A DNA stretch of 64,000 nt from Enterobacter sp. kpr-6 (GTDB lineage Bacteria; Pseudomonadota; Gammaproteobacteria; Enterobacterales; Enterobacteriaceae): assembly GCF_900116015.1 (NCBI RefSeq), contig NZ_FOYH01000011.1, positions 62,001 through 126,000 on the forward strand. The letters are read 5' to 3'. This document shows, piece by piece, positions 1-64,000 of the stretch. A program made the translations under genes and the position numbers. A model generated the notes under the pieces. The model was not told where the DNA came from. It saw nothing but the letters and a program-made list of their open reading frames with translations, and made no database searches. The first letter of the stretch is position 1. Each line of letters starts with the position of its first letter.

Positions 1-858
1 GATCGGCAGCAGGATGGCGTTGCAGACGCCGTGCGGCAGGTTGTGCGTCGCGCCCGGCTGATGTGCCAGCGCGTGCACCAGGCCCAGCCCGGCGCTGTTA
101 AATGCCATGCCCGCCAGGTACTGACCAAAGGCCATCTGCTCACGCGCTTCGAGGTTATGACCGTCATCGACCGCTTTCGGTAGCCACAGGTTAATCAGGC
201 GAATGGCTTCGAGAGCGTTGGCATCGGTCAGCGGGTGCGCGCCGATAGAAACATAGGCTTCGACCGCGTGGGTCAGCGCGTCCATACCGGTCGCGGCGGT
301 GACGGAGGCGGGGATCTCCAGCATCACGCTGGCGTCGTCCACTGCGATATCCGGGATGATGTTGGAATCGATAATGACTTCTTTTACCTGGCGCGCGGTG
401 TCGATGATGACCGCGTTGCTGGTCATCTCAGCGGCAGTCCCGGCGGTAGTGTTAATCGCCACCAGCGGCACGCCTGCGTTAACCACTTTGCCGACGCCGG
501 AATAGGCGGTGGACGGGCCAGGGTTAGCGGTCAGGATTTTGATGGCTTTGGCGGTATCAATCGGGCTGCCGCCGCCGAAGGCGATAATGAAGTCACACTG
601 CGCGTCGTTGTAGGCGGCGAACCCTTTTTGCACCAGTTCTTCGGTTGGGTTCGGGAACACCTCGTCGAACAGGTGATACGAGAGTTGATGCGCATCCAGC
701 GCGGTAAACAGGCTGTCCAGCAGGCCCAGCTTCACTAACTGACCGTCAGTGACGATCAGCGCTTTGCCCCACTGTTTGCCCGCTACCAGATTAACCATGT
801 CGCCAATTGCGCCTGCGCCATGAAGGCTGATTTTGGGAAGTGCCAACATAAAACTCAT
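1..858 (-). CDS. Iron-dependent alcohol dehydrogenase, FucO-like lactaldehyde reductase (3' end outside window)
   Basis: Group III iron alcohol dehydrogenase. The likely role is NADH-linked reduction of L-lactaldehyde, the RhaD product, to L-1,2-propanediol in the cytoplasm. The ATG at 858 opens with MSFMLALPKIS, and 286 codons lie in the window of about 380 expected. Visible motifs are the nucleotide-binding GGGSPIDTAK and the metal ligands expected in the family: Asp and His in GMDALTH, then the His residues of LVHALAHQ and LPHGV. It is the last visible gene of the leftward rhamnose operon, separated from the permease gene by a repeat block. The sequence resembles the YiaY / Zymomonas AdhB branch as much as E. 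coli FucO, so the lactaldehyde assignment rests mainly on position. No fucO symbol is given for that reason. Confidence 0.75.
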   Translation of the reverse strand, partial: MSFMLALPKISLHGAGAIGDMVNLVAGKQWGKALIVTDGQLVKLGLLDSLFTALDAHQLSYHLFDEVFPNPTEELVQKGFAAYNDAQCDFIIAFGGGSPIDTAKAIKILTANPGPSTAYSGVGKVVNAGVPLVAINTTAGTAAEMTSNAVIIDTARQVKEVIIDSNIIPDIAVDDASVMLEIPASVTAATGMDALTHAVEAYVSIGAHPLTDANALEAIRLINLWLPKAVDDGHNLEAREQMAFGQYLAGMAFNSAGLGLVHALAHQPGATHNLPHGVCNAILLPI

Positions 859-886
859 GATAAATCTCCTTTAAGTGAAAAATTTT

Positions 887-1030
887 TCCCCTCACCCTAA
901 CCCTCTCCCCTGGGGAGAGGGGACAGATCGAGCGCGGACCCGCCTCTCTCTCCCGCTGTGGCAGAGGGGACAGATCGAGCGCGGACTCGCCTTTCCCCCT
1001 CTCCCTTTGGGAGAGGGCCGGGGTGAGGGG
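887..1030. repeat. Intergenic palindromic repeat block 1
   Basis: Three GC-rich hairpin units of the CCCTCTCCC / GGGAGAGGG type, bounded on the left by CCCCTCACCCTAACC and on the right by its inverted partner GGGTGAGGGG. The units are joined by two copies of a spacer containing GATCGAGCGCGGAC. The block fills the gap between the second ABC permease and the alcohol dehydrogenase in the rhamnose operon. It has a composite REP/BIME-like architecture; short ORFs across it are artefacts. Confidence 0.9.
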
Positions 1031-1033
1031 CGT

Positions 1034-2038
1034 TTACATTCGTCTTCGCTGCATAATCCGTCGCGTAATAATCGGCAGCGAAATAACCACAATCAGCATC
1101 GCGCCGATAATGATCGACATCACGATGCCCGGCACGTTGAGCAGGCTCAGGCCGAAGGTCACCAGCCCCATCAGGAAGGCGGCGATGATCACGCCCACCA
1201 TGCTGCCGGACCCGCCCAGAATATTGACGCCGCCCAGTACCGCCATTGTCACCACCGCCAGTTCCCAGCCGGTGGCAATCGTCGGGCGCGTGCTGCCGAG
1301 GCGCGAGGTCAGCAGCACCGAGGCGAGCCCCGCCATCAGGCCGACCAGCGCGAATAAAATCAGGTTGTGGCGCTTCACGTTGATGCCGGAATACCACGCG
1401 CCGGTCGGGTTGTTGCCGATGGCGTAGGTGCGGCGGCCAAAGTTGGTGCGGTGCAGCACAAAAGCAAAGACCCCGGCGAGCACCATAAACAGCGTGAACT
1501 CAAACGACAGCGCGCCCCACACGTAACCCTGACCGAACCAGGCAAAACTCTCCGGGTAGGCATTCAGCGCCTGATCGCCGAGCAAAATATAGGTAATGCC
1601 GCGATACAAACTCATGGTGCCGATGGTGATCACAATCGACGACAGGTTAAAGCGCGTCACCAGAATGCCGTTGAACAGCCCGCACAGCAGGCCCACGCCT
1701 AATCCCACGCAGACCAGCAGCGGTGTATCGACGCCCGCCTGAGCGCAAAAGCCCATCACCGTGGAACTCAGCGCGATGGTGGAGGCGACGGACAAATCAA
1801 TCTCGCGGGCGATAATCAGCATCGCCATCGGCAGCACGATGATCGCTTTTTCCGTGAAGTTGAACGTCGCATCGGACAGATTCCAGATGTCGAGGAAGTA
1901 GGGCGAGGCGAGGGCGTTGGCAATAAAGACCGCCGCCGTCACCGCCAGTAAAAATCCTTCCCAGCACATCAGGCGTTGCAGAAATGGCGTGGCTGAAGGC
2001 CGGGTTTTCATCTCTTCAGTGGTCATAATTTTGCTCAT
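1034..2038 (-). CDS. Rhamnose-type ABC transporter permease 2
   Basis: Inner-membrane permease of the RbsC/AraH (BPD_transp_2) family, 334 aa. It is predicted to form the channel with the preceding permease for import of L-rhamnose. The sequence is a string of hydrophobic segments, with the family's EIDLSVAS region after the third segment and a GGxxxLGG-like loop (AVLGGVNILGGSGS) near residue 265. An ATG at 2038 overlaps the previous permease stop by 4 bp (ATGA), so the two are probably translationally coupled. The Arg-rich C-terminus ends just before repeat block 1. In Rhizobium the equivalent proteins are called RhaP/RhaQ; no symbol is assigned because the order cannot be matched with certainty. 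Rhamnose specificity is inferred from the flanking rhaBAD genes. Confidence 0.85.
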   Translation of the reverse strand: MSKIMTTEEMKTRPSATPFLQRLMCWEGFLLAVTAAVFIANALASPYFLDIWNLSDATFNFTEKAIIVLPMAMLIIAREIDLSVASTIALSSTVMGFCAQAGVDTPLLVCVGLGVGLLCGLFNGILVTRFNLSSIVITIGTMSLYRGITYILLGDQALNAYPESFAWFGQGYVWGALSFEFTLFMVLAGVFAFVLHRTNFGRRTYAIGNNPTGAWYSGINVKRHNLILFALVGLMAGLASVLLTSRLGSTRPTIATGWELAVVTMAVLGGVNILGGSGSMVGVIIAAFLMGLVTFGLSLLNVPGIVMSIIIGAMLIVVISLPIITRRIMQRRRM

Positions 2039-3039
2039 GATTTCACCGCCTGTTTCTGACGTGCAAGGGCGGCGTCACGCAGGATCAATCGCCCTTTACG
2101 CTTGTTGCTCCGCTCGTTGAGCAGAACCGCAATGACGATCACCGTGCCGGAAATAGCCATCTGCCAGAAAGGAGAAATATTGATGACCGGCAGGGCGTTG
2201 TTGATGACGCCGAGGAACAGCGCGCCGAACAGGCAGCCGAGCACGCGGCCCGTGCCGCCCATGGTGCTGATGCCGCCGATCACGCACGCCGCCACGACCT
2301 GTAATTCAAAACCGTTCGCCACATCCACATAGGCCACGGCGAAGCGGGAGATCCACAGATAGCCACAGAACCCGGCCAGCGCGCCGGACAAGCAGAAGCT
2401 GACGAACTGCATTTTCCCGGCGTTGATGCCGGTGTAGTACGCGGCGGTGGCGTTACCGCCTGCGGTATACAGGGCGCGTCCGGTGCGGCTGTAGCGCAGG
2501 AAGTAGCCGACCACCAGCAGCGCGGCGACGGCGCACCAGCTCAGCAGCGGCAAGCCCAGCACGGCGGTACGCGGCAGACCGAGGAAGTCAGGGCTCATCT
2601 GGTGCGAGTTGATCCAGCCGCCGTCTGAGAGCAGGAAAATAATGCCGCGATAGATGCTCATGGTGCCGAGCGTGACCACAATCGCCGGAATGCCCATTTT
2701 CCACACCAGCAAGCCGTTGATGATGCCCATCACCAGCCCCAGCCCGGTCGCCAGCACCAGCAGTGCAAAGACCGGAATGTTCGGGTAATGGAAGTTGAGC
2801 AGGGCGACGATCATCCCGGTCAGCGCCAGGTTTGCCGCCATCGACAGATCGATGCCTTTGGTCAGCAGCACCATCATCTGCCCGAGCGCGAGGATGATTA
2901 AAATGGAGGTGTCATTGAAGATTTCCACCAGGTTTCCCGGCGAGACAAACGACGGCGCGCGGCTGCCGATGGCGATCACCATCAGCACGATCACCGCTGC
3001 CAGCAGCGCTTCACGATTTTTAAGCAGTTGTTGCCACAT
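2035..3039 (-). CDS. Rhamnose-type ABC transporter permease 1
   Basis: Inner-membrane permease of the ribose/autoinducer-2 family, 334 aa. The N-terminus MWQQLLKNREALLAAV leads into the first membrane span. The conserved TKGIDLSMAANLALTG stretch near residue 85 and AACVIGGISTMGGTG near residue 235 are typical of these subunits. The start ATG at 3039 shares one base with the stop of the upstream ATPase gene, and its own stop overlaps the next permease by 4 bp, so ATPase and both permeases form one tight translational unit. Two different permeases imply a heterodimeric channel, as in the Rhizobium rhamnose transporter. Substrate is inferred from context only. Confidence 0.85.
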   Translation of the reverse strand: MWQQLLKNREALLAAVIVLMVIAIGSRAPSFVSPGNLVEIFNDTSILIILALGQMMVLLTKGIDLSMAANLALTGMIVALLNFHYPNIPVFALLVLATGLGLVMGIINGLLVWKMGIPAIVVTLGTMSIYRGIIFLLSDGGWINSHQMSPDFLGLPRTAVLGLPLLSWCAVAALLVVGYFLRYSRTGRALYTAGGNATAAYYTGINAGKMQFVSFCLSGALAGFCGYLWISRFAVAYVDVANGFELQVVAACVIGGISTMGGTGRVLGCLFGALFLGVINNALPVINISPFWQMAISGTVIVIAVLLNERSNKRKGRLILRDAALARQKQAVKS

Positions 3040-4550
3040 TATGCAGCCTCCTGACCGGCACCGCTGGCGGCGCTGACGATGGTTTCCGCCGTCGCCTCGC
3101 CCGCGCGGTACTGCGCGACCATTAACCCTTCATGCATGACGATGATCCTGTCGGCCATGCCCATTACTTCCGGCAGTTCCGAGGAGACCATGATCACCGC
3201 CAGCCCCTGCGCCACCAGCTCAGACATAAACTGATGCACGGCGGCTTTCGAGCCGATGTCGATGCCTTTGGTTGGTTCATCAAGAATGATGACGTCCGGG
3301 TGGGTGGCGAGCCATTTGCCGATCACCACTTTTTGCTGGTTGCCGCCGGAGAGGGTTTCCACCGCCTGTTTCCAGCTAAAGGCTTTGACCTGCAAGCGGC
3401 GGGCGTACTCTTCCGCCAGCGCCCACTCTTTGGCGTCGTTCAGGACCCCGTTCGGGTTGAGCTTGCTTAACTGCGGCAGGGAGATGTTTTGCGCGATGGG
3501 CATTTCGATAATCGCCCCCTGCTTTTGCCGCTCCTCCGGCACGCAGACAATGCCCGCGTTGATTGCATCCGCAGGCTGGCGGAAATGCATCGTTTTGCCG
3601 TTGAGAAGAATGTCGCCAGACGAAGGATGCGTCACGCCGCACAGTGCGTGCATCAGCTCCGTGCGCCCGGCACCGACCAGACCATAAAAGCCGAGGATCT
3701 CACCTTTGCGCAGGGAAAAGTTAATGTGGGCGAACTCGGTCGGGTGGCACAGGTCTTTGACTTCCAGCACCGTTTCGCCCAACTCGCAGGCGACTTTCGG
3801 GTAGGTTTGCGTAATGGCGCGTCCGACCATCATCGCCACCATCCGCTCTTCGGTGATGTCGCTCATCGCGCCGGAACCGATGTACACGCCGTCGCGCAAA
3901 ATGGTGTAGTGATCGGCCAGCTCGAAAATTTCATCAAACTTGTGCGAGATAAACAGGATCGCTTTGCCGTCCTGCTTTAAGCGCTCGACGATCTGATAAA
4001 ACTCCAGGATTTCATGCTGCGACAGGGCAGCGGTCGGTTCGTCGAGGATCACCACCTGCGCCTCAAACGAGAGCGCGCGGGCAATCGCCACCATATGACG
4101 CTGGGCGATGCTGAGGGTTTTTAACGTCGCGCGCGGGTCGATCTGCACTTCCAGGCGGGTGAGAATATCCCGCGCTTTCTGGTGCATGGCGGGCCAGTCG
4201 AGCTTTTTGAACATGCCTGTGTAGAGGTACTGACCGACAAAAATGTTTTCCGTGACCGACAGTTCATCAAAGAGCACAGTTTCCTGATGAATGGCGGTAA
4301 TGCCGACTTTGTGGGCTGACTCCGGGGTCGGCAGTTCAATGGGAATGGCTTTGTAGAGAATTTCGCCTTCTTCAGGCTGGTAGATACCGGTCATCACTTT
4401 GACCAGCGTGGATTTGCCCGCGCCGTTTTCACCGATGAGTGCGGTGACTTTGCCAGGCCAGAGATCGAGCTGCACGTTCTCAAGGGCACGCACACCAGGG
4501 AAAACCTTGGTAATGCCTTTGAGCGACAGCAGGGGTACAGATGCCGTCAT
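3039..4550 (-). CDS. Rhamnose-type ABC transporter ATP-binding protein (double ABC domain)
   Basis: Cytoplasmic ATPase, 503 aa, with two fused ABC domains as in RbsA and XylG. Domain 1 has Walker A GENGAGKST near residue 40 and Walker B VVILDEPTAAL near residue 166. Domain 2 has the degenerate GLVGAGRTEL P-loop usual for this family, signature LSGGNQQKV near residue 400, and VIILDEPTKGID. It powers the adjacent permeases. It is separated from the periplasmic binding protein gene upstream by a 246-bp gap filled with repeat units (block 2), which may uncouple expression of the two. In Rhizobium this subunit is RhaT, a name that clashes with the E. coli proton symporter, so no symbol is used. 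Confidence 0.88.
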   Translation of the reverse strand: MTASVPLLSLKGITKVFPGVRALENVQLDLWPGKVTALIGENGAGKSTLVKVMTGIYQPEEGEILYKAIPIELPTPESAHKVGITAIHQETVLFDELSVTENIFVGQYLYTGMFKKLDWPAMHQKARDILTRLEVQIDPRATLKTLSIAQRHMVAIARALSFEAQVVILDEPTAALSQHEILEFYQIVERLKQDGKAILFISHKFDEIFELADHYTILRDGVYIGSGAMSDITEERMVAMMVGRAITQTYPKVACELGETVLEVKDLCHPTEFAHINFSLRKGEILGFYGLVGAGRTELMHALCGVTHPSSGDILLNGKTMHFRQPADAINAGIVCVPEERQKQGAIIEMPIAQNISLPQLSKLNPNGVLNDAKEWALAEEYARRLQVKAFSWKQAVETLSGGNQQKVVIGKWLATHPDVIILDEPTKGIDIGSKAAVHQFMSELVAQGLAVIMVSSELPEVMGMADRIIVMHEGLMVAQYRAGEATAETIVSAASGAGQEAA

Positions 4551-4587
4551 GATGGTTCTCCAGTTGCGTTGTGTTGTATCGCCTTCA

Positions 4588-4780
4588 CCCTCACCCCGGC
4601 CCTCTCCCTGAAGGAGAGGGGGAAGGGCGGAGCGTCACCCTCACCCCGGCCCTCTCCCTAAGGGAGAGGGAGAAGGGCGGAGCGTCACCGGGCTGTTCCC
4701 TCTCCCATGGGGAGAGGGTTAGGGTGAGGGGAATAAAACGACACCCTTACCCCGACCCTCTCCCTGAGGGAGAGGGGGAA
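4588..4780. repeat. Intergenic palindromic repeat block 2 (largest in the rhamnose operon)
   Basis: Four hairpin units. Two left-facing copies each begin CCCTCACCCCGGCCCTCTCC and are joined by GAAGGGCGGAGCGTCA. A right-facing copy ends GGGTTAGGGTGAGGGG. A last left-facing copy begins with the variant CCCTTACCCCGACC. The block lies inside an operon, between the binding-protein gene and the ATPase gene, where stable hairpins could protect the upstream mRNA or attenuate downstream expression. Confidence 0.9.
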
Positions 4781-4796
4781 CATCAGCGGAAAACCA

Positions 4797-5783
4797 TCAA
4801 AAGATTTTGGAGAACTTATCAATATTGCTGGCATCGTAAACAAACGGTTCGGCCATTGCGCCGCTGCCGTCGGCGTCCAGTTTCACTTTGCCGAGTTTGC
4901 CCATATTGGCTTCGGTTTTTGTCGCCGTGCCTTTGACTAAATCATCTGCCAGATAGGTCGCGGCGTAGCCCAGGTCGATCGGGTTCCAGATAGCAAAACT
5001 TTTGCTCGCGCCGGATTTCACCGCGCCCGCCATCTCAGACGGCAGGCCCAGACCGGTCACGTAGACTTTGCCGATTTTGCCCTGATCTTTGACCGCCTGC
5101 GCTGCCGCCACGATCCCCACCGATGACGGGGAGACGATCACTTTCAGATCCGGGTAGGTTTTCAGCAGGCCGACCGCTTCGCGGTAGCTCTTATCTGACA
5201 GATCGTCGCCATAGGCGGTGGTCACCAGATTGATCGACGGGTAGTTCGGCAGCACTTTCTTCATCTCGGCAATCCAGGTGTTCTGGTTTGCGGAGGTTGG
5301 CGTGGCGCTTAAAATCGCCACGTCTCCTTTCTCTACGTTCAGCGCTTTCAGGGCGTCAGCGGCAAGTTTGACGTTGGTTTCGCCAATCAGCGCGTTATTG
5401 GATGGATTGAGGTGAATCTGACGCCCGGCTTTCGCCACCCCGGAATCCCAGGAGACGACTTTAATCCCGCGCTGCATCGCTTTTTTCAGCACCGGCACCA
5501 CGGCGTCAGGATCGTTGGCGGAGATGGCGATCGCGTCCACGCCCTGGGCGATCAACCCATTCAGCACTTCGATCTGCGCTTCGGCAGTGGTGGTGGTCGG
5601 CCCGGTATAAATAACTTTTACGTCCCCTAACTCTTTGGCCGCTTCCTGCGCGCCCACGTTTGCGGCTTCAAAGAAACCATTTCCTAATGATTTCGCCACC
5701 AGGGCGATTTTCACTTCTGCTAATGCGGAACCGGACAACGCCATGGCGGCAACGGTGAGGATTAAGCTTGTCTTTATTTTCAT
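4797..5783 (-). CDS. Rhamnose ABC transporter periplasmic substrate-binding protein
   Basis: Periplasmic binding protein of the ribose/autoinducer-2 (type 1) family, 328 aa. An N-terminal signal peptide is clear (MKIKTSLILTVAAMALSGSALA, cleavage after ALA near residue 22). The mature part starts EVKIALVAKSLGNGFFEAAN, and the sugar-contacting segments ISANDPDAV, VVSWDSGV and VTGLGLPSEM are visible. It resembles the rhamnose binding proteins that databases name RhaS; that name collides with the AraC-type activator RhaS in this same window, so the symbol is left empty. It follows rhaD by 82 bp and is first of the four transport genes, which fits the high amount of binding protein normally needed. 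Ligand specificity is inferred from family and context. Confidence 0.88.
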   Translation of the reverse strand: MKIKTSLILTVAAMALSGSALAEVKIALVAKSLGNGFFEAANVGAQEAAKELGDVKVIYTGPTTTTAEAQIEVLNGLIAQGVDAIAISANDPDAVVPVLKKAMQRGIKVVSWDSGVAKAGRQIHLNPSNNALIGETNVKLAADALKALNVEKGDVAILSATPTSANQNTWIAEMKKVLPNYPSINLVTTAYGDDLSDKSYREAVGLLKTYPDLKVIVSPSSVGIVAAAQAVKDQGKIGKVYVTGLGLPSEMAGAVKSGASKSFAIWNPIDLGYAATYLADDLVKGTATKTEANMGKLGKVKLDADGSGAMAEPFVYDASNIDKFSKIF

Positions 5784-5835
5784 TGCTTGTACTCCACTGA
5801 TTTGAGTTAGTTTGTAGGGCTTGCAGGTGTTTTTT

Positions 5836-5857
5836 GCCCCGTCTCTGTGAGCGGGGC
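5836..5857 (-). other. Hairpin between rhaD and the binding-protein gene
   Basis: Perfect stem GCCCCG/CGGGGC with a 10-nt loop just past the rhaD stop codon. In the leftward direction it is followed by A residues, not T residues, so it does not look like an intrinsic terminator. A role in processing or stabilising the rhaD 3' end is inferred. Confidence 0.5.
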
Positions 5858-5865
5858 ACGATGTT

Positions 5866-6696
5866 CTATTTATAAAGTTCTAATGCACTGGCCAGCGGGG
5901 TGACGCCAAAGCGTTTACCTAACGCAATCAATTCTTCCTGAGTGATGGTCTGCTTCATGCCGCCCATCGAGTACACCTTTACCAGCACTTCAGCGGATTT
6001 TTCCGCCGTGTCAATCAGGCCAAAGGCTTCATCAAGCGTTGGGCCGCTGCCGAAGACGCCGTGGAACGGCCACAGCACCAGCGAATGACGGGACATTTCG
6101 GCGGCGGTCGCCTGACCGATTTCGTCGGTGCCCGGTACCATCCACGGCAGAATGCCCACGCCGTCCGGGAACACCACCAGACATTCGGTGCTGCCTTCCC
6201 ACAGTTTGCGGGTGATGACGTCGGTGTCGTTTTCCAGCACGTAGGTCAGGGCGATCAGGTTGGTGGCGTGGCAGTGCATGATCACGCGGTCGCGGCCGTT
6301 GGTGGCTTTGATGCGCTCGCAGTGCGACAGGAAATGCGCCGGCAGTTCGGAGGTCGGTACCGCTTCGTTGGTCAGCCCCCAAAGAATGTGGTAGCCCGCA
6401 CCGTCGCTGTCCACTTTAACGATGCCTAAATTGGCACTCGGATCGAGCTGAACGTTGCGGAAGAATTTGCCGGAGCCGGTGACGATAAACGGCGTGTTGG
6501 CAAGTAAAGGCATCGGCTGGCTGAGCGCGATGTAACGCGGTTCTTTGTGGAAATCGGCGGTGAACGAGGCGATGTCCGCTTCATCGAGGCGCAGCGTCAG
6601 GTTGCCGCCGTTGCGCTCGTCCCAGCCTTTTAACCAGGCGTCGGTGGTGGCTTTGATCATGCCCTGGACAAACCAGGCGTTGGTGATGTTCTGCAT
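5866..6696 (-). CDS. rhaD: Rhamnulose-1-phosphate aldolase
   Basis: Class II zinc aldolase that splits L-rhamnulose 1-phosphate into dihydroxyacetone phosphate and L-lactaldehyde, the last step of the core rhamnose route. It has 276 aa, against 274 in E. coli. The metal-binding [11 protein letters not shown] near residue 140 supplies two zinc histidines, and the third is in the later region around [11 protein letters not shown]. The start [13 protein letters not shown] matches E. coli RhaD. It is third in the leftward rhaBAD operon, after a repeat block in the rhaA-rhaD gap, and is followed by the importer genes in place of the rhaM seen in E. coli. Regulation is through the RhaS operator upstream of rhaB. 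Confidence 0.97.
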
Positions 6697-6734
6697 AGTC
6701 TTGATGTTCCTGTAATGGTAGCGAGGGTCGTTTT

Positions 6735-6861
6735 CCCCTCACCCTAACCCTCTCCCGTGGGGAGAGGGGACTGATCGAGTTCGGATTTGCCTTCCTCTCT
6801 CTCCTGTGAGGAGGGGGGACATAAAACTCCCTCTCCTTCAGGGAGAGGGCCGGGGTGAGGG
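6735..6861. repeat. Intergenic palindromic repeat block 3
   Basis: Composite block starting CCCCTCACCCTAACCCTCTC and ending GGCCGGGGTGAGGG, with an internal spacer GATCGAGTTCGGA related to the spacer of block 1. It fills almost the whole rhaA-rhaD gap, ending five bases before the rhaA stop codon. In E. coli this gap also separates rhaA from rhaD but lacks this family of repeat. Confidence 0.9.
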
Positions 6862-6866
6862 TGTGC

Positions 6867-8126
6867 TCAACTCCGCTTCGCTAAAATCTCTTTCTCATAC
6901 GCCCGCACGCTGTCCAGCCACTGGCTGCCGACCGGGGTGTCATTGCGCTGGCAGTACATTTCCCATACCGCCTGCCATGGCAGCGATTTTTGCTCTTCCA
7001 GCAGCGCCAGACGGGCGGTGTAATCCCCTTCCGCTTCCAGCTTGCGCAGTTCTTCCGTTGGTTCCAGCAGGGCGCGCAGCAGGGCTTTTTTCATGTTGCG
7101 GGTGCCGATCACCCAGGCGGCGATGCGGTTGATGGAGGCGTCGAAGAAATCGAGGCCAATGTGTACGCGGTCGAACAGGTCATGACGCACGATCTCGCTG
7201 GCAATCGCCTGGGTTTCGTCGTCCAGCAGCACCACGTGATCGCTGTCCCAGCGCACCGGGCGGCTGACGTGCAGCAGCAGGCGCGGCACATAGAGCATGG
7301 CGGCGGAGATCTTATCGGAAATCACTTCGGTCGGATGGAAATGCCCGGCGTCCAGGCACAGCGCGGTCTGGCGGCTGGTGGCGTAACCCATGTAAAACTC
7401 GTTGGAACCCACGGTGTAGCTCTCCGCACCGATGCCGAACAGCTTGCTTTCCACGGCGTCGATATGGTGCGACAGGCTCAGTTTCTCGCTCATCGCTTCA
7501 TCCAGCGCGGCGACCAGGCGCTGGCGCGGGGCGAGACGGTCAACGGTGACATCTTTCATGCCGTCCGGGATCCAGATGTTCATCACCGACGGCGTGCCGA
7601 GCTGCTCGCCGAAGTACGCAGACACGCGGCGGCTGGCTTTCACATGGTCGATCCAGAACTGGCGGATCTCGTCGTTAGCGTGGGAGAGGGTAAAACCGTC
7701 GGCGGAGAGCGGGTGCGAGAAGCATGACGGGTTAAAATCGAGACCCAGTTTGTTGGCTTTCGCCCACTCCACCCAGTTTTTGAAATGCTCAGGTTTGATC
7801 TCGTTGCGCGCGACCGGCTCGTCAGATTCGAGGTAAATCGCGTGCAGATTCAGACGTTTTGGCCCTGGGATCAGGCTCAGCGCCTGCTCGAGATCGGCAC
7901 GCAGTTCCGCCGCATTACGCGCTTTGCCCGGATAATTCCCGGTTGCCTGAATGCCGCCCGTCAGTCCACCCTGGGGGTTTTCAAAGCCAGCGACGTCATC
8001 GCCCTGCCAGCAGTGCATGGACACCGGCAGGCGGTCGAGCTGGCGCAATGCCGCCTCGACGTCGATGCCCACAGCGGCGAAGCGCTGTTTTGCCAGTTCC
8101 CAGGCTTGTTCAAGTTGAGTGGTCAT
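6867..8126 (-). CDS. rhaA: L-rhamnose isomerase
   Basis: Converts L-rhamnose to L-rhamnulose in the cytoplasm, a metal-dependent TIM-barrel isomerase. The protein has 419 aa, the same as E. coli RhaA, and is nearly colinear with it. Metal and substrate regions are visible as [20 protein letters not shown] and [12 protein letters not shown]. The ATG at 8126 is preferred over an in-frame start two codons earlier because it gives the conserved [16 protein letters not shown] and the ATGA 4-bp overlap with the rhaB stop, which couples the two genes. It ends just before repeat block 3. Confidence 0.98.
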
Positions 8127-9577
8127 GCGCAAAGCTCCTTTGTTGGTCGTTTTTGCTGAAACTGCGCAACATAGCGAACAATTTCATTATCAGGATGAGG
8201 GGTGAAGGTGGTGAGGGCGTAGCTGGAGGTCACCACCTCACGGAAAGCGTCGATGTCGGGCAGCTCGCCCAGAGTGATGAGCTGAACGCCGATATTGCCG
8301 AGCGTGGACGCTTCTACCGGTCCGGCCACCACGGTGATGCCGCAGGCGTCGGCGCAAAGCTGGTTGAGCAACTGGTTCTGGCAGCCGCCGCCAACGATAT
8401 GCAGCCGGGTAAACGGCTTGCCGCGAAGGTGGGCCAGTTCGCCCAGCACGTCGGCGTAGAGCAGTGCCAGGCTGTCAAAAATGCAGCGCGCCAGTTCAGC
8501 ATCACTTTCAGGCACGGGCTGGGCGCTTTCCCGGCAGGCGGCCTGAATTTCGCGGCTCATGTTTTCCGGGTTGATAAAGCGAGCATCGTTTGGGTTAATC
8601 ACGAAGCGGCAGGCGGGCAGGGCGGTGGTGCGGGCAATGAGCGACGGCAGATCGCTGACGTTTTGCTCTTTCAGCACCCGTTGCAGCAGCCACAGGCCCA
8701 TGATGTTTTTCAGCACCCGGTAGCGGCCTTCCGCGCCGCCTTCGTTGGTGATATTGGCGGCCAGCGCCGCATCGCTGGTATAAGGCGTCGGGCTTTCAAA
8801 GCCCATCAGCGACCAGGTGCCGGAGGATAAATAAGCGGCATCGTTATCGATAAGCGGTGAGGCGATCACTGCGCTGGCGGTGTCGTGGCTGGCGACGGCC
8901 ACCACCGGCACCTCCTGCCAGTGACCGATCACATTGCCCGGCTGCGTCGGCGTGCCGAACCACGAGGCGGGGACGCCCGCCCAGTCAAGCAGGGTTTCAT
9001 CCCAGTTATGCGTCTGGATATTTACCAGTTGGGTGGTGGTGGCGTTGGTGTATTCCCAGTTCAGATTGCCGGTCAGACGGTAGCTGAAATAGTCCGGGAT
9101 CAGCAGCGCATGTGCGACGCGGGCGGTGAGGTCGGGCTGCTGTTCCGTCTGCGCGCGGAACTGATAGAGCGTGTTAAAGGGTAAGAACTGGATCCCGCTG
9201 CGGCGGTAAATTTCCGCTTTGCCCGGCTGCTGTTGTGCCTGCGCCATCACGCCATCGGTGCGGCTGTCGCGGTAGGAGACCGGCAGCCCGACGCGTGCGC
9301 CCGCGTTATCAATCAGCACGTAATCCACGCCCCAGGTGTCGATGCCGATGCTGTCAATGGCGATGCCTTCGCCGCCGACTTTTGCCAGCCCCGCGCGGAT
9401 TTCCGCTTCCAGCGTGTCGATATCCCAGCAGTCGGTGCCGCCCACTTTTTGTAAGCAGTTAGCAAACCGGTGGATTTCGCGAAGGGTCAGGGTGCCCGTC
9501 CCGGCATCAAAGCGCGCCAGCATGACGCGCCCGCTTGATGCGCCTAAATCGACAGCCACACAATGGCGAACAGTCAT
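8123..9577 (-). CDS. rhaB: L-rhamnulokinase
   Basis: FGGY-family kinase that phosphorylates L-rhamnulose at C1. It has 484 aa against 489 in E. coli. The N-terminal phosphate loop [10 protein letters not shown], the sugar-site stretch [11 protein letters not shown], and the C-terminal ATP-site region [17 protein letters not shown] are all present. It is first gene of the operon; the start ATG at 9577 lies 32 bp from the probable -10 box. Promoter elements upstream closely resemble E. coli PrhaBAD (see 9608-9705). Confidence 0.97.
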
Positions 9578-9607
9578 GATTGGATCCTTCTCAGAGTCAT
9601 TGCCCCT

Positions 9608-9705
9608 ACTCTAAAAAAGATCCCTCCTGCCAACCTTCTCGTTAATGACAACCGCTAATGGCGGCTGGCAAGAAAGCAAAGATGAACGTGAGGGAGTTCA
9701 CAGTT
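9608..9705 (-). promoter_or_regulatory. rhaBAD promoter: -10 box, RhaS operator, CRP site
   Basis: Read leftward, 9684-9634 carries the two RhaS half-site regions recognisable from E. coli PrhaBAD: CATCTTTGCTTTCTTGCC, then a 16-bp-type gap, then TCATTAACGAGAAGG. The -10 box TAGAGT (9608-9613) follows the TTTTTT run, as in E. coli. Immediately upstream, GTGAGGGAGTTCAC within 9684-9705 fits a CRP site. This predicts RhaS plus rhamnose activation with catabolite control. The site identities rest on similarity to the E. coli promoter, recalled from memory. Confidence 0.8.
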
Positions 9706-9877
9706 TCCAGTAATCGTCCGTTTTTAAAGGGATGTGACGGCAACCGCATTTCCCGATCTTTCCGACTGTTTCTTGAAAAAACGACAGCCTTTGCGCGCAT
9801 TGCTGTCAAAAATTCAAGGTGAGAACCGGGGGGCTTAATTACTATTCTGAGAATGTTTCTCATCGGTGGGGATGATC
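9706..9877 (+). promoter_or_regulatory. rhaSR leader and promoter region
   Basis: Non-coding stretch between the rhaBAD control elements and rhaS. By analogy with E. coli it should hold the RhaR binding site and the rhaSR promoter. I see TACTATTCT near 9840 as a possible -10 but cannot place the RhaR half-sites with confidence. The CRP site at 9684-9705 may serve both directions. Confidence 0.45.
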
Positions 9878-10714
9878 ATGACCGTATTACACAGCGTGGA
9901 TTTTTTTCCGACAGGTTCAACGCCCGTCGCCATTGAGCCGCGTCTTCCCCAGTCGGCTTTCCCGGAACATCATCATGATTTTCATGAGATTGTGATTGTC
10001 GAACACGGCACGGGTATTCATGTCTTTAACGGCCAGCCCTATACCATCAGCGGCGGCACCGTGTGCTTTGTTCGCGATCACGACAGGCATCTGTATGAGC
10101 ACACCGACAACCTGTGTCTGACCAATGTGCTGTACCGCTCCCCGGACGCGTTCCAGTTTTTATCCGGGCTCAACCAACTGCTGCCGCAGGAGCAGGACGG
10201 ATACTACCCTTCGCACTGGCGGGTGAATCAGGGCGTGCTGCAACAGGTGCGGCAGATTGTCGGCCAGATGGAAAACGCAGGCGAGGAAACGGATACGGCG
10301 GCGCGCGCCAATCGTGAAATCCTGTTTATGCAACTGCTGGTGCTGCTGCGTAAAGGCAGTCAGGAAGCCATTGCGGTGAATAACGATGCTCGCCTGAACC
10401 AGTTGATCTCGTGGCTGGAAGAACACTATGCCGAAGATGTCTGCTGGGAAGCGCTCGCCGATCGCTTTTCGCTCTCTTTGCGCACCCTGCACCGCCAGCT
10501 TAAGCAGTACACCAGCATGACGCCGCAGCGTTATCTGAATCGCTTACGGTTGATTAAAGCGCGCCACCTTCTGCGCCACAGCGATGAGAGTGTCACCGAT
10601 ATCGCTTATCGCTGCGGTTTTGGCGACAGTAACCACTTTTCGACGCTTTTTCGCCGGGAGTTTAACTGGTCGCCGCGCGATATCCGTCAGGGGCGCGATA
10701 CCCCGCTGCAATAG
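9878..10714 (+). CDS. rhaS: Rhamnose operon transcriptional activator RhaS
   Basis: AraC/XylS-family activator, 278 aa, the same length as E. coli RhaS. The N-terminal cupin domain binds L-rhamnose ([19 protein letters not shown] near residue 30). The C-terminal double helix-turn-helix covers about residues 175-275 ([13 protein letters not shown] and [18 protein letters not shown]). The start [11 protein letters not shown] at 9878 matches E. coli; a slightly earlier in-frame ATG at 9872 is less likely. It lies divergent from rhaB, upstream of rhaR. The predicted targets are rhaBAD and, here, the linked importer genes. Confidence 0.97.
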
Positions 10715-10798
10715 CTGTGGTGGTAACGAGAGGGTAATCACCGTTTTTTTACGCCAAAACAGCTAATAATTAACGATTATTCGCAGTTGAGGTGCGTC

Positions 10799-11677
10799 GT
10801 GACGGGCCAGTTAATTCTTCGAAAAGCAGACTTTTTCCCGCGTAGTGGCCAGGCGGTCGCTGTTGCCGATCGCTATCCGCAAAATGTGTTTGCTGAACAC
10901 AGCCACGAATTCTGCGAACTGGTGCTGGTGTGGCGCGGGAACGGTCTGCATATTTTAAACGACCGCCCGTACCGCATTACGCGCGGCGATCTGTTTTATA
11001 TTCGCGCGCAAGACCGCCATTCTTATGCCTCGGTTAACGATCTGGTTCTGCAAAACATCATCTACTGCCCTGAGCGGCTGACGCTGAATCTCGACTGGGA
11101 TGCGCACATTCCGGGCCTTAACGGATCGGTCTGGACACCGCACTGGCGGCTTGGCAGCACCGGCATGACCCAGGCGCGGCAGGTGATCACGCAACTGGAA
11201 CATGAAAGCGCCAAAACCGATGCGATGGCGAATCCGATGGCCGAATTGCTTTTTGCGCAGCTTCTCATGACGCTGACGCGGCATCGTTATGCGACCGATA
11301 ACCTGTCTGCCACTGACCGTGAAGCGCTGCTGGATAAACTCATCACGGCGCTGGCGGGAAGCCTCAACCGCACTTTTCTGCTGGAAGCCTTTTGCGAGAA
11401 AAATCAGTGCAGTGAGCGTACCCTGCGCCAGCAGTTCCGGTCGCAAACCGGGATGACGATCAATCACTATTTACGCCAGTTGCGCATCTGTCACGCCCAG
11501 TACCTGCTGCAACACACGGAGCTGATGATCGGTGAAATCGCCATGCGCTGCGGTTTTGAGGACAGTAACTATTTTTCAGTGGTGTTTACGCGTGAGATTG
11601 GTGCCACGCCGAGCCACTGGCGGCAGCGCAGTCGGGCAGTGAAGAACGTGATAAACAGTGATGTCACTTTTGACTAA
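10799..11677 (+). CDS. rhaR: Rhamnose operon transcriptional activator RhaR
   Basis: AraC-family activator that in E. coli turns on rhaSR in the presence of rhamnose. The GTG at 10799 has GAGG six bases upstream and gives [13 protein letters not shown], which aligns with E. coli RhaR at its accepted start; an earlier in-frame TTG at 10787 is unlikely. The product is 292 aa. Cupin motif [19 protein letters not shown] and C-terminal helix-turn-helix [20 protein letters not shown] are clear. The C-terminus is a little longer than E. coli's. In E. coli rhaT follows; here sodA follows after 166 bp, so rhaT is absent. Confidence 0.95.
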
Positions 11678-11748
11678 TCAGTGCATGGCAGGTAGCGTAG
11701 AATCAATTACATAACAAAAAGTTATAACCATATAAAAACTACGGCATT

Positions 11749-11784
11749 GATAAACATTTTCAATATCACTTATTTAACTATAAT
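11749..11784 (+). promoter_or_regulatory. sodA promoter with Fur box
   Basis: GATAAACATTTTCAATATC at 11749-11767 is close to the 19-bp Fur box and to the Fur site of E. coli sodA. A -10 TATAAT lies at 11779-11784, about 60 bp before the start codon. Iron repression of sodA is predicted. SoxS and ArcA sites may be present but could not be placed. Confidence 0.7.
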
Positions 11785-11843
11785 GAACCAACTGCTTACG
11801 CGGCGTTAACACTTCTGCCGCCCGACAATAAATGGAGATGAAT

Positions 11844-12464
11844 ATGAGTTACACACTGCCATCCCTGCCTTACGCGTATGACGCATTAGAACCGCATTTC
11901 GACAAGCAGACGATGGAAATCCATCACACCAAACATCACCAGACTTACGTGAACAACGCTAACGCAGCGCTGGAAAGCCTGCCAGAGCTGGCAAATCTGC
12001 CGGTTGAAGAGCTGATCGCGAAACTGGATCAGGTTCCGGCTGATAAGAAAACCGTTCTGCGTAACAACGCGGGCGGCCACGCTAACCACAGCCTGTTCTG
12101 GAAAGGCCTGAAAACCGGCACCACGCTGCAGGGCGATCTGAAAGCCGCTATCGAGCGCGATTTCGGCTCCGTTGAGAAATTCAAAGAAGAGTTCGAGAAA
12201 GCTGCTGCTACCCGTTTCGGCTCCGGCTGGGCGTGGCTGGTACTGAAAGATGACAAACTGGCCGTGGTTTCTACCGCGAACCAGGACAGCCCGCTGATGG
12301 GCGAAGCGGTTTCTGGCGCATCCGGCTTCCCGATTGTGGGTCTGGACGTGTGGGAACACGCTTACTACCTGAAATACCAGAACAAACGCCCGGATTACAT
12401 TAAGGCGTTCTGGGAAGTGGTGAACTGGGACGAAGCTGCTGCACGTTTTGCTGCGAAAAAATAA
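11844..12464 (+). CDS. sodA: Superoxide dismutase [Mn]
   Basis: Cytoplasmic manganese superoxide dismutase, which converts superoxide to hydrogen peroxide and oxygen. The product is 206 aa from ATG 11844, identical in length to E. coli SodA and almost colinear. Metal ligands are visible: His in [13 protein letters not shown], His in [10 protein letters not shown], and the Asp and His of [13 protein letters not shown]. An upstream in-frame ATG (11832, MEMNMSY) is discarded because [19 protein letters not shown] is the conserved N-terminus. Expression is probably iron-controlled through the Fur box, and an intrinsic terminator follows. Confidence 0.99.
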
Positions 12465-12490
12465 GTCCGTTTTTTACGGTTTCTGATATT

Positions 12491-12525
12491 AAAGCCCCTT
12501 TTCGCGCTGCGGAAAGGGGCTTTTT
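12491..12525 (+). terminator. sodA intrinsic terminator
   Basis: AAAGCCCCTTTTC, a short loop, GGAAAGGGGC, then TTTTT. This is a strong stem followed by a T run, 27 bp after the sodA stop. Confidence 0.92.
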
Positions 12526-12529
12526 CTAT

Positions 12530-12851
12530 GCCACCTTAAGCGCACTGACAGCAACATCGCTTTTATGGCAATAATACAAAGAATGTGTGGGGTAATATCA
12601 CGCTTTCTATTTATTTCGCCTGGGAAAGGCTAATTATTTATGCCTGCTGGTAGTTTGCTTACGCACTCTTTTTTATCTCGGGAAGGGGTGTTTTTATTTT
12701 TTATTTAATATTATCAAAGGCTTATTTAATTTTATTTATAGTTCACATGAATGTATTCGACAGGATAAATCAAAATGCACAATATAATAAAATTCTGTAT
12801 TTGCCATCTTTATGATACTTCCCGCAATTGCTGAATTAAAATAATAAAATT
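12530..12851. other. AT-rich intergenic stretch upstream of the porin gene
   Basis: This roughly 320-bp non-coding stretch is far richer in A/T than anything else in the window (runs such as TTTTTATTTTTTATTTAATA). I see no gene in it. The composition is typical of H-NS-bound DNA and of acquired segments. It presumably contains the porin promoter, but the -35 and -10 could not be chosen with confidence. Confidence 0.6.
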
Positions 12852-12870
12852 ATTGAAACAATATTTCATG
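12852..12870 (+). promoter_or_regulatory. KdgR operator upstream of the KdgM-type porin
   Basis: ATTGAAACAATATTTCATG matches the published 19-bp KdgR consensus (AATRAAAYRNYRTTTYATT) at 17 of 19 positions by hand. It is centred about 80 bp before the GTG start of the porin gene. KdgR represses pectin-catabolic genes until 2-keto-3-deoxygluconate accumulates, so the porin is predicted to be induced by pectin breakdown products. Confidence 0.75.
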
Positions 12871-12939
12871 GCAATTAGATTGCATGAAGAGCTGAAAATA
12901 ACAGCCTGTTCATTTGCTTTCTTTTATAAGGATGTAGCC

Positions 12940-13611
12940 GTGAAAAAATTATTATTACTTTTACTGCCTCTGGCCGTGTCAAACGCACACGCCGTATATG
13001 TTGACGTTCGCCATGAATATCTGGATGACAGTCAGGCTAATTACGATCGTGCGTATATTTCTCATCGTTTTGGTAATGGATTTGGCTTTGCAATAGAAGC
13101 CATTTCAAAATCGGGCGGCGATGATACCAATAAAGCGTTTAACGATATGGAAGTGCAGGGGAACGAATATACGGTTAGCTATCAATATAAAACCGGTTCG
13201 GTCGCCTGGCAGCCAGGATTTGTACTGGAAACCGGCGATGGTTATTCAAACTATAAACCCTATCTGCGCGCCACCTGGACGCTCAATGACGACTGGTGGC
13301 TGGGTGCGCGCTATCGTTTTGAATACGTTCGCCGTTCCTCTGATGCGCGTGATGACGACAAAATTAACCGCATGGACGTCTGGGCGGGATATAAATGGAA
13401 TAACTTCGACTGGACGCTGGAAGGCATTTATAAAAAAGCGGAAAAATATAATCTCTTCGATAACGGAAAAGATAATTACGAATTTAACTTCCGCACCGCC
13501 TATTTGATTGATGGCTGGTCACCTTTCGTTGAAGTCGGCAATGTCTCCGTCAGAAATACCACGGATGAACGTCAGACCCGATTCCGTGTTGGCATCGGCT
13601 ACACCTTCTGA
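12940..13611 (+). CDS. KdgM-family oligogalacturonate-type outer-membrane porin
   Basis: Small monomeric beta-barrel channel of the KdgM/NanC/OmpL family, 223 aa. It is predicted to let acidic oligosaccharides such as oligogalacturonides cross the outer membrane. The GTG at 12940 has AAGGA upstream and gives a signal peptide (MKKLLLLLLPLAVSNAHA) cleaved before VYVDVRHEYLDD. Alternating aromatic strands (WWLGARYRFEYVRR, WAGYKWNNFDWTLEG) and a terminal Phe (FRVGIGYTF) are typical. It replaces the kdgT transporter gene found between sodA and yiiM in E. coli, and a KdgR operator lies upstream. The AT-rich leader hints at acquisition or silencing. Exact substrate unknown; symbol withheld because several paralogues exist. 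Confidence 0.85.
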   Translation: MKKLLLLLLPLAVSNAHAVYVDVRHEYLDDSQANYDRAYISHRFGNGFGFAIEAISKSGGDDTNKAFNDMEVQGNEYTVSYQYKTGSVAWQPGFVLETGDGYSNYKPYLRATWTLNDDWWLGARYRFEYVRRSSDARDDDKINRMDVWAGYKWNNFDWTLEGIYKKAEKYNLFDNGKDNYEFNFRTAYLIDGWSPFVEVGNVSVRNTTDERQTRFRVGIGYTF

Positions 13612-13629
13612 TCTCTCCCGCGCGTCTGT

Positions 13630-13667
13630 TAAAAATCCGGCAGTTAACGTTGTCTGACGGATTTTTC
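13630..13667 (+). terminator. Terminator after the porin gene
   Basis: AAAAATCCG paired with CGGATTTTT around an inner CAG/CTG stem, beginning 19 bp after the porin stop. The A and T tracts on both sides mean it could act in both directions. Confidence 0.75.
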
Positions 13668-13750
13668 TGCTTACTGCCTGCACAAAAATTATTGTATTTG
13701 GCTGCTTTTCCGGCGAGCCTGTGGGCTCTGTGCCGCGAAAGGGAAGAGTG

Positions 13751-14425
13751 ATGCAACATCCGGTTGAAGTGTTTACAGGCAAGGTGCGCGAGTATGCAGG
13801 CAGCAGGGCGAGCGCGATTGCCAAATTACAGGTTGATGGCGAACTGACGCTGACGGAGCGCGGGCTGTCAGGGGATGAGCAGGCGGAAAAAGTGATCCAC
13901 GGTGGGCCGGATCGCGCCTTGTGTCATTATCCCCGCGAGCATTATTCGCAGTGGGCGCGTGAGTTCCCGGAGCAGGCTGCGCTCTTTGTTGCGCCTGCGT
14001 TTGGGGAGAATCTGTCAACCGAAGGGCTGACGGAAAAAAACGTTTATATCGGAGATATTTTCCGTTGGGGCGAGGCGCTGATACAGGTGACACAGCCGCG
14101 CTCGCCGTGCTTTAAGGTCAACTTTCATTTTGGTATTAGTGACTTGTCGTTGCTGATGCAAAACAGCGGGCGGACAGGCTGGCTGTATCGCGTGATTGCG
14201 GCGGGGAAAGTCGCAAGTGACGCACCGCTTGAACTGGTATCGCGCGTCAGTGATGTCAGCGTTTATAACGCCGCCGCGATCGCGTGGCATACGCCGTTTG
14301 ATGACGAGCAGTATCACCGCCTGCTGTCGGCCGCGGGGCTGTCGGTAAGCTGGACGAGAACGATGCAGAAGCGGCGTTTGAGCGGGAAGATTGAGGATAA
14401 TTCACGAAGGTTGTGGGGGAAGTAG
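13751..14425 (+). CDS. yiiM: MOSC-domain protein YiiM
   Basis: MOSC-domain protein implicated in E. coli in 6-N-hydroxylaminopurine resistance, probably as a molybdenum-cofactor-dependent N-hydroxylated-base reductase. It has 224 aa from ATG 13751, the same as E. coli YiiM. The MOSC core HGGPDRALCHYPREHY and the Cys in the segment QPRSPCFKVNFHFG are present, as is the C-terminal domain ending SRRLWGK. An upstream in-frame GTG (13721) would add ten residues absent from E. coli. It is convergent with cpxA, with a repeat block between them. Confidence 0.95.
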   Translation: MQHPVEVFTGKVREYAGSRASAIAKLQVDGELTLTERGLSGDEQAEKVIHGGPDRALCHYPREHYSQWAREFPEQAALFVAPAFGENLSTEGLTEKNVYIGDIFRWGEALIQVTQPRSPCFKVNFHFGISDLSLLMQNSGRTGWLYRVIAAGKVASDAPLELVSRVSDVSVYNAAAIAWHTPFDDEQYHRLLSAAGLSVSWTRTMQKRRLSGKIEDNSRRLWGK

Positions 14426-14437
14426 GGGGCGTTTTGA

Positions 14438-14531
14438 CCCTCACCCCGGCCCTCTCCCTCAGGGAGAGGGGGAAGGGCAAGTCCGTGCTCGATCTGTTCC
14501 CTCTCCCTGAGGGAGAGGGTTAGGGTGAGGG
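14438..14531. repeat. Intergenic palindromic repeat block 4
   Basis: Two hairpin units in inverted arrangement between the convergent genes yiiM and cpxA. The left end is CCCTCACCCCGGCCCTCTCC and the right end GGGTTAGGGTGAGGG. They are separated by a spacer with GTGCTCGATCTG, the complement-type partner of the GATCGAGC spacer in block 1. Confidence 0.9.
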
Positions 14532-14541
14532 TATAAGGAAA

Positions 14542-15918
14542 TCACACCCGCTTACTGTACAGCGGCAGCCAGATCGTCAAACGCAATCCCCCCAGCGGGC
14601 TGTCGTCGGCTTTTACCCAGCCGCGATGCTGCTGAATGGCGGTTTCGACAATCGCCAGCCCAAGGCCGGTGCCGCCGGACTCGCGGTCGCGGGCTTCGTC
14701 GGTGCGATAGAAGGGACGGAAAATCTGCTCGCGATCTTCCTGACTGACGCCTGGGCCATCGTCGTCAACGTTAATAGTCACGCCCTCTTTATCCACGGCA
14801 AAACTTACTTCAATCGTGGTGTGGGAGTAGCGCAGCGCGTTACGCACGATGTTTTCCAGCGCGCTTTCCAGCGCATTGGGGTTGCCATACAGCGGCCATG
14901 GGCCCGGCGGGAATTTCACCGTTAACGATTTGCCCATCTGCTCGGCTTCAAATGCCGCGTTATCCAGCACGTCGTCCCACAGATGATTGGCTTTGATCGT
15001 CTCGCTCACCAGCGCGTTTTTCTGCTGATTGCGCGACATCACCAGCAGATCGTTGATCATGCTGTCCAGACGCTGCGCTTCCATTTCAATGCGCTCAAGC
15101 TCTTTGCTCTCACCGCTGCGACGGCGCAGTAACGCCGTGCCCAGTTGCAGGCGGGTCAGCGGGGTGCGCAGTTCGTGCGAGATATCCGACAGCAGGCGCT
15201 GCTGGGAGGTCATCATGCGTTCCAGCGCCGTCACCATCTGGTTAAAACTGGCTCCGGCGGCGAGGAACTCCTGCGGCCCGGCCTCCAGTTCCGGATGCTG
15301 ACGCAGGTTGCCCTGAGCCACTTCATCCGCTGCGTTTTTCAGCTTACGCGCGGGCTTGGCGAGACTCCACGCCAGCCAGAGCAGCAGCGGCGAGCTGACC
15401 AGCATCGTGACAATCAACAACAAAAGCGGGCGGTCAAAAAGCAGGTTAATAAAGTCTGACTGCGAATTGCTGGCCGGACGAATGAGATAGAGTTGATAAT
15501 TATCTTCGCCATCCCTGATGGTAAAGGGTCCCACCAGTTCTACCCGTCCGTACTTTTTCTTCTGCGGGTGATCGGAGTTATCCGCCTGCCCGATGAAGTT
15601 ACGGATGATCTGCATCTCGCTGCGTTCTGCGCCAATTACGCGGCCTTCACTGGTCACCAGTAACAGGCGTTGCCCCGGCGGAGCCCATTTGTCGATAGCG
15701 CGGAAAAGCCTGCGCCACCACATCAGGTCATTCGGCGGGTCATTGGCGAGTTCCGCTTCGACATGCTGTTCAATCATCACGCCCTGGCGCTGTTCACTGT
15801 CGAGTAACTCCGTCATCTGACGGGAATCGAGTTTCGGCACCATCAATACCAGCATCAGCACCAGTGCCAGCGTTAACCAGAAAATAGCAAAGATGCGTGC
15901 AGTCAAACTTCCTATCAT
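14542..15918 (-). CDS. cpxA: Envelope stress sensor histidine kinase CpxA
   Basis: Inner-membrane sensor kinase/phosphatase that reports misfolded envelope proteins to CpxR. The product is 458 aa, one more than E. coli. The layout is a first membrane span at about residues 8-28, a periplasmic sensor to about 163, a second span, a HAMP linker, the phospho-acceptor His in SDISHELRTPLTRL near residue 248, and ATPase boxes with VRNALRYS (N box) and VDDDGPGV/GGTGLGLAI. The ATG at 15918 overlaps the cpxR stop by 4 bp, so translation is coupled. A longer reading from 15966 would start inside cpxR and is rejected. Confidence 0.98.
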   Translation of the reverse strand: MIGSLTARIFAIFWLTLALVLMLVLMVPKLDSRQMTELLDSEQRQGVMIEQHVEAELANDPPNDLMWWRRLFRAIDKWAPPGQRLLLVTSEGRVIGAERSEMQIIRNFIGQADNSDHPQKKKYGRVELVGPFTIRDGEDNYQLYLIRPASNSQSDFINLLFDRPLLLLIVTMLVSSPLLLWLAWSLAKPARKLKNAADEVAQGNLRQHPELEAGPQEFLAAGASFNQMVTALERMMTSQQRLLSDISHELRTPLTRLQLGTALLRRRSGESKELERIEMEAQRLDSMINDLLVMSRNQQKNALVSETIKANHLWDDVLDNAAFEAEQMGKSLTVKFPPGPWPLYGNPNALESALENIVRNALRYSHTTIEVSFAVDKEGVTINVDDDGPGVSQEDREQIFRPFYRTDEARDRESGGTGLGLAIVETAIQQHRGWVKADDSPLGGLRLTIWLPLYSKRV

Positions 15919-16613
15919 GAAGCAGAAACCATCAGATAGCCGCGGCCGCGCAAGGTTTTGAACCACGGATGCCCGTCTTTACGCTCCGGCAATTTGCGGC
16001 GCAGGTTAGAGATGTGCATATCGATGGCGCGATCGAACGGCGTTAAGCGTTTGCCTAAAACTTCCTGGCTGAGATGCTCACGGGAAACCACCTGGCCAAG
16101 ATGCTGTGCCAGAAGATAAAGCAGGGTGAATTCCGTGCCGGTCAATTCCAGCGATTGCCCTTCGAAGCTCGCTTCCTGACGGCCCGGGTTCAGGCTTAAG
16201 GCGTCCACTTCTAACGTTGGGGAACCGTTGTCGCTGTTCTGTTGCTGCTCACTCCAGTGTGAACGGCGCAGAATCGCGCGGATGCGCGCAACCAGCTCGC
16301 GATCATTGAAAGGTTTAGGTAAATAATCGTCTGCACCCAGCTCAAGGCCGAGAACGCGATCGAGTTCGCTGCCGCGTGCGGTCAGCATAATAACGGGTGT
16401 CTGGTGTGTCTGGCGCAGCTCTTTAAGGGTGTCGATACCGTTTTTCTTCGGCATCATAACGTCGAGCAAAAGCAGGTCGATGCTATCGTCCAGGAGGTCG
16501 AGTGCCTGCTCCCCGTCATGGGCAACGAGCACATTGAAGCCTTCCATGTCGAGCAGCTCCTTTAGAAGGGATGTAAGCTCTCGGTCATCATCAACTAACA
16601 GAATTTTATTCAT
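15915..16613 (-). CDS. cpxR: Envelope stress response regulator CpxR
   Basis: OmpR-family DNA-binding response regulator, 232 aa, the E. coli length. The receiver domain holds the acidic pocket DDD near residues 8-10, phospho-acceptor Asp51 in LLLLDVMMPKKNG, and Lys in the LPKPFND loop. The C-terminal winged helix ends HPWFKTLRGRGYLMV. It is transcribed first in the cpxRA operon and divergent from cpxP. The CpxR box in the shared intergenic region predicts self-activation along with cpxP. Confidence 0.98.
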   Translation of the reverse strand: MNKILLVDDDRELTSLLKELLDMEGFNVLVAHDGEQALDLLDDSIDLLLLDVMMPKKNGIDTLKELRQTHQTPVIMLTARGSELDRVLGLELGADDYLPKPFNDRELVARIRAILRRSHWSEQQQNSDNGSPTLEVDALSLNPGRQEASFEGQSLELTGTEFTLLYLLAQHLGQVVSREHLSQEVLGKRLTPFDRAIDMHISNLRRKLPERKDGHPWFKTLRGRGYLMVSAS

Positions 16614-16666
16614 TTTTAATACCTCCGAGGCAGAAATTACGTCATCGAGGCTTGCTAATCCATGAC

Positions 16667-16681
16667 TTTACGTTGTTTTAC
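16667..16681 (-). promoter_or_regulatory. CpxR box between cpxR and cpxP
   Basis: On the minus strand GTAAA-ACAAC-GTAAA matches the CpxR consensus GTAAA(N5)GTAAA exactly. It lies 53 bp from the cpxR start and 80 bp from the cpxP start, so it could control both. Confidence 0.88.
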
Positions 16682-16761
16682 ACCCCCTGACGCTAGTTTG
16701 CAGCCTGAATCGTAGACTGACTCTCGTTGAATCGCGACAGAAAAGATTTTGGGAGCAAGTG

Positions 16762-17265
16762 ATGCGCAATGTTACCGCTGCCGTCATGGCCTCAACGCTG
16801 GCATTAAGTGTATCAAGCCAGGCGGCTGGAGTCGTAACAGGCGATAACTGGCACCCGACGGAAGGACTTAATCAGCGTAGCAGTCAGAGCCACATGTTTG
16901 ACGGAATAAGTTTGAATGAACACCAACGTCAGCAGTTGCGCGATCTGATGCAGCAGGCCCGGCATAACCAGCCCCCTGTGAATGTTACCGAAATGGAGAC
17001 AATGCACCGCCTTGTCACCGCCGAAAATTTTGATGAACGCGCTGTGCGCGCTCAGGCAGAAAAGATGGCACAGGAGCAGGTTATGCGCCAGGTCGAAATG
17101 GCCCGGGTGCGTAACCAGATGTACCACCTGTTAACGCCCGAGCAGCAAGCGGTTTTGCACAAGAAACACGATCAGCGAATGGAAGAGTTACGCGATATCG
17201 CGCGAACGCAGCAAAGTTCTTCGTTGATGTTATCGAGTAGTAGCAGTACCGGTAGTAACCAGTAA
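16762..17265 (+). CDS. cpxP: Periplasmic Cpx accessory protein / chaperone CpxP
   Basis: Periplasmic adaptor that binds the CpxA sensor domain and dampens Cpx signalling; it is degraded with misfolded substrates. It has 167 aa against 166 in E. coli. A signal peptide ([22 protein letters not shown]) precedes the mature chain. The two LTxxQ-type motifs appear as [11 protein letters not shown] and [10 protein letters not shown] in an otherwise helical, hook-like fold. The Ser-rich tail [13 protein letters not shown] differs from E. coli. The ATG at 16762 (GGGAG upstream) is favoured over the GTG one codon earlier. The 3' end is the source of CpxQ. Confidence 0.96.
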
Positions 17266-17273
17266 TAACCCTG

Positions 17274-17331
17274 TTTTCCTTGCCATAGACACCATCCCTG
17301 TCTTCCCCCACATGATGTGGGGGTTTTTTTT
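17274..17331 (+). ncRNA. cpxQ: CpxQ small RNA (3' end of cpxP mRNA) with terminator
   Basis: The 58 nt after the cpxP stop match the Hfq-binding CpxQ RNA known from E. coli and Salmonella. The start is TTTTCCTTGCC, then the seed region ATAGACACCATCCCTGTC, then a strong terminator stem CCCCCACAT/ATGTGGGGG followed by eight T residues (17305-17331). CpxQ is released by RNase E and represses membrane-protein mRNAs under envelope stress. The loop has GATG, a small change from the sequence I recall. The match was made by eye. Confidence 0.85.
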
Positions 17332-17432
17332 GCCTGTTAATCGCTGATTTCACGCCGTCTGATGCGTCTTTTTCCCACAATAGCTATTTTCTCATCCGTT
17401 ATACTTGCCCCTGTGTCCAGACAGGAGTGCTC

Positions 17433-18338
17433 ATGAATCAATCTTATGGACGGCTGGTCAGTCGTGCCGCTATCGCTGCCACCGTCATGGCGTCGTCATT
17501 ACTGGTGATTAAAATCATCGCCTGGTGGTATACCGGCTCGGTCAGTATTCTGGCGGCGCTGGTTGATTCGCTGGTGGACATTGCCGCATCGCTCACTAAT
17601 CTGCTGGTCGTACGTTATTCACTGCAACCCGCGGACGATGAGCACACGTTCGGGCATGGTAAAGCGGAGTCGCTGGCGGCGCTGGCGCAAAGCATGTTTA
17701 TCTCCGGTTCGGCGCTGTTTCTGTTTTTGACCGGCTTTCAGCATCTTGCCCGCCCGGAACCGATGACCGCGCCGGGCATTGGCGTGGTGGTGACAGTGAT
17801 CGCGCTGCTGTGTACTGTGATGCTGGTCACCTTTCAGCGCTGGGTGGTAAGAAAAACGCATAGCCAGGCCGTGCGGGCAGATATGCTTCATTATCAGTCT
17901 GATGTTATGATGAACGGCGCTATTCTCATCGCGCTGGGGCTGTCATGGTATGGCTGGCACCGGGCGGATGCGCTCTTTGCGTTAGGGATCGGCGTTTATA
18001 TTTTGTACAGCGCATTGCGTATGGGCTATGAAGCCGTTCAGTCGTTACTGGACCGCGCCTTACCCGATGCCGAACGTCTGGAAATTTTCGAAATCGTCAC
18101 TCGCTGGCCTGGCGTCAGCGGCGCGCACGACCTTCGCACGCGGCAGTCAGGGCCGACCCGCTTTATTCAGATTCATTTGGAAATGGATGACAATCTCCCG
18201 CTTGTTCAGGCGCATCTGGTGGCTGAGCAGGTTGAGCAGGCGATTTTGCAGCGCTTTCCGGGGTCAGATGTCATCATCCATCAGGATCCCTGTTCGGTAG
18301 TACCCCAGGAAAAGGGTACGTCAATCAATGCATTGTGA
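17433..18338 (+). CDS. fieF: Ferrous-iron / zinc efflux pump FieF
   Basis: Cation diffusion facilitator of the inner membrane that exports Zn2+ and Fe2+ in exchange for protons. It has 301 aa against 300 in E. coli. Six membrane spans are followed by a cytoplasmic domain. Transport-site residues are visible: Asp45 and Asp49 in AALVDSLVD, and the His and Asp of [11 protein letters not shown] near residues 153-157. The C-terminal regulatory domain carries His and Asp residues (IHQDPC). The start ATG at 17433 gives [13 protein letters not shown]. It stands between cpxP and pfkA, as in E. coli. Confidence 0.97.
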
Positions 18339-18402
18339 GCGGTTGTAAAAGGGTGAGTCAGGCCACTTTTTTGTGCATAAATTACCGCCATTTCGCCTGA
18401 CC

Positions 18403-18414
18403 TGAATCAATTCA
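18403..18414 (+). promoter_or_regulatory. Cra (FruR) operator in the pfkA promoter
   Basis: TGAATCAATTCA is a perfect 12-bp palindrome matching the Cra half-site pattern and resembles the Cra site of E. coli pfkA. A probable -10 (TATACTATT) lies about 20 bp downstream, which fits repression of glycolysis by Cra. Confidence 0.75.
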
Positions 18415-18518
18415 GCAAAGACTTATTGATATACTATTCGCAGCATAGTTGTTCACTCCTCAGGGGAGTCGCTTCGGGCAACAGAATTCATTTTGCATTC
18501 CAAAGTTCAGAGGTAGTC

Positions 18519-19481
18519 ATGATTAAGAAAATCGGTGTGTTGACAAGTGGCGGTGATGCGCCGGGCATGAACGCGGCAATCCGTGGCGTGGTCCGTGCGG
18601 CATTAACTGAAGGCCTGGAAGTTTGTGGTATTTATGACGGTTATTTAGGTTTGTATGAAGACCGTATGGTGCAGCTCGACCGCTATAGCGTGTCCGATAT
18701 GATCAACCGTGGCGGCACCTTTTTAGGCTCCGCGCGCTTCCCGGAATTCCGCGAAGAACATATCCGCTCTGTTGCCATTGAGAATATGAAAAAACGCGGT
18801 ATCGACGCGCTGGTCGTTATCGGCGGCGACGGTTCCTACATGGGTGCCAAGCGCCTGACAGAAATGGGCTTCCCGTGCATCGGCCTGCCAGGCACTATCG
18901 ATAACGACGTAGCCGGCACCGATTACACCATCGGCTACTTCACCGCACTGCACACCGTTGTTGAAGCGATTGACCGCCTGCGCGACACCTCCTCTTCTCA
19001 CCAGCGTATCTCCATCGTTGAAGTGATGGGCCGTTACTGCGGCGATCTGACCCTGGCGGCAGCCATTGCGGGCGGCTGTGAGTTTATCGTTCTGCCGGAA
19101 GTGGAATTCAGCCGTGAAGACCTGGTGAATGAAATCAAAGCCGGTATCGCGAAAGGTAAAAAACACGCCATTGTGGCGATTACCGAACACATCTGCGATA
19201 TCGACGAACTGGCGAAATACATCGAAGAAGAAACCGAGCGTGAAACCCGCGCTACCGTCCTCGGCCACATTCAGCGTGGTGGTTCGCCGGTGCCTTACGA
19301 CCGTATCCTCGCTTCCCGCATGGGTGCCTACGCTATTGAGCTGCTGTTGCAGGGCCACGGCGGTCGTTGCGTCGGTATTCAGAACGAAAAAATGGTGCAC
19401 CACGACATCATTGACGCTATCGAGAACATGAAGCGTCCGTTCAAAGGCGACTGGCTGGATTGCGCTAAGAAACTGTATTAA
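18519..19481 (+). CDS. pfkA: ATP-dependent 6-phosphofructokinase I
   Basis: Commits fructose 6-phosphate to glycolysis by forming fructose 1,6-bisphosphate. It has 320 aa from ATG 18519, as in E. coli; a longer in-frame reading from 18426 would run through the promoter. The ATP loop [17 protein letters not shown], the GGDGS motif, catalytic [14 protein letters not shown] (Asp127, Asp129) and effector-site arginines are conserved. It is probably allosterically controlled by ADP and PEP, and transcriptionally by Cra. Confidence 0.99.
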
Positions 19482-19489
19482 TTCTTTTA

Positions 19490-19515
19490 CATCCCTCTCC
19501 GCGCAGAGAGGGATG
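19490..19515 (+). terminator. Hairpin after pfkA
   Basis: Perfect stem CATCCCTCTC / GAGAGGGATG around CGCGCA, nine bases after the pfkA stop. The T run that follows is weak (CTTTCCTCTTATT), so this is a probable rather than classic terminator. Confidence 0.65.
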
Positions 19516-19626
19516 CTTTCCTCTTATTCTCCGCTGTTATAGCCAATCTTTTTTTATTCTTTAATCATTGGTTCTCTTTCTGGCAGGCTGACTCCATCAC
19601 AACACATCAGCCAAAGAGAGTGAGCA

Positions 19627-20616
19627 ATGAACAAATGGGGCGTGGGATTAACTTTACTGCTGGCATCCGGCAGTGTTCTGGCGAAGGATATTCAGTTATT
19701 AAACGTGTCTTACGATCCAACGCGTGAGTTGTACGAACAGTACAACAAAGCGTTCAGCGCACACTGGAAGCAGGAAACCGGCGACAACGTAGTGATCCGC
19801 CAGTCGCACGGCGGCTCGGGCAAACAGGCCACGTCCGTTATTAACGGTATTGAAGCCGACGTGGTCACTCTCGCGCTGGCTTATGATGTGGATGCGATCG
19901 CCCAGCGTGGACGCATCGATAAAAACTGGATCAAACGCCTGCCGGACAACTCCGCGCCGTACACCTCGACCATCGTGTTCCTGGTGCGCAAAGGCAATCC
20001 GAAACAAATTCATGACTGGAACGATCTGGTGAAACCGGGCGTTTCGGTGATCACGCCAAACCCGAAAAGCTCCGGCGGTGCGCGCTGGAACTATCTGGCA
20101 GCGTGGGGCTACGCCCTGCATCACAACAACGGCGACCAGGCTAAAGCGCAGGACTTCGTGAAGTCGCTGTTCAAAAACGTCGAAGTGCTGGACTCCGGCG
20201 CGCGCGGTGCAACCAACACCTTCGTTGAACGGGGTATCGGTGACGTGCTGATCGCGTGGGAAAACGAAGCGCTGCTGGCAACGAACGAACTGGGCAAAGA
20301 CAAGTTCGAAATCGTGACGCCGAGCGAGTCGATTCTGGCGGAGCCGACCGTTTCTGTGGTCGACAAAGTGGTTGAGAAGAAAGAGACCAAAGCCGTGGCG
20401 GAAGCCTATCTGAAGTATCTCTACTCGCCGGAAGGCCAGGAAATCGCGGCGAAAAACTTCTACCGCCCGCGTAACCCGGACGTAGCGAAGAAATACGAAG
20501 GCGAGTTCCCGAAACTGAAACTGTTCACCATTGATGAAGAGTTCGGCGGCTGGACCAAAGCGCAGAAAGAGCACTTCTCTAACGGCGGCACCTTCGACCA
20601 GATCAGCAAGCGTTAA
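19627..20616 (+). CDS. sbp: Sulfate / thiosulfate periplasmic binding protein
   Basis: Periplasmic receptor delivering sulfate to the CysTWA importer, 329 aa as in E. coli. The signal peptide [19 protein letters not shown] is cut before [16 protein letters not shown]. The family segments [28 protein letters not shown] and [12 protein letters not shown], which contact the anion through backbone amides, are present. It is a monocistronic gene between pfkA and cdh with its own terminator. CysB/Cbl control is expected from the family, but no site was identified. Confidence 0.97.
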
Positions 20617-20629
20617 TCCTCTCATTCTG

Positions 20630-20649
20630 ATGCCCGGTACGCCGGGCAT
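20630..20649 (+). terminator. Terminator after sbp
   Basis: ATGCCCGG-TACG-CCGGGCAT stem followed by TTCCATTTCG, 13 bp after the sbp stop. The U tract is short. Confidence 0.65.
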
Positions 20650-20709
20650 TTCCATTTCGTCATCATTATGCGTTAACCTGCCGGTCAGACCGCTGTAAGG
20701 GAACGCGCG

Positions 20710-21465
20710 ATGAAAACGCTCAAACGCTTAATTCTTCTGCTGATTATTCTTGTGATTGCTGCCGTTGCAGGCGTCTGGCTGTGGTTGAAATCGGGTAGTC
20801 CCGATGCCCTGCGGCAGATTGTCATCGAACAGTGCGTTCCGCGCGCGCAGCAAAACCAGACGCCTGCGCCCTGTGCCGCCGTCGATCTGAAAGGTCGCTA
20901 CGTGGTGCTTAAAGACCGCAACGGACCGCTGCAATATCTGCTGATGCCGTCGTACAAAATCAACGGCACGGAAAGCCCGCTGCTGCTCGATCCACACACG
21001 CCGAATTTCTTCTGGCAGGCGTGGCACGCCCGCCGGTTTATGAGCGAGCGCCGGGGAGCGCCGGTGCCGGACGACGCCGTTGCGCTGACCATCAATTCCC
21101 GCACCGGGCGCACACAACATCATTTTCACATCCATATTTCCTGCCTGCGACCAGATGTTCGCGCTACGCTTAATAACAATATCGCTACCATCGGTACGCG
21201 CTGGCAGCCTTTACCGGACGGCCTGCGCGGGCATGAATACCTGGCGCGCCGTGTCACGGAAGTGGAACTGGTCAAAAGCAGTCCGTTTTTGATGCTGGCG
21301 GAGGAGTTGCCGGATGCGCGTGAGCATATGGGGCGTTATGCGATGGCATTAGTCAAACAGTCAGATGGGAGCTTTGTGCTGCTGGCAACCGCGCGGAATT
21401 TACTGGCGTTTAACCGTGCGCACGCTGAGGACATTCAGGATCATCAGTGTGATATCTTAAAATAG
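20710..21465 (+). CDS. cdh: CDP-diacylglycerol pyrophosphatase
   Basis: Membrane-anchored hydrolase that cleaves CDP-diacylglycerol to phosphatidate and CMP, 251 aa. A single N-terminal membrane segment lies at about residues 7-27, followed by a periplasmic-facing domain with the histidine-rich catalytic stretch [15 protein letters not shown]. The C-terminus continues to [15 protein letters not shown]. Same position as in E. coli, between sbp and tpiA, but here an additional permease gene follows. Confidence 0.95.
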
Positions 21466-21538
21466 CCCCACCAGATTTGGCGTTTACGATCGGTGTCCGT
21501 CGCCGTAGACTTGCTGAAAATTTCTACAGGAGACAGGT

Positions 21539-22843
21539 ATGTCGATCTGGTTTACGCACCCGCTGTTCCTTCCTTCGCTGATCGTCGGCGTCACCATCGT
21601 GCTGTGGGCGACGTCGCTGTTGCCTGAATTTATTACCGCGCTGCTCTTTTTTACCGCCGCGATGGTGGCAAAAATCGCGCCACCGGATGTGATTTTTGGC
21701 GGTTTTGCCTCCTCCGCTTTCTGGCTGGTGTTCAGTGGATTTGTGCTGGGCGTGGCGATCCGCAAAACCGGGCTGGCGGATCGGGCGGCAAGGGCGCTGT
21801 CGGCGAGACTCACCGACTCCTGGCTGTTAATGGTGGGCAGCGTGGTGCTGCTCAGTTACGCGCTGGCATTTGTGATGCCGTCGAATATGGGACGCATCGC
21901 GCTGTTGATGCCGATAGTGGCGGCGATGGCGGGGCGGGCAGGCATTAACGAAGGCACGCGGGCCTGGTATGGGCTGGCACTGGCGGTGGGTTTCGGCACC
22001 TTCCAGTTGTCCGCCACCATTCTGCCTGCCAACGTGCCAAACCTGGTCATGAGCGGGGCAGCGGAAGGCTCGTTTGGTATCCATCTCAATTATCTTCCCT
22101 ATCTGCTGCTGCACACGCCGGTGCTCGGTATTCTGAAAGGGCTGGTTCTGATTGCGCTGATCTGCTGGCTTTTCCCCGGCAAGCCCCATGCGCCGCGCGA
22201 GTTAACGCCCGCAGCACCGATGAGTCGTCAGGAGAAGCGTCTCGCCTGGCTGCTGTCGGTGGTGCTGGTGATGTGGGTGACGGAGAGCTGGCACGGGATT
22301 GGCCCGGCGTGGACGGGCCTGGCAGCGGCGTGTGTCACCCTGTTGCCGCGCGTGGGCTTTATTACCGGCGAGGAGTTCTCGACCGGGGTGAACATGCGCA
22401 CCTGTATTTATGTGGCGGGGATTTTAGGGCTGGCGATCACGGTGACACAAACCGGGATTGGCAGCGCTGTTGGCGACGCGCTGCTGCACATCATGCCGCT
22501 GGATCCGGCGAAACCCTTCACCAGTTTCCTCGCCCTGACCGGCATTACAACCGCGCTTAATTTCATCATGACAGCGAACGGCGTTCCGGCGCTGTACACC
22601 ACACTCGCACAGAGTTTTGCCGATGCCACCGGTTTCCCGCTGCTGTCGGTGATTATGATTCAGGTGCTGGGGTATTCCACGCCGCTGCTGCCGTATCAGG
22701 CGTCGCCGATTGTGGTGGCGATGGCGTTAGGGAAGGTGCCTGCGCGTGCGGGAATGCTGCTGTGTATCGCGCTGGCGATTGCGACCTATCTGGTGCTGTT
22801 GCCGCTGGATTATGCGTGGTTCAGGGTGCTGGGGGAGTTGTAA
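21539..22843 (+). CDS. SLC13-family (DASS) anion permease, accessory gene
   Basis: Polytopic inner-membrane carrier, 434 aa, with about eleven hydrophobic segments arranged as two repeats separated by a charged loop (PAAPMSRQEKRLAW near residue 230). The family is divalent anion/sodium symporters for dicarboxylates, citrate or sulfate. Repeat signatures such as FVMPSNMGRIALLMPIV and NFIMTANGVPALYTTLAQ resemble the SNT-type substrate motifs. This gene does not occur between cdh and tpiA in E. coli. It starts at ATG 21539 with AGGAGACAGGT upstream. Substrate unknown; neither neighbour gives a clue. Its base composition resembles its neighbours, so a recent foreign origin is not evident. Confidence 0.8.
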   Translation: MSIWFTHPLFLPSLIVGVTIVLWATSLLPEFITALLFFTAAMVAKIAPPDVIFGGFASSAFWLVFSGFVLGVAIRKTGLADRAARALSARLTDSWLLMVGSVVLLSYALAFVMPSNMGRIALLMPIVAAMAGRAGINEGTRAWYGLALAVGFGTFQLSATILPANVPNLVMSGAAEGSFGIHLNYLPYLLLHTPVLGILKGLVLIALICWLFPGKPHAPRELTPAAPMSRQEKRLAWLLSVVLVMWVTESWHGIGPAWTGLAAACVTLLPRVGFITGEEFSTGVNMRTCIYVAGILGLAITVTQTGIGSAVGDALLHIMPLDPAKPFTSFLALTGITTALNFIMTANGVPALYTTLAQSFADATGFPLLSVIMIQVLGYSTPLLPYQASPIVVAMALGKVPARAGMLLCIALAIATYLVLLPLDYAWFRVLGEL

Positions 22844-22852
22844 GGGAGGTTT

Positions 22853-22931
22853 CCCCTCACCCTAACCCTCTCCCCGTGGGAGAGGGAATGGTTTCCCCCT
22901 CTCCCTTGAGGGAGAGGGACGGGGTGAGGGG
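22853..22931. repeat. Intergenic palindromic repeat block 5
   Basis: Two hairpin units in inverted arrangement (CCCCTCACCCTAACCCTCTC ... GGACGGGGTGAGGGG) filling the gap between the convergent SLC13 permease and tpiA genes. It is the shortest complete two-unit version in the window and lacks the GATCGAGC spacer. Confidence 0.9.
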
Positions 22932-22939
22932 ATAAAAAC

Positions 22940-23707
22940 TTACGCCTGCTTCGCTGCTTCAGCCGCTTTCACAATCACTGCAAACGCGTCAGCTTTCAGA
23001 GATGCACCGCCAACCAGCGCGCCGTCGATGTCCGGCTGAGCGAACAGCTCGGCTGCGTTTTTATCATTCACGGAACCGCCGTACTGGATGATCACTTGCT
23101 CAGCCACGTTCGCGTCAGCTTTTGCGATGTGATCGCGAATGAATTTGTGCACCGCCTGAGCCTGAGCCGGGGTCGCTGATTTGCCGGTACCGATAGCCCA
23201 GACCGGTTCGTAGGCAATCACTGCGCCTTCAAAAGCGGCTGCGCCCTGAGTTTTCAGGACTGCGTCGATCTGACGTGCGCATACTTCTTCGGTTTTACCC
23301 GCTTCGTTTTCTGCTTCGGTTTCACCGATGCACAGAACCGGGATCAGACCCTGCTCTTTCAGCACGGCGAATTTTTTAGCGATCAGCTCATCAGACTCAG
23401 CGTGGTAAGTGCGACGCTCAGAGTGACCGATAATGATGTATTTTGCGCCGATGTCTTTCAGCATTTCTGCGGAGGTTTCACCGGTGAATGCGCCAGACAA
23501 GTTAACGTCAACGTTCTGCGCGCCGAGGATGATGTGGCTGCCGTCAGCGGCATGTTTAGCCAGATCCAGGTACATTGCCGGAGGCGCGATGGCGACGCCG
23601 CAACCGGTCACGCCAGCCAGCTCTTTACGCAGGTTAGCAATCAGCTCATTTACCATGAGACGGTTGCCGTTCAGTTTCCAGTTACCCATCACTAAAGGAT
23701 GTCGCAT
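22940..23707 (-). CDS. tpiA: Triosephosphate isomerase
   Basis: Interconverts dihydroxyacetone phosphate and glyceraldehyde 3-phosphate, and so receives the products of RhaD and GlpD. It has 255 aa from the second of two close ATG codons, matching E. coli [14 protein letters not shown]. Catalytic residues are visible: Lys11 in GNWKLNG, His in [11 protein letters not shown] near 96, and Glu in [11 protein letters not shown] near 168. The phosphate loop [10 protein letters not shown] is present. It is convergent with the inserted permease gene. Confidence 0.99.
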
Positions 23708-23814
23708 TTTCATTCTCCACGCGTTAAGCGAATCAAGGAATATGGCTGCCGGTTACGGCAGCATGGTCTGTGAATCAGTATAGAGATTCGCACTGGTAAA
23801 GGCTTTGCTTTTTG

Positions 23815-24414
23815 TCATTTATTGTTGCCCTCAGACGATTCAGATAGCGTCAGCTTAATCGGTTCAATTGCGAAGGTCAGCCCTTTTTCGCCGTTATCTG
23901 CGACAACATAGCGTAACGCACCTTCGCTCTCTGCATACCAGGGTTTACCTTTGCCACGGGCCAGCAGCTTCTGTAATTTCTGCAGGCTTTGCACTTTCGT
24001 CAGGGCAGGTGTGAAAGCGCGTAATACCGCCGCCATGTACTCCTGCGCTTTCGCTTTTGCCGCCTTCAGTTCTGGCCCCTGAACGGGCAGCCAGGTGATT
24101 TGCATCGATTTTATCTTCAGCGTGCCGCGCTCCAGCGCCGTTGAAGCGTAGAGATTGTCATTAATTTTGCTCGCCGCCCGCGTCAGGTTATTGCGCTCGT
24201 TACGTGAATCGATCGCGCGAAACTCATTGAGCGCAAGCCCGGGATTGTCAGCGTTGAACTTCTCCCGGAACTGACTGATAGATTGCTCAAACGTGGGCGC
24301 ACCTGCCAGCAAATAGGGCGCGGTTGCCGCCAGCGGCACCTCGACGGCCAGTCCCCGCACGCTGATCATCAGCATGGACAGCAACAGCCAGATTCGATAA
24401 CTCCGTGTCTTCAT
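23815..24414 (-). CDS. yiiQ: YiiQ, DUF1454 secreted protein
   Basis: Protein of unknown function, 199 aa, the length of E. coli YiiQ. The start chosen (MKTRSYRIWLLLSMLMISVR) gives a signal peptide ending near LAVEVPLAATAP; a longer reading from 24483 would overlap the yiiR promoter region. The body is helical and charged, with no recognisable catalytic motif. It lies upstream of tpiA on the same strand, 107 bp apart, and divergent from yiiR. A periplasmic location is inferred from the signal peptide. Confidence 0.92.
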   Translation of the reverse strand: MKTRSYRIWLLLSMLMISVRGLAVEVPLAATAPYLLAGAPTFEQSISQFREKFNADNPGLALNEFRAIDSRNERNNLTRAASKINDNLYASTALERGTLKIKSMQITWLPVQGPELKAAKAKAQEYMAAVLRAFTPALTKVQSLQKLQKLLARGKGKPWYAESEGALRYVVADNGEKGLTFAIEPIKLTLSESSEGNNK

Positions 24415-24527
24415 TGACCTCGTCCTCCGAACAGTTTGTTCACGATTAAAACGATAACTGCCCCCCTTGTCAAAAACCGACATCTCCAGGTTACACTACG
24501 CAGCACTACGATTATAAGGAACCTTAC

Positions 24528-24950
24528 ATGACCATACAGCAGTGGTTATTTTCATTTAAAGGGCGTATAGGACGCCGTGACTTCTGGATCTGGATTATTT
24601 TGTGGGCACTGGCCATGGTGGTGCTTTTTTCCCTGGCGGGCAATGCGCTGGTGGATCTGCAACTGGCGGCCTTCGCTCTGGTTTGCCTGCTCTGGCCGAC
24701 GGCCTGCGTGGTAGTAAAACGCCTGCACGATCGCGGTCGGTCGGGATTGTGGGCGTTACTGATGATTATGGCGTGGATACTGCTGGCGGGTAACTGGGCG
24801 GCGGTGATGGGCGGGGTCTGGGCGTGGGCCCTTGGGCGATTTGTCCCTACAGTAATAATCGTGATGCTCCTGCTCGATCTGGGCGCGTTTATCGGCACCC
24901 AGGGCGAGAATAAATTCGGCAAAGACACGCTGGACGTCAAGTTCCGCTAA
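24528..24950 (+). CDS. yiiR: YiiR, DUF805 inner-membrane protein
   Basis: Small membrane protein of the DUF805 family, 140 aa, function unknown. The family hallmark FSFKGRIGRRDFWIW at the N-terminus and VVVKRLHDRGRSGLWAL between membrane spans are clear, with about four hydrophobic segments. Its stop codon directly abuts the fpr stop codon on the other strand, leaving no intergenic base. In E. coli yiiS and uspD lie between yiiR and fpr; both are missing here. Confidence 0.92.
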   Translation: MTIQQWLFSFKGRIGRRDFWIWIILWALAMVVLFSLAGNALVDLQLAAFALVCLLWPTACVVVKRLHDRGRSGLWALLMIMAWILLAGNWAAVMGGVWAWALGRFVPTVIIVMLLLDLGAFIGTQGENKFGKDTLDVKFR

Positions 24951-25697
24951 TTACCAGTAATGTTCAGCGGTCATATGGCCCGGTCGGCGACGCAAATGTT
25001 TGGTCATCTGCCGGGTATCTTTCAGGAGTTGCTGAGTATCACGCACCATCTGCGGGTTCCCGCACAGCATAACGTGGCTGGTTTCGGGGTTCATCGGCAG
25101 GCCAACAGCCTTTTCCAGCTCGCCACTTTCAATGAGCGCCGGGACGCGCCCATGCAGCGATCCGGCCACCGTTTCACGGCTTACCACGGTCTGAATATGC
25201 AGTTTGCCTTCGTAGCGCTTTTGCAGCTCCAGCATCAGCGGCAGATAGCTTAAATCTTCGGCATAGCGCGCCGCATGCACCAGCACCAGGTTTTTGAAGC
25301 GATCGAGATCGCGCCCTTCCTGCAAAATCGACAGATACGGACCAATAGCGGTACCGGTCGCCAGCATCCACAGCGTCTCACAGTCAGGGATTTCTTCCAG
25401 CACGAAAAAGCCCGCCGCTTCGGCCACGATGAGCACCTCGTCACCAGGTTTGAGCGCCGCCAGACGCGGACTGAGTTTTCCTTCCGGTACCGTCACCAGA
25501 TAAAATTCAAGATTGGGATCGGATGGGGCATTCACATAAGAGTAAGCGCGCTGCACGCGCTCACCGTCAATTTCCAGCCCGAGCTTGGCAAACTGACCAG
25601 CAGTGAAGGGGTGAATGGGAGCATGAACGGTGAGACTAAACAACGCATCAGTCCAGAATTCCACCTTTGCGACTTTTCCTGAAACCCACTCCGCCAT
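24951..25697 (-). CDS. fpr: Ferredoxin / flavodoxin-NADP+ reductase
   Basis: Flavoprotein that moves electrons from NADPH to flavodoxin or ferredoxin, 248 aa. The FAD-binding RAYSYVNAPSD is at residues 50-60, the NADP region MLATGTAIGPYLSIL near 115, and the C-terminal Trp of EHYW stacks on the flavin. SoxRS control is known in E. coli; I did not find a clear soxbox by eye. It is divergently separated from glpX by about 96 bp on the same strand. Confidence 0.98.
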   Translation of the reverse strand: MAEWVSGKVAKVEFWTDALFSLTVHAPIHPFTAGQFAKLGLEIDGERVQRAYSYVNAPSDPNLEFYLVTVPEGKLSPRLAALKPGDEVLIVAEAAGFFVLEEIPDCETLWMLATGTAIGPYLSILQEGRDLDRFKNLVLVHAARYAEDLSYLPLMLELQKRYEGKLHIQTVVSRETVAGSLHGRVPALIESGELEKAVGLPMNPETSHVMLCGNPQMVRDTQQLLKDTRQMTKHLRRRPGHMTAEHYW

Positions 25698-25793
25698 GAT
25701 TTACTCCTGTTCTGATTCATTGCCTTATCCTGGTTCGTCGGGCAGAACATTTCCAGCCCAGGCGGGCCGGAAAGCTCAATTGAACAAATGTTT

Positions 25794-26804
25794 TCAGAGA
25801 ATGTGACGCTGGACGTCAACGTCTTTGCGATCCAGATAATGGATCGATTTGATGCGACGAATGGTGCGTGATTTACCGCGGATCAGCAGCGTTTCGGTGG
25901 TCGCCATGTTGCCCTTGCGGGTGATGCCATCCAGCAGATCGCCTTTGGTGATACCGGTGGCGGAGAAAATCACATTATCGTTGTGCGCCATGTCATCCAG
26001 ACGCAGCACTTTACCCGCTTCGATGCCCATGGCGGAGCAACGGGCCAGTTCCTGTTCACCAATCCGGCGATTTTCTTCGCTGTCGCCTTTAACATCGTGA
26101 CGTGCCAGCAGGCGACCCTGCATGTCGCCGTCCAGCGCACGGATCACCGCCGCCGATACCACGCCTTCTGGTGCGCCGCCAATGCCGTATAACACGTCCA
26201 CTTCGCTGTCCGGCATGCAGGTCAGAATGGACGCGGCTACGTCGCCGTCAGGAATGGCGAAGACGCGCACGCCGAGTTTTTGCATGTCAGCGATGACCGC
26301 ATCGTGGCGCGGTTTCGCCAGAATGGTCACGGTCAGCTCGCTCAGCGGCTTTTCAAGCGCGGCGGCAACGTTCGTGAGATTTTGTTCAAGCGTGAGGTTA
26401 AGATCGATTGCGCCTTTCGCGCCGGGGCCGACGATCAGCTTTTCCATATACATATCGGGCGCGTTGAGGAAGGTGCCTTTGTCGCCGACCGCTAACACCG
26501 CCAGCGCGTTGGCCTGGCCCATTGCCGTCATGCGCGTGCCTTCGATGGGATCAACGGCGATGTCCACCGCATCCCCTTTGCCCGTACCGACTTTTTCACC
26601 GATGTAGAGCATCGGCGCTTCGTCGATTTCCCCTTCGCCAATGACGATGGTGCCGTCAATGTTGACCTGATTGAGCATGATGCGCATGGCGTGAACCGCC
26701 GCACCGTCAGCTGTGTTTTTGTCGCCCCGTCCCAGCCACTTGTAGCCAGCCAGGGCAGCCGCTTCGGTGACGCGTGAAAATTCGATGGCAAGTTCTCGTT
26801 TCAT
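25794..26804 (-). CDS. glpX: Fructose-1,6-bisphosphatase class II
   Basis: Gluconeogenic phosphatase, 336 aa from ATG 26804 (MKRELAIEFSRVTEAAALAG), the E. coli length. A long in-frame extension up to 27032 is an artefact that reads through repeat block 6. Metal-binding stretches IGEGEIDEAPML and VDPIEGTRMTAMGQ (Asp-Pro-Ile-Glu-Gly-Thr) are conserved. It is the third gene of glpFKX but lies 206 bp behind glpK, with repeat block 6 in the gap. Confidence 0.98.
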   Translation of the reverse strand: MKRELAIEFSRVTEAAALAGYKWLGRGDKNTADGAAVHAMRIMLNQVNIDGTIVIGEGEIDEAPMLYIGEKVGTGKGDAVDIAVDPIEGTRMTAMGQANALAVLAVGDKGTFLNAPDMYMEKLIVGPGAKGAIDLNLTLEQNLTNVAAALEKPLSELTVTILAKPRHDAVIADMQKLGVRVFAIPDGDVAASILTCMPDSEVDVLYGIGGAPEGVVSAAVIRALDGDMQGRLLARHDVKGDSEENRRIGEQELARCSAMGIEAGKVLRLDDMAHNDNVIFSATGITKGDLLDGITRKGNMATTETLLIRGKSRTIRRIKSIHYLDRKDVDVQRHIL

Positions 26805-26860
26805 TACAAACTCATTAGTCAAAGAAATTGCACAAAGTTTAACACAGAGGGGCGGGAACA

Positions 26861-27002
26861 CCCTCACCCCGGCCCTCTCCCTGAGGGATAGGGAGAAGGG
26901 CAGAGCGTCACCCTCACCCCGACCCTCTCCCTGAGGGAGAGGGGGAAGGTCAAGGGCAGAGGAGAGTTCCCTCTCCCGAGGGGAGAGGGTTAGGGTGAGG
27001 GG
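26861..27002. repeat. Intergenic palindromic repeat block 6
   Basis: Three hairpin units between glpK and glpX. Two left-facing copies (CCCTCACCCCGGCCC and CCCTCACCCCGACCC) are joined by GAAGGGCAGAGCGTCA, the same linker as in block 2. A right-facing copy ends GGGTTAGGGTGAGGGG. It sits inside the glpFKX operon and may set relative mRNA levels of glpK and glpX. Confidence 0.9.
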
Positions 27003-27010
27003 AAAAGCGC

Positions 27011-28540
<1,530 letters not shown>

Positions 28541-29389
28541 TTACAGCGAAGCTTTTTGTTGTGCAGGGGTGGCGGTCGTGTCCTTCTCTTCCACCTCACA
28601 GGTATCGCAAGGCAGATGGCGGCCAATCAATTTACGGTAGCCAAACGCACCCAGCGAAGCGCCTACAACCGGGCCCAGCAACGGCACGAGGAAGTAGGGA
28701 ATGTCCTTGCCGCCGGTAAAGGCGACGTTGCCCCAGCCTGCAAGCCAGGCGAAGGCTTTTGGCCCGATATCACGAGCCGGATTCATGGCGAAGCCCGTCA
28801 GCGGTCCCATGGACGCACCAATGACGGCGATCAGCAGACCAATGAGCAGCGGTGCCAGCGGACCACGCGGAATACCGTTGCCGTCATCGCCCAGCGCCAT
28901 AATGACGCCCATCAGAATAGCGGTAATCACCATTTCAACCGCGAAGGCCTGCACAAAATTGATATGCGGATTCGGATAAGTGGAGAAGATGCCAGCCAGA
29001 TCCAGGCTTTCAACACTACCACGCACCATATGATGGGTTTGTTCGAAGTCGATGAAAAGATTGTAATAAAGCCCGTAAACAATCGCTGCCGCGCAAAATG
29101 CACCGGCAAACTGAGAAGCAATAAACGGAACAACTTTACGCCTGTCGAAGCAGGCAAACAGCCATAACGCAATGGTCACCGCCGGGTTGAGATGCGCACC
29201 GGAAACCCCCGCAGTCAGGTAAATGGCCATCGCCACGCCCAGACCCCAGATAATGCTGATTTCCCACTGCCCGAAACTGGCTCCTGCCACTTTCAGCGCT
29301 GCGACACATCCTACACCGAAGAAAATCAACAACCCGGTGCCGAGAAATTCGGCGATGCACTGGCCTTTTAAGGTTGATGTTTGACTCAT
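28541..29389 (-). CDS. glpF: Glycerol facilitator (aquaglyceroporin)
   Basis: Inner-membrane channel for glycerol and small polyols, 282 aa. Six spans and the two half-helices with the paired NPA motifs HLNPAVTIALW and FAMNPARDIGP are present. It is first gene of glpFKX; the start ATG at 29389 gives MSQTSTLKGQCIAEFLGTG. Transcription leaves a 393-bp divergent region shared with zapB. Confidence 0.98.
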   Translation of the reverse strand: MSQTSTLKGQCIAEFLGTGLLIFFGVGCVAALKVAGASFGQWEISIIWGLGVAMAIYLTAGVSGAHLNPAVTIALWLFACFDRRKVVPFIASQFAGAFCAAAIVYGLYYNLFIDFEQTHHMVRGSVESLDLAGIFSTYPNPHINFVQAFAVEMVITAILMGVIMALGDDGNGIPRGPLAPLLIGLLIAVIGASMGPLTGFAMNPARDIGPKAFAWLAGWGNVAFTGGKDIPYFLVPLLGPVVGASLGAFGYRKLIGRHLPCDTCEVEEKDTTATPAQQKASL

Positions 29390-29782
29390 AATCGGATCCT
29401 AAAGTTTTTAGTGATTATTGTTAGCGCGGCGGTCGAAGACAACCACGATGTCCTGTAGACATAGTGTTAATTTATCGTTAACGAGCAAAAACGAGAAATA
29501 TCGAAATCAAATTGTGTGTGCTGTGTCAATAAAATGAGCGTTTTCGCGCTATCGAGCGTGCCATGAACAATGGGGAAGATGAGAGCTGAATCAATTCATT
29601 AACGTTTCGATTAACAATTTAGGGGTAGTTTCATCTGATGCACCAGGTATAGACTGAAAAGTGTTGCAAACCGCGATCTGTAAGGGTTGTCGCTGGACAG
29701 GCGCGAAGCCGCTCCATACAATCGGGGGATACAGTGCGCGTTGATTTCGGCGTCGCCTTGCAAATCGGAATTCAGGAGAGGT
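29390..29782. promoter_or_regulatory. glpF / zapB divergent control region
   Basis: Gene-free 393 bp. By analogy with E. coli it should hold GlpR operators and CRP sites for glpFKX. AATTGTGTGTGCTGTGTCAA near 29510 and ACGAGAAATATCGAAA near 29491 are candidates, but neither matches its consensus well enough to be called. The zapB leader lies at the right end, with AGGAGAGG before its start codon. Confidence 0.5.
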
Positions 29783-30028
29783 ATGACAATGTCATTAGAA
29801 GTGTTTGAGAAGCTGGAAGCGAAAGTACAGCAGGCGATTGATACCATCACCCTGTTGCAGATGGAAATCGAAGAGCTGAAAGAAAAGAACAACTCGCTGT
29901 CGCAGGAAATTCAGTCTGCACAGCATTCCCGCGAAGATCTGGAGCGTGAAAACCACCAGCTGCGCGAACAGCAGAGCGGCTGGCAGGATCGTCTTCAGGC
30001 ACTGCTGGGACGTATGGAAGAAGTGTAA
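29783..30028 (+). CDS. zapB: Cell division protein ZapB
   Basis: Small coiled-coil protein that works with ZapA to organise the FtsZ ring and link it to the chromosome terminus. It has 81 aa from ATG 29783 ([20 protein letters not shown]), the E. coli length; a longer reading from 29687 has no support. The whole chain shows heptads rich in Leu, Glu and Gln, as expected of one continuous coiled coil. It is convergent with rraA across repeat block 7. Confidence 0.97.
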
Positions 30029-30035
30029 CTACTTC

Positions 30036-30176
30036 CCCCTCACCCCGGCCCTCTCCCTCAGGGAGAGGGTGAAAGGCGGGTTCGCGCTCGGTTTGCCCTC
30101 TCCCTGGGGAGAGGATGAAAGGTGAGTTTGCGCTTGATCTGTCCCCTCTCCCTGGGGAGAGGGTTAGGGTGAGGGG
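30036..30176. repeat. Intergenic palindromic repeat block 7
   Basis: Three hairpin units between the convergent genes zapB and rraA. The left end is CCCCTCACCCCGGCCCTCTC and the right end GGGTTAGGGTGAGGGG. Inner spacers contain GTTCGCGCTCGGTTTG and TTGCGCTTGATCTG, diverged forms of the GATCGAGCGC spacer. Confidence 0.9.
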
Positions 30177-30183
30177 AAAATGA

Positions 30184-30669
30184 CTACTCGATATCCAGGG
30201 CGTCTTCAGAAAGGATAATGCCGGTATTGTCGGCATAAAGATGGTCGCCGGAAAAGAACGTTACCCCACCAAAATTAACGCGGATATCGCTTTCGCCAAT
30301 GCCTTCACCTGCAGCACCGACCGGAATGGCAGCCAGCGCCTGAATGCCGAGGTCCAGCTCTTCAAGATCGTCCACCTGACGCACCGCGCCATAAACCACA
30401 ATGCCTTCCCATTCGTTTTGAACGGCAAGACGGCCCAGTTCGGCATCAATTAACGCGCGACGTACAGAACCGCCGCCGTCGATCAGTAACACGCGACCAC
30501 GGCCATTCTGTTCGAGCAGATCATAGAGCAACCCGTTGTCCTCGAAACATTTCACCGTGATGATTTGTCCGCCAAAAGACGACCGCCCACCAAAGTTGGA
30601 AAACAGCGGTTCCACGACGTTGACATCTTCCTGGTAGATGTCACAAAGCTCGGAAGTATCGTATTTCAT
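30184..30669 (-). CDS. rraA: Ribonuclease E activity regulator RraA
   Basis: Binds the C-terminal half of RNase E and lowers its activity, changing global mRNA decay. It has 161 aa as in E. coli ([21 protein letters not shown]). The alpha/beta core with [14 protein letters not shown] and [12 protein letters not shown] is intact. It is downstream of menA on the same strand with a 92-bp gap, and convergent with zapB. Confidence 0.97.
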
Positions 30670-30761
30670 AGGATTTACGTTCAGTTGCTGCGAGAGTTGT
30701 CAGTATATCGCGCATCATGCGTTGTTGGCAAAATCATCAATTGTTAATTGATATTTGTCAG

Positions 30762-31691
30762 TTAAAACGCCAGCGTGCTTAAGATAATTCCAATGACAAA
30801 CAACAGGTTAGTTAGCAGCGCACCTTTTACCGTGCGTTCAAGCATCGGTGGCATCGCGGCGGCATCGCTTTCTCGCAGCACATAGCGCGCCTGTTTCGCC
30901 AGCAACGGTGCGGCAAGAATGAACAGCCAACCCCATGGGCTATGCAGCGAAATGAGGTTAAATAATGCCAGGCACAGCAGCGCGCCCGCCAGCAGACAGG
31001 CATGATAAATACGGGCGTTGCGTGGCCCCAGGCGTACCACCAGCGTGATTTTTCCATTCTCGCGATCGGAATTAATATCGCGCAGGTTATTAATATTAAG
31101 CACCGCTGTCGCCAGCAAACCGCAGGCGGTGGCAGGCAGAATAATGGCCGGAACCAGGGTATGCGCCTGCAAGTACCAGCTTCCCATCACGCTCAGCCAG
31201 CCGAAAAAGATCAGGACGGAAACATCACCCAGTCCCAGGTAGCCATACGGACGGCGGCCCACGGTGTAGGTGATCGCGGCGAGAATCGACAGCCCGCCCA
31301 GCGCAAGGAAGCCAATAAAATCCGCCATCGTCTGATACGCCGCCGTCACCAGCGCCAGACCAGAAATGCAACTGAGGATCACCGTCACCAGCAGCGCCTG
31401 CTTCATCTGCGGCTGGGTAATCGCCCCTTTTTGCATCCCGCGAAGCGGCCCGATGCGATCGGGTTTATCGCTGCCTTTCACCGCATCGCCGTAATCATTA
31501 GCCAGATTGGAGAGAATTTGCAGCAGCCCGGCGGTGATCAGCGCAAGGATAGCGACCAGCGGATCGAAATGCCCCTGCCACCAGGCAAGCGTTGTGCCGA
31601 CCACAATGGCGGCAAAGGCGAGAGGAAGCGTCTTCGGGCGCAGGCTTTCCAGCCAGGCCTGCGAGCGGCTCAAAGAGTGCGAGTCAGTCAT
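30762..31691 (-). CDS. menA: 1,4-dihydroxy-2-naphthoate octaprenyltransferase
   Basis: UbiA-family membrane prenyltransferase that attaches the octaprenyl chain to dihydroxynaphthoate, giving demethylmenaquinone. It has 309 aa, against 308 in E. coli. The aspartate-rich motif NLANDYGDAVKGSD (residues 62-76) binds Mg-diphosphate, and the second motif NNLRDINSDRENGK is present. Multiple membrane spans follow. It is located between hslVU and rraA, as in E. coli. Confidence 0.97.
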   Translation of the reverse strand: MTDSHSLSRSQAWLESLRPKTLPLAFAAIVVGTTLAWWQGHFDPLVAILALITAGLLQILSNLANDYGDAVKGSDKPDRIGPLRGMQKGAITQPQMKQALLVTVILSCISGLALVTAAYQTMADFIGFLALGGLSILAAITYTVGRRPYGYLGLGDVSVLIFFGWLSVMGSWYLQAHTLVPAIILPATACGLLATAVLNINNLRDINSDRENGKITLVVRLGPRNARIYHACLLAGALLCLALFNLISLHSPWGWLFILAAPLLAKQARYVLRESDAAAMPPMLERTVKGALLTNLLFVIGIILSTLAF

Positions 31692-31705
31692 AATATTTAG
31701 CCAAT

Positions 31706-31728
31706 AAAAATGGGGCTATTCAGCCCCA
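31706..31728 (-). terminator. hslVU intrinsic terminator
   Basis: Read leftward: TGGGGCT-GAAT-AGCCCCA followed by TTTTTATT. It lies 31 bp past the hslU stop codon and ahead of menA. Confidence 0.88.
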
Positions 31729-31758
31729 TCAACAGTGATGAAAATGCATTAAGCGCGA

Positions 31759-33093
31759 TTATAAGATAAAACGGCTCAAATCTTCATCTGCAACCAACGC
31801 ATCCAGATGCTTGCTCACATAATCGGCGTCAATAGTAATCGACTGACCGTTCAGATCGCTGGCGTCATAGGAGATATCTTCCATCAGGCGCTCAAGCACG
31901 GTGTGCAGGCGGCGCGCACCGATGTTCTCGGTCGATTCATTCACCTGCCATGCGGCTTCGGCGATACGTTTGATGCCGTCATCGGTAAACTCAATATTGA
32001 CGCCTTCGGTGCCCATCAGCGCTTTGTACTGCACGGTGACTGACGCGTTCGGCTCGGTGAGAATACGCTCGAAGTCTTGTGCGGTCAGCGCCTGCAATTC
32101 AACGCGGATCGGCAGACGACCCTGCAATTCCGGGATCAGATCGGACGGGCTGGCCGTCTGGAACGCCCCGGACGCGATAAACAGAATGTGGTCAGTTTTG
32201 ACCATGCCGTGTTTGGTGGAGACGGTGCAGCCTTCCACCAGTGGCAGCAGGTCACGCTGCACGCCTTCACGCGATACGTCCGGGCCGGAGCTATTGCCGC
32301 CGCGCTTACAGATTTTGTCAATCTCATCAATAAACACGATGCCGTGCTGTTCAACGGCATCGATCGCGTCCTGTTTCAGCTCTTCCGGATTGACCAGTTT
32401 TGCTGCTTCTTCTTCAATCAGGAGCTTCATTGCATCTTTGATTTTCAGCTTGCGCGGCTTCTGCTTCTGCCCGCCCAGATTCTGGAACATGGACTGCAAC
32501 TGGCTGGTCATCTCTTCCATGCCCGGAGGAGCCATGATTTCAACGCCCATCGGCGCGGCAGCCAGATCGATTTCGATTTCTTTGTCGTCCAGCTGGCCTT
32601 CACGCAGTTTTTTACGGAATGCCTGACGCGCCGCAGAAGGTTCCTGGGTGGTTTCAGCCTGGCCCCAGTTGTTTTTCGCCGGCGGGATCAGCACGTCGAG
32701 AATGCGCTCTTCCGCCATCTCTTCGGCGCGGTAGCGGTTTTTGTCGATCGACTGGCTGCGCACCATTTTCACTGCCGCATCGGTCAGATCGCGGATAATA
32801 GAATCAACTTCTTTACCTACATAGCCGACTTCGGTGAATTTAGTGGCTTCGACTTTGATGAACGGCGCGTTGGCAAGTTTCGCCAGACGACGGGCGATTT
32901 CGGTTTTACCGACACCGGTTGGGCCAATCATCAGAATATTTTTCGGGGTGACTTCATGGCGCAGCTCTTCGTTAAGCTGCATACGACGCCAGCGGTTACG
33001 CAAGGCAATCGCCACGGAGCGCTTGGCATTGTCCTGGCCAATGATGTGTTTGTTCAGTTCGCTGACAATTTCGCGTGGGGTCATTTCAGACAT
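31759..33093 (-). CDS. hslU: HslU ATPase subunit of the HslUV protease
   Basis: AAA+ unfoldase that feeds proteins to HslV, 444 aa. Walker [10 protein letters not shown] is at residues 57-65, Walker [13 protein letters not shown] near 255, and the sensor/arginine region [16 protein letters not shown] near 390. The family's inserted I domain lies between them. It is co-transcribed behind hslV with 9 bp between the genes, and followed by an intrinsic terminator. Confidence 0.99.
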
Positions 33094-33102
33094 GGGAGAT
33101 CC

Positions 33103-33633
33103 TTACGCCTTAGAGTTCAATTCTTCGATAGTATGGAAGTGGTTGGTATAAATGCAGATATCGCCTGCAATCCCCAACGCCTTCTCTGCAATTTCGCGCG
33201 CGCTAAGCTCAGTATTTTCCAGCAGAGCACGGGCAGCGGCCTGGGCATAAGGGCCGCCGGAACCGATGGCAATCAGGTCGTTTTCCGGCTGTACCACGTC
33301 ACCATTACCGGTGATGATAAGCGAGGCATTTTCATCGGCGACCGCCAGCAGAGCTTCGAGCTTGCGCAGCATCCGGTCAGTACGCCAGTCTTTTGCCAGC
33401 TCAACCGCGGCTTTTACCAGATGACCCTGGTGCATTTCCAGCTTACGTTCAAACAGTTCAAACAGCGTGAACGCATCGGCTGTACCGCCCGCAAAGCCTG
33501 CAATGACTTTATCGTTATACAGACGGCGCACTTTTTTCACGTTGCCTTTCATTACGGTATTGCCCAGCGTGGCCTGGCCGTCACCGGCAATCACCACCTG
33601 GCCGTTACGGCGTACACTTACGATTGTTGTCAC
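33103..33633 (-). CDS. hslV: HslV peptidase subunit of the HslUV protease
   Basis: Proteasome-beta-like threonine peptidase, 176 aa. After removal of the initiator Met the N-terminal Thr is the nucleophile ([20 protein letters not shown]). The conserved [21 protein letters not shown] follows. It is heat-inducible through the sigma-32 promoter at 33701-33727 and forms a dodecamer capped by HslU hexamers. Confidence 0.99.
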
Positions 33634-33665
33634 GAGCAGACCCCTTGTTGCATAAACGGATTAGA

Positions 33666-33688
33666 AGCCCCGCACAGTGTACGGGGCT
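33666..33688 (-). other. 5'-UTR stem-loop of hslVU mRNA
   Basis: AGCCCCG...CGGGGCT hairpin in the untranslated leader between the sigma-32 promoter and the hslV start. A stem-loop at this position is known to stabilise the E. coli hslVU transcript (recalled). Here the stem is complete. Confidence 0.65.
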
Positions 33689-33700
33689 GAATGCAATTAT

Positions 33701-33727
33701 AGATGGGGGAGAATTTGGGGGTTTCAA
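33701..33727 (-). promoter_or_regulatory. Sigma-32 heat-shock promoter of hslVU
   Basis: Read leftward: TTGAAA (33727-33722), a 13-bp spacer, and CCCCATCT (33708-33701), matching the sigma-32 pattern TTGAAA...CCCCATnT. The -35 box overlaps the ftsN stop codon at 33724-33726. Confidence 0.9.
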
Positions 33728-34683
33728 CCCCCGGAGGCGAGACGAATACAGTTTGAGTGACCCGCCATCTTCAGGCGGTTAAGGGTGCCATCGGCATTGT
33801 CTTTGCCTTTGACCGGGCCAATCACCACGCGATTCCAGCCATTATTGGTGGTAATGCGCGAGTCAAATCCTTCGAACGCCAGTTGTGCGCGCACGGTTTC
33901 TGCCTGGTCGGTGCCTTTAAACGAACCGCACTGGACCAGCCAGCGACGTTCATCCTTTTTCTCTGCCGTTTGCTTCGGTGCTTCAGGCTCGCGCGTCACC
34001 GGTGCGGCCTGTTGCGATTTAGGCGCAGTGGCTGTCGTGTGCGCAGGCGTTTGCAGCAAATCCTGATAAGGCTGCGTCGTTTGCTTCGGCTGCGTCTGAC
34101 GTGGCGGCGGCGTGGTTTGCACCGTGCGCGGCTGCTCCGTTACACGTGGCTGCGCTTTTGGCTGCTCAACATACGTCTGCTGCTGTTGTTGCTGCTGCAA
34201 CTGCTGAACCTGCCGCTGGCGTTGCAGAGTCTGCTGACGCTGCTGCGGAGTTTGTTCATTCCACGGCACTTCGCTGAGCTGGGTCGGCTGCTGGCGCATA
34301 TCCGCCTGCATTTGCTCCAGCAACTGGCGCTGTTCGTTGGTCAGTTGATCCGGGTTCTGCACCTCGCCACCGGCAGACGGTTCAGTCGGCGCACGCACTC
34401 CAGGCTGGCGGCTTTCCAGCTCTTTAATATAGCGCCAGCGCTCTTCCGGCTTCGGCGGCAGGCCATTGCCTGCGACTTTTTGACTCTGGAGGGTCGCAGA
34501 TTCTTCTTTCTTGTGATGCGTAATAAAGTACAGGCCACCAATGAACGCGACCAGTACCGCGGCCGCAATAGCGACCATCGCTGGCGAGACAACAGACGGG
34601 CTACGTTGCTTTTTTCGTGATGTGCTCTTTTTTCGCCGCGAAGGAGCCGACTGGCTGCGGCGTACATAATCTCGTTGTGCCAC
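33724..34683 (-). CDS. ftsN: Cell division protein FtsN
   Basis: Bitopic inner-membrane protein that triggers septal peptidoglycan synthesis, 319 aa. The short basic cytoplasmic tail (RRKKSTSRKKQR) is followed by one membrane span (about residues 31-54), a long periplasmic linker rich in Gln, Pro and Thr with an uninterrupted run of seven Gln near residue 163, and a C-terminal SPOR domain (about residues 245-319, WLVQCGSFKGTDQAETVRAQL) that binds denuded glycan. It lies downstream of cytR, as in E. coli. The Gln-rich linker is the part most likely to vary in length. Confidence 0.97.
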   Translation of the reverse strand: MAQRDYVRRSQSAPSRRKKSTSRKKQRSPSVVSPAMVAIAAAVLVAFIGGLYFITHHKKEESATLQSQKVAGNGLPPKPEERWRYIKELESRQPGVRAPTEPSAGGEVQNPDQLTNEQRQLLEQMQADMRQQPTQLSEVPWNEQTPQQRQQTLQRQRQVQQLQQQQQQQTYVEQPKAQPRVTEQPRTVQTTPPPRQTQPKQTTQPYQDLLQTPAHTTATAPKSQQAAPVTREPEAPKQTAEKKDERRWLVQCGSFKGTDQAETVRAQLAFEGFDSRITTNNGWNRVVIGPVKGKDNADGTLNRLKMAGHSNCIRLASGG

Positions 34684-34776
34684 TATCGTTTCGCTGTATT
34701 CATTCGTTTGTTAATCCGCCATGTTACTTAAGCGACGGGGCTTTGACCAGAAGCGGCTGTCCGAAAGCCGTTTACT

Positions 34777-35802
34777 TTAAGTAATGGCCTGTGTCGAGCC
34801 GCGGATGATTAACTCGCAGTCCAGCAACCGTGAGCCGCTGCTGACGTTTTGCCCGTGAAGTTGATCGAGCAACAGAAGCATGGCCTCACGACCAATCTCA
34901 TAGCGAGGTTGCGCCACAGTGGTCAGCGGCGGATCGCAAAACTGGGCGAGCGAAATGTTATCGAAACCAATAATAGAGAGATCGTCCGGGACTTTCAGGC
35001 CGCGCCGTTTAGCGCAGGATAATGCGCCGAGCGCCATCACGTCGCTGTGACAGAAGACGGCGGTAGGGGGTTTTGGCAGATCCAGTAACTGCTCCAGCGC
35101 CACGCTGCCCGCTTCATAGGTAAAGTTGCCGCGCGCAATATAGTGCGGATCAACGGTAATACCCGAACGGCGCAATGCCTGCACGTAGCCCTGCAAGCGA
35201 TAGTGGCATAGCGGCATCTCTTCCGGCCCGGCGATGCAGCCGATAAGCTGATGACCCTGCTCCTGCAGATAGTTAACCGCATTAAAGGCCGCGGTCAGGT
35301 TATCAATGTGGACGGTGGGCAGTTCCAGCTCCGGCGCAAATTCGTTGGCCATCACCATCGGCGGGAGATTGCGTTGCTCTTCAATGCTGGCGTCAAACGG
35401 CAGGCGTGAGCCAAGCAGCAACATGCCGTCAATCTGCTTGGTGATGATCAAATCAATGAAGGTTTTTTCCTGCTGATTCTGATGCGCGCAATCGCCGATC
35501 AGCACCAGATAACCCTGCGCGGCGGCGGTTACTTCAATCCCGCGAATAATTTCGCTGAAAAACGGATCGCAAATATCCGGCACAATCACCAGGATGGTTC
35601 GCGATTCGTTGCGCTTGACGTTACGCCCCATGGCCTGCGGGTAATAACCCACGTCGATAGCCGCCTGTTCCACCCGATTGCGGGTCGCCTGGGAGACTTT
35701 ATCCGGGTTCATCAATGCGCGGGACACCGTCGCCGTGGACACATTCGCTCTCTCGGCAACGTCTTTCATGGTCGCGGCAGCAACCTCTTTCTTAACCTTC
35801 AC
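34777..35802 (-). CDS. cytR: Transcriptional repressor CytR
   Basis: LacI-family repressor of nucleoside uptake and catabolism genes, inactivated by cytidine and acting with CRP. The GTG at 35802 with GAGGAG upstream gives exactly 341 aa, the E. coli length, while an ATG at 35841 would add 13 poorly fitting residues. The N-terminal helix-turn-helix TMKDVAERANVSTATVSRAL and the periplasmic-binding-like effector domain starting RTILVIVPDICDPFFSEI are intact. It is upstream of ftsN on the same strand. Confidence 0.97.
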   Translation of the reverse strand: MKVKKEVAAATMKDVAERANVSTATVSRALMNPDKVSQATRNRVEQAAIDVGYYPQAMGRNVKRNESRTILVIVPDICDPFFSEIIRGIEVTAAAQGYLVLIGDCAHQNQQEKTFIDLIITKQIDGMLLLGSRLPFDASIEEQRNLPPMVMANEFAPELELPTVHIDNLTAAFNAVNYLQEQGHQLIGCIAGPEEMPLCHYRLQGYVQALRRSGITVDPHYIARGNFTYEAGSVALEQLLDLPKPPTAVFCHSDVMALGALSCAKRRGLKVPDDLSIIGFDNISLAQFCDPPLTTVAQPRYEIGREAMLLLLDQLHGQNVSSGSRLLDCELIIRGSTQAIT

Positions 35803-35949
35803 CTCTTTCTCCTCGCATACCCGATGCAGGCGCAGCCACATCCTCTGTGTCTGGCATCAGACACATTTTTATCAGATAGTTACCTGGGCGGTTACAGTAT
35901 TTTCATAAAAAGTGTGACGGATATTAAATTTTACGATCCGCCTCGCAAC

Positions 35950-38268
<2,319 letters not shown>

Positions 38269-38357
38269 TCAAAGAGCACACAATATACTTTAAACATCGC
38301 GTGGTGTCTGGCGTTAGGGCTGGAAGAGCGACGCGGCCTTAAACTGAGGTTTCTCCC

Positions 38358-38570
38358 ATGAAAAAAGGTATTCACCCGAATTACGTAGAAATTACTGCAA
38401 ACTGCTCTTGCGGTAATGTGATCAAAACCCGTTCTACCGTGGGTCACGATCTGAACCTGGACGTGTGCGGCAAATGCCACCCGTTCTACACTGGCAAGCA
38501 GCGTGACGTTGCGACCGGTGGCCGTGTTGACCGCTTCAACAAGCGCTTCAGCATCCCGGGCAGCAAATAA
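38358..38570 (+). CDS. rpmE: 50S ribosomal protein L31 (zinc-binding form)
   Basis: Ribosomal protein bridging the subunits, 70 aa. Cys16, Cys18, Cys37 and Cys40 form the zinc site of the C+ paralogue, as opposed to the zinc-independent YkgM form. The leader of about 210 bp between the priA and rpmE starts holds the promoter. It is followed by a clear terminator and is convergent with metJ. Confidence 0.99.
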
Positions 38571-38584
38571 GTATCCGCTGTCAG

Positions 38585-38611
38585 AAAAAACCCGCTACGG
38601 CGGGTTTTTTT
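38585..38611 (+). terminator. rpmE intrinsic terminator
   Basis: CCCGC-TACG-GCGGG stem preceded by A residues and followed by TTTTTTT, 15 bp after the rpmE stop. Confidence 0.93.
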
Positions 38612-38642
38612 GTGCCTGTTGCAGGCATAAACCGACTGGCAG

Positions 38643-38676
38643 AAAAAAGGGCAGAAGATCGCTTCTGCCCTTTTTT
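38643..38676. terminator. Bidirectional terminator between rpmE and metJ
   Basis: AAAAAA-GGGCAGAAG-ATCG-CTTCTGCCC-TTTTTT. This is a perfect stem with A and T tracts on both sides, so it can stop metJ transcription leftward and back up the rpmE terminator rightward. Confidence 0.92.
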
Positions 38677-38682
38677 ATTTGT

Positions 38683-39000
38683 TTAGTATTCCCACGTATC
38701 CGGGTCGATGCCCAGTTCACGCATGATAATTTTGGCCTCTTCCGGGATTTCATCGCTGCGCTCTTTGCGCAGGTCTTCATCGTTCGGCAAAGGTTGACCG
38801 GTAAACGCATGCAGGAACGCTTCGCACAGCAGTTCACTGTTGGTGGCGTGACGCAGGTTGTTCACCTGACGACGGGTACGTTCATCGGTGAGGATTTTTA
38901 ACACCTTCAGAGGAATGGAAACCGTAATTTTTTTTACTTGTTCACTCTTCTTACCGTGCTCAGCGTATGGGCTGATATATTCGCCGCTCCATTCAGCCAT
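38683..39000 (-). CDS. metJ: Methionine repressor MetJ
   Basis: Ribbon-helix-helix repressor of methionine biosynthesis with S-adenosylmethionine as corepressor, 105 aa as in E. coli. The DNA-contacting strand KKITVSIP is at residues 23-30, followed by the SAM-binding helices ([20 protein letters not shown]). It is divergent from metB, with which it shares a promoter region containing met boxes, so it is likely autoregulated. Confidence 0.99.
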
Positions 39001-39185
39001 GAGATACCTTTAATCCTCTTCGTCATTAATAAAAGGCCGGGGCCTGATCGAATGCAGGGGCCGGGCCATAATCGCGCGTAGTTTACCGTAGAGACGACAC
39101 TGTGACACGGAGTATCGACTCGGCGAGCGTGCGCTAAAGCATATAATTTTAACGGCTATTCTGCATTTGCTCAATCTATACGCAA

Positions 39186-39217
39186 AGAAGTTTAGATGTC
39201 CAGATGTATTGACGTCT
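39186..39217. promoter_or_regulatory. MetJ operator (tandem met boxes) at metJ / metB
   Basis: Four adjacent 8-bp sites against AGACGTCT: AGAAGTTT (weak), AGATGTCC, AGATGTAT and TGACGTCT. Tandem 8-bp spacing is the arrangement needed for cooperative MetJ binding. It lies 60 bp before the metB start. Confidence 0.88.
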
Positions 39218-39276
39218 ATTATCACAGTGCTATTCTGTTGCCTGACTTTTCATCCATTAAGCCAGGAAGCCTTCAC

Positions 39277-40437
39277 ATGACGCGTAAACAGGCCACCATC
39301 GCAGTGCGTAGCGGATTGAATGATGACGAGCAGTACGGTTGCGTTGTCCCGCCGATTCACCTTTCCAGCACCTATAACTTCACCGGATTTAACGAGCCAC
39401 GCGCCCACGACTATTCCCGTCGCGGTAACCCGACGCGTGACGTCACCCAGCGCGCGCTGGCCGAACTGGAAGGCGGAGCCGGTGCGGTACTGACCAACAC
39501 CGGCATGTCGGCGATTCACCTGGTGACCACGGTATTCCTGAAGCCTGGCGATCTGCTGGTCGCGCCGCACGACTGCTACGGCGGCAGTTACCGTCTGTTT
39601 GATAGCCTGGCAAAACGCGGCTGTTATCGCGTTTTATTTGTCGATCAGAATGATGAGCAGGCACTAAAATCGGCGCTGGCCGAAAAACCAAAACTGGTCT
39701 TAATCGAAAGTCCAAGTAATCCATTGTTGCGCGTCGTCGATATTGCGAAAATTTGTCAGCTCACCAGGGATGCGGGAGCGATAAGCGTAGTGGATAATAC
39801 GTTCCTCAGTCCGGCGTTGCAGAACCCGCTGGCACTGGGTGCGGACCTGGTGTTGCATTCATGCACTAAATATTTAAACGGTCATTCCGACGTTGTGGCG
39901 GGCGTGGTCATTGCAAAAGATCCTGAGCTTGTCACCGAACTGGCATGGTGGGCGAATAATATCGGCGTCACCGGCAGCGCCTTTGACAGCTACCTGCTGC
40001 TGCGCGGTCTGCGTACGCTGTCGCCGCGCATGGAAGTGGCGCAGCGTAACGCGCAGGCGATTGTCGATTTCCTGAAAACCCAGCCGCTGGTGAAAAAACT
40101 GTATCACCCGTCGCTGCCGGAAAATCAGGGGCATGAAATTGCGGCGCGCCAGCAAAAAGGCTTTGGCGCAATGCTCAGTTTTGAACTGGATGGCGATGAG
40201 CAAACATTACGTCGCTTCTTAAGCGGGCTGTCATTATTCACGCTGGCGGAATCTTTAGGTGGGGTTGAAAGTTTAATCTCCCACGCCGCCACCATGACGC
40301 ACGCAGGCATGGCACCGGAAGCGCGTGCTGCCGCTGGTATTTCCGAGACGCTGCTACGCATCTCTACCGGCATCGAAGATGGTGAAGATTTAATTGCCGA
40401 CCTGGAAAATGGCTTCCGGGCTGCAAACAAGGGGTAA
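39277..40437 (+). CDS. metB: Cystathionine gamma-synthase
   Basis: PLP enzyme joining O-succinylhomoserine and cysteine to cystathionine, 386 aa from ATG 39277. The upstream stretch read in-frame from 39196 passes through the met boxes and is not coding. PLP-binding Lys in LHSCTKYLNGHSDV near residue 198 and YSRRGNPTRD near residue 46 are conserved. metL begins two bases after the stop codon, so the two form one operon. Confidence 0.98.
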   Translation: MTRKQATIAVRSGLNDDEQYGCVVPPIHLSSTYNFTGFNEPRAHDYSRRGNPTRDVTQRALAELEGGAGAVLTNTGMSAIHLVTTVFLKPGDLLVAPHDCYGGSYRLFDSLAKRGCYRVLFVDQNDEQALKSALAEKPKLVLIESPSNPLLRVVDIAKICQLTRDAGAISVVDNTFLSPALQNPLALGADLVLHSCTKYLNGHSDVVAGVVIAKDPELVTELAWWANNIGVTGSAFDSYLLLRGLRTLSPRMEVAQRNAQAIVDFLKTQPLVKKLYHPSLPENQGHEIAARQQKGFGAMLSFELDGDEQTLRRFLSGLSLFTLAESLGGVESLISHAATMTHAGMAPEARAAAGISETLLRISTGIEDGEDLIADLENGFRAANKG

Positions 40438-40439
40438 AC

Positions 40440-42872
40440 ATGAGTGTGATTGCGCAGGCAGGGGCGAAGGGTCGTCAACTGCACAAGTTTGGTGGAAGTA
40501 GTCTGGCTGATGCGAAGTGTTACCTGCGTGTCGCGGGGATCATGGCGGAATATTCGCAGCCCGGCGACATGATGGTCGTTTCGGCAGCAGGCAGCACCAC
40601 TAACCAGTTGATTAGCTGGCTGAAGTTAAGCCAGACCGACAGACTCTCTGCGCATCAGGTTCAACAGGCGCTGCGACGCTATCAGAGTGAGCTTATCAGC
40701 GGTCTGCTGCCTGCTGAGCTTGCGGATACTCTGACCCGCGCGTTTATCCACGATCTCGAACGCCTTGCCGCGCTGCTCGACAGCGGGATCACCGACGCGG
40801 TTTACGCGGAAGTGGTGGGCCACGGTGAAATCTGGTCGGCGCGCCTGATGTCAGCGGTGCTCAATTTGCAGGGCATGGAGTCTGCGTGGCTTGATGCGCG
40901 TGAGTTTTTACGCGCCGAGCGCGCCGCGCAGCCGCAGGTCAACGAAGGCTTATCCTATCCGCTGTTGCAGCAACTGCTGGTGCAGCATCCGAACAAACGC
41001 ATCGTGGTCACCGGCTTTATCAGCCGCAACGATGCGGGTGAAACCGTCCTGCTGGGCCGTAACGGTTCCGACTACTCCGCCACGCAAATTGGTGCGCTGG
41101 GCGGCGTGTCGCGCGTCACCATCTGGAGCGACGTGGCCGGGGTATACAGCGCCGATCCGCGCAAAGTCAAAGACGCCTGCCTGCTGCCATTGCTGCGCCT
41201 GGATGAAGCCAGCGAACTGGCACGTCTGGCGGCTCCGGTCCTTCACGCCCGTACCTTGCAGCCGGTTTCCGGCAGCGACATCGATCTGCAACTGCGTTGT
41301 AGCTACAACCCGGAGCAGGGTTCCACGCGCATTGAGCGGGTGCTGGCCTCCGGCACGGGCGCGCGTATCGTCACCAGCCATGATGACGTCTGCCTGATCG
41401 AGTTCCAGGTACCGGCAAGCCAGGACTTTAAGCTGGCACAAAAAGATATCGACCTGATCTTAAAGCGCGCGCAACTACGTCCGCTGGCGATTGGCGTTCA
41501 CAACGATCGTAACCTGCTGCAACTTTGCTACACCTCCGAAGTGGTCGACAGCGCATTAAAACTGCTCGACGAAGCCGGGCTGCCGGGCGAGCTGCGTTTA
41601 CGTCAGGGCCTGGCGCTGGTGGCGCTGGTGGGCGCGGGCGTCTGCCGCAACCCGCTGCACAGCCACCGCTTCTGGCAGCAGCTTAAAGGTCAGCCGGTGG
41701 AGTTCATCTGGCAATCCGACGACAGCATCAGCCTGGTGGCCGTGCTGCGCGTTGGCCCGACGGAAAGCCTGATCCAGGGCCTGCACCAGTCGCTGTTCCG
41801 CGCTGAAAAACGCATCGGCCTGGTACTGTTCGGCAAAGGTAATATCGGTTCGCGCTGGCTGGAACTGTTCGCCCGGGAGCAGGCGGCGCTCTCGGCGCGT
41901 ACCGGATTTGAATTTGTGCTGGCAGGCGTGGTGGACAGCCGCCGCAGCCTGCTGAGTTACGATGGCCTCGACGCCAGCCGGGCGCTGGCATTCTTCAATG
42001 ATGAAGCGGTTGAACAGGACGAAGAGTCGCTGTTCCTGTGGATGCGTGCTCATCCATATGACGATCTGGTGGTGCTGGACGTGACCGCCAGCGCGCAGCT
42101 TGCCGACCAGTATCTCGATTTCGCCAGCCACGGTTTTCACGTCATCAGCGCCAATAAACTGGCCGGGGCGAGCAACAGCCACAAGTACCGTCAGATCCAC
42201 GACGCCTTCGAAAAAACGGGCCGTCACTGGCTGTACAACGCCACGGTAGGCGCGGGCTTGCCGGTCAACCACACCGTGCGCGACCTGATCGACAGCGGCG
42301 ACTCCATTCTGGCGATCAGCGGGATTTTCTCCGGCACGCTCTCCTGGCTGTTCCTGCAATTCGACGGCACCGTGCCGTTCACTGACCTGGTGGACCAGGC
42401 GTGGCAGCAGGGGCTGACCGAACCCGATCCACGCGTGGATTTATCGGGCAAAGACGTGATGCGCAAGCTGGTGATCCTCGCGCGTGAAGCGGGCTATGAC
42501 ATCGAACCGGATCAGGTACGCGTGGAATCGCTGGTGCCAAACGGCTGTGAAGAAGGGTCGGTGGATCACTTCTTTGAAAACGGCGACGAGCTTAACGAGC
42601 AGATGGTTCAGCGCCTCGAAGCGGCGCGGGAAATGGGTCTGGTGCTGCGCTATGTGGCGCGCTTCGATGCCAACGGCAAGGCCCGCGTCGGTGTGGAAGC
42701 GGTACGCCCGGAGCACCCGCTGGCGGCCTTGCTGCCATGCGATAACGTGTTCGCCATTGAAAGCCGCTGGTACCGCGATAACCCACTGGTGATCCGCGGG
42801 CCAGGAGCCGGCCGCGACGTGACGGCAGGGGCGATCCAGTCGGATATTAACCGTCTGGCGCAGTTGCTGTAG
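40440..42872 (+). CDS. metL: Bifunctional aspartokinase II / homoserine dehydrogenase II
   Basis: Catalyses the first and third steps from aspartate to homoserine, 810 aa as in E. coli. The kinase half (about residues 1-450) starts with HKFGGSSLADAKCY and contains GRNGSDYSATQIGAL. The dehydrogenase half (from about residue 455) starts IGLVLFGKGNIGSRWLELF and contains NKLAGASNSHKY and GIFSGTLSWLF. It is not feedback-inhibited in E. coli but repressed by methionine through MetJ. Coupled to metB. Confidence 0.98.
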   Translation: MSVIAQAGAKGRQLHKFGGSSLADAKCYLRVAGIMAEYSQPGDMMVVSAAGSTTNQLISWLKLSQTDRLSAHQVQQALRRYQSELISGLLPAELADTLTRAFIHDLERLAALLDSGITDAVYAEVVGHGEIWSARLMSAVLNLQGMESAWLDAREFLRAERAAQPQVNEGLSYPLLQQLLVQHPNKRIVVTGFISRNDAGETVLLGRNGSDYSATQIGALGGVSRVTIWSDVAGVYSADPRKVKDACLLPLLRLDEASELARLAAPVLHARTLQPVSGSDIDLQLRCSYNPEQGSTRIERVLASGTGARIVTSHDDVCLIEFQVPASQDFKLAQKDIDLILKRAQLRPLAIGVHNDRNLLQLCYTSEVVDSALKLLDEAGLPGELRLRQGLALVALVGAGVCRNPLHSHRFWQQLKGQPVEFIWQSDDSISLVAVLRVGPTESLIQGLHQSLFRAEKRIGLVLFGKGNIGSRWLELFAREQAALSARTGFEFVLAGVVDSRRSLLSYDGLDASRALAFFNDEAVEQDEESLFLWMRAHPYDDLVVLDVTASAQLADQYLDFASHGFHVISANKLAGASNSHKYRQIHDAFEKTGRHWLYNATVGAGLPVNHTVRDLIDSGDSILAISGIFSGTLSWLFLQFDGTVPFTDLVDQAWQQGLTEPDPRVDLSGKDVMRKLVILAREAGYDIEPDQVRVESLVPNGCEEGSVDHFFENGDELNEQMVQRLEAAREMGLVLRYVARFDANGKARVGVEAVRPEHPLAALLPCDNVFAIESRWYRDNPLVIRGPGAGRDVTAGAIQSDINRLAQLL

Positions 42873-42884
42873 TCGGCATTTTTA

Positions 42885-42979
42885 CCCCTCACCCCGGCCC
42901 TCTCCCCAAAGGAGAGGGAGCAAACCCAGTACGTGCTCGATCCATCCCCTCTCCCTCAGGGAGAGGATTAGGGTGAGGG
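42885..42979. repeat. Intergenic palindromic repeat block 8
   Basis: Two units in inverted arrangement between metL and the metF promoter: CCCCTCACCCCGGCCCTCTC on the left, GGATTAGGGTGAGGGT on the right. The spacer contains GTGCTCGATCCATC, again the GATCGAGC-type core. Confidence 0.9.
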
Positions 42980-43079
42980 TGATCCCATCTCCCATCCTGA
43001 ATATTTTTCATCTTCCCTGAACATTCCTCACACACATTAGTGATAATTCAGTTGACGCCCTGCGGCTTTTCCGTCATTT

Positions 43080-43111
43080 TTACATCTGGACGTCTAAACG
43101 TATAGAAGTTC
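43080..43111 (+). promoter_or_regulatory. MetJ operator upstream of metF
   Basis: Four tandem 8-bp sites: TTACATCT (weak), GGACGTCT, AAACGTAT and AGAAGTTC, compared with AGACGTCT. It lies 40 bp before the metF start. Confidence 0.85.
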
Positions 43112-43148
43112 GCACACAACAGACAACGACATGCGATTGATGAGGTAA

Positions 43149-44042
<894 letters not shown>

Positions 44043-44044
44043 TT

Positions 44045-44069
44045 AAAAAGCCGGGCATTGCTGCCCGGC
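44045..44069 (-). terminator. Terminator of the gldA-fsaB-ptsA transcript
   Basis: Read leftward: GCCGGGCA-GCAA-TGCCCGGC followed by TTTTTAATT, six bases past the gldA stop. The stem alone could also serve metF in the other direction, but there it lacks a T run. Confidence 0.88.
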
Positions 44070-44075
44070 AACCGC

Positions 44076-45179
44076 TTATTCCCACTCTTGCAGGAAACGC
44101 TGGCCGTACTGGTCCGCGACCATCAGCGCAGCGTACACCTGATCGACCGTCGCCCCGCCCGGCATATTGTGAATGGTTTCCCCTTCCGCACAGGCGGCCT
44201 GCGCCACGAGACGCATTTTGGCCGGGATATCGGTTTTAATATCCAGTTGCGCGAGCGTTAACGGCAGTCCGACGCTGTGACAGAGTGCGGCGACCGTTTC
44301 AACTTCGTCCAGCGACGCGTTTTCCAGCACCAGTTGCGTCAGCGTACCAAACGCCACTTTCTCGCCGTGATAGAAGTGGTGCGCATCCGGGATCGCGGTC
44401 AGGCCATTGTGAATGGCATGCGCCGCCGCCAGGCCGCCGCTTTCAAAGCCGACGCCACTCAGATAGGTATTCGCTTCCACCACGCGCTCAAGCGCCGCCG
44501 TGACCACGTGCTGTTCTGCGGCCAGCATCGCTTTTTCGCCCTGATCTAAAAGGGTGTTGTAGCAGAGTTCCGCCAGTGCCAGCGCAGCCTGAGTACACTG
44601 GCCGCCGGCCATCGTCGTCGCCCCGCTGCGTGCGCAGGCGCGGGCTTCAAACCAGGTCGCCAGCGCATCGCCAATCCCGGCAGCCAGCAGACGTGCTGGT
44701 GCGCGCGCCACCACGCTGGTATCCACAATCACCATGTCCGGGTTTTTCGGCAGCATCAGGTAACGGTCGAATTCGCCCGCGTCGGTATAGATCACCGACA
44801 GCGCGCTGCACGGCGCATCCGTGGACGCGATAGTCGGCGCGATCGCCACCGGCAGGTGCATAAAATGCGCCAGCGCTTTAGCGGTATCGAGCGTTTTACC
44901 GCCGCCGATGCCCAGCACGGCACCGCAATCTGCTTTTTCGGCCAGTGCACGCAGGCGGTCGATCTCATTTTGTGAACATTCGCCGCCAAAAGGCTCGATT
45001 TGAGCGGTCAGCCCGGCGTCACGCAGGCTGTTTTGTAACGTTTCCTGCGCAAAACCGAGGACAAATTTATCGCCCACCACCAGCCAGTTTTCAGCAAGAG
45101 GTTTGAGATAGTCCCCAAGGCGGCTCAGAACATCGGCACCCTGAATGTACTTACCCGGCGATTGAATAATGTGATCCAT
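44076..45179 (-). CDS. gldA: Glycerol dehydrogenase (hydroxyacetone reductase)
   Basis: NAD-linked zinc dehydrogenase, 367 aa from ATG 45179 ([18 protein letters not shown]). It interconverts glycerol with dihydroxyacetone and reduces hydroxyacetone to 1,2-propanediol. The NAD loop [14 protein letters not shown] and metal-site histidines in [13 protein letters not shown] and [13 protein letters not shown] are visible. It lies downstream of fsaB with 11 bp between them, and is the last gene of the ptsA-fsaB-gldA transcript. The pairing with an FSA aldolase suggests it disposes of the three-carbon ketone released by FsaB. Confidence 0.97.
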
Positions 45180-45190
45180 ATACGTCTCCT

Positions 45191-45853
45191 TCAAAGGGTT
45201 AAGTGACCAAACGCGGTTTTCCAGTCTTGTTCAAACTTCTCTATTGCCGACTCTACTGCGGGCGTACCGAGCATTTGTTGCGCTACATCTAAAGGCAGCG
45301 TGATCGCTTCACAGCCTGCCAGCAGGCAATCCAGCGCCTGGCGCGGAGTTTTGAAACTGGCTGCCAGCACCATACTCTCGGGCGCGTGAAGCTCCAGTAA
45401 GGACTGTAGTTCCTGCACCATACGAATGCCATCGCCGCCCTGGACATCCACTCGATTCACATACGGCGCGACATATTTCGCCCCGGCGAGCGCGGCGAGC
45501 AGGCCCTGCGCGGCGCTGTAAACAGCGGTGCCCAGCGTCACGATACCTTCTGTTTTTAACCGTTTGATGGCAGCCAGACCTTCCGCCGTCACCGGGACTT
45601 TCACCACGATCCCCGGCACCGCCTGATTCAGGCGCTTCGCTTCTTCCACCATGCCGTCCGCGCTGCGGCTCATTACCTGTGCAAACAGCGTCCCGTCAGG
45701 GCCGATAGCTTTTTGCAGACGCGGCAGAACCTCCCAGATGGAGACGTTACCCGCCGCCACGATGCTCGGGTTTGTGGTCACACCAGCGAGCGGAAAAATC
45801 CGCGCCAGGCGTTCAACTTCTGCCACATTGGCAGTATCCAGATAGAGTTCCAT
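45191..45853 (-). CDS. fsaB: Fructose-6-phosphate aldolase 2 (TalC-type)
   Basis: Class I aldolase of the transaldolase family, 220 aa. Lys85 in [11 protein letters not shown] is the Schiff-base residue. The small size and the FSA-type active site set it apart from housekeeping transaldolase. The family cleaves fructose 6-phosphate, and better 1-deoxy analogues, to glyceraldehyde 3-phosphate plus a ketone. It lies 3 bp after ptsA and 11 bp before gldA, so these three are almost certainly one transcript. Confidence 0.95.
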
Positions 45854-45856
45854 GCG

Positions 45857-48370
45857 TTACCCCGGTTGATTAAGTTCAAGTTCGTGCCGCAACAGTTCAG
45901 CCACGGCTTCCGTGGAAGCCGCGTTAACCAGTGCGCTACGGAATTCGTCGTGCATGATGCGCCGCGCCAGCCGCGAAAAAATCCGCATATGCTGATCGCC
46001 TGCGGCGTGTTTATTGAGCGTCAGCATGATGATGAACTGCGCCTCGTCGTCACCCCAGCGTACCGGCGCAGGCAGTCGCGCCACGCTGATGGTGGATTGC
46101 TCAATATGCTCAGATTTGCTGTGCGGAATGGCGAAGCTAAAGCCCAGCCCGGTGGAGAACACCTCTTCGCGCGCCCAGAGATCGGCCTCCAGCTTGCGCG
46201 GATAACGGCAGCGCCCGGCCAGCAGCAGATTATCGGTCATGCCTTTCATGACCTCTTCTTTACTGCGCCAGTCGTTATCAAGGGAAATGCAGTCGCCGGT
46301 GATAAGCGGCGCGTCCTGCTGCGCCATACGGAATTGCGCCAGCAGGTGTTCGACTTCAAGAGACGTGCGGCAACGCATCGCCTCGTTGAGCAAACGACGG
46401 CAATCGCGGCTGTCCAGTTGCGCCAGCCGTGCTTTGGTCGCCGGAATGGACGGCGCGCTCATGCTAATTTCGTCCAGCCCCAGCCCGACCAGCAGCGGCA
46501 GCACCGAGCCTTTTGCCCCCAGTTCACCGCACAGGCCGATCCATTTGCCCTGTCGGTGCACCGCCTGCACAGCGAAATCGAGCGCGCGTAAAAACGCCGG
46601 ATTCAGGCTGTTGTAATGGCGGGTGACTTTGGCGTTATCGCGATCGACCGCCAGCAGGTATTGCGTCAGGTCATTACTGCCGATGCTAAAGAAATCAATC
46701 TCTTCGCAGCACTGGTCGATGATAAACATCACCGACGGCACCTCCAGCATGATGCCCAGCGGGATTTTTTCATCAAAGGCGATCTGCTCTTCGCGCAGCG
46801 CCTGTTTTGCGGCGGCGAGTTTTTCTTTCACCCACAGGATCTCTTCCAGCGAGGAGATCATCGGGATCATGATTTTCAGTTTGCCATGGGCGGAAGCGCG
46901 CAGGATCGCCCGTAACTGGGTAGTAAACAGCGCCGCGTACTCGGCGTAAATGCGCACCGCGCGATAGCCGAGAAACGGATTGTTTTCTGCCGGAATAGCG
47001 AGATAATCCACGGGCTTATCGCCGCCGATGTCCATGGTGCGCACAATAATGCTGCGCCCGCTGGCCGCCTGTAGCGCGTCACAAAAAATGTTATACAGCT
47101 CGTCTTCAGCGGGCGCGCTGGCGCGATCCATATAGAGCATTTCAGTGCGAAACAGCCCGATACCTTCTGCACCATTGCCGAATGCGGCGTCGGCTTCCAC
47201 GGCGTGTGCAATGTTGGCGGCAACTTCCATGCGTACATCGTCGGCGGTGCGCGCTTCCTGCGTGAACCACTGGCGCTGTTGCTGGTGTAACTGCTCTGCA
47301 ACCCAGGCTTCCTGCTGGTAATAACGCCGCACGGCGTCATCCGGGGTGACGACCAGCACGCCCGTATTGCCATCAATGCAGGCGGGCTGATTGAGCCAGG
47401 CGTCAAGCGCCTGAATATCCACGCCCACCAGCGTCGGAATGCCAAACGAGCGGGCCAGGATCACCGTGTGCGAGGTCGTTCCACCGCTTGCCAGCAGCAG
47501 GCCTTTTAACTGCGTTTTGTCCAGTTCCAGAAACTGGCTGGGCGTGAGTTCTTCACTGAGGCAAATGGTTGGCTGAGTCAGTTCGCCGGGCGTGGGGAAA
47601 CGTTGCTCGCCATAAATGTGCTGTAAAAGCTGGAAGCAGACATCCCGCACGTCCAGCGCGCGTTCCTGTAAATAGTCGCTCGCCGAGCGGGAGAACTGTT
47701 CGCAAAAGTGGGCGGCGCTTTGCACGATGGCCTGGGCGCAACTCAGGCCTTCGCTGACGCCATGCAGTAAATGCTGGCGCAGCGTGGTATCGCTGGCGAG
47801 CGAGCGATGGGCTTCCAGAATGGCGCGCATCGTGCTGTCGCTTTCCAGTAAACGCAGCGCAATACTTTTGCCAAGCCGCGCCAGGCCTGCATCAAGCGTG
47901 GCCTGCTCCTCTTCCACACTGCGCGCGGCGGGCAGGTCATCAAGCTGTTGTAAATCCAGCCCGCGCAGGCGCAGCAGTATCCCGCAAGCACTGCCGCCGC
48001 AAACAGGCTGCGCGCGGAAAAAGGTGGGGTTGAGATGGGCCAGCGAAAGGGGAAGGGGATCGCACTCTGCGGTTACGGCGGCGGGCAACGGCGCGTCGCA
48101 ATGAGGAAACTCGTTCTGTAGCCACTGGCTTAATCGCTGGTGGGCTATGTGCTCATCGTGCCCGCTGATCAGTAACTGGCAGGCGTCACCCATCAGGGTG
48201 TCCGTGCCGATTAATGCCAGGGCGCTTTTGGCGTTCCCCTTGCTGCCCGTGCGCAAATTAAGCCACTCAATGTCTGACGTGAACGTATTGCACAGCGTTT
48301 CGACATGACTCGCCGGGCGCGCATGGACACCGTTTGGCAGTTCGCAGACAAATTCCACAACCAAAGACAT
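45857..48370 (-). CDS. ptsA: Multiphosphoryl transfer protein PtsA (HPr - enzyme I - EIIA)
   Basis: Fused PTS protein, 837 aa from ATG 48370 (E. coli 833). It is a complete phosphate relay in one chain: HPr-like domain at residues 1-90 with His16 in NGVHARPAS, enzyme I domain with His301 in GGTTSHTVILARSF and the PEP-binding C-terminal barrel (LRALDFAVQAVHRQGKWIGLCGELGAKGS region), and a fructose-type EIIA domain with His750 in AIPHSKSEH. It would energise the FrwB/FrwC/FrwD permease independently of the general PTS. The 26-residue N-terminal extension of the longest reading is not conserved. It is divergent from frwC. Confidence 0.96.
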   Translation of the reverse strand: MSLVVEFVCELPNGVHARPASHVETLCNTFTSDIEWLNLRTGSKGNAKSALALIGTDTLMGDACQLLISGHDEHIAHQRLSQWLQNEFPHCDAPLPAAVTAECDPLPLSLAHLNPTFFRAQPVCGGSACGILLRLRGLDLQQLDDLPAARSVEEEQATLDAGLARLGKSIALRLLESDSTMRAILEAHRSLASDTTLRQHLLHGVSEGLSCAQAIVQSAAHFCEQFSRSASDYLQERALDVRDVCFQLLQHIYGEQRFPTPGELTQPTICLSEELTPSQFLELDKTQLKGLLLASGGTTSHTVILARSFGIPTLVGVDIQALDAWLNQPACIDGNTGVLVVTPDDAVRRYYQQEAWVAEQLHQQQRQWFTQEARTADDVRMEVAANIAHAVEADAAFGNGAEGIGLFRTEMLYMDRASAPAEDELYNIFCDALQAASGRSIIVRTMDIGGDKPVDYLAIPAENNPFLGYRAVRIYAEYAALFTTQLRAILRASAHGKLKIMIPMISSLEEILWVKEKLAAAKQALREEQIAFDEKIPLGIMLEVPSVMFIIDQCCEEIDFFSIGSNDLTQYLLAVDRDNAKVTRHYNSLNPAFLRALDFAVQAVHRQGKWIGLCGELGAKGSVLPLLVGLGLDEISMSAPSIPATKARLAQLDSRDCRRLLNEAMRCRTSLEVEHLLAQFRMAQQDAPLITGDCISLDNDWRSKEEVMKGMTDNLLLAGRCRYPRKLEADLWAREEVFSTGLGFSFAIPHSKSEHIEQSTISVARLPAPVRWGDDEAQFIIMLTLNKHAAGDQHMRIFSRLARRIMHDEFRSALVNAASTEAVAELLRHELELNQPG

Positions 48371-48672
48371 CGCTCTTCTCCTGAATCCGCGTTGAGGACT
48401 CAGCATAAAAGCCCCGGCCGTAAAACCGCTATCTGACAAATCTGCCAAAAACTGGATAAATGTAATGTAAGTCCAGAAGTGGGATATTACTCACAGGTTA
48501 CATTTCTTTGCGAGAAAGCTCGCAAAATGAAGTTATGAGGCGGATCGCATTTTCTGACTGATATTACAAAAATCCAGTAAATGGACTTTTTGTCCACTGT
48601 CTGCGCCTCCTGCGATTGCCTATTGTTGCCACACCAATCTTGTGGAAAAGGGCAAATGCCTTTGGAGCGCTT
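48371..48672. promoter_or_regulatory. Divergent ptsA / frwC control region with inverted repeats
   Basis: 302 bp, gene-free, AT-richer than the flanks. Three structures stand out: AAATGTAA at 48458-48465 facing TTACATTT at 48498-48505 (an inverted pair 40 bp apart); a perfect palindrome TTTGCGAG-AAAG-CTCGCAAA at 48507-48526; and TGGAC-TTTTT-GTCCA at 48582-48596 inside a looser CAGT/ACTG pair. These are candidate operators for the local AraC-type protein YijO or a global regulator; no consensus site for CRP, FNR or Cra was convincing. Confidence 0.55.
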
Positions 48673-49749
48673 ATGAAAGAGTTGATGCATATCCTGAAGA
48701 ACGCGCGTCAGCATTTGATGACTGGCGTATCGCACATGATCCCGTTTGTGGTGGCGGGCGGCATTCTGCTGGCGGTTTCCGTCATGCTCTACGGCAAGGG
48801 TGCGGTGCCGGATACCGCGCACGATCCCAACCTGAAAAAGCTGTTTGATATCGGCGTCGCCGGGCTGACGTTGATGGTGCCCTTTCTCGCCGCCTACATT
48901 GGCTACTCCATCGCTGAACGGGCAGCGCTGGCACCCTGTGCGATCGGTGCCTGGGTGGGCAACAGCTTTGGCGCGGGGTTCTTCGGGGCGATCATCGCCG
49001 GGCTGATTGGCGGCATCGTGGTGCACTACCTCAAAAAGCTGCCGGTGCCGAAAGTCCTGCGCTCGGTCATGCCGATCTTCATCATTCCCATTATTGGCAC
49101 CTTTATTACCGCGGGCATCATGATGTGGGGCCTGGGCGAACCGGTCGGGGCGCTGACGGCGAGCCTGACCGGATGGCTACAGGGAATGCAGCAGGGCAGC
49201 ATTATCGTTCTGGCGATCATCATGGGGCTGATGCTGGCCTTCGATATGGGCGGCCCGGTCAACAAAGTGGCTTACGCCTTCATGCTGATTTGCGTGGCGC
49301 AGGGCGTCTACAGCGTGGTGGCGATTGCCGCCGTCGGCATCTGCGTCCCGCCGCTGGGATTAGGCCTGGCAACGCTTCTGAATCGTAAAAATTTCTCCGC
49401 GGAAGAACGCGAAGCCGGGAAAGCGGCGATGGTGATGGGCTGCGTGGGCGTCACCGAAGGGGCGATTCCGTTTGCCGCCGCCGACCCGCTGCGCGTTATT
49501 CCCTCCATCATGCTGGGTTCAGCCTGCGGCGCAGTCACCGCGGCGGTCCTGGGCGCACAGTGTTACGCCGGTTGGGGCGGTTTGATTGTGCTGCCGGTAG
49601 TTGAAGGCAAAGGCGGTTATCTGGCGGCGGTGGCGGTCGGGGCGGTGGTGACGGCGCTGTGCGTCAACCTGCTTAAAAGCCTGGCGCGAAAGAAACCGCA
49701 GGCGAGCGAAAAAGAAGACGATCTGGATTTGGATTTCGAAATTAACTAA
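48673..49749 (+). CDS. frwC: PTS fructose-like EIIC component FrwC
   Basis: Membrane channel subunit of a fructose-family PTS, 358 aa from ATG 48673 with GGAG upstream. It has about ten hydrophobic segments, with the family substrate region GCVGVTEGAIPFAAADPLRVIP near residue 255 and an acidic tail DDLDLDFEIN. It lacks fused EIIA/EIIB domains, so it depends on FrwB or FrwD for phosphate. First gene of the frwC-frwB-pflD-pflC-frwD operon. Confidence 0.95.
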   Translation: MKELMHILKNARQHLMTGVSHMIPFVVAGGILLAVSVMLYGKGAVPDTAHDPNLKKLFDIGVAGLTLMVPFLAAYIGYSIAERAALAPCAIGAWVGNSFGAGFFGAIIAGLIGGIVVHYLKKLPVPKVLRSVMPIFIIPIIGTFITAGIMMWGLGEPVGALTASLTGWLQGMQQGSIIVLAIIMGLMLAFDMGGPVNKVAYAFMLICVAQGVYSVVAIAAVGICVPPLGLGLATLLNRKNFSAEEREAGKAAMVMGCVGVTEGAIPFAAADPLRVIPSIMLGSACGAVTAAVLGAQCYAGWGGLIVLPVVEGKGGYLAAVAVGAVVTALCVNLLKSLARKKPQASEKEDDLDLDFEIN

Positions 49750-49763
49750 GCGAGGGATTTTCC

Positions 49764-50084
49764 ATGGCAAATATCGTAGCGGTAACGGCCTGTCCGTCTG
49801 GCGTGGCGCATACCTACATGGCAGCAGAAGCGCTGGAAAGCGCCGCAAAAGCAAAAGGCTGGCAGGTGAAAGTCGAGACGCAAGGCTCTATTGGCCTTGA
49901 GAACGAACTGACGGCAGAAGAGATCGCCCGCGCCGATATCGTGGTGCTGACCAAAGATATCGGCATTAAGTTCGAAGAGCGCTTTGCCGGGAAAACCATC
50001 GTGCGCGTCAACATCAGCGATGCGGTAAAACGCGCCGAAGCCATTATGAACAAGATTGATACCCATCTGAATGCGCATGCTTAA
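49764..50084 (+). CDS. frwB: PTS fructose-like EIIB component FrwB
   Basis: Cytoplasmic phosphocarrier, 106 aa. The phospho-cysteine lies in AVTACPSGVAHTYMAAEAL near residue 10, the standard EIIB-Fru motif. It passes phosphate from the EIIA domain of PtsA to the sugar bound by FrwC. It starts 14 bp after frwC. A second EIIB, FrwD, is at the end of the operon. Confidence 0.96.
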   Translation: MANIVAVTACPSGVAHTYMAAEALESAAKAKGWQVKVETQGSIGLENELTAEEIARADIVVLTKDIGIKFEERFAGKTIVRVNISDAVKRAEAIMNKIDTHLNAHA

Positions 50085-50132
50085 CCGCACTCCCCGCCAG
50101 AGGGCGGGGAAATCACTGACAGGAGATCCCTG

Positions 50133-52430
50133 ATGACAAATCGTATCCAGCGCCTGAAAGCGGCACTCTTTTGCCAGCCACGCGAAATTTCTCTGGAAAG
50201 AGCGCTGCTCTACACCGGGAGCTACCGCCAGACTGAAGGCGAACCGGTTTGTCTTCGCCGTGCTAAAGCGACAGCCTGGGTACTGGATAACGTGGCGATT
50301 GCCATCCGTGACGATGAACTGATTGCCGGTAACCGCACGGTTAAACCGCGCGCGGGTATCGTCTCGCCAGAAATGGATCCGTACTGGCTGTTAAACGAAC
50401 TGGATCAGTTCCCGACCCGCCCGCAGGATCGCTTTGCCATCAGTGACGATGACAAACGCATTTACCGCGAACAGCTTTATCCGTACTGGGCGAATCGCTC
50501 GATGAAAGATTTCATCAACGGTCAGATGACCGATGCGGTGAAAGAAGCCGTCGGGACGCAAATCTTTAGCATCAACCAGACGGATAAAGGGCAGGGGCAT
50601 ATCATTATTGATTATCCGCATCTGCTGGAGAATGGCCTGGGTGAACTGATAACGCAGATGCAGGTGCACTGCCAGCGCGAGCCGGAGAATGCTTTTTACG
50701 AGGCCGCGCTTTTACTGCTGCTGGCCTCGCAGCGCCATATTTTGCGCTATGCCGTACTCGCCGATGAAATGGCCGCGTGCTGCGATGATGTTGTGCGGCG
50801 TGAAGAGTTACAGCGCATGGCCGACATTGCGCGGCACAATGCGACCCATCGCCCGCAGACGTTCTGGCAGGCCTGTCAGCTTTTCTGGTACATGAACATC
50901 ATTCTGCAATACGAATCCAACGCCAGTTCGCTGTCGCTGGGACGTTTTGATCAGTACATGCTGCCGTTTTATCAGGCTTCACTTTCGCAGGGGGAAGAGC
51001 CGGGCTTTTTGCGCGAGCTTCTGGCATCGCTGTGGATCAAATGCAATGACGTGGTGCTGCTGCGTTCAACCAGCAGCGCGCGCTATTTCGCGGGTTTCCC
51101 GACCGGGTACACCGCCCTGCTCGGTGGCCTGACGCCGACCGGACGCAGCGCGGTCAACACTCTGTCATTCCTGTGCCTTGATGCCTATCAGGATGTGCAA
51201 CTGCCGCAGCCCAACCTGGGCGTACGCGTCAACGCGCTTATCGACCGCCCGTTTTTATTAAAGACCGCTGAAACCATCCGCCTTGGCACCGGCATTCCGC
51301 AAATTTTCAATGATGAAGTGGTGGTGCCTGCCTTTCTCAACCGGGGCGTGTCGCTGGAAGATGCGCGCGATTACGCGGTGGTCGGCTGCGTGGAGCTGTC
51401 GATCCCTGGCAGAACCTACGGGCTGCATGACATCGCCATGTTTAACCTGCTGAAAGTCATGGAGATCACGCTCTATGAAAACGAACATCAACCTGACCTG
51501 AACTGGGACGGATTGCTGAATAAAATCCGCGAAAAAATCAGCCATTACATTCGTCTGATGGTCGAGGGCAGCAACATCTGCGATATCGGCCACCGCGACT
51601 GGGCTCCGGTGCCGCTGCTGTCATCGTTTATCCGTGATTGCCTGCAAAACGGTAAAGATATTACCGACGGCGGCGCGCGCTATAACTTCTCCGGCGTGCA
51701 GGGGATCGGTATCGCCAACCTGAGCGACTCCCTGCATGCGTTAAAAGGCATGGTCTTTGACCAGCAACGACTCAGTTTCCCTGACCTGCTGGCACAACTG
51801 CGGGCTAACTTCGCCACGCCTGCGGGCGCGAAAATTCGCGCACGTCTGATCCACCGCTTCGAAAAGTACGGTAACGATATCGATGAGGTGGATGACATCA
51901 GCGCGGATCTGCTGCGTTATTACTGCAAAGAGGTGGAGAAGTATGCCAATCCGCGCGGCGGTGTTTTTACCCCCGGTTCGTACACCGTCTCTGCCCATGT
52001 GCCGTTGGGCGCGGTGGTTGGCGCAACGCCGGATGGCAGGCTGGCGGGCGAACAACTGGCAGATGGCGGCCTGTCGCCGATGCTCGGCCAGGACGTTAAC
52101 GGCCCGACGGCGGTACTTAAATCGGTCAGCAAACTGGATAACACCCTGCTGTCGAACGGCACGCTGCTGAACGTGAAGTTTACCCCCACAACGCTTGAAG
52201 GCGACGGCGGCCTGCATAAACTCGCGGATTTCCTGCGCGCCTTTACGCAGCTTAAATTGCAGCATATTCAGTTCAACGTGGTGAACGGTGACACCCTGCG
52301 TGAAGCCCAGGCCCGACCGCAGGACTTTGCCGGGCTGGTGGTTCGCGTCGCCGGTTACAGCGCGTTCTTCGTGGAGCTGTCGAAGGAGATCCAGGATGAC
52401 ATCATTCGCCGGACCGCGCACCAGCTCTGA
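50133..52430 (+). CDS. pflD: Glycyl radical enzyme PflD
   Basis: Oxygen-sensitive radical enzyme, 765 aa as in E. coli. The glycyl radical site is Gly741 in VRVAGYSAFFVEL; the active-site Cys is Cys419 in VVGCVELSIPG. The single Cys in a GCVE context places it with dehydratases and C-O lyases rather than with pyruvate formate-lyase, which uses adjacent cysteines, despite its name. In E. coli PflD has recently been reported to open 1,5-anhydromannitol 6-phosphate to 1-deoxyfructose 6-phosphate (recalled, not checked). It lies between frwB and its activase pflC, which fits a PTS-delivered phosphosugar substrate. Confidence 0.95.
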   Translation: MTNRIQRLKAALFCQPREISLERALLYTGSYRQTEGEPVCLRRAKATAWVLDNVAIAIRDDELIAGNRTVKPRAGIVSPEMDPYWLLNELDQFPTRPQDRFAISDDDKRIYREQLYPYWANRSMKDFINGQMTDAVKEAVGTQIFSINQTDKGQGHIIIDYPHLLENGLGELITQMQVHCQREPENAFYEAALLLLLASQRHILRYAVLADEMAACCDDVVRREELQRMADIARHNATHRPQTFWQACQLFWYMNIILQYESNASSLSLGRFDQYMLPFYQASLSQGEEPGFLRELLASLWIKCNDVVLLRSTSSARYFAGFPTGYTALLGGLTPTGRSAVNTLSFLCLDAYQDVQLPQPNLGVRVNALIDRPFLLKTAETIRLGTGIPQIFNDEVVVPAFLNRGVSLEDARDYAVVGCVELSIPGRTYGLHDIAMFNLLKVMEITLYENEHQPDLNWDGLLNKIREKISHYIRLMVEGSNICDIGHRDWAPVPLLSSFIRDCLQNGKDITDGGARYNFSGVQGIGIANLSDSLHALKGMVFDQQRLSFPDLLAQLRANFATPAGAKIRARLIHRFEKYGNDIDEVDDISADLLRYYCKEVEKYANPRGGVFTPGSYTVSAHVPLGAVVGATPDGRLAGEQLADGGLSPMLGQDVNGPTAVLKSVSKLDNTLLSNGTLLNVKFTPTTLEGDGGLHKLADFLRAFTQLKLQHIQFNVVNGDTLREAQARPQDFAGLVVRVAGYSAFFVELSKEIQDDIIRRTAHQL

Positions 52431-53250
52431 TGTCGCGCGGATCTTCAATATCCAGCGCTATTCGCTAAACGACGGGCAGGGCATCCGCACGGTGGTGTTT
52501 TTTAAAGGCTGCCCGCATACCTGCCCGTGGTGCGCGAACCCGGAATCGATATCAGTAAAAATTGAAACCATGCGACGCGAAAGTAAGTGCCTGCACTGCC
52601 AGCCGTGCCTGCGGGACGTGCAAGAGTGTCCGTCCGGGGCGTTTGAGCAGATTGGGCGCGACATCACACTGGATGAACTGATGTGCGAGGTCATGAAAGA
52701 TGATGTGTTCTTCCGCGCCTCAGGCGGTGGCGTGACGCTCTCCGGTGGCGAAGTGCTGATGCAGGCTGAGTTCGCCACGCGTTTTCTCGCCAGGCTGCGA
52801 CAGCTTGGCGTGCATACGGCCATCGAAACCGCAGGCGACGCGCCCGCGCAGCGCTTACTGCGGCTGGCGCAGCAGTGCGATGAAGTCCTGTTCGATTTGA
52901 AAATCATGGATGCTGAACGGGCGCGGCAGGTGCTGAACATCAACCTGCCGCGCGTGCTGGCTAACCTCAACATGCTGGTGGCGGAAGGCATCACCGTGGT
53001 GCCACGCCTGCCGCTGATCCCCGGCTTTACGCTAAACGAGGACAACATTCAGCGGATACTGGCGCTGCTGCATAGCCTGGGTCTCAGGGTGCTCCATCTG
53101 CTGCCGTTTCATCAGTATGGCGAGCCTAAATATCGCCTGCTCGAACGCGAGTGGACCATGGCGGGCGTTGCGCCTCCGGCAATGGCAGAAGTGGCGGATG
53201 TTCAGCGCGTTGCAGAGCAGGCGGGCTTTCAGGTGACAGTGGGAGGATAA
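52396..53250 (+). CDS. pflC: Glycyl radical enzyme activase PflC
   Basis: Radical SAM activase that installs the glycyl radical on PflD, 284 aa. The SAM-cluster motif CxxxCxxC is GCPHTCPWCANPE, followed by an extra cysteine cluster (CLHCQPCLRDVQECP) for a second iron-sulfur centre, usual in non-PFL activases. SGGEVLMQ and DLKIMDAE are also typical. The ATG at 52396 is preceded by AGGAG and lies inside pflD, a 35-bp overlap, so translation is coupled; a longer reading from 52288 overlaps pflD by 143 bp and is rejected. It is a few residues shorter at the N-terminus than E. coli PflC. Confidence 0.94.
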   Translation: MTSFAGPRTSSDVARIFNIQRYSLNDGQGIRTVVFFKGCPHTCPWCANPESISVKIETMRRESKCLHCQPCLRDVQECPSGAFEQIGRDITLDELMCEVMKDDVFFRASGGGVTLSGGEVLMQAEFATRFLARLRQLGVHTAIETAGDAPAQRLLRLAQQCDEVLFDLKIMDAERARQVLNINLPRVLANLNMLVAEGITVVPRLPLIPGFTLNEDNIQRILALLHSLGLRVLHLLPFHQYGEPKYRLLEREWTMAGVAPPAMAEVADVQRVAEQAGFQVTVGG

Positions 53251-53251
53251 A

Positions 53252-53608
53252 ATGTCGGCGACAAAAGGGCGTTATCTGGTGGCGGTCACCGCCTGTGTCA
53301 GTGGCGTGGCGCATACCTATATGGCGGCTGAGCGGCTGGAGAAGCTCTGCTTACAGGAAAAGTGGCACATCAAAATCGAAACCCAGGGCGCACTGGGCAC
53401 AGAAAATCTGTTGAGCGACGATGACATCCGGCGGGCGGATATGGTGCTGTTGATTACGGATATCGAACTGGCAGGTGCGGAACGTTTTGCGCAGACCCGC
53501 ATTGTGCAGTCCGGCATTCATGGTTTTTTGCGCGATCCGGAAAAGGTCATGTGTGCAGTGCGTAAGCTGCTGTGTGCGCCGCAGCAGACGCATCTTATTC
53601 TTCAGTAG
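53252..53608 (+). CDS. frwD: PTS fructose-like EIIB component FrwD
   Basis: Second EIIB-Fru protein of the cluster, 118 aa, with phospho-Cys in AVTACVSGVAHTYMAAERL near residue 14. It starts one base after the pflC stop with GGGAGG upstream. Its last 14 bases overlap the end of yijO on the other strand. Why two EIIB proteins serve one EIIC is unclear; either the channel takes two donors or FrwD is a regulatory decoy. Confidence 0.94.
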   Translation: MSATKGRYLVAVTACVSGVAHTYMAAERLEKLCLQEKWHIKIETQGALGTENLLSDDDIRRADMVLLITDIELAGAERFAQTRIVQSGIHGFLRDPEKVMCAVRKLLCAPQQTHLILQ

Positions 53609-54446
53609 CGGTTTTTTCCGTCAACTGGCTGTGATACTGACGGCGATACTCCGACGGGGTGCGCTCGGTATTTTTGCGGAACAGGCGGCAAAAATAGTTA
53701 CTGTCCACGAACCCACAGGCGTGGGCCACTTCTTTGACTTTCAGATCGTACCCTTTTAGCAGCGTCCGGGCGTGTTCAAGCCGGATGTGATTCAGGTATT
53801 CGTTAAAGCCCGTCGCCCCGGTTTTCGCAAACAGGTGCGAAAGATAATTAGGCGAAATATAAAACGCCTGGGCGACCGATTCGCGGGTAAGCGGCGAGGC
53901 GTAGTGTTCATCGATATAACGACGAACGGCTTCGAACAGCGCCTGGCTCCGGGATGCGGTCTGGATCTGGCTGCCTAATAAATCGCTGCAATGGCTGAGC
54001 AGGCTCATCACGATCAGGCGGGCGGTGAGTTGCTCCTGCGGCTGCATCTGCATTTCACCGAGCGTTTGCAGTAAAAACGACCCAATGCGCGGCCCGCGCC
54101 GGGCGACGTGCTCTTTCGCCAGATTATGCAGGCTGTTTCCGTCCCAGCGCTGCACGCTGAATCCCAGTTGCTGCTTGCCGAAAAGAATGCTTAACGTGGT
54201 GGCGGGCTGTTGCCATTGCGGGGCGTTCCAGCCGCCAGCGGGAACAAACAGGGCGTCGCGCTCATTAAGAACGCCGTCGATTGCGGCGTCAGTCACCTGG
54301 CCTTCAAGCACGATTTCGAGGCGCGGAAAATCGACCTGAAACGCCAGATCGGGCACCGGTCCCGTCATGCTGGCAAACCAGACGCGCTGAAGTGGTGAAG
54401 GGCCAGTGAGTAATCTGGCAAGAAGATGGCTGACGTCGTGATGCAT
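53595..54446 (-). CDS. yijO: AraC-family regulator YijO
   Basis: Transcription factor of 283 aa, the E. coli length. The C-terminal AraC double helix-turn-helix covers about residues 170-275 (LTRESVAQAFYISPNYLSHL and VKEVAHACGFVDSNYFCRLF). The N-terminal part is a cupin-like effector domain without recognisable ligand motif. It closes the frw/pfl cluster, pointing toward it, which suggests it is the local regulator; the target sites may be the inverted repeats at 48458-48526. Not experimentally assigned, as far as I know. Confidence 0.93.
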   Translation of the reverse strand: MHHDVSHLLARLLTGPSPLQRVWFASMTGPVPDLAFQVDFPRLEIVLEGQVTDAAIDGVLNERDALFVPAGGWNAPQWQQPATTLSILFGKQQLGFSVQRWDGNSLHNLAKEHVARRGPRIGSFLLQTLGEMQMQPQEQLTARLIVMSLLSHCSDLLGSQIQTASRSQALFEAVRRYIDEHYASPLTRESVAQAFYISPNYLSHLFAKTGATGFNEYLNHIRLEHARTLLKGYDLKVKEVAHACGFVDSNYFCRLFRKNTERTPSEYRRQYHSQLTEKTATEE

Positions 54447-54485
54447 GGTTTTTGCCCTGGGTCGTTCAGGGTTGGAATTATAGTC

Positions 54486-54513
54486 AGCCCGGTGAGCGTT
54501 GCGCTACCGGGCT
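54486..54513 (-). terminator. Hairpin downstream of ppc
   Basis: AGCCCGGT / ACCGGGCT stem with a 12-nt loop, 15 bp past the ppc stop. The T tract in the ppc direction is poor (GACTATAATT), so it is at best a weak terminator. Confidence 0.5.
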
Positions 54514-54527
54514 TTCACTATTGCGCG

Positions 54528-57179
54528 TTAGCCAGTGTTACGCATACCGGCGGCAACGCCTGCGATCGTGACCATCAGCGCCTGTTCCACACGCGGATCC
54601 GGTTCCTGACCTTCTTCTTCGGCTTTGCGTGAACGGTAGAGCAGCTCAGCCTGCAGGACGTTCAGCGGATCGGTATAGATGTTACGCAACTGAATAGACT
54701 CGGCAATCCACGGCAGATCGGCCATCAGATGCGAATCGTTGGCGATATCCAGCACCACTTTGATATCCGCTTCCAGCAGACCGCGTAGCTCGCTACCGAG
54801 CGTCCACAGGTCAGATTTCACCAGACGCTGATCGTAGTATTCCGCCAGCCACAGGTCGGCTTTGGCGAAGACCATTTCCAGCATTCCGAGGCGAGTGGAG
54901 AAGAACGGCCAGTCGCTGCACATCGCTTCCAGCTCGCTCTGCTTGCCATCTTCGACCACTTTTTGCAGCGCCGCACCAGCACCCAGCCAGGCGGGCAGCA
55001 TCAGGCGGTTCTGCGTCCAGGCGAAGATCCACGGGATCGCGCGCAGTGACTCGACGCCACCGGTCGGACGACGTTTGGCCGGACGCGAGCCGAGCGGCAG
55101 TTTGCCCAGTTCCTGCTCCGGCGTGGCCTGGCGGAAATAGGGCACGAAACTTTCGTTTTCACGCACGTAGCCACGGTACATGTCGCAGGAGATGTCTGAC
55201 AGCTCATCCATGATGTGACGCCAGGAATCTTTCGGTTCCGGCGGCGGCAGCAAGTTGGCTTCCAGAATCGCGCTGGTGTAGAGCGACAGGCTGCTGATAG
55301 TGATTTCCGGCAGACCGTATTTAAAGCGGATCATTTCGCCCTGTTCGGTGACGCGCAGGCCACCCTTCAGGCTGCCCGGCGGTTGCGAGAGCAGGGCTGC
55401 GTGGGCCGGTGCGCCCCCGCGACCGATAGAGCCGCCGCGTCCGTGGAACAGCGTCAGTTCGATGCCCGCTTTTTCGCAGGTTTTGATCAGTGCGTCCTGT
55501 GCCTGATACTGCGCCCAGGATGCCGCCATCACGCCCGCGTCTTTCGCGGAGTCAGAATAGCCAATCATCACCATCTGTTTGCCCTGAATAAAGCCGCGAT
55601 ACCAGTCGATATTCAGCAACTGGGTCATCACATCATCGGCGTTGTTCAGATCGTCCAGGGTTTCAAACAGCGGGGCGACCGGCAGCGCGAAAGTAATGCC
55701 CGCTTCTTTCAGCAGCAGGTGCACTGCCAGCACGTCGGACGGCGTTTTCGCCATGGAGATCACATAGGCGGCAACGGATCCTTTCGGCGCATCAACGATC
55801 GCTTTGCAGGTATTGAAGACTTCGCGGGTTTCGTCGCTGGGCTCCCAGTTGCGCGGCAGCAGCGGACGTTTGGAATTCAGTTCGCGGATCAGGAACGCCT
55901 GTTTGTCGGCTTCTGACCAGCTTTCGTAGTCGCCGATGCCGAGGTAGCGGGTCAGCTCGCCCAGCGCTTCGGTGTGGCGGGTGCTTTCCTGGCGCACATC
56001 GATACGCACCAGCGGCACGCCGAAACACTTCACGCGGCGCAGGGTGTCGAGCAACTCACCATTGGCGATGATGCTCATGCCGCAGGCCTGCAGGGATTTA
56101 TAGCAGGCGTACAGCGGTTCCCATAGCTGTTCGTTTTGCGTCAGCAGGCCCGCCGGTTTCGGCAGGCGCTCGCCTTTCAGACGCGCTTCCAGCCAGGCCT
56201 GCGTTGCCATCAACTGGCTCCGCAGCCCTTTCATCAGGTAGCGGTATGGCTCTTGTGCGCCGTCGCTGCCGACCATTTCGCGCAGTTCGTCGGTGCATTC
56301 GACCATGGAGAGTTCAGAGATCAGCACCTGAATATCTTTCAGGAACAGGTCGGTGGCTTTCCAGCGGCTCAGCAGCAGGACGTGGCGAGTGATGTCGGCG
56401 GTCACGTTCGGGTTGCCGTCGCGGTCGCCGCCCATCCAGGAGGTGAAGCGCACGGGCACAAAATCTACCGGCAGTTTGTAGCCGAGGTTCTCTTCCAGTT
56501 GTTCGTTCAGTTCGCGCAGGTAGTTCGGCACGCCTTCCCAGAGGCTGTTTTCAACCACCGCAAAGCCCCATTTGGCTTCATCGACCGGGCTTGGGCGATG
56601 TTTGCGGATTTCGTCCGTGTGCCAGGACTGCGCAATTAGCTGGCGCAGACGACGCATCAGCTGGTTGCGTTCATAATCGACGATATCTTTGTTATCGAGC
56701 TGCTTTAAGCAGGCGTTCACTTCCACCATTTTGTGGATCAGTGTGCGACGGGTGATTTCCGTCGGGTGTGCGGTCAGTACCAGTTCCAGCGACAGGGATT
56801 CCACCGCTTTTTTGATAATGGCTTCGTTGAGATCGGGTTGGTCTTTGAGTTTTCTGAGCGTGCGCGCAATGATTTCCGGGTTGCTGGCACCTTCACCGTT
56901 CGGCGAAATGCTGTGGTATTGCTCAGCGGTGTTGGCAAGGTTCAAAAACTGGCTAAATGCCCGTGCAACCGGCAACAGTTCATCGTTGGACAGGTTCTGC
57001 AAGGTGGTGAGCAGTTCCTGACGGTTGGCTTCATTACCTGCACGTGAAGATTTAGAGAGCTTTCGAATTGTTTCTACACGGTCGAGAATGTTCTCTCCCA
57101 GAGCATCCTTGATGGTATCTCCCAGCAGCTTGCCGAGCATACTGACATTACTACGCAAAGCGGAATATTGTTCGTTCAT
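54528..57179 (-). CDS. ppc: Phosphoenolpyruvate carboxylase
   Basis: Anaplerotic enzyme adding bicarbonate to PEP to form oxaloacetate, 883 aa from ATG 57179, the E. coli length; eight residues of the longer reading are not conserved. Catalytic His in [14 protein letters not shown] near residue 138, the [14 protein letters not shown] loop near 585, and the mobile loop with Lys/Arg residues KRRPTGG are conserved. The C-terminus MRNTG is the family's invariant end. Expected to be activated by acetyl-CoA and inhibited by aspartate. Confidence 0.99.
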
Positions 57180-57419
57180 GTTAACCCAGACACCCCATCT
57201 CATTTTATTTTGTTATACCCGCCGCTTCGCAATGTAAGCGTATGGATACAAGACACCGCCTTTTATAAAGCCACGTAAAACCCCTTGCGTCAATTGCTGC
57301 GAAAACGGTTCAGCAAACGAATAAATCGCGGCAATTTACGAAATTTAATTCGCTTTAAGGCAGATAAGTATTGCTTATGAAAATGTTAAAAATTCCCTTC
57401 ACGCCGGCAGAAGACCACA
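57180..57419 (-). promoter_or_regulatory. ppc promoter region
   Basis: Gene-free 240 bp upstream of ppc. GCTGAACCGTTTTC at 57301-57314 (minus strand) resembles a Cra site (TGAAxCGxTTCA), which would tie ppc to the same regulator as pfkA; the match is partial. No -35/-10 pair was chosen with confidence. Confidence 0.35.
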
Positions 57420-57602
57420 CCCTCACCCCGGCCCTCTCCCTGAGGGAGAGGGGGAACACCGGACCCTCACCCCGGCCCTCTCCCTGAGGGAGAGGGGGAA
57501 CACCGGACCCTCACCCCGACCCTCTCCCTGAGGGAGAGGGGGAAGGGCGGGACTGTGCGCGGACGGTTCCCTCTCCCCTGGGGAGAGGGTTAGGGTGAGG
57601 GG
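57420..57602. repeat. Intergenic palindromic repeat block 9 with tandem units
   Basis: Three left-facing copies in a row followed by one right-facing copy ending GGGTTAGGGTGAGGGG. The first two copies are identical over about 45 bp, including the linker GGGGGAACACCGGA. Perfect tandem copies indicate recent local duplication. Located between the ppc promoter and the argE stop codon. Confidence 0.92.
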
Positions 57603-57609
57603 AAAAGCA

Positions 57610-58761
57610 TTAGTGCCAGCAGAAGTGATGCACCACCTGGGTGATCAACTCCCGCGTCGGCTTAATAAAGCGGGTTTCCAGATATTCATCCGGCTGGTGC
57701 GCCTGGTTAATCGACCCGGGGCCTAACACCAGTGTCGGACACAGCGTCTGAATAAACGGCGCTTCGGTGCAGTAGTTCACCACTTCCGTCTGCGTGCCGA
57801 GCAGCTTCTCCACCACCTGCACCAGTTGGTGATCCGGCGGGCATTCGTAGCCAGGGATCGGCGGGTGTAATTCAGCGATATTTAAGCGCCCCGGCCAGCG
57901 CGCGCTGACCGGCTCCAGCGCTTCGTTGAGCAGGCCGTCTAAGTCGTTGAGCGTTATGCCCGGCAGCGGGCGGATATCCATGTGCAGTTCGCAACAGGCA
58001 CAGATCCGGTTTGCTGCATCACCACCGTGAATATGACCGAGGTTCAGTGTCGGGTACGGCACGGTGAAGGCGTCGAAGTGATAGCGCTCTTTTAAGGTGT
58101 CGCGCAGAGTCAGGATGTGGCCGATGGCATCGTGCATCAGTTCAATGGCGTTTACCCCACGCGCGGGATCGCTGGAGTGACCGGACTGTCCGAGCACGCG
58201 GATGGCGTGGGAAATATGACCTTTGTGCGCACGTACCGGCTGTAAGGAGGTCGGCTCGCCAATGATGGCGCAGTCCGGGCGAATTTCGGCGTGTTCGGCG
58301 AAGTAGCGCGCGCCCGCCATGCTGGTCTCTTCATCGGCGGTCGCCAGCACGTACAGCGGCTTTTTCAGCTTCGTCACATCCACGTCACGCAGCGCATCAA
58401 GAATAAAGGCAAAAAAGCCTTTCATGTCGGCGGTGCCGAGGCCGTAGAGTTTGTTGTCGTGTTCGGTCAGGGTGAAAGGATCGCGCGTCCAGCGACCATC
58501 ATCATAAGGTACGGTGTCGGTGTGGCCGGTCAGCAGTAAACCGCCTGCGCCCTGGCCTGCGGTGGCCAGCATGTTGAATTTATTTCGCGTTCCGGGTACC
58601 GGCTGGATTTCAACCTTAAACCCAAGATCGCCAAACCAGCCGCCCAGCAGATTGATTAAAGTCGCATTACTCTGATCCAGCGCTTCTTCCGTTGCGCTGA
58701 TAGACGGCGTGGCAATCAGGGCGCGGTAAATCTCGATAAATGGCGGTAAATTCATTTTCAT
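57610..58761 (-). CDS. argE: Acetylornithine deacetylase
   Basis: Zinc metallopeptidase-family enzyme that releases acetate from N-acetylornithine in arginine synthesis, 383 aa, the E. coli length. Metal ligands lie in [14 protein letters not shown] near residue 80, [11 protein letters not shown] near 112 and [13 protein letters not shown] near 145. The ATG at 58761 was chosen over a non-ATG start three codons upstream. Divergent from argCBH with shared ARG boxes. Confidence 0.98.
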
Positions 58762-58783
58762 TGTTGACACACCTTAGGTCGTG

Positions 58784-58826
58784 ATAGTATCAATATTCAT
58801 GCAGTAAATGTGAATAAAAATACACT
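58784..58826. promoter_or_regulatory. ARG boxes between argE and argC
   Basis: Two ArgR-type sites around AGTATCAATATTCA (58786-58799, degenerate left half) and TGAATAAAAATACA (58811-58824, perfect left half), compared with TGAATxxxxATTCA. The pair overlaps the face-to-face promoters, predicting arginine repression of both directions. Confidence 0.8.
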
Positions 58827-58849
58827 AACGTTGATCGTAAAGGAACCCG

Positions 58850-59854
58850 ATGTTGAATACGCTGATTGTGGGCGCTAGCGGTTATGCGGGCGCAGAGCTT
58901 GTAAGCTACGTGAATCGCCATCCTCATATGACCATAACCGCTTTGACCGTGTCAGCGCAAAGCAATGATGCCGGAAAGTTAATTTCCGATTTGCATCCGC
59001 AACTTAAGGGCATTGTCGATCTGCCATTGCAGCCGATGTCGGATATCAGCGAGTTCACCGACGGTGTGGATGTGGTGTTTCTGGCCACGGCGCATGAGGT
59101 TAGCCATGACCTCGCTCCGCAGTTTTTGGCGGCGGGTTGCGTGGTATTCGATCTCTCCGGCGCGTTCCGCGTTAACGATGCCGCCTTCTACGACACCTTC
59201 TATGGCTTTACCCATCAACACCCGCACCTGCTTGAGCAGGCGGTCTACGGGCTGGCGGAGTGGAATGGCGACAAAATAAAAGAAGCGAATCTGATTGCGG
59301 TGCCGGGTTGCTACCCGACGGCGGCGCAGTTATCGCTGAAACCGCTGATCGACGCGGGCCTGCTGGATCTCAATCAGTGGCCGGTGATCAACGCTACCAG
59401 CGGCGTAAGCGGCGCGGGACGTAAGGCAGCGATTTCCAACAGTTTCTGTGAAGTGAGCCTGCAACCTTATGGCGTGTTTAATCACCGCCACCACCCGGAA
59501 ATTACCACTCACCTGGGTGCTGAGGTCATTTTTACCCCGCATCTGGGGAATTTCCCGCGCGGTATTCTGGAAACCATCACCTGCCGCCTGCAACCGGGCG
59601 TGACCAAAGAGCAGGTGACCGACGCGTTCACGCAGGCTTACGCCGGTAAACCGCTGGTGCGCCTGTATGACAAAGGGGTTCCGGCGCTGAAAAATGTGGT
59701 GGGCATGCCGTTCTGCGATATCGGTTTTGTCGTGAAAGATCAGCACGTGATTATTGTCGCGGCGGAAGACAACCTGCTTAAAGGTGCAGCCGCGCAGGCC
59801 GTGCAGTGTGCAAATATTCGTTTCGGCTATGCTGAAACCCTGTCTCTTATTTAA
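58850..59854 (+). CDS. argC: N-acetyl-gamma-glutamyl-phosphate reductase
   Basis: NADPH-dependent reductase, third step of arginine synthesis, 334 aa. N-terminal NADP loop [14 protein letters not shown]; catalytic Cys154 in [11 protein letters not shown]. First gene of argCBH; argB starts 13 bp after its stop codon. Confidence 0.98.
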
Positions 59855-59866
59855 AGATTAGGCGTG

Positions 59867-60643
59867 ATGATGAATCCATTAATTATCAAACTGGGTGGTG
59901 TCCTGCTGGATAGTGAAGAAGCGCTGGCGCGTTTGTTTACGGCACTGGTGAATTATCGCGAATCGCATCAGCGCCCGCTGGTCATCGTCCATGGCGGTGG
60001 CTGCGTGGTGGATGAGTTAATGAAGCAACTCAATCTGCCGGTCAGCAAGAAAAATGGCCTGCGCGTGACGCCTGCCGATCAGATTGACATCATCACCGGC
60101 GCGCTGGCTGGGACGGCGAATAAGACCCTGCTGGCGTGGGCGAAAAAACATCATATCGCGTCAGTCGGCCTGTTTTTAGGTGATGGCGACAGCGCGAAAG
60201 TGACACAGCTTGATGAAGAGTTAGGTCACGTGGGACTGGCGCAGCCGGGCTCCCCGAAACTGATTAACACCCTGCTGGAAGGCGGTTTCCTGCCGGTTAT
60301 CAGCTCTATCGGCGTAACGGATGACGGTCAGTTAATGAACGTGAACGCGGATCAGGCGGCTACCGCGCTGGCGGCGACTCTGGGTGCAGATTTGATCCTG
60401 CTGTCTGACGTGAGCGGTATTCTGGACGGAAAAGGCCAGCGGATCGCTGAGATGACGGCGGCGAAAGCTGAGCAGCTTATCGCGCAGGGCATTATCACCG
60501 ATGGCATGATCGTGAAGGTGAATGCCGCGCTGGATGCGGCCCGCACCCTGGGTCGCCCGGTGGATATCGCCTCCTGGCGTCATGCGGAGCAACTGCCGGC
60601 GCTGTTTAACGGCACGCCGATTGGCACGCGGATTCTGGCTTAA
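59867..60643 (+). CDS. argB: Acetylglutamate kinase
   Basis: Phosphorylates N-acetylglutamate, second step of arginine synthesis, 258 aa from ATG 59867, as in E. coli. IKLGGVLLD and [14 protein letters not shown] bind substrate and phosphate; the amino-acid kinase motif [16 protein letters not shown] is present. A repeat unit lies between it and argH. Confidence 0.98.
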
Positions 60644-60649
60644 GGATTT

Positions 60650-60678
60650 TCCCTGACCCTCTCCCGGAGGGAGAGGGA
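60650..60678. repeat. Single palindromic repeat unit (block 10) between argB and argH
   Basis: One hairpin, CCCTCTCCC-GGAG-GGAGAGGG-like, with a truncated left arm (CCCTGACCC). The smallest member of the family here; it lies inside the argCBH operon. Confidence 0.8.
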
Positions 60679-60714
60679 ACAAATACAATTAAACAAATTT
60701 AAAGGAAAAAGGTT

Positions 60715-62088
60715 ATGGCACTTTGGGGCGGGCGTTTTACTCAGGCAGCGGATCAACGGTTCAAACAGTTCAACGACTCTTTGCGCTTTGACTATCGCCT
60801 GGCGGAGCAGGATATCGTTGGCTCTGTGGCCTGGTCTAAAGCGCTGGTGACGGTTGGCGTACTGACCGCAGATGAGCAGGCGCAGCTTGAAGAAGCGCTG
60901 AATAATCTGCTGGAAGAAGTGCGTCTGGATCCGCAGCAAATTCTGGCGAGCGACGCCGAAGATATTCATAGCTGGGTGGAAGGTAAGCTCATCGATAAAG
61001 TCGGTGCGCTGGGCAAAAAACTGCACACCGGGCGTAGCCGTAACGATCAGGTCGCCACCGATCTGAAACTGTGGTGTAAAGAGCAGGTGGGCGAGTTGCT
61101 GGCGGCAAATCGTCAGTTGCAGGGCGCGCTGGTTGAGACTGCGCAGAATAATCAGGATGCGGTAATGCCGGGCTATACGCACCTGCAACGCGCACAGCCA
61201 GTGACCTTTGCACATTGGTGTCTGGCCTATGTTGAGATGCTGGCCCGTGACGAAAGCCGTTTGCAGGATGCGCTTAAGCGTGTCGATATCAGCCCGCTGG
61301 GCTGTGGCGCGCTGGCGGGCACGGCATATGAAATCGACCGTGAGCAGTTAGCGGGCTGGCTGGGCTTTGCCAGCGCAACCCGTAACAGCCTGGACAGCGT
61401 TTCTGACCGCGATCATGTGCTGGAACTGCTGTCGGCGGCGTCGATTGGCATGGTGCATCTGTCGCGCTTTGCTGAAGATTTGATTTTCTTTAATACCGGC
61501 GAAGCGGGCTTTGTGGAGCTGTCTGACCGCGTGACCTCCGGCTCTTCTTTAATGCCGCAGAAGAAAAACCCGGATGCGCTGGAGCTGATCCGTGGCAAAT
61601 GTGGCCGTGTGCAGGGCGCGCTGACCGGCATGATGATGACCCTGAAAGGTCTGCCGCTGGCGTACAACAAAGATATGCAGGAAGACAAAGAAGGGCTGTT
61701 CGACGCACTCGACACCTGGCTGGATTGCCTGCATATGGCGGCGCTGGTGCTGGATGGCATTCAGGTGAAACGCCCGCGTTGCCAGGAAGCGGCGCAGCAG
61801 GGTTATGCCAATGCAACTGAGCTTGCGGATTATCTGGTCGCGAAAGGCGTGCCGTTCCGTGAAGCGCACCATATTGTCGGTGAAGCGGTGGTGGAAGCCA
61901 TTGCCCAGGGCAAGCCGTTAGAAGATCTGGCGCTGGCTGATCTGCAAAAATTCAGCGATGTGATTGGGGAGGATGTTTATCCGATCCTGTCGCTGCAATC
62001 GTGCCTGGACAAGCGCGCGGCGAAAGGCGGGGTGTCACCGACGCAGGTGGCGCAGGCGATTGCCGATGCGAAGGCGCGGTTGGTGTAG
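60715..62088 (+). CDS. argH: Argininosuccinate lyase
   Basis: Last step of arginine synthesis, 457 aa: argininosuccinate to arginine and fumarate. The superfamily signature [14 protein letters not shown] is intact, as are [13 protein letters not shown] and [27 protein letters not shown] precedes the start. Followed by repeat block 11 and a terminator. Confidence 0.98.
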
Positions 62089-62099
62089 GGCTGGGAGTA

Positions 62100-62255
62100 C
62101 CCCTCACCCTGGCCCTCTCCCACAGGGAGAGGGAAAAAGGCGAGTCGGTGCTCGATCTGCCCCTCACCCCGGCCCTCTCCCCGAAGGAGAGGGAGAAAGG
62201 CGAGTCGGTGCTCGATCTGTTCCCTCTCCCTGTGGGAGAGGGTTAGGGTGAGGGG
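62100..62255. repeat. Intergenic palindromic repeat block 11
   Basis: Three hairpin units between argH and the oxyS/oxyR region. The two spacers are almost identical (GGCGAGTCGGTGCTCGATCTG) and are complementary in type to the spacer of block 1. The right end is GGGTTAGGGTGAGGGG. Confidence 0.92.
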
Positions 62256-62271
62256 ACAGCAAATCAAATTA

Positions 62272-62300
62272 AGAGCCTGGCATCTTCGCCGGGCTTTTTT
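62272..62300 (+). terminator. argH / argCBH terminator
   Basis: GCCTGGC-ATCTTC-GCCGGGC followed by TTTTTT; one G-T pair in the stem. It stands between the repeat block and the oxyS terminator on the opposite strand. Confidence 0.82.
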
Positions 62301-62304
62301 ACGC

Positions 62305-62410
62305 AAAAAAAATGCGGACACTCAGGTCCGCAAAAGTTCACGTTGGCTTTAGTTGTCTATAAACGAAGGGCCTGGCTTCAAGGGGGTTTATGAACTGCCG
62401 CTTCGTTTAT
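62305..62410 (-). ncRNA. oxyS: OxyS small regulatory RNA
   Basis: Peroxide-induced Hfq RNA divergent from oxyR. Read leftward, the block AACTAAAGCCAACGTGAAC near the 3' half is the conserved OxyS linker, followed by CTTTTGCGGACC and a terminator stem TGCGGAC/GTCCGCA with a T run. The 5' half keeps the stem AACGAAG/CTTCGTT and the CCCCCTTGAAG loop but has diverged from E. coli. Length is about 105 nt; the exact 5' end is estimated. Confidence 0.85.
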
Positions 62411-62436
62411 GGAGCTAATTATTGTACAGAACCCTT

Positions 62437-62470
62437 GATAGGGATAATCGTTCGTTGCTATGCTATCTAT
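62437..62470. promoter_or_regulatory. OxyR operator between oxyS and oxyR
   Basis: GATAGGGATAATCG followed by GCTATGCTATCTAT: an ATAG/CTAT pattern of the kind contacted by tetrameric OxyR. It lies midway between the oxyS 5' end and the oxyR start, matching the E. coli arrangement in which OxyR represses itself and activates oxyS. Confidence 0.65.
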
Positions 62471-62504
62471 CGCCATGAACTATCGTGGCGTTGGAGGATG
62501 AATA

Positions 62505-63422
62505 ATGAATATTCGTGATCTGGAATACCTGGTTGCGTTAGCTGAACACCGTCACTTCCGCCGTGCGGCAGACTCCTGCCACGTCAGCCAGCCCACGCTG
62601 AGCGGCCAAATCCGTAAACTTGAAGATGAACTTGGCGTTATGCTGCTGGAGCGTACCAGCCGCAAGGTGCTGTTCACTCAGGCTGGTTTGCTGCTGGTGG
62701 ATCAGGCGCGCACCGTATTGCGCGAGGTCAAAGTGCTCAAGGAAATGGCAAGCCAGCAGGGGGATACCATGTCCGGCCCGCTGCATATTGGCCTTATCCC
62801 CACCGTTGGCCCGTATCTGCTCCCGCAAATTATCCCGCTGCTGCATCAGACATTCCCAAAACTGGAAATGTATCTGCATGAAGCGCAGACGCATCAACTG
62901 CTGGCACAACTCGACAGCGGCAAGCTGGATTGTGTGATCCTGGCGCTGGTGAAAGAGAGTGAAGCCTTTATTGAAGTGCCCCTGTTTGACGAGCCTATGT
63001 TGCTGGCGGTCTATGAAGATCACCCGTGGGCTAATCGTGACCGCGTGCCGATGGGCGAACTGGCTGGTGAAAAGCTGCTGATGCTGGAAGATGGTCACTG
63101 CCTGCGCGATCAGGCGATGGGCTTCTGTTTTGAAGCCGGTGCGGAAGAAGATACGCATTTCCGTGCAACCAGCCTTGAAACGCTGCGTAACATGGTAGCG
63201 GCAGGAAGCGGCATTACTTTACTGCCTGCGCTGTCCGTTCCACGTGAGCGCAAACGTGATGGTGTGGTTTATCTGCCGTGCATTAAGCCGGAGCCGCGTC
63301 GTACCGTGGGTCTGGTTTATCGTCCGGGATCGCCGTTGCGTAGCCGTTATGAGCAACTGGCAGAGGCCATCCGTACAACCATGGATGGCCATTTCGACAG
63401 CGTGTTAAAACAGGCGGTTTAA
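62505..63422 (+). CDS. oxyR: Hydrogen peroxide-sensing regulator OxyR
   Basis: LysR-family activator, 305 aa as in E. coli. N-terminal helix-turn-helix [20 protein letters not shown] and SQPTLSGQI; the redox pair Cys199 (EDGHCLRDQ) and Cys208 (MGFCFEAG) is intact, so peroxide sensing by disulfide formation is expected. GGAGGATGA precedes the start. Its last 18 bases overlap sthA on the other strand. Note that katG, its classical target, is absent from its usual place near metF. Confidence 0.99.
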
Positions 63423-64000
63423 GCCGTTTAACGCGGCAACCCGATAGGCTTCCGCCATGGTCGGGTAATTGAAGGTGGTGTTAACAAAGTACTCAATGGT
63501 GTTACCGCCACCTTTCTGCTCCATAATCGCCTGGCCGATGTGAATAATCTCAGCCGCGCGCTCACCAAAGCAGTGGATCCCCAAAATCTCTTTTGTGTCA
63601 CGATGGAATAAGATTTTCAGCGTGCCGACGCTCATGCCGACGATTTGCGCCCGCGCGAGGTGTTTAAACTGCGCGCGCCCCACTTCATAAGGCACTTTCA
63701 TCGCCGTGAGCTGCTGTTCGGTTTTGCCGACAGAGCTGATTTCCGGGATGGTATAAATCCCGGTCGGGATATCTTCGACCAGATGCGCGGTGGCTTCGCC
63801 TTTCACCATCGCCTGAGCAGCGATACGGCCCTGATCGTAAGCGGCAGATGCCAGGCTTGGGTAGCCAATCACATCCCCTACGGCATACACATGCGGCAGT
63901 GCCGTCTGGTACATGCTGTTCACTTTCAGCAGGCCACGCCCGTCGGCTTTCAGACCGATGTTTTCCAGGCTCAGCGAATCCACGTTACCGGTACGTCCGT
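63405..64000 (-). CDS. sthA: Soluble pyridine nucleotide transhydrogenase (5' part outside window)
   Basis: C-terminal 198 codons of the flavoprotein that moves reducing equivalents from NADPH to NAD+. The visible part covers the end of the FAD domain ([20 protein letters not shown]) and the dimerisation domain ([28 protein letters not shown], and the C-terminus [10 protein letters not shown]). The N-terminal FAD loop lies beyond the edge. Convergent with oxyR, overlapping by 18 bp, as in E. coli. Confidence 0.96.

Follow-up and report, generated by a model that had tools for sequence, protein, structure and literature searches.

The 302 bp gap between the divergent genes ptsA and frwC of Enterobacter sp. 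kpr-6 is probably a mirror-image pair of araBAD-type promoters, through which the AraC-family protein YijO and CRP would control both of the operons that leave it, as judged from comparison of DNA sequences. The gap lies in a 64,000 nucleotide stretch of the genome (the window), in a gene cluster with the enterobacterial order gldA-fsaB-ptsA <> frwC-frwB-pflD-pflC-frwD; yijO, a local AraC-family regulator gene (HTH_18 and HTH_AraC domains), is convergent at the cluster's end. According to the available text of PMC6643234, fsaB, gldA and ptsA form one operon whose role and regulation are "not completely clear", and PflD reportedly cleaves 1,5-anhydromannitol-6-phosphate (a passage of PMC12441222, citing Ma et al.). 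Window coordinates of the genes most concerned are:

45857..48370, minus strand: ptsA, HPr-EI-EIIA multidomain PTS protein (start at 48370)
48673..49749, plus strand: frwC, PTS EIIC (NCBIfam PRK10478)
50133..52430, plus strand: pflD, glycyl radical enzyme (NCBIfam PRK09983)
53595..54446, minus strand: yijO, AraC/XylS-family regulator and proposed binder of the boxes described below (Pfam HTH_18 and HTH_AraC)

Two proposed promoter modules between ptsA and frwC

The 420 bp that precede frwC were aligned for 46 loci (called F loci here): 44 loci besides the window and an E. coli record. The blocks conserved among them (about 48426-48466, about 48480-48495, 48534-48556, 48562-48605 and 48613-48634) contain two modules, each of which has, from the centre of the gap outward, a CRP-like site, a 15 bp box 1 (TTACAWWWRTCCAGT), a weak box 2 and a -10-like hexamer:

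48402..48407, minus strand: putative -10 (TATGCT) of the ptsA-fsaB-gldA promoter, a conserved hexamer at offset 45
48431..48445, minus strand: box 2 of the ptsA side (GCAGATTTGTCAGAT), a weak second half-site by the box 1 matrix
48451..48465, minus strand: box 1 of the ptsA side (TTACATTTATCCAGT), predicted main YijO half-site, strongly conserved in the 46 F loci
48480..48495, plus strand: CRP site 1 (TGGGATATTACTCACA), matching the consensus at 9 of 10 bases, at offset -43 relative to box 1
48534..48549, minus strand: CRP site 2 (minus-strand sequence TGCGATCCGCCTCATA), at offset -43 relative to box 1 of the frwC side
48564..48578, plus strand: box 1 of the frwC side (TTACAAAAATCCAGT), mirror copy, from its conservation and exact genome match
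48584..48598, plus strand: box 2 of the frwC side (GACTTTTTGTCCACT), weak by the box 1 matrix; overlaps the TGGAC..GTCCA repeat (below)
48621..48626, plus strand: putative -10 (TATTGT) of the frwCB-pflDC-frwD promoter, a conserved hexamer at offset 44

Comparison of sequences establishes the boxes, the CRP-like sites, the fixed offsets between them, the mirror symmetry of the modules and their association with yijO. The two copies of box 1 are inverted relative to each other, and in the window 125 bp separate their reference bases. With box 1 omitted, comparison of the base profiles of the two sides gives the highest similarity at shift 0 (0.141; the next best shift gives 0.059, and the mean of 61 shifts is 0.009).

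For CRP scoring the 46 F loci were anchored once by the left box 1 and once by the right, and compared with the 10 bases of the consensus. The best match starts at offset -43 on both sides, with a mean of 8.89 of 10 on the ptsA side versus 7.76 on the frwC side. Site 1 has 9 of the 10 bases in 41 loci and 8 in 5; site 2 is weaker, with 8 in 37 loci, 7 in 7 and 6 in 2, and its exact letters are present in 14 of the 46, including the E. coli locus (L033). A survey of loci other than the own-genome loci L081-L129, made without any CRP criterion, gave 115 distinct strict ptsA/fsaB-side sites, which are interrelated; all 115 have 7-10 of the 10 bases at -43, where the median over 40 offsets is 2.43. 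The region has, as araBAD-type promoters do, a CRP site at a fixed distance upstream of its proposed activator boxes. Both sites are of the TGTGA-N6-TCACA type by sequence, and binding is listed in published data: the portion seen of a CRP genomic SELEX predicted-target list includes ptsA<>frwC (PMC3105977), and an ETEC CRP ChIP-seq table, likewise seen in part, gives TGCGATCCGCCTCATA for ptsA/frwC (PMC4287617), the same letters as the frwC-side site of the window. An FNR site suggested by eye for the AGGCGGATCGCATTTT block was rejected once the block had been recognised as the mirror CRP-like site, whose letters are those that the published CRP entry gives. A second CRP-like match at 48432-48447, over the ptsA-side box 2, averages 6.98 of 10 in the 46 loci and may be due to chance.

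The -10-like hexamers are also held at constant positions. On the ptsA side TATCCT, TATGCT or TATTCT is found at offset 45 in 39 of the 46 F loci, and this offset gives the best -10 match of the ptsA-side module in 13 of 16 reduced (R) loci (described below); on the frwC side TATTGT is at offset 44 in 41 of 46. No good -35 was seen by eye in either module. An extended -10 within the ptsA-side box 2 (TGG-CAGATT, by eye) was considered and set aside, the TATNCT farther out being kept at one offset. Box 2 was placed with the matrix of box 1, which gives +24.0 to the ptsA-side box 1 itself. Among 50 downstream offsets, +20 is the best on each side, with means of -14.0 on the ptsA side (versus -45.5 for the offsets, s.d. 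9.6) and -14.5 on the frwC side (versus -44.0, s.d. 9.6); since these scores are negative, box 2 is only a weak relative of box 1.

If the two hexamers are the -10s, the CRP sites are at about -92.5 (ptsA side) and -91.5 (frwC side) and the box pair is at about -53. From this arrangement we infer start sites, binding, dimerisation and activation by YijO, an inducer and looping, as follows. Each of the divergent promoters would have a CRP site upstream at about -92 and two direct YijO half-sites 20 bp apart, a strong box 1 and a weak box 2, with the pair centred near -53. The inducer is plausibly a 1,5-anhydrohexitol or its 6-phosphate, a proposal that follows from the reported role of PflD. 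With inducer, YijO would fill both boxes of each side and, together with cAMP-CRP, activate ptsA-fsaB-gldA and frwCB-pflDC-frwD at the same time; without it, a YijO dimer may bridge the two copies of box 1, about 12 helical turns apart, and keep both promoters off. Such looping is a reasonable, unproven extension of the YijO/CRP model.

Reduced loci and the spacing of the boxes

Loci with the arrangement yijO-[element]-fsaB-gldA, without adjoining ptsA, frwC and pflD, are called R loci here; they are 16 of the first 62 loci. All 16 have an intact ptsA-side module, with CRP scores of 7-10 of 10, which now lies upstream of fsaB. On the distal side 14 of them retain box 1; in all 14 the CRP site of that side is lost (1-5 of 10), and its box 2 and -10 are mostly decayed. 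A wider set, again leaving out the own-genome loci L081-L129, has 40 distinct R loci, 37 of them with a distal box (0-2 mismatches) and all 37 with a distal CRP score of 1-5 of 10; on the ptsA/fsaB side the boxes of this set were accepted only at a CRP score of at least 7, which makes the CRP tally of that side circular. These patterns found no distal box in three of the 40 R loci (L003, L004 and L073), nor in L222. L003 and L004 (genomes G001 and G002) belong to the window's genus, and are reduced loci without frw and pfl genes as well as without the distal box; they represent two of the four genomes of the genus sampled.

Among the best 80 of 153 yijO relatives, a set that overlaps the wider one, there are 46 F loci, 28 R loci and 6 truncated or mixed ones. 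Pattern matching located the two boxes together in 44, 26 and 3 loci of these classes, respectively, and neither box in 2, 1 and 3; the R locus of Silvania hatchlandensis has only the proximal box. The R loci of this set include those of Klebsiella, Raoultella, Trabulsiella, Salmonella arizonae and diarizonae, and some Citrobacter and Kosakonia.

The distance between the boxes of the R loci takes few values. In the wider set it is 93 bp (2 loci), 104 (1), 114-117 (20) or 123-128 (14), with nothing between these rungs, and in the best-80 set it is 92-93, 113-117 or 123-126. The spacings fall on a ladder of about 10.5 bp (92/93, 104, 113-117, 123-128), as a loop would need. A Rayleigh test on 12 distinct spacings gave p of about 0.004 at 10.5 bp (0.003-0.017 for periods of 10.0-11.0), the related genomes not being independent, and one on four spacing shifts that were grouped post hoc gave 0.008; the spacings 92 and 113 (best-80 set) emerged after these tests. 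Two-promoter loci include spacings that are out of phase: 119 in one and 140 in one of 70 F loci, and 213 in L075, a locus with a YijO-like gene (below).

We tentatively suggest that one YijO dimer bridges the inverted copies of box 1 over about 9-12 turns and silences both operons, and that in lineages that have lost one operon the box of the dead promoter has survived purely as a loop operator, its spacing altered only by whole turns; we consider this possible rather than probable. If true, a promoter has been converted to a remote repression site, and the conversion is visible as a natural series. A serious alternative, to which we would give somewhat less than an even chance, is that the gap simply holds two independent back-to-back YijO/CRP promoters that form no loop, their symmetry being the trace of an old duplication or inversion of one module. 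Each module does look complete, and the spacings of 119, 140 and 213 show that two-promoter loci tolerate boxes that are out of phase. On the other hand, this reading does not sit well with the retention of the distal box 1 in 37 of 40 R loci in spite of a lost CRP site and a mostly decayed box 2 and -10, or with R-locus spacings found only on rungs about 10.5 bp apart.

It is rather unlikely that the distal box of the R loci, instead of being a loop operator, is a relic in slow decay or serves transcription to the right. A relic would fit L036 and L039, where enough of the surrounding promoter can still be recognised for the loss to look recent, L043 and L046, which retain a box-2-like TTTTATC, and the three of 40 R loci that have no distal box. 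In most other rows, however, the surroundings have diverged and the box is kept across several genera, and a rightward transcript would run into yijO, the next gene to the right, which is not read in that direction.

The boxes and YijO

The 4.48-Mb genome has two exact matches to TTACAWWWRTCCAGT, and these are the two ptsA/frwC boxes. Allowing up to two mismatches gives 55 matches in the whole genome, and the reversed control pattern gives 47, so that degenerate matches do not exceed chance. YijO is present in 62 of 295 genomes of the family, and matches to the intergenic DNA in 59 of the 295, all of them among the 62 (the overlap of the two lists was judged by eye). The remaining three yijO genomes have a box with one mismatch (G191, locus L071, and G031, locus L073) or two (G195). 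Such co-occurrence by itself proves little because yijO is in the same locus and linked to the region. Other two-mismatch matches in the family resemble chance; they are L201 (without cluster genes, CRP 3 of 10), G273, G253 (contig C24) and G267 (contig C6).

YijO-like genes in other places bear on this point. We collected 15 loci, in paralogous places or outside the family, whose proteins are 34-57% identical to YijO over the aligned part. Nine of them (L064, L066, L068, L074, L075, L077, L078, L079 and L080) have a box with at most one mismatch, three (L063, L065 and L076) have two-mismatch sites only, and in three (L067, L069 and L070) there is none even when two mismatches are allowed. Several have inverted box pairs, with spacings of 125 (L074), 129 (L066), 119 (L079), 124 (L080) and 213 (L075). 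A CRP match of 8-9 of 10 stands at -43 from 15 of the 19 anchored boxes at these loci (six two-mismatch sites are unanchored); the exceptions are one box of L075 with 6, the pflD boxes of L064 and L068 with 5, and one of the two extra boxes of L080 with 2. L064 (6013-10937) and L068 (6007-10948) are second pflD-pflC clusters with a YijO paralogue (56-57% identity) and no frwC match; in both the box by the paralogue gene has a CRP match of 9 of 10 at -43 and the box upstream of pflD one of only 5. In L155 (genome G651) a mirror-image double module lies directly between fsaB and pflD, with a spacing of 128 and CRP matches of 9 and 7 of 10, and neither ptsA nor frwC is found within the 3 kb examined; the double module seems to travel with the genes of the pathway.

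The stretches of YijO that correspond to its recognition helices, SPNYLSHLF and DSNYFCRLF, are largely kept in the 15 YijO-like proteins, with substitutions in the most distant ones. They are not conserved in 16 of 17 control rows, which are AraC-family proteins of the window's own genome (the 17 of 27 other AraC-family loci with a usable alignment; L101 and L105 are the same protein). The exception is a YpdC-like protein (L107) that adjoins a fryA-like gene and has recognition helices similar to those of YijO; the 17-kb region around the YpdC-like protein has no YijO-type box with a CRP site. Locus L129, on contig C10 of the same genome, is what we take to be a fry-like PTS cluster, with a fryA-type EI and a YpdC-like AraC regulator; here too the recognition helices are like those of YijO, and a YijO-type box with CRP is absent from the vicinity.

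The structure predicted for YijO from 34 aligned sequences (mean pLDDT 84.3, pTM 0.55) has a strand-rich N-terminal domain, a long helix and an AraC-type DNA-binding domain. Its best Foldseek matches are to the AraC family (CsvR, Rns and ToxT, and the AraC and MarA domains), of which only the match of the DNA-binding domain is firm since the full-length superpositions are poor (rmsd about 20). In the available text of the reports that mention it, YijO is listed among the uncharacterised E. coli regulators (PMC9308461, PMC6055005) and placed in an attenuator cluster ascribed to BIMEs (PMC2965389). The literature searched, in so far as its text was available and with most subscription journals outside its coverage, contained no description of a YijO binding site.

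It is improbable that the boxes belong to another regulator such as PhoB and that YijO acts elsewhere. A weak PhoB ChIP-seq entry at frwA/frwC, TGTAATGTAACCGTCAAT, appears in the available part of PMC10294691; this E. coli entry corresponds to window positions 48452 to about 48478 and runs into the edge of the ptsA-side box 1. However, the flank that would complete the Pho box is poorly conserved, an exact box that occurs twice in the genome is unlike the site of a global regulator, and the box goes with yijO and YijO-like genes.

Inverted repeats and known systems

A preliminary description of the window had drawn attention to three inverted repeats, all of which are in the ptsA/frwC gap exactly as it gave them, within 142 bp:

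48458-48465 and 48498-48505: inverted pair AAATGTAA / TTACATTT, 40 bp start to start
48507-48526, no strand: 20-bp palindrome TTTGCGAG-AAAG-CTCGCAAA, 8-bp arms and 4-nt loop; unconserved, outside the proposed system
48582-48596: TGGAC-TTTTT-GTCCA repeat

Of 2000 dinucleotide shuffles 4.0% have at least two 8-bp inverted pairs per 142 bp, as do 7.2% of the 142-bp windows across the same 64 kb, so the repeats are statistically marginal; the 64 kb contain 71 perfect hairpins with 8-bp arms and loops of 3-10. Conservation in relatives had been set beforehand as a check on the repeats, and they do not have it: the exact letters of each are present in 1 of the 46 frwC loci, namely the window itself. 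Some perfect 8-bp-arm hairpin occurs in the region in 12 of the 46, mostly a different one, and the looser TGG[AC]C-N5-[AG]TCCA in 19. In the 46-locus alignment the palindrome has 0.20 bits per base, with 31% of its bases matching the window, the lowest among the stretches measured. The TTACATTT arm has 0.26 bits per base versus 1.85 for the AAATGTAA arm, which is contained in the ptsA-side box 1, and the TGGAC..GTCCA block has 1.46 (with the block shifted one base to the right). By this measure one arm and one block are part of a conserved feature and their symmetry is not, and we regard the symmetric repeats as incidental to this one genome. A role of the palindrome as an RNA hairpin was discarded, given its presence in 1 of 46 loci.

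The half-sites of AraC-family proteins are, by the usual description, direct rather than inverted. That the palindromes are the YijO operators is very improbable indeed: they are present as described and in the right region, but among the 46 loci only the window has the exact letters of any of them, no other stretch measured is as poorly conserved as the palindrome, the frequency of such repeats is near chance and the usual AraC-family half-sites are direct. What survives of the proposal is the place, which is probably the control region of YijO; the conserved boxes lie elsewhere than the palindromes. Similarly, the statement that none of the repeats fits CRP well is fair, yet two CRP-like sites lie inside the same 142 bp. 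Looping between an outer pair of sites, also suggested there, is a live possibility.

The closest likenesses to the proposed arrangement are among AraC-family systems. The rhaBAD promoter (RhaS, CRP) resembles the arrangement proposed for ptsA/frwC in having AraC-family half-sites and an upstream CRP site, and differs from it in half-site spacing and regulator. The araBAD promoter (AraC I1-I2, CRP, O2) has direct half-sites next to the promoter, as proposed here, and the positions are similar: in the available text of PMC7408454 CAP is at -93.5 and the AraC half-sites are centred at -52.5, where the values from the putative starts here are about -92 and about -53. Both have an AraC-family regulator, and the lone distal box of the R loci may correspond to the distal single half-site of araBAD. 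Unlike araBAD, ptsA/frwC has two mirrored modules, each with its own CRP site, and the distal box is inverted and only 92-128 bp away, whereas O2 of araBAD is 211 bp upstream. The xylA/xylF region (XylR, CRP), compared by the site lists in the part of PMC7567609 available, likewise has divergent sugar operons with two AraC-family half-sites per promoter and CRP; there one CRP site is listed for xylA and a low-evidence one for xylF, whereas here each promoter has one at the same offset.

Control by an AraC-family protein with CRP is of a known kind, and ptsA/frwC is already in published CRP lists. The operator model would add exact predicted bases for the orphan regulator YijO, would tie YijO to the PflD cluster, and fits the published CRP entries at ptsA/frwC. 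The spacings of the R loci may in turn serve as a natural series for the study of AraC-type looping.
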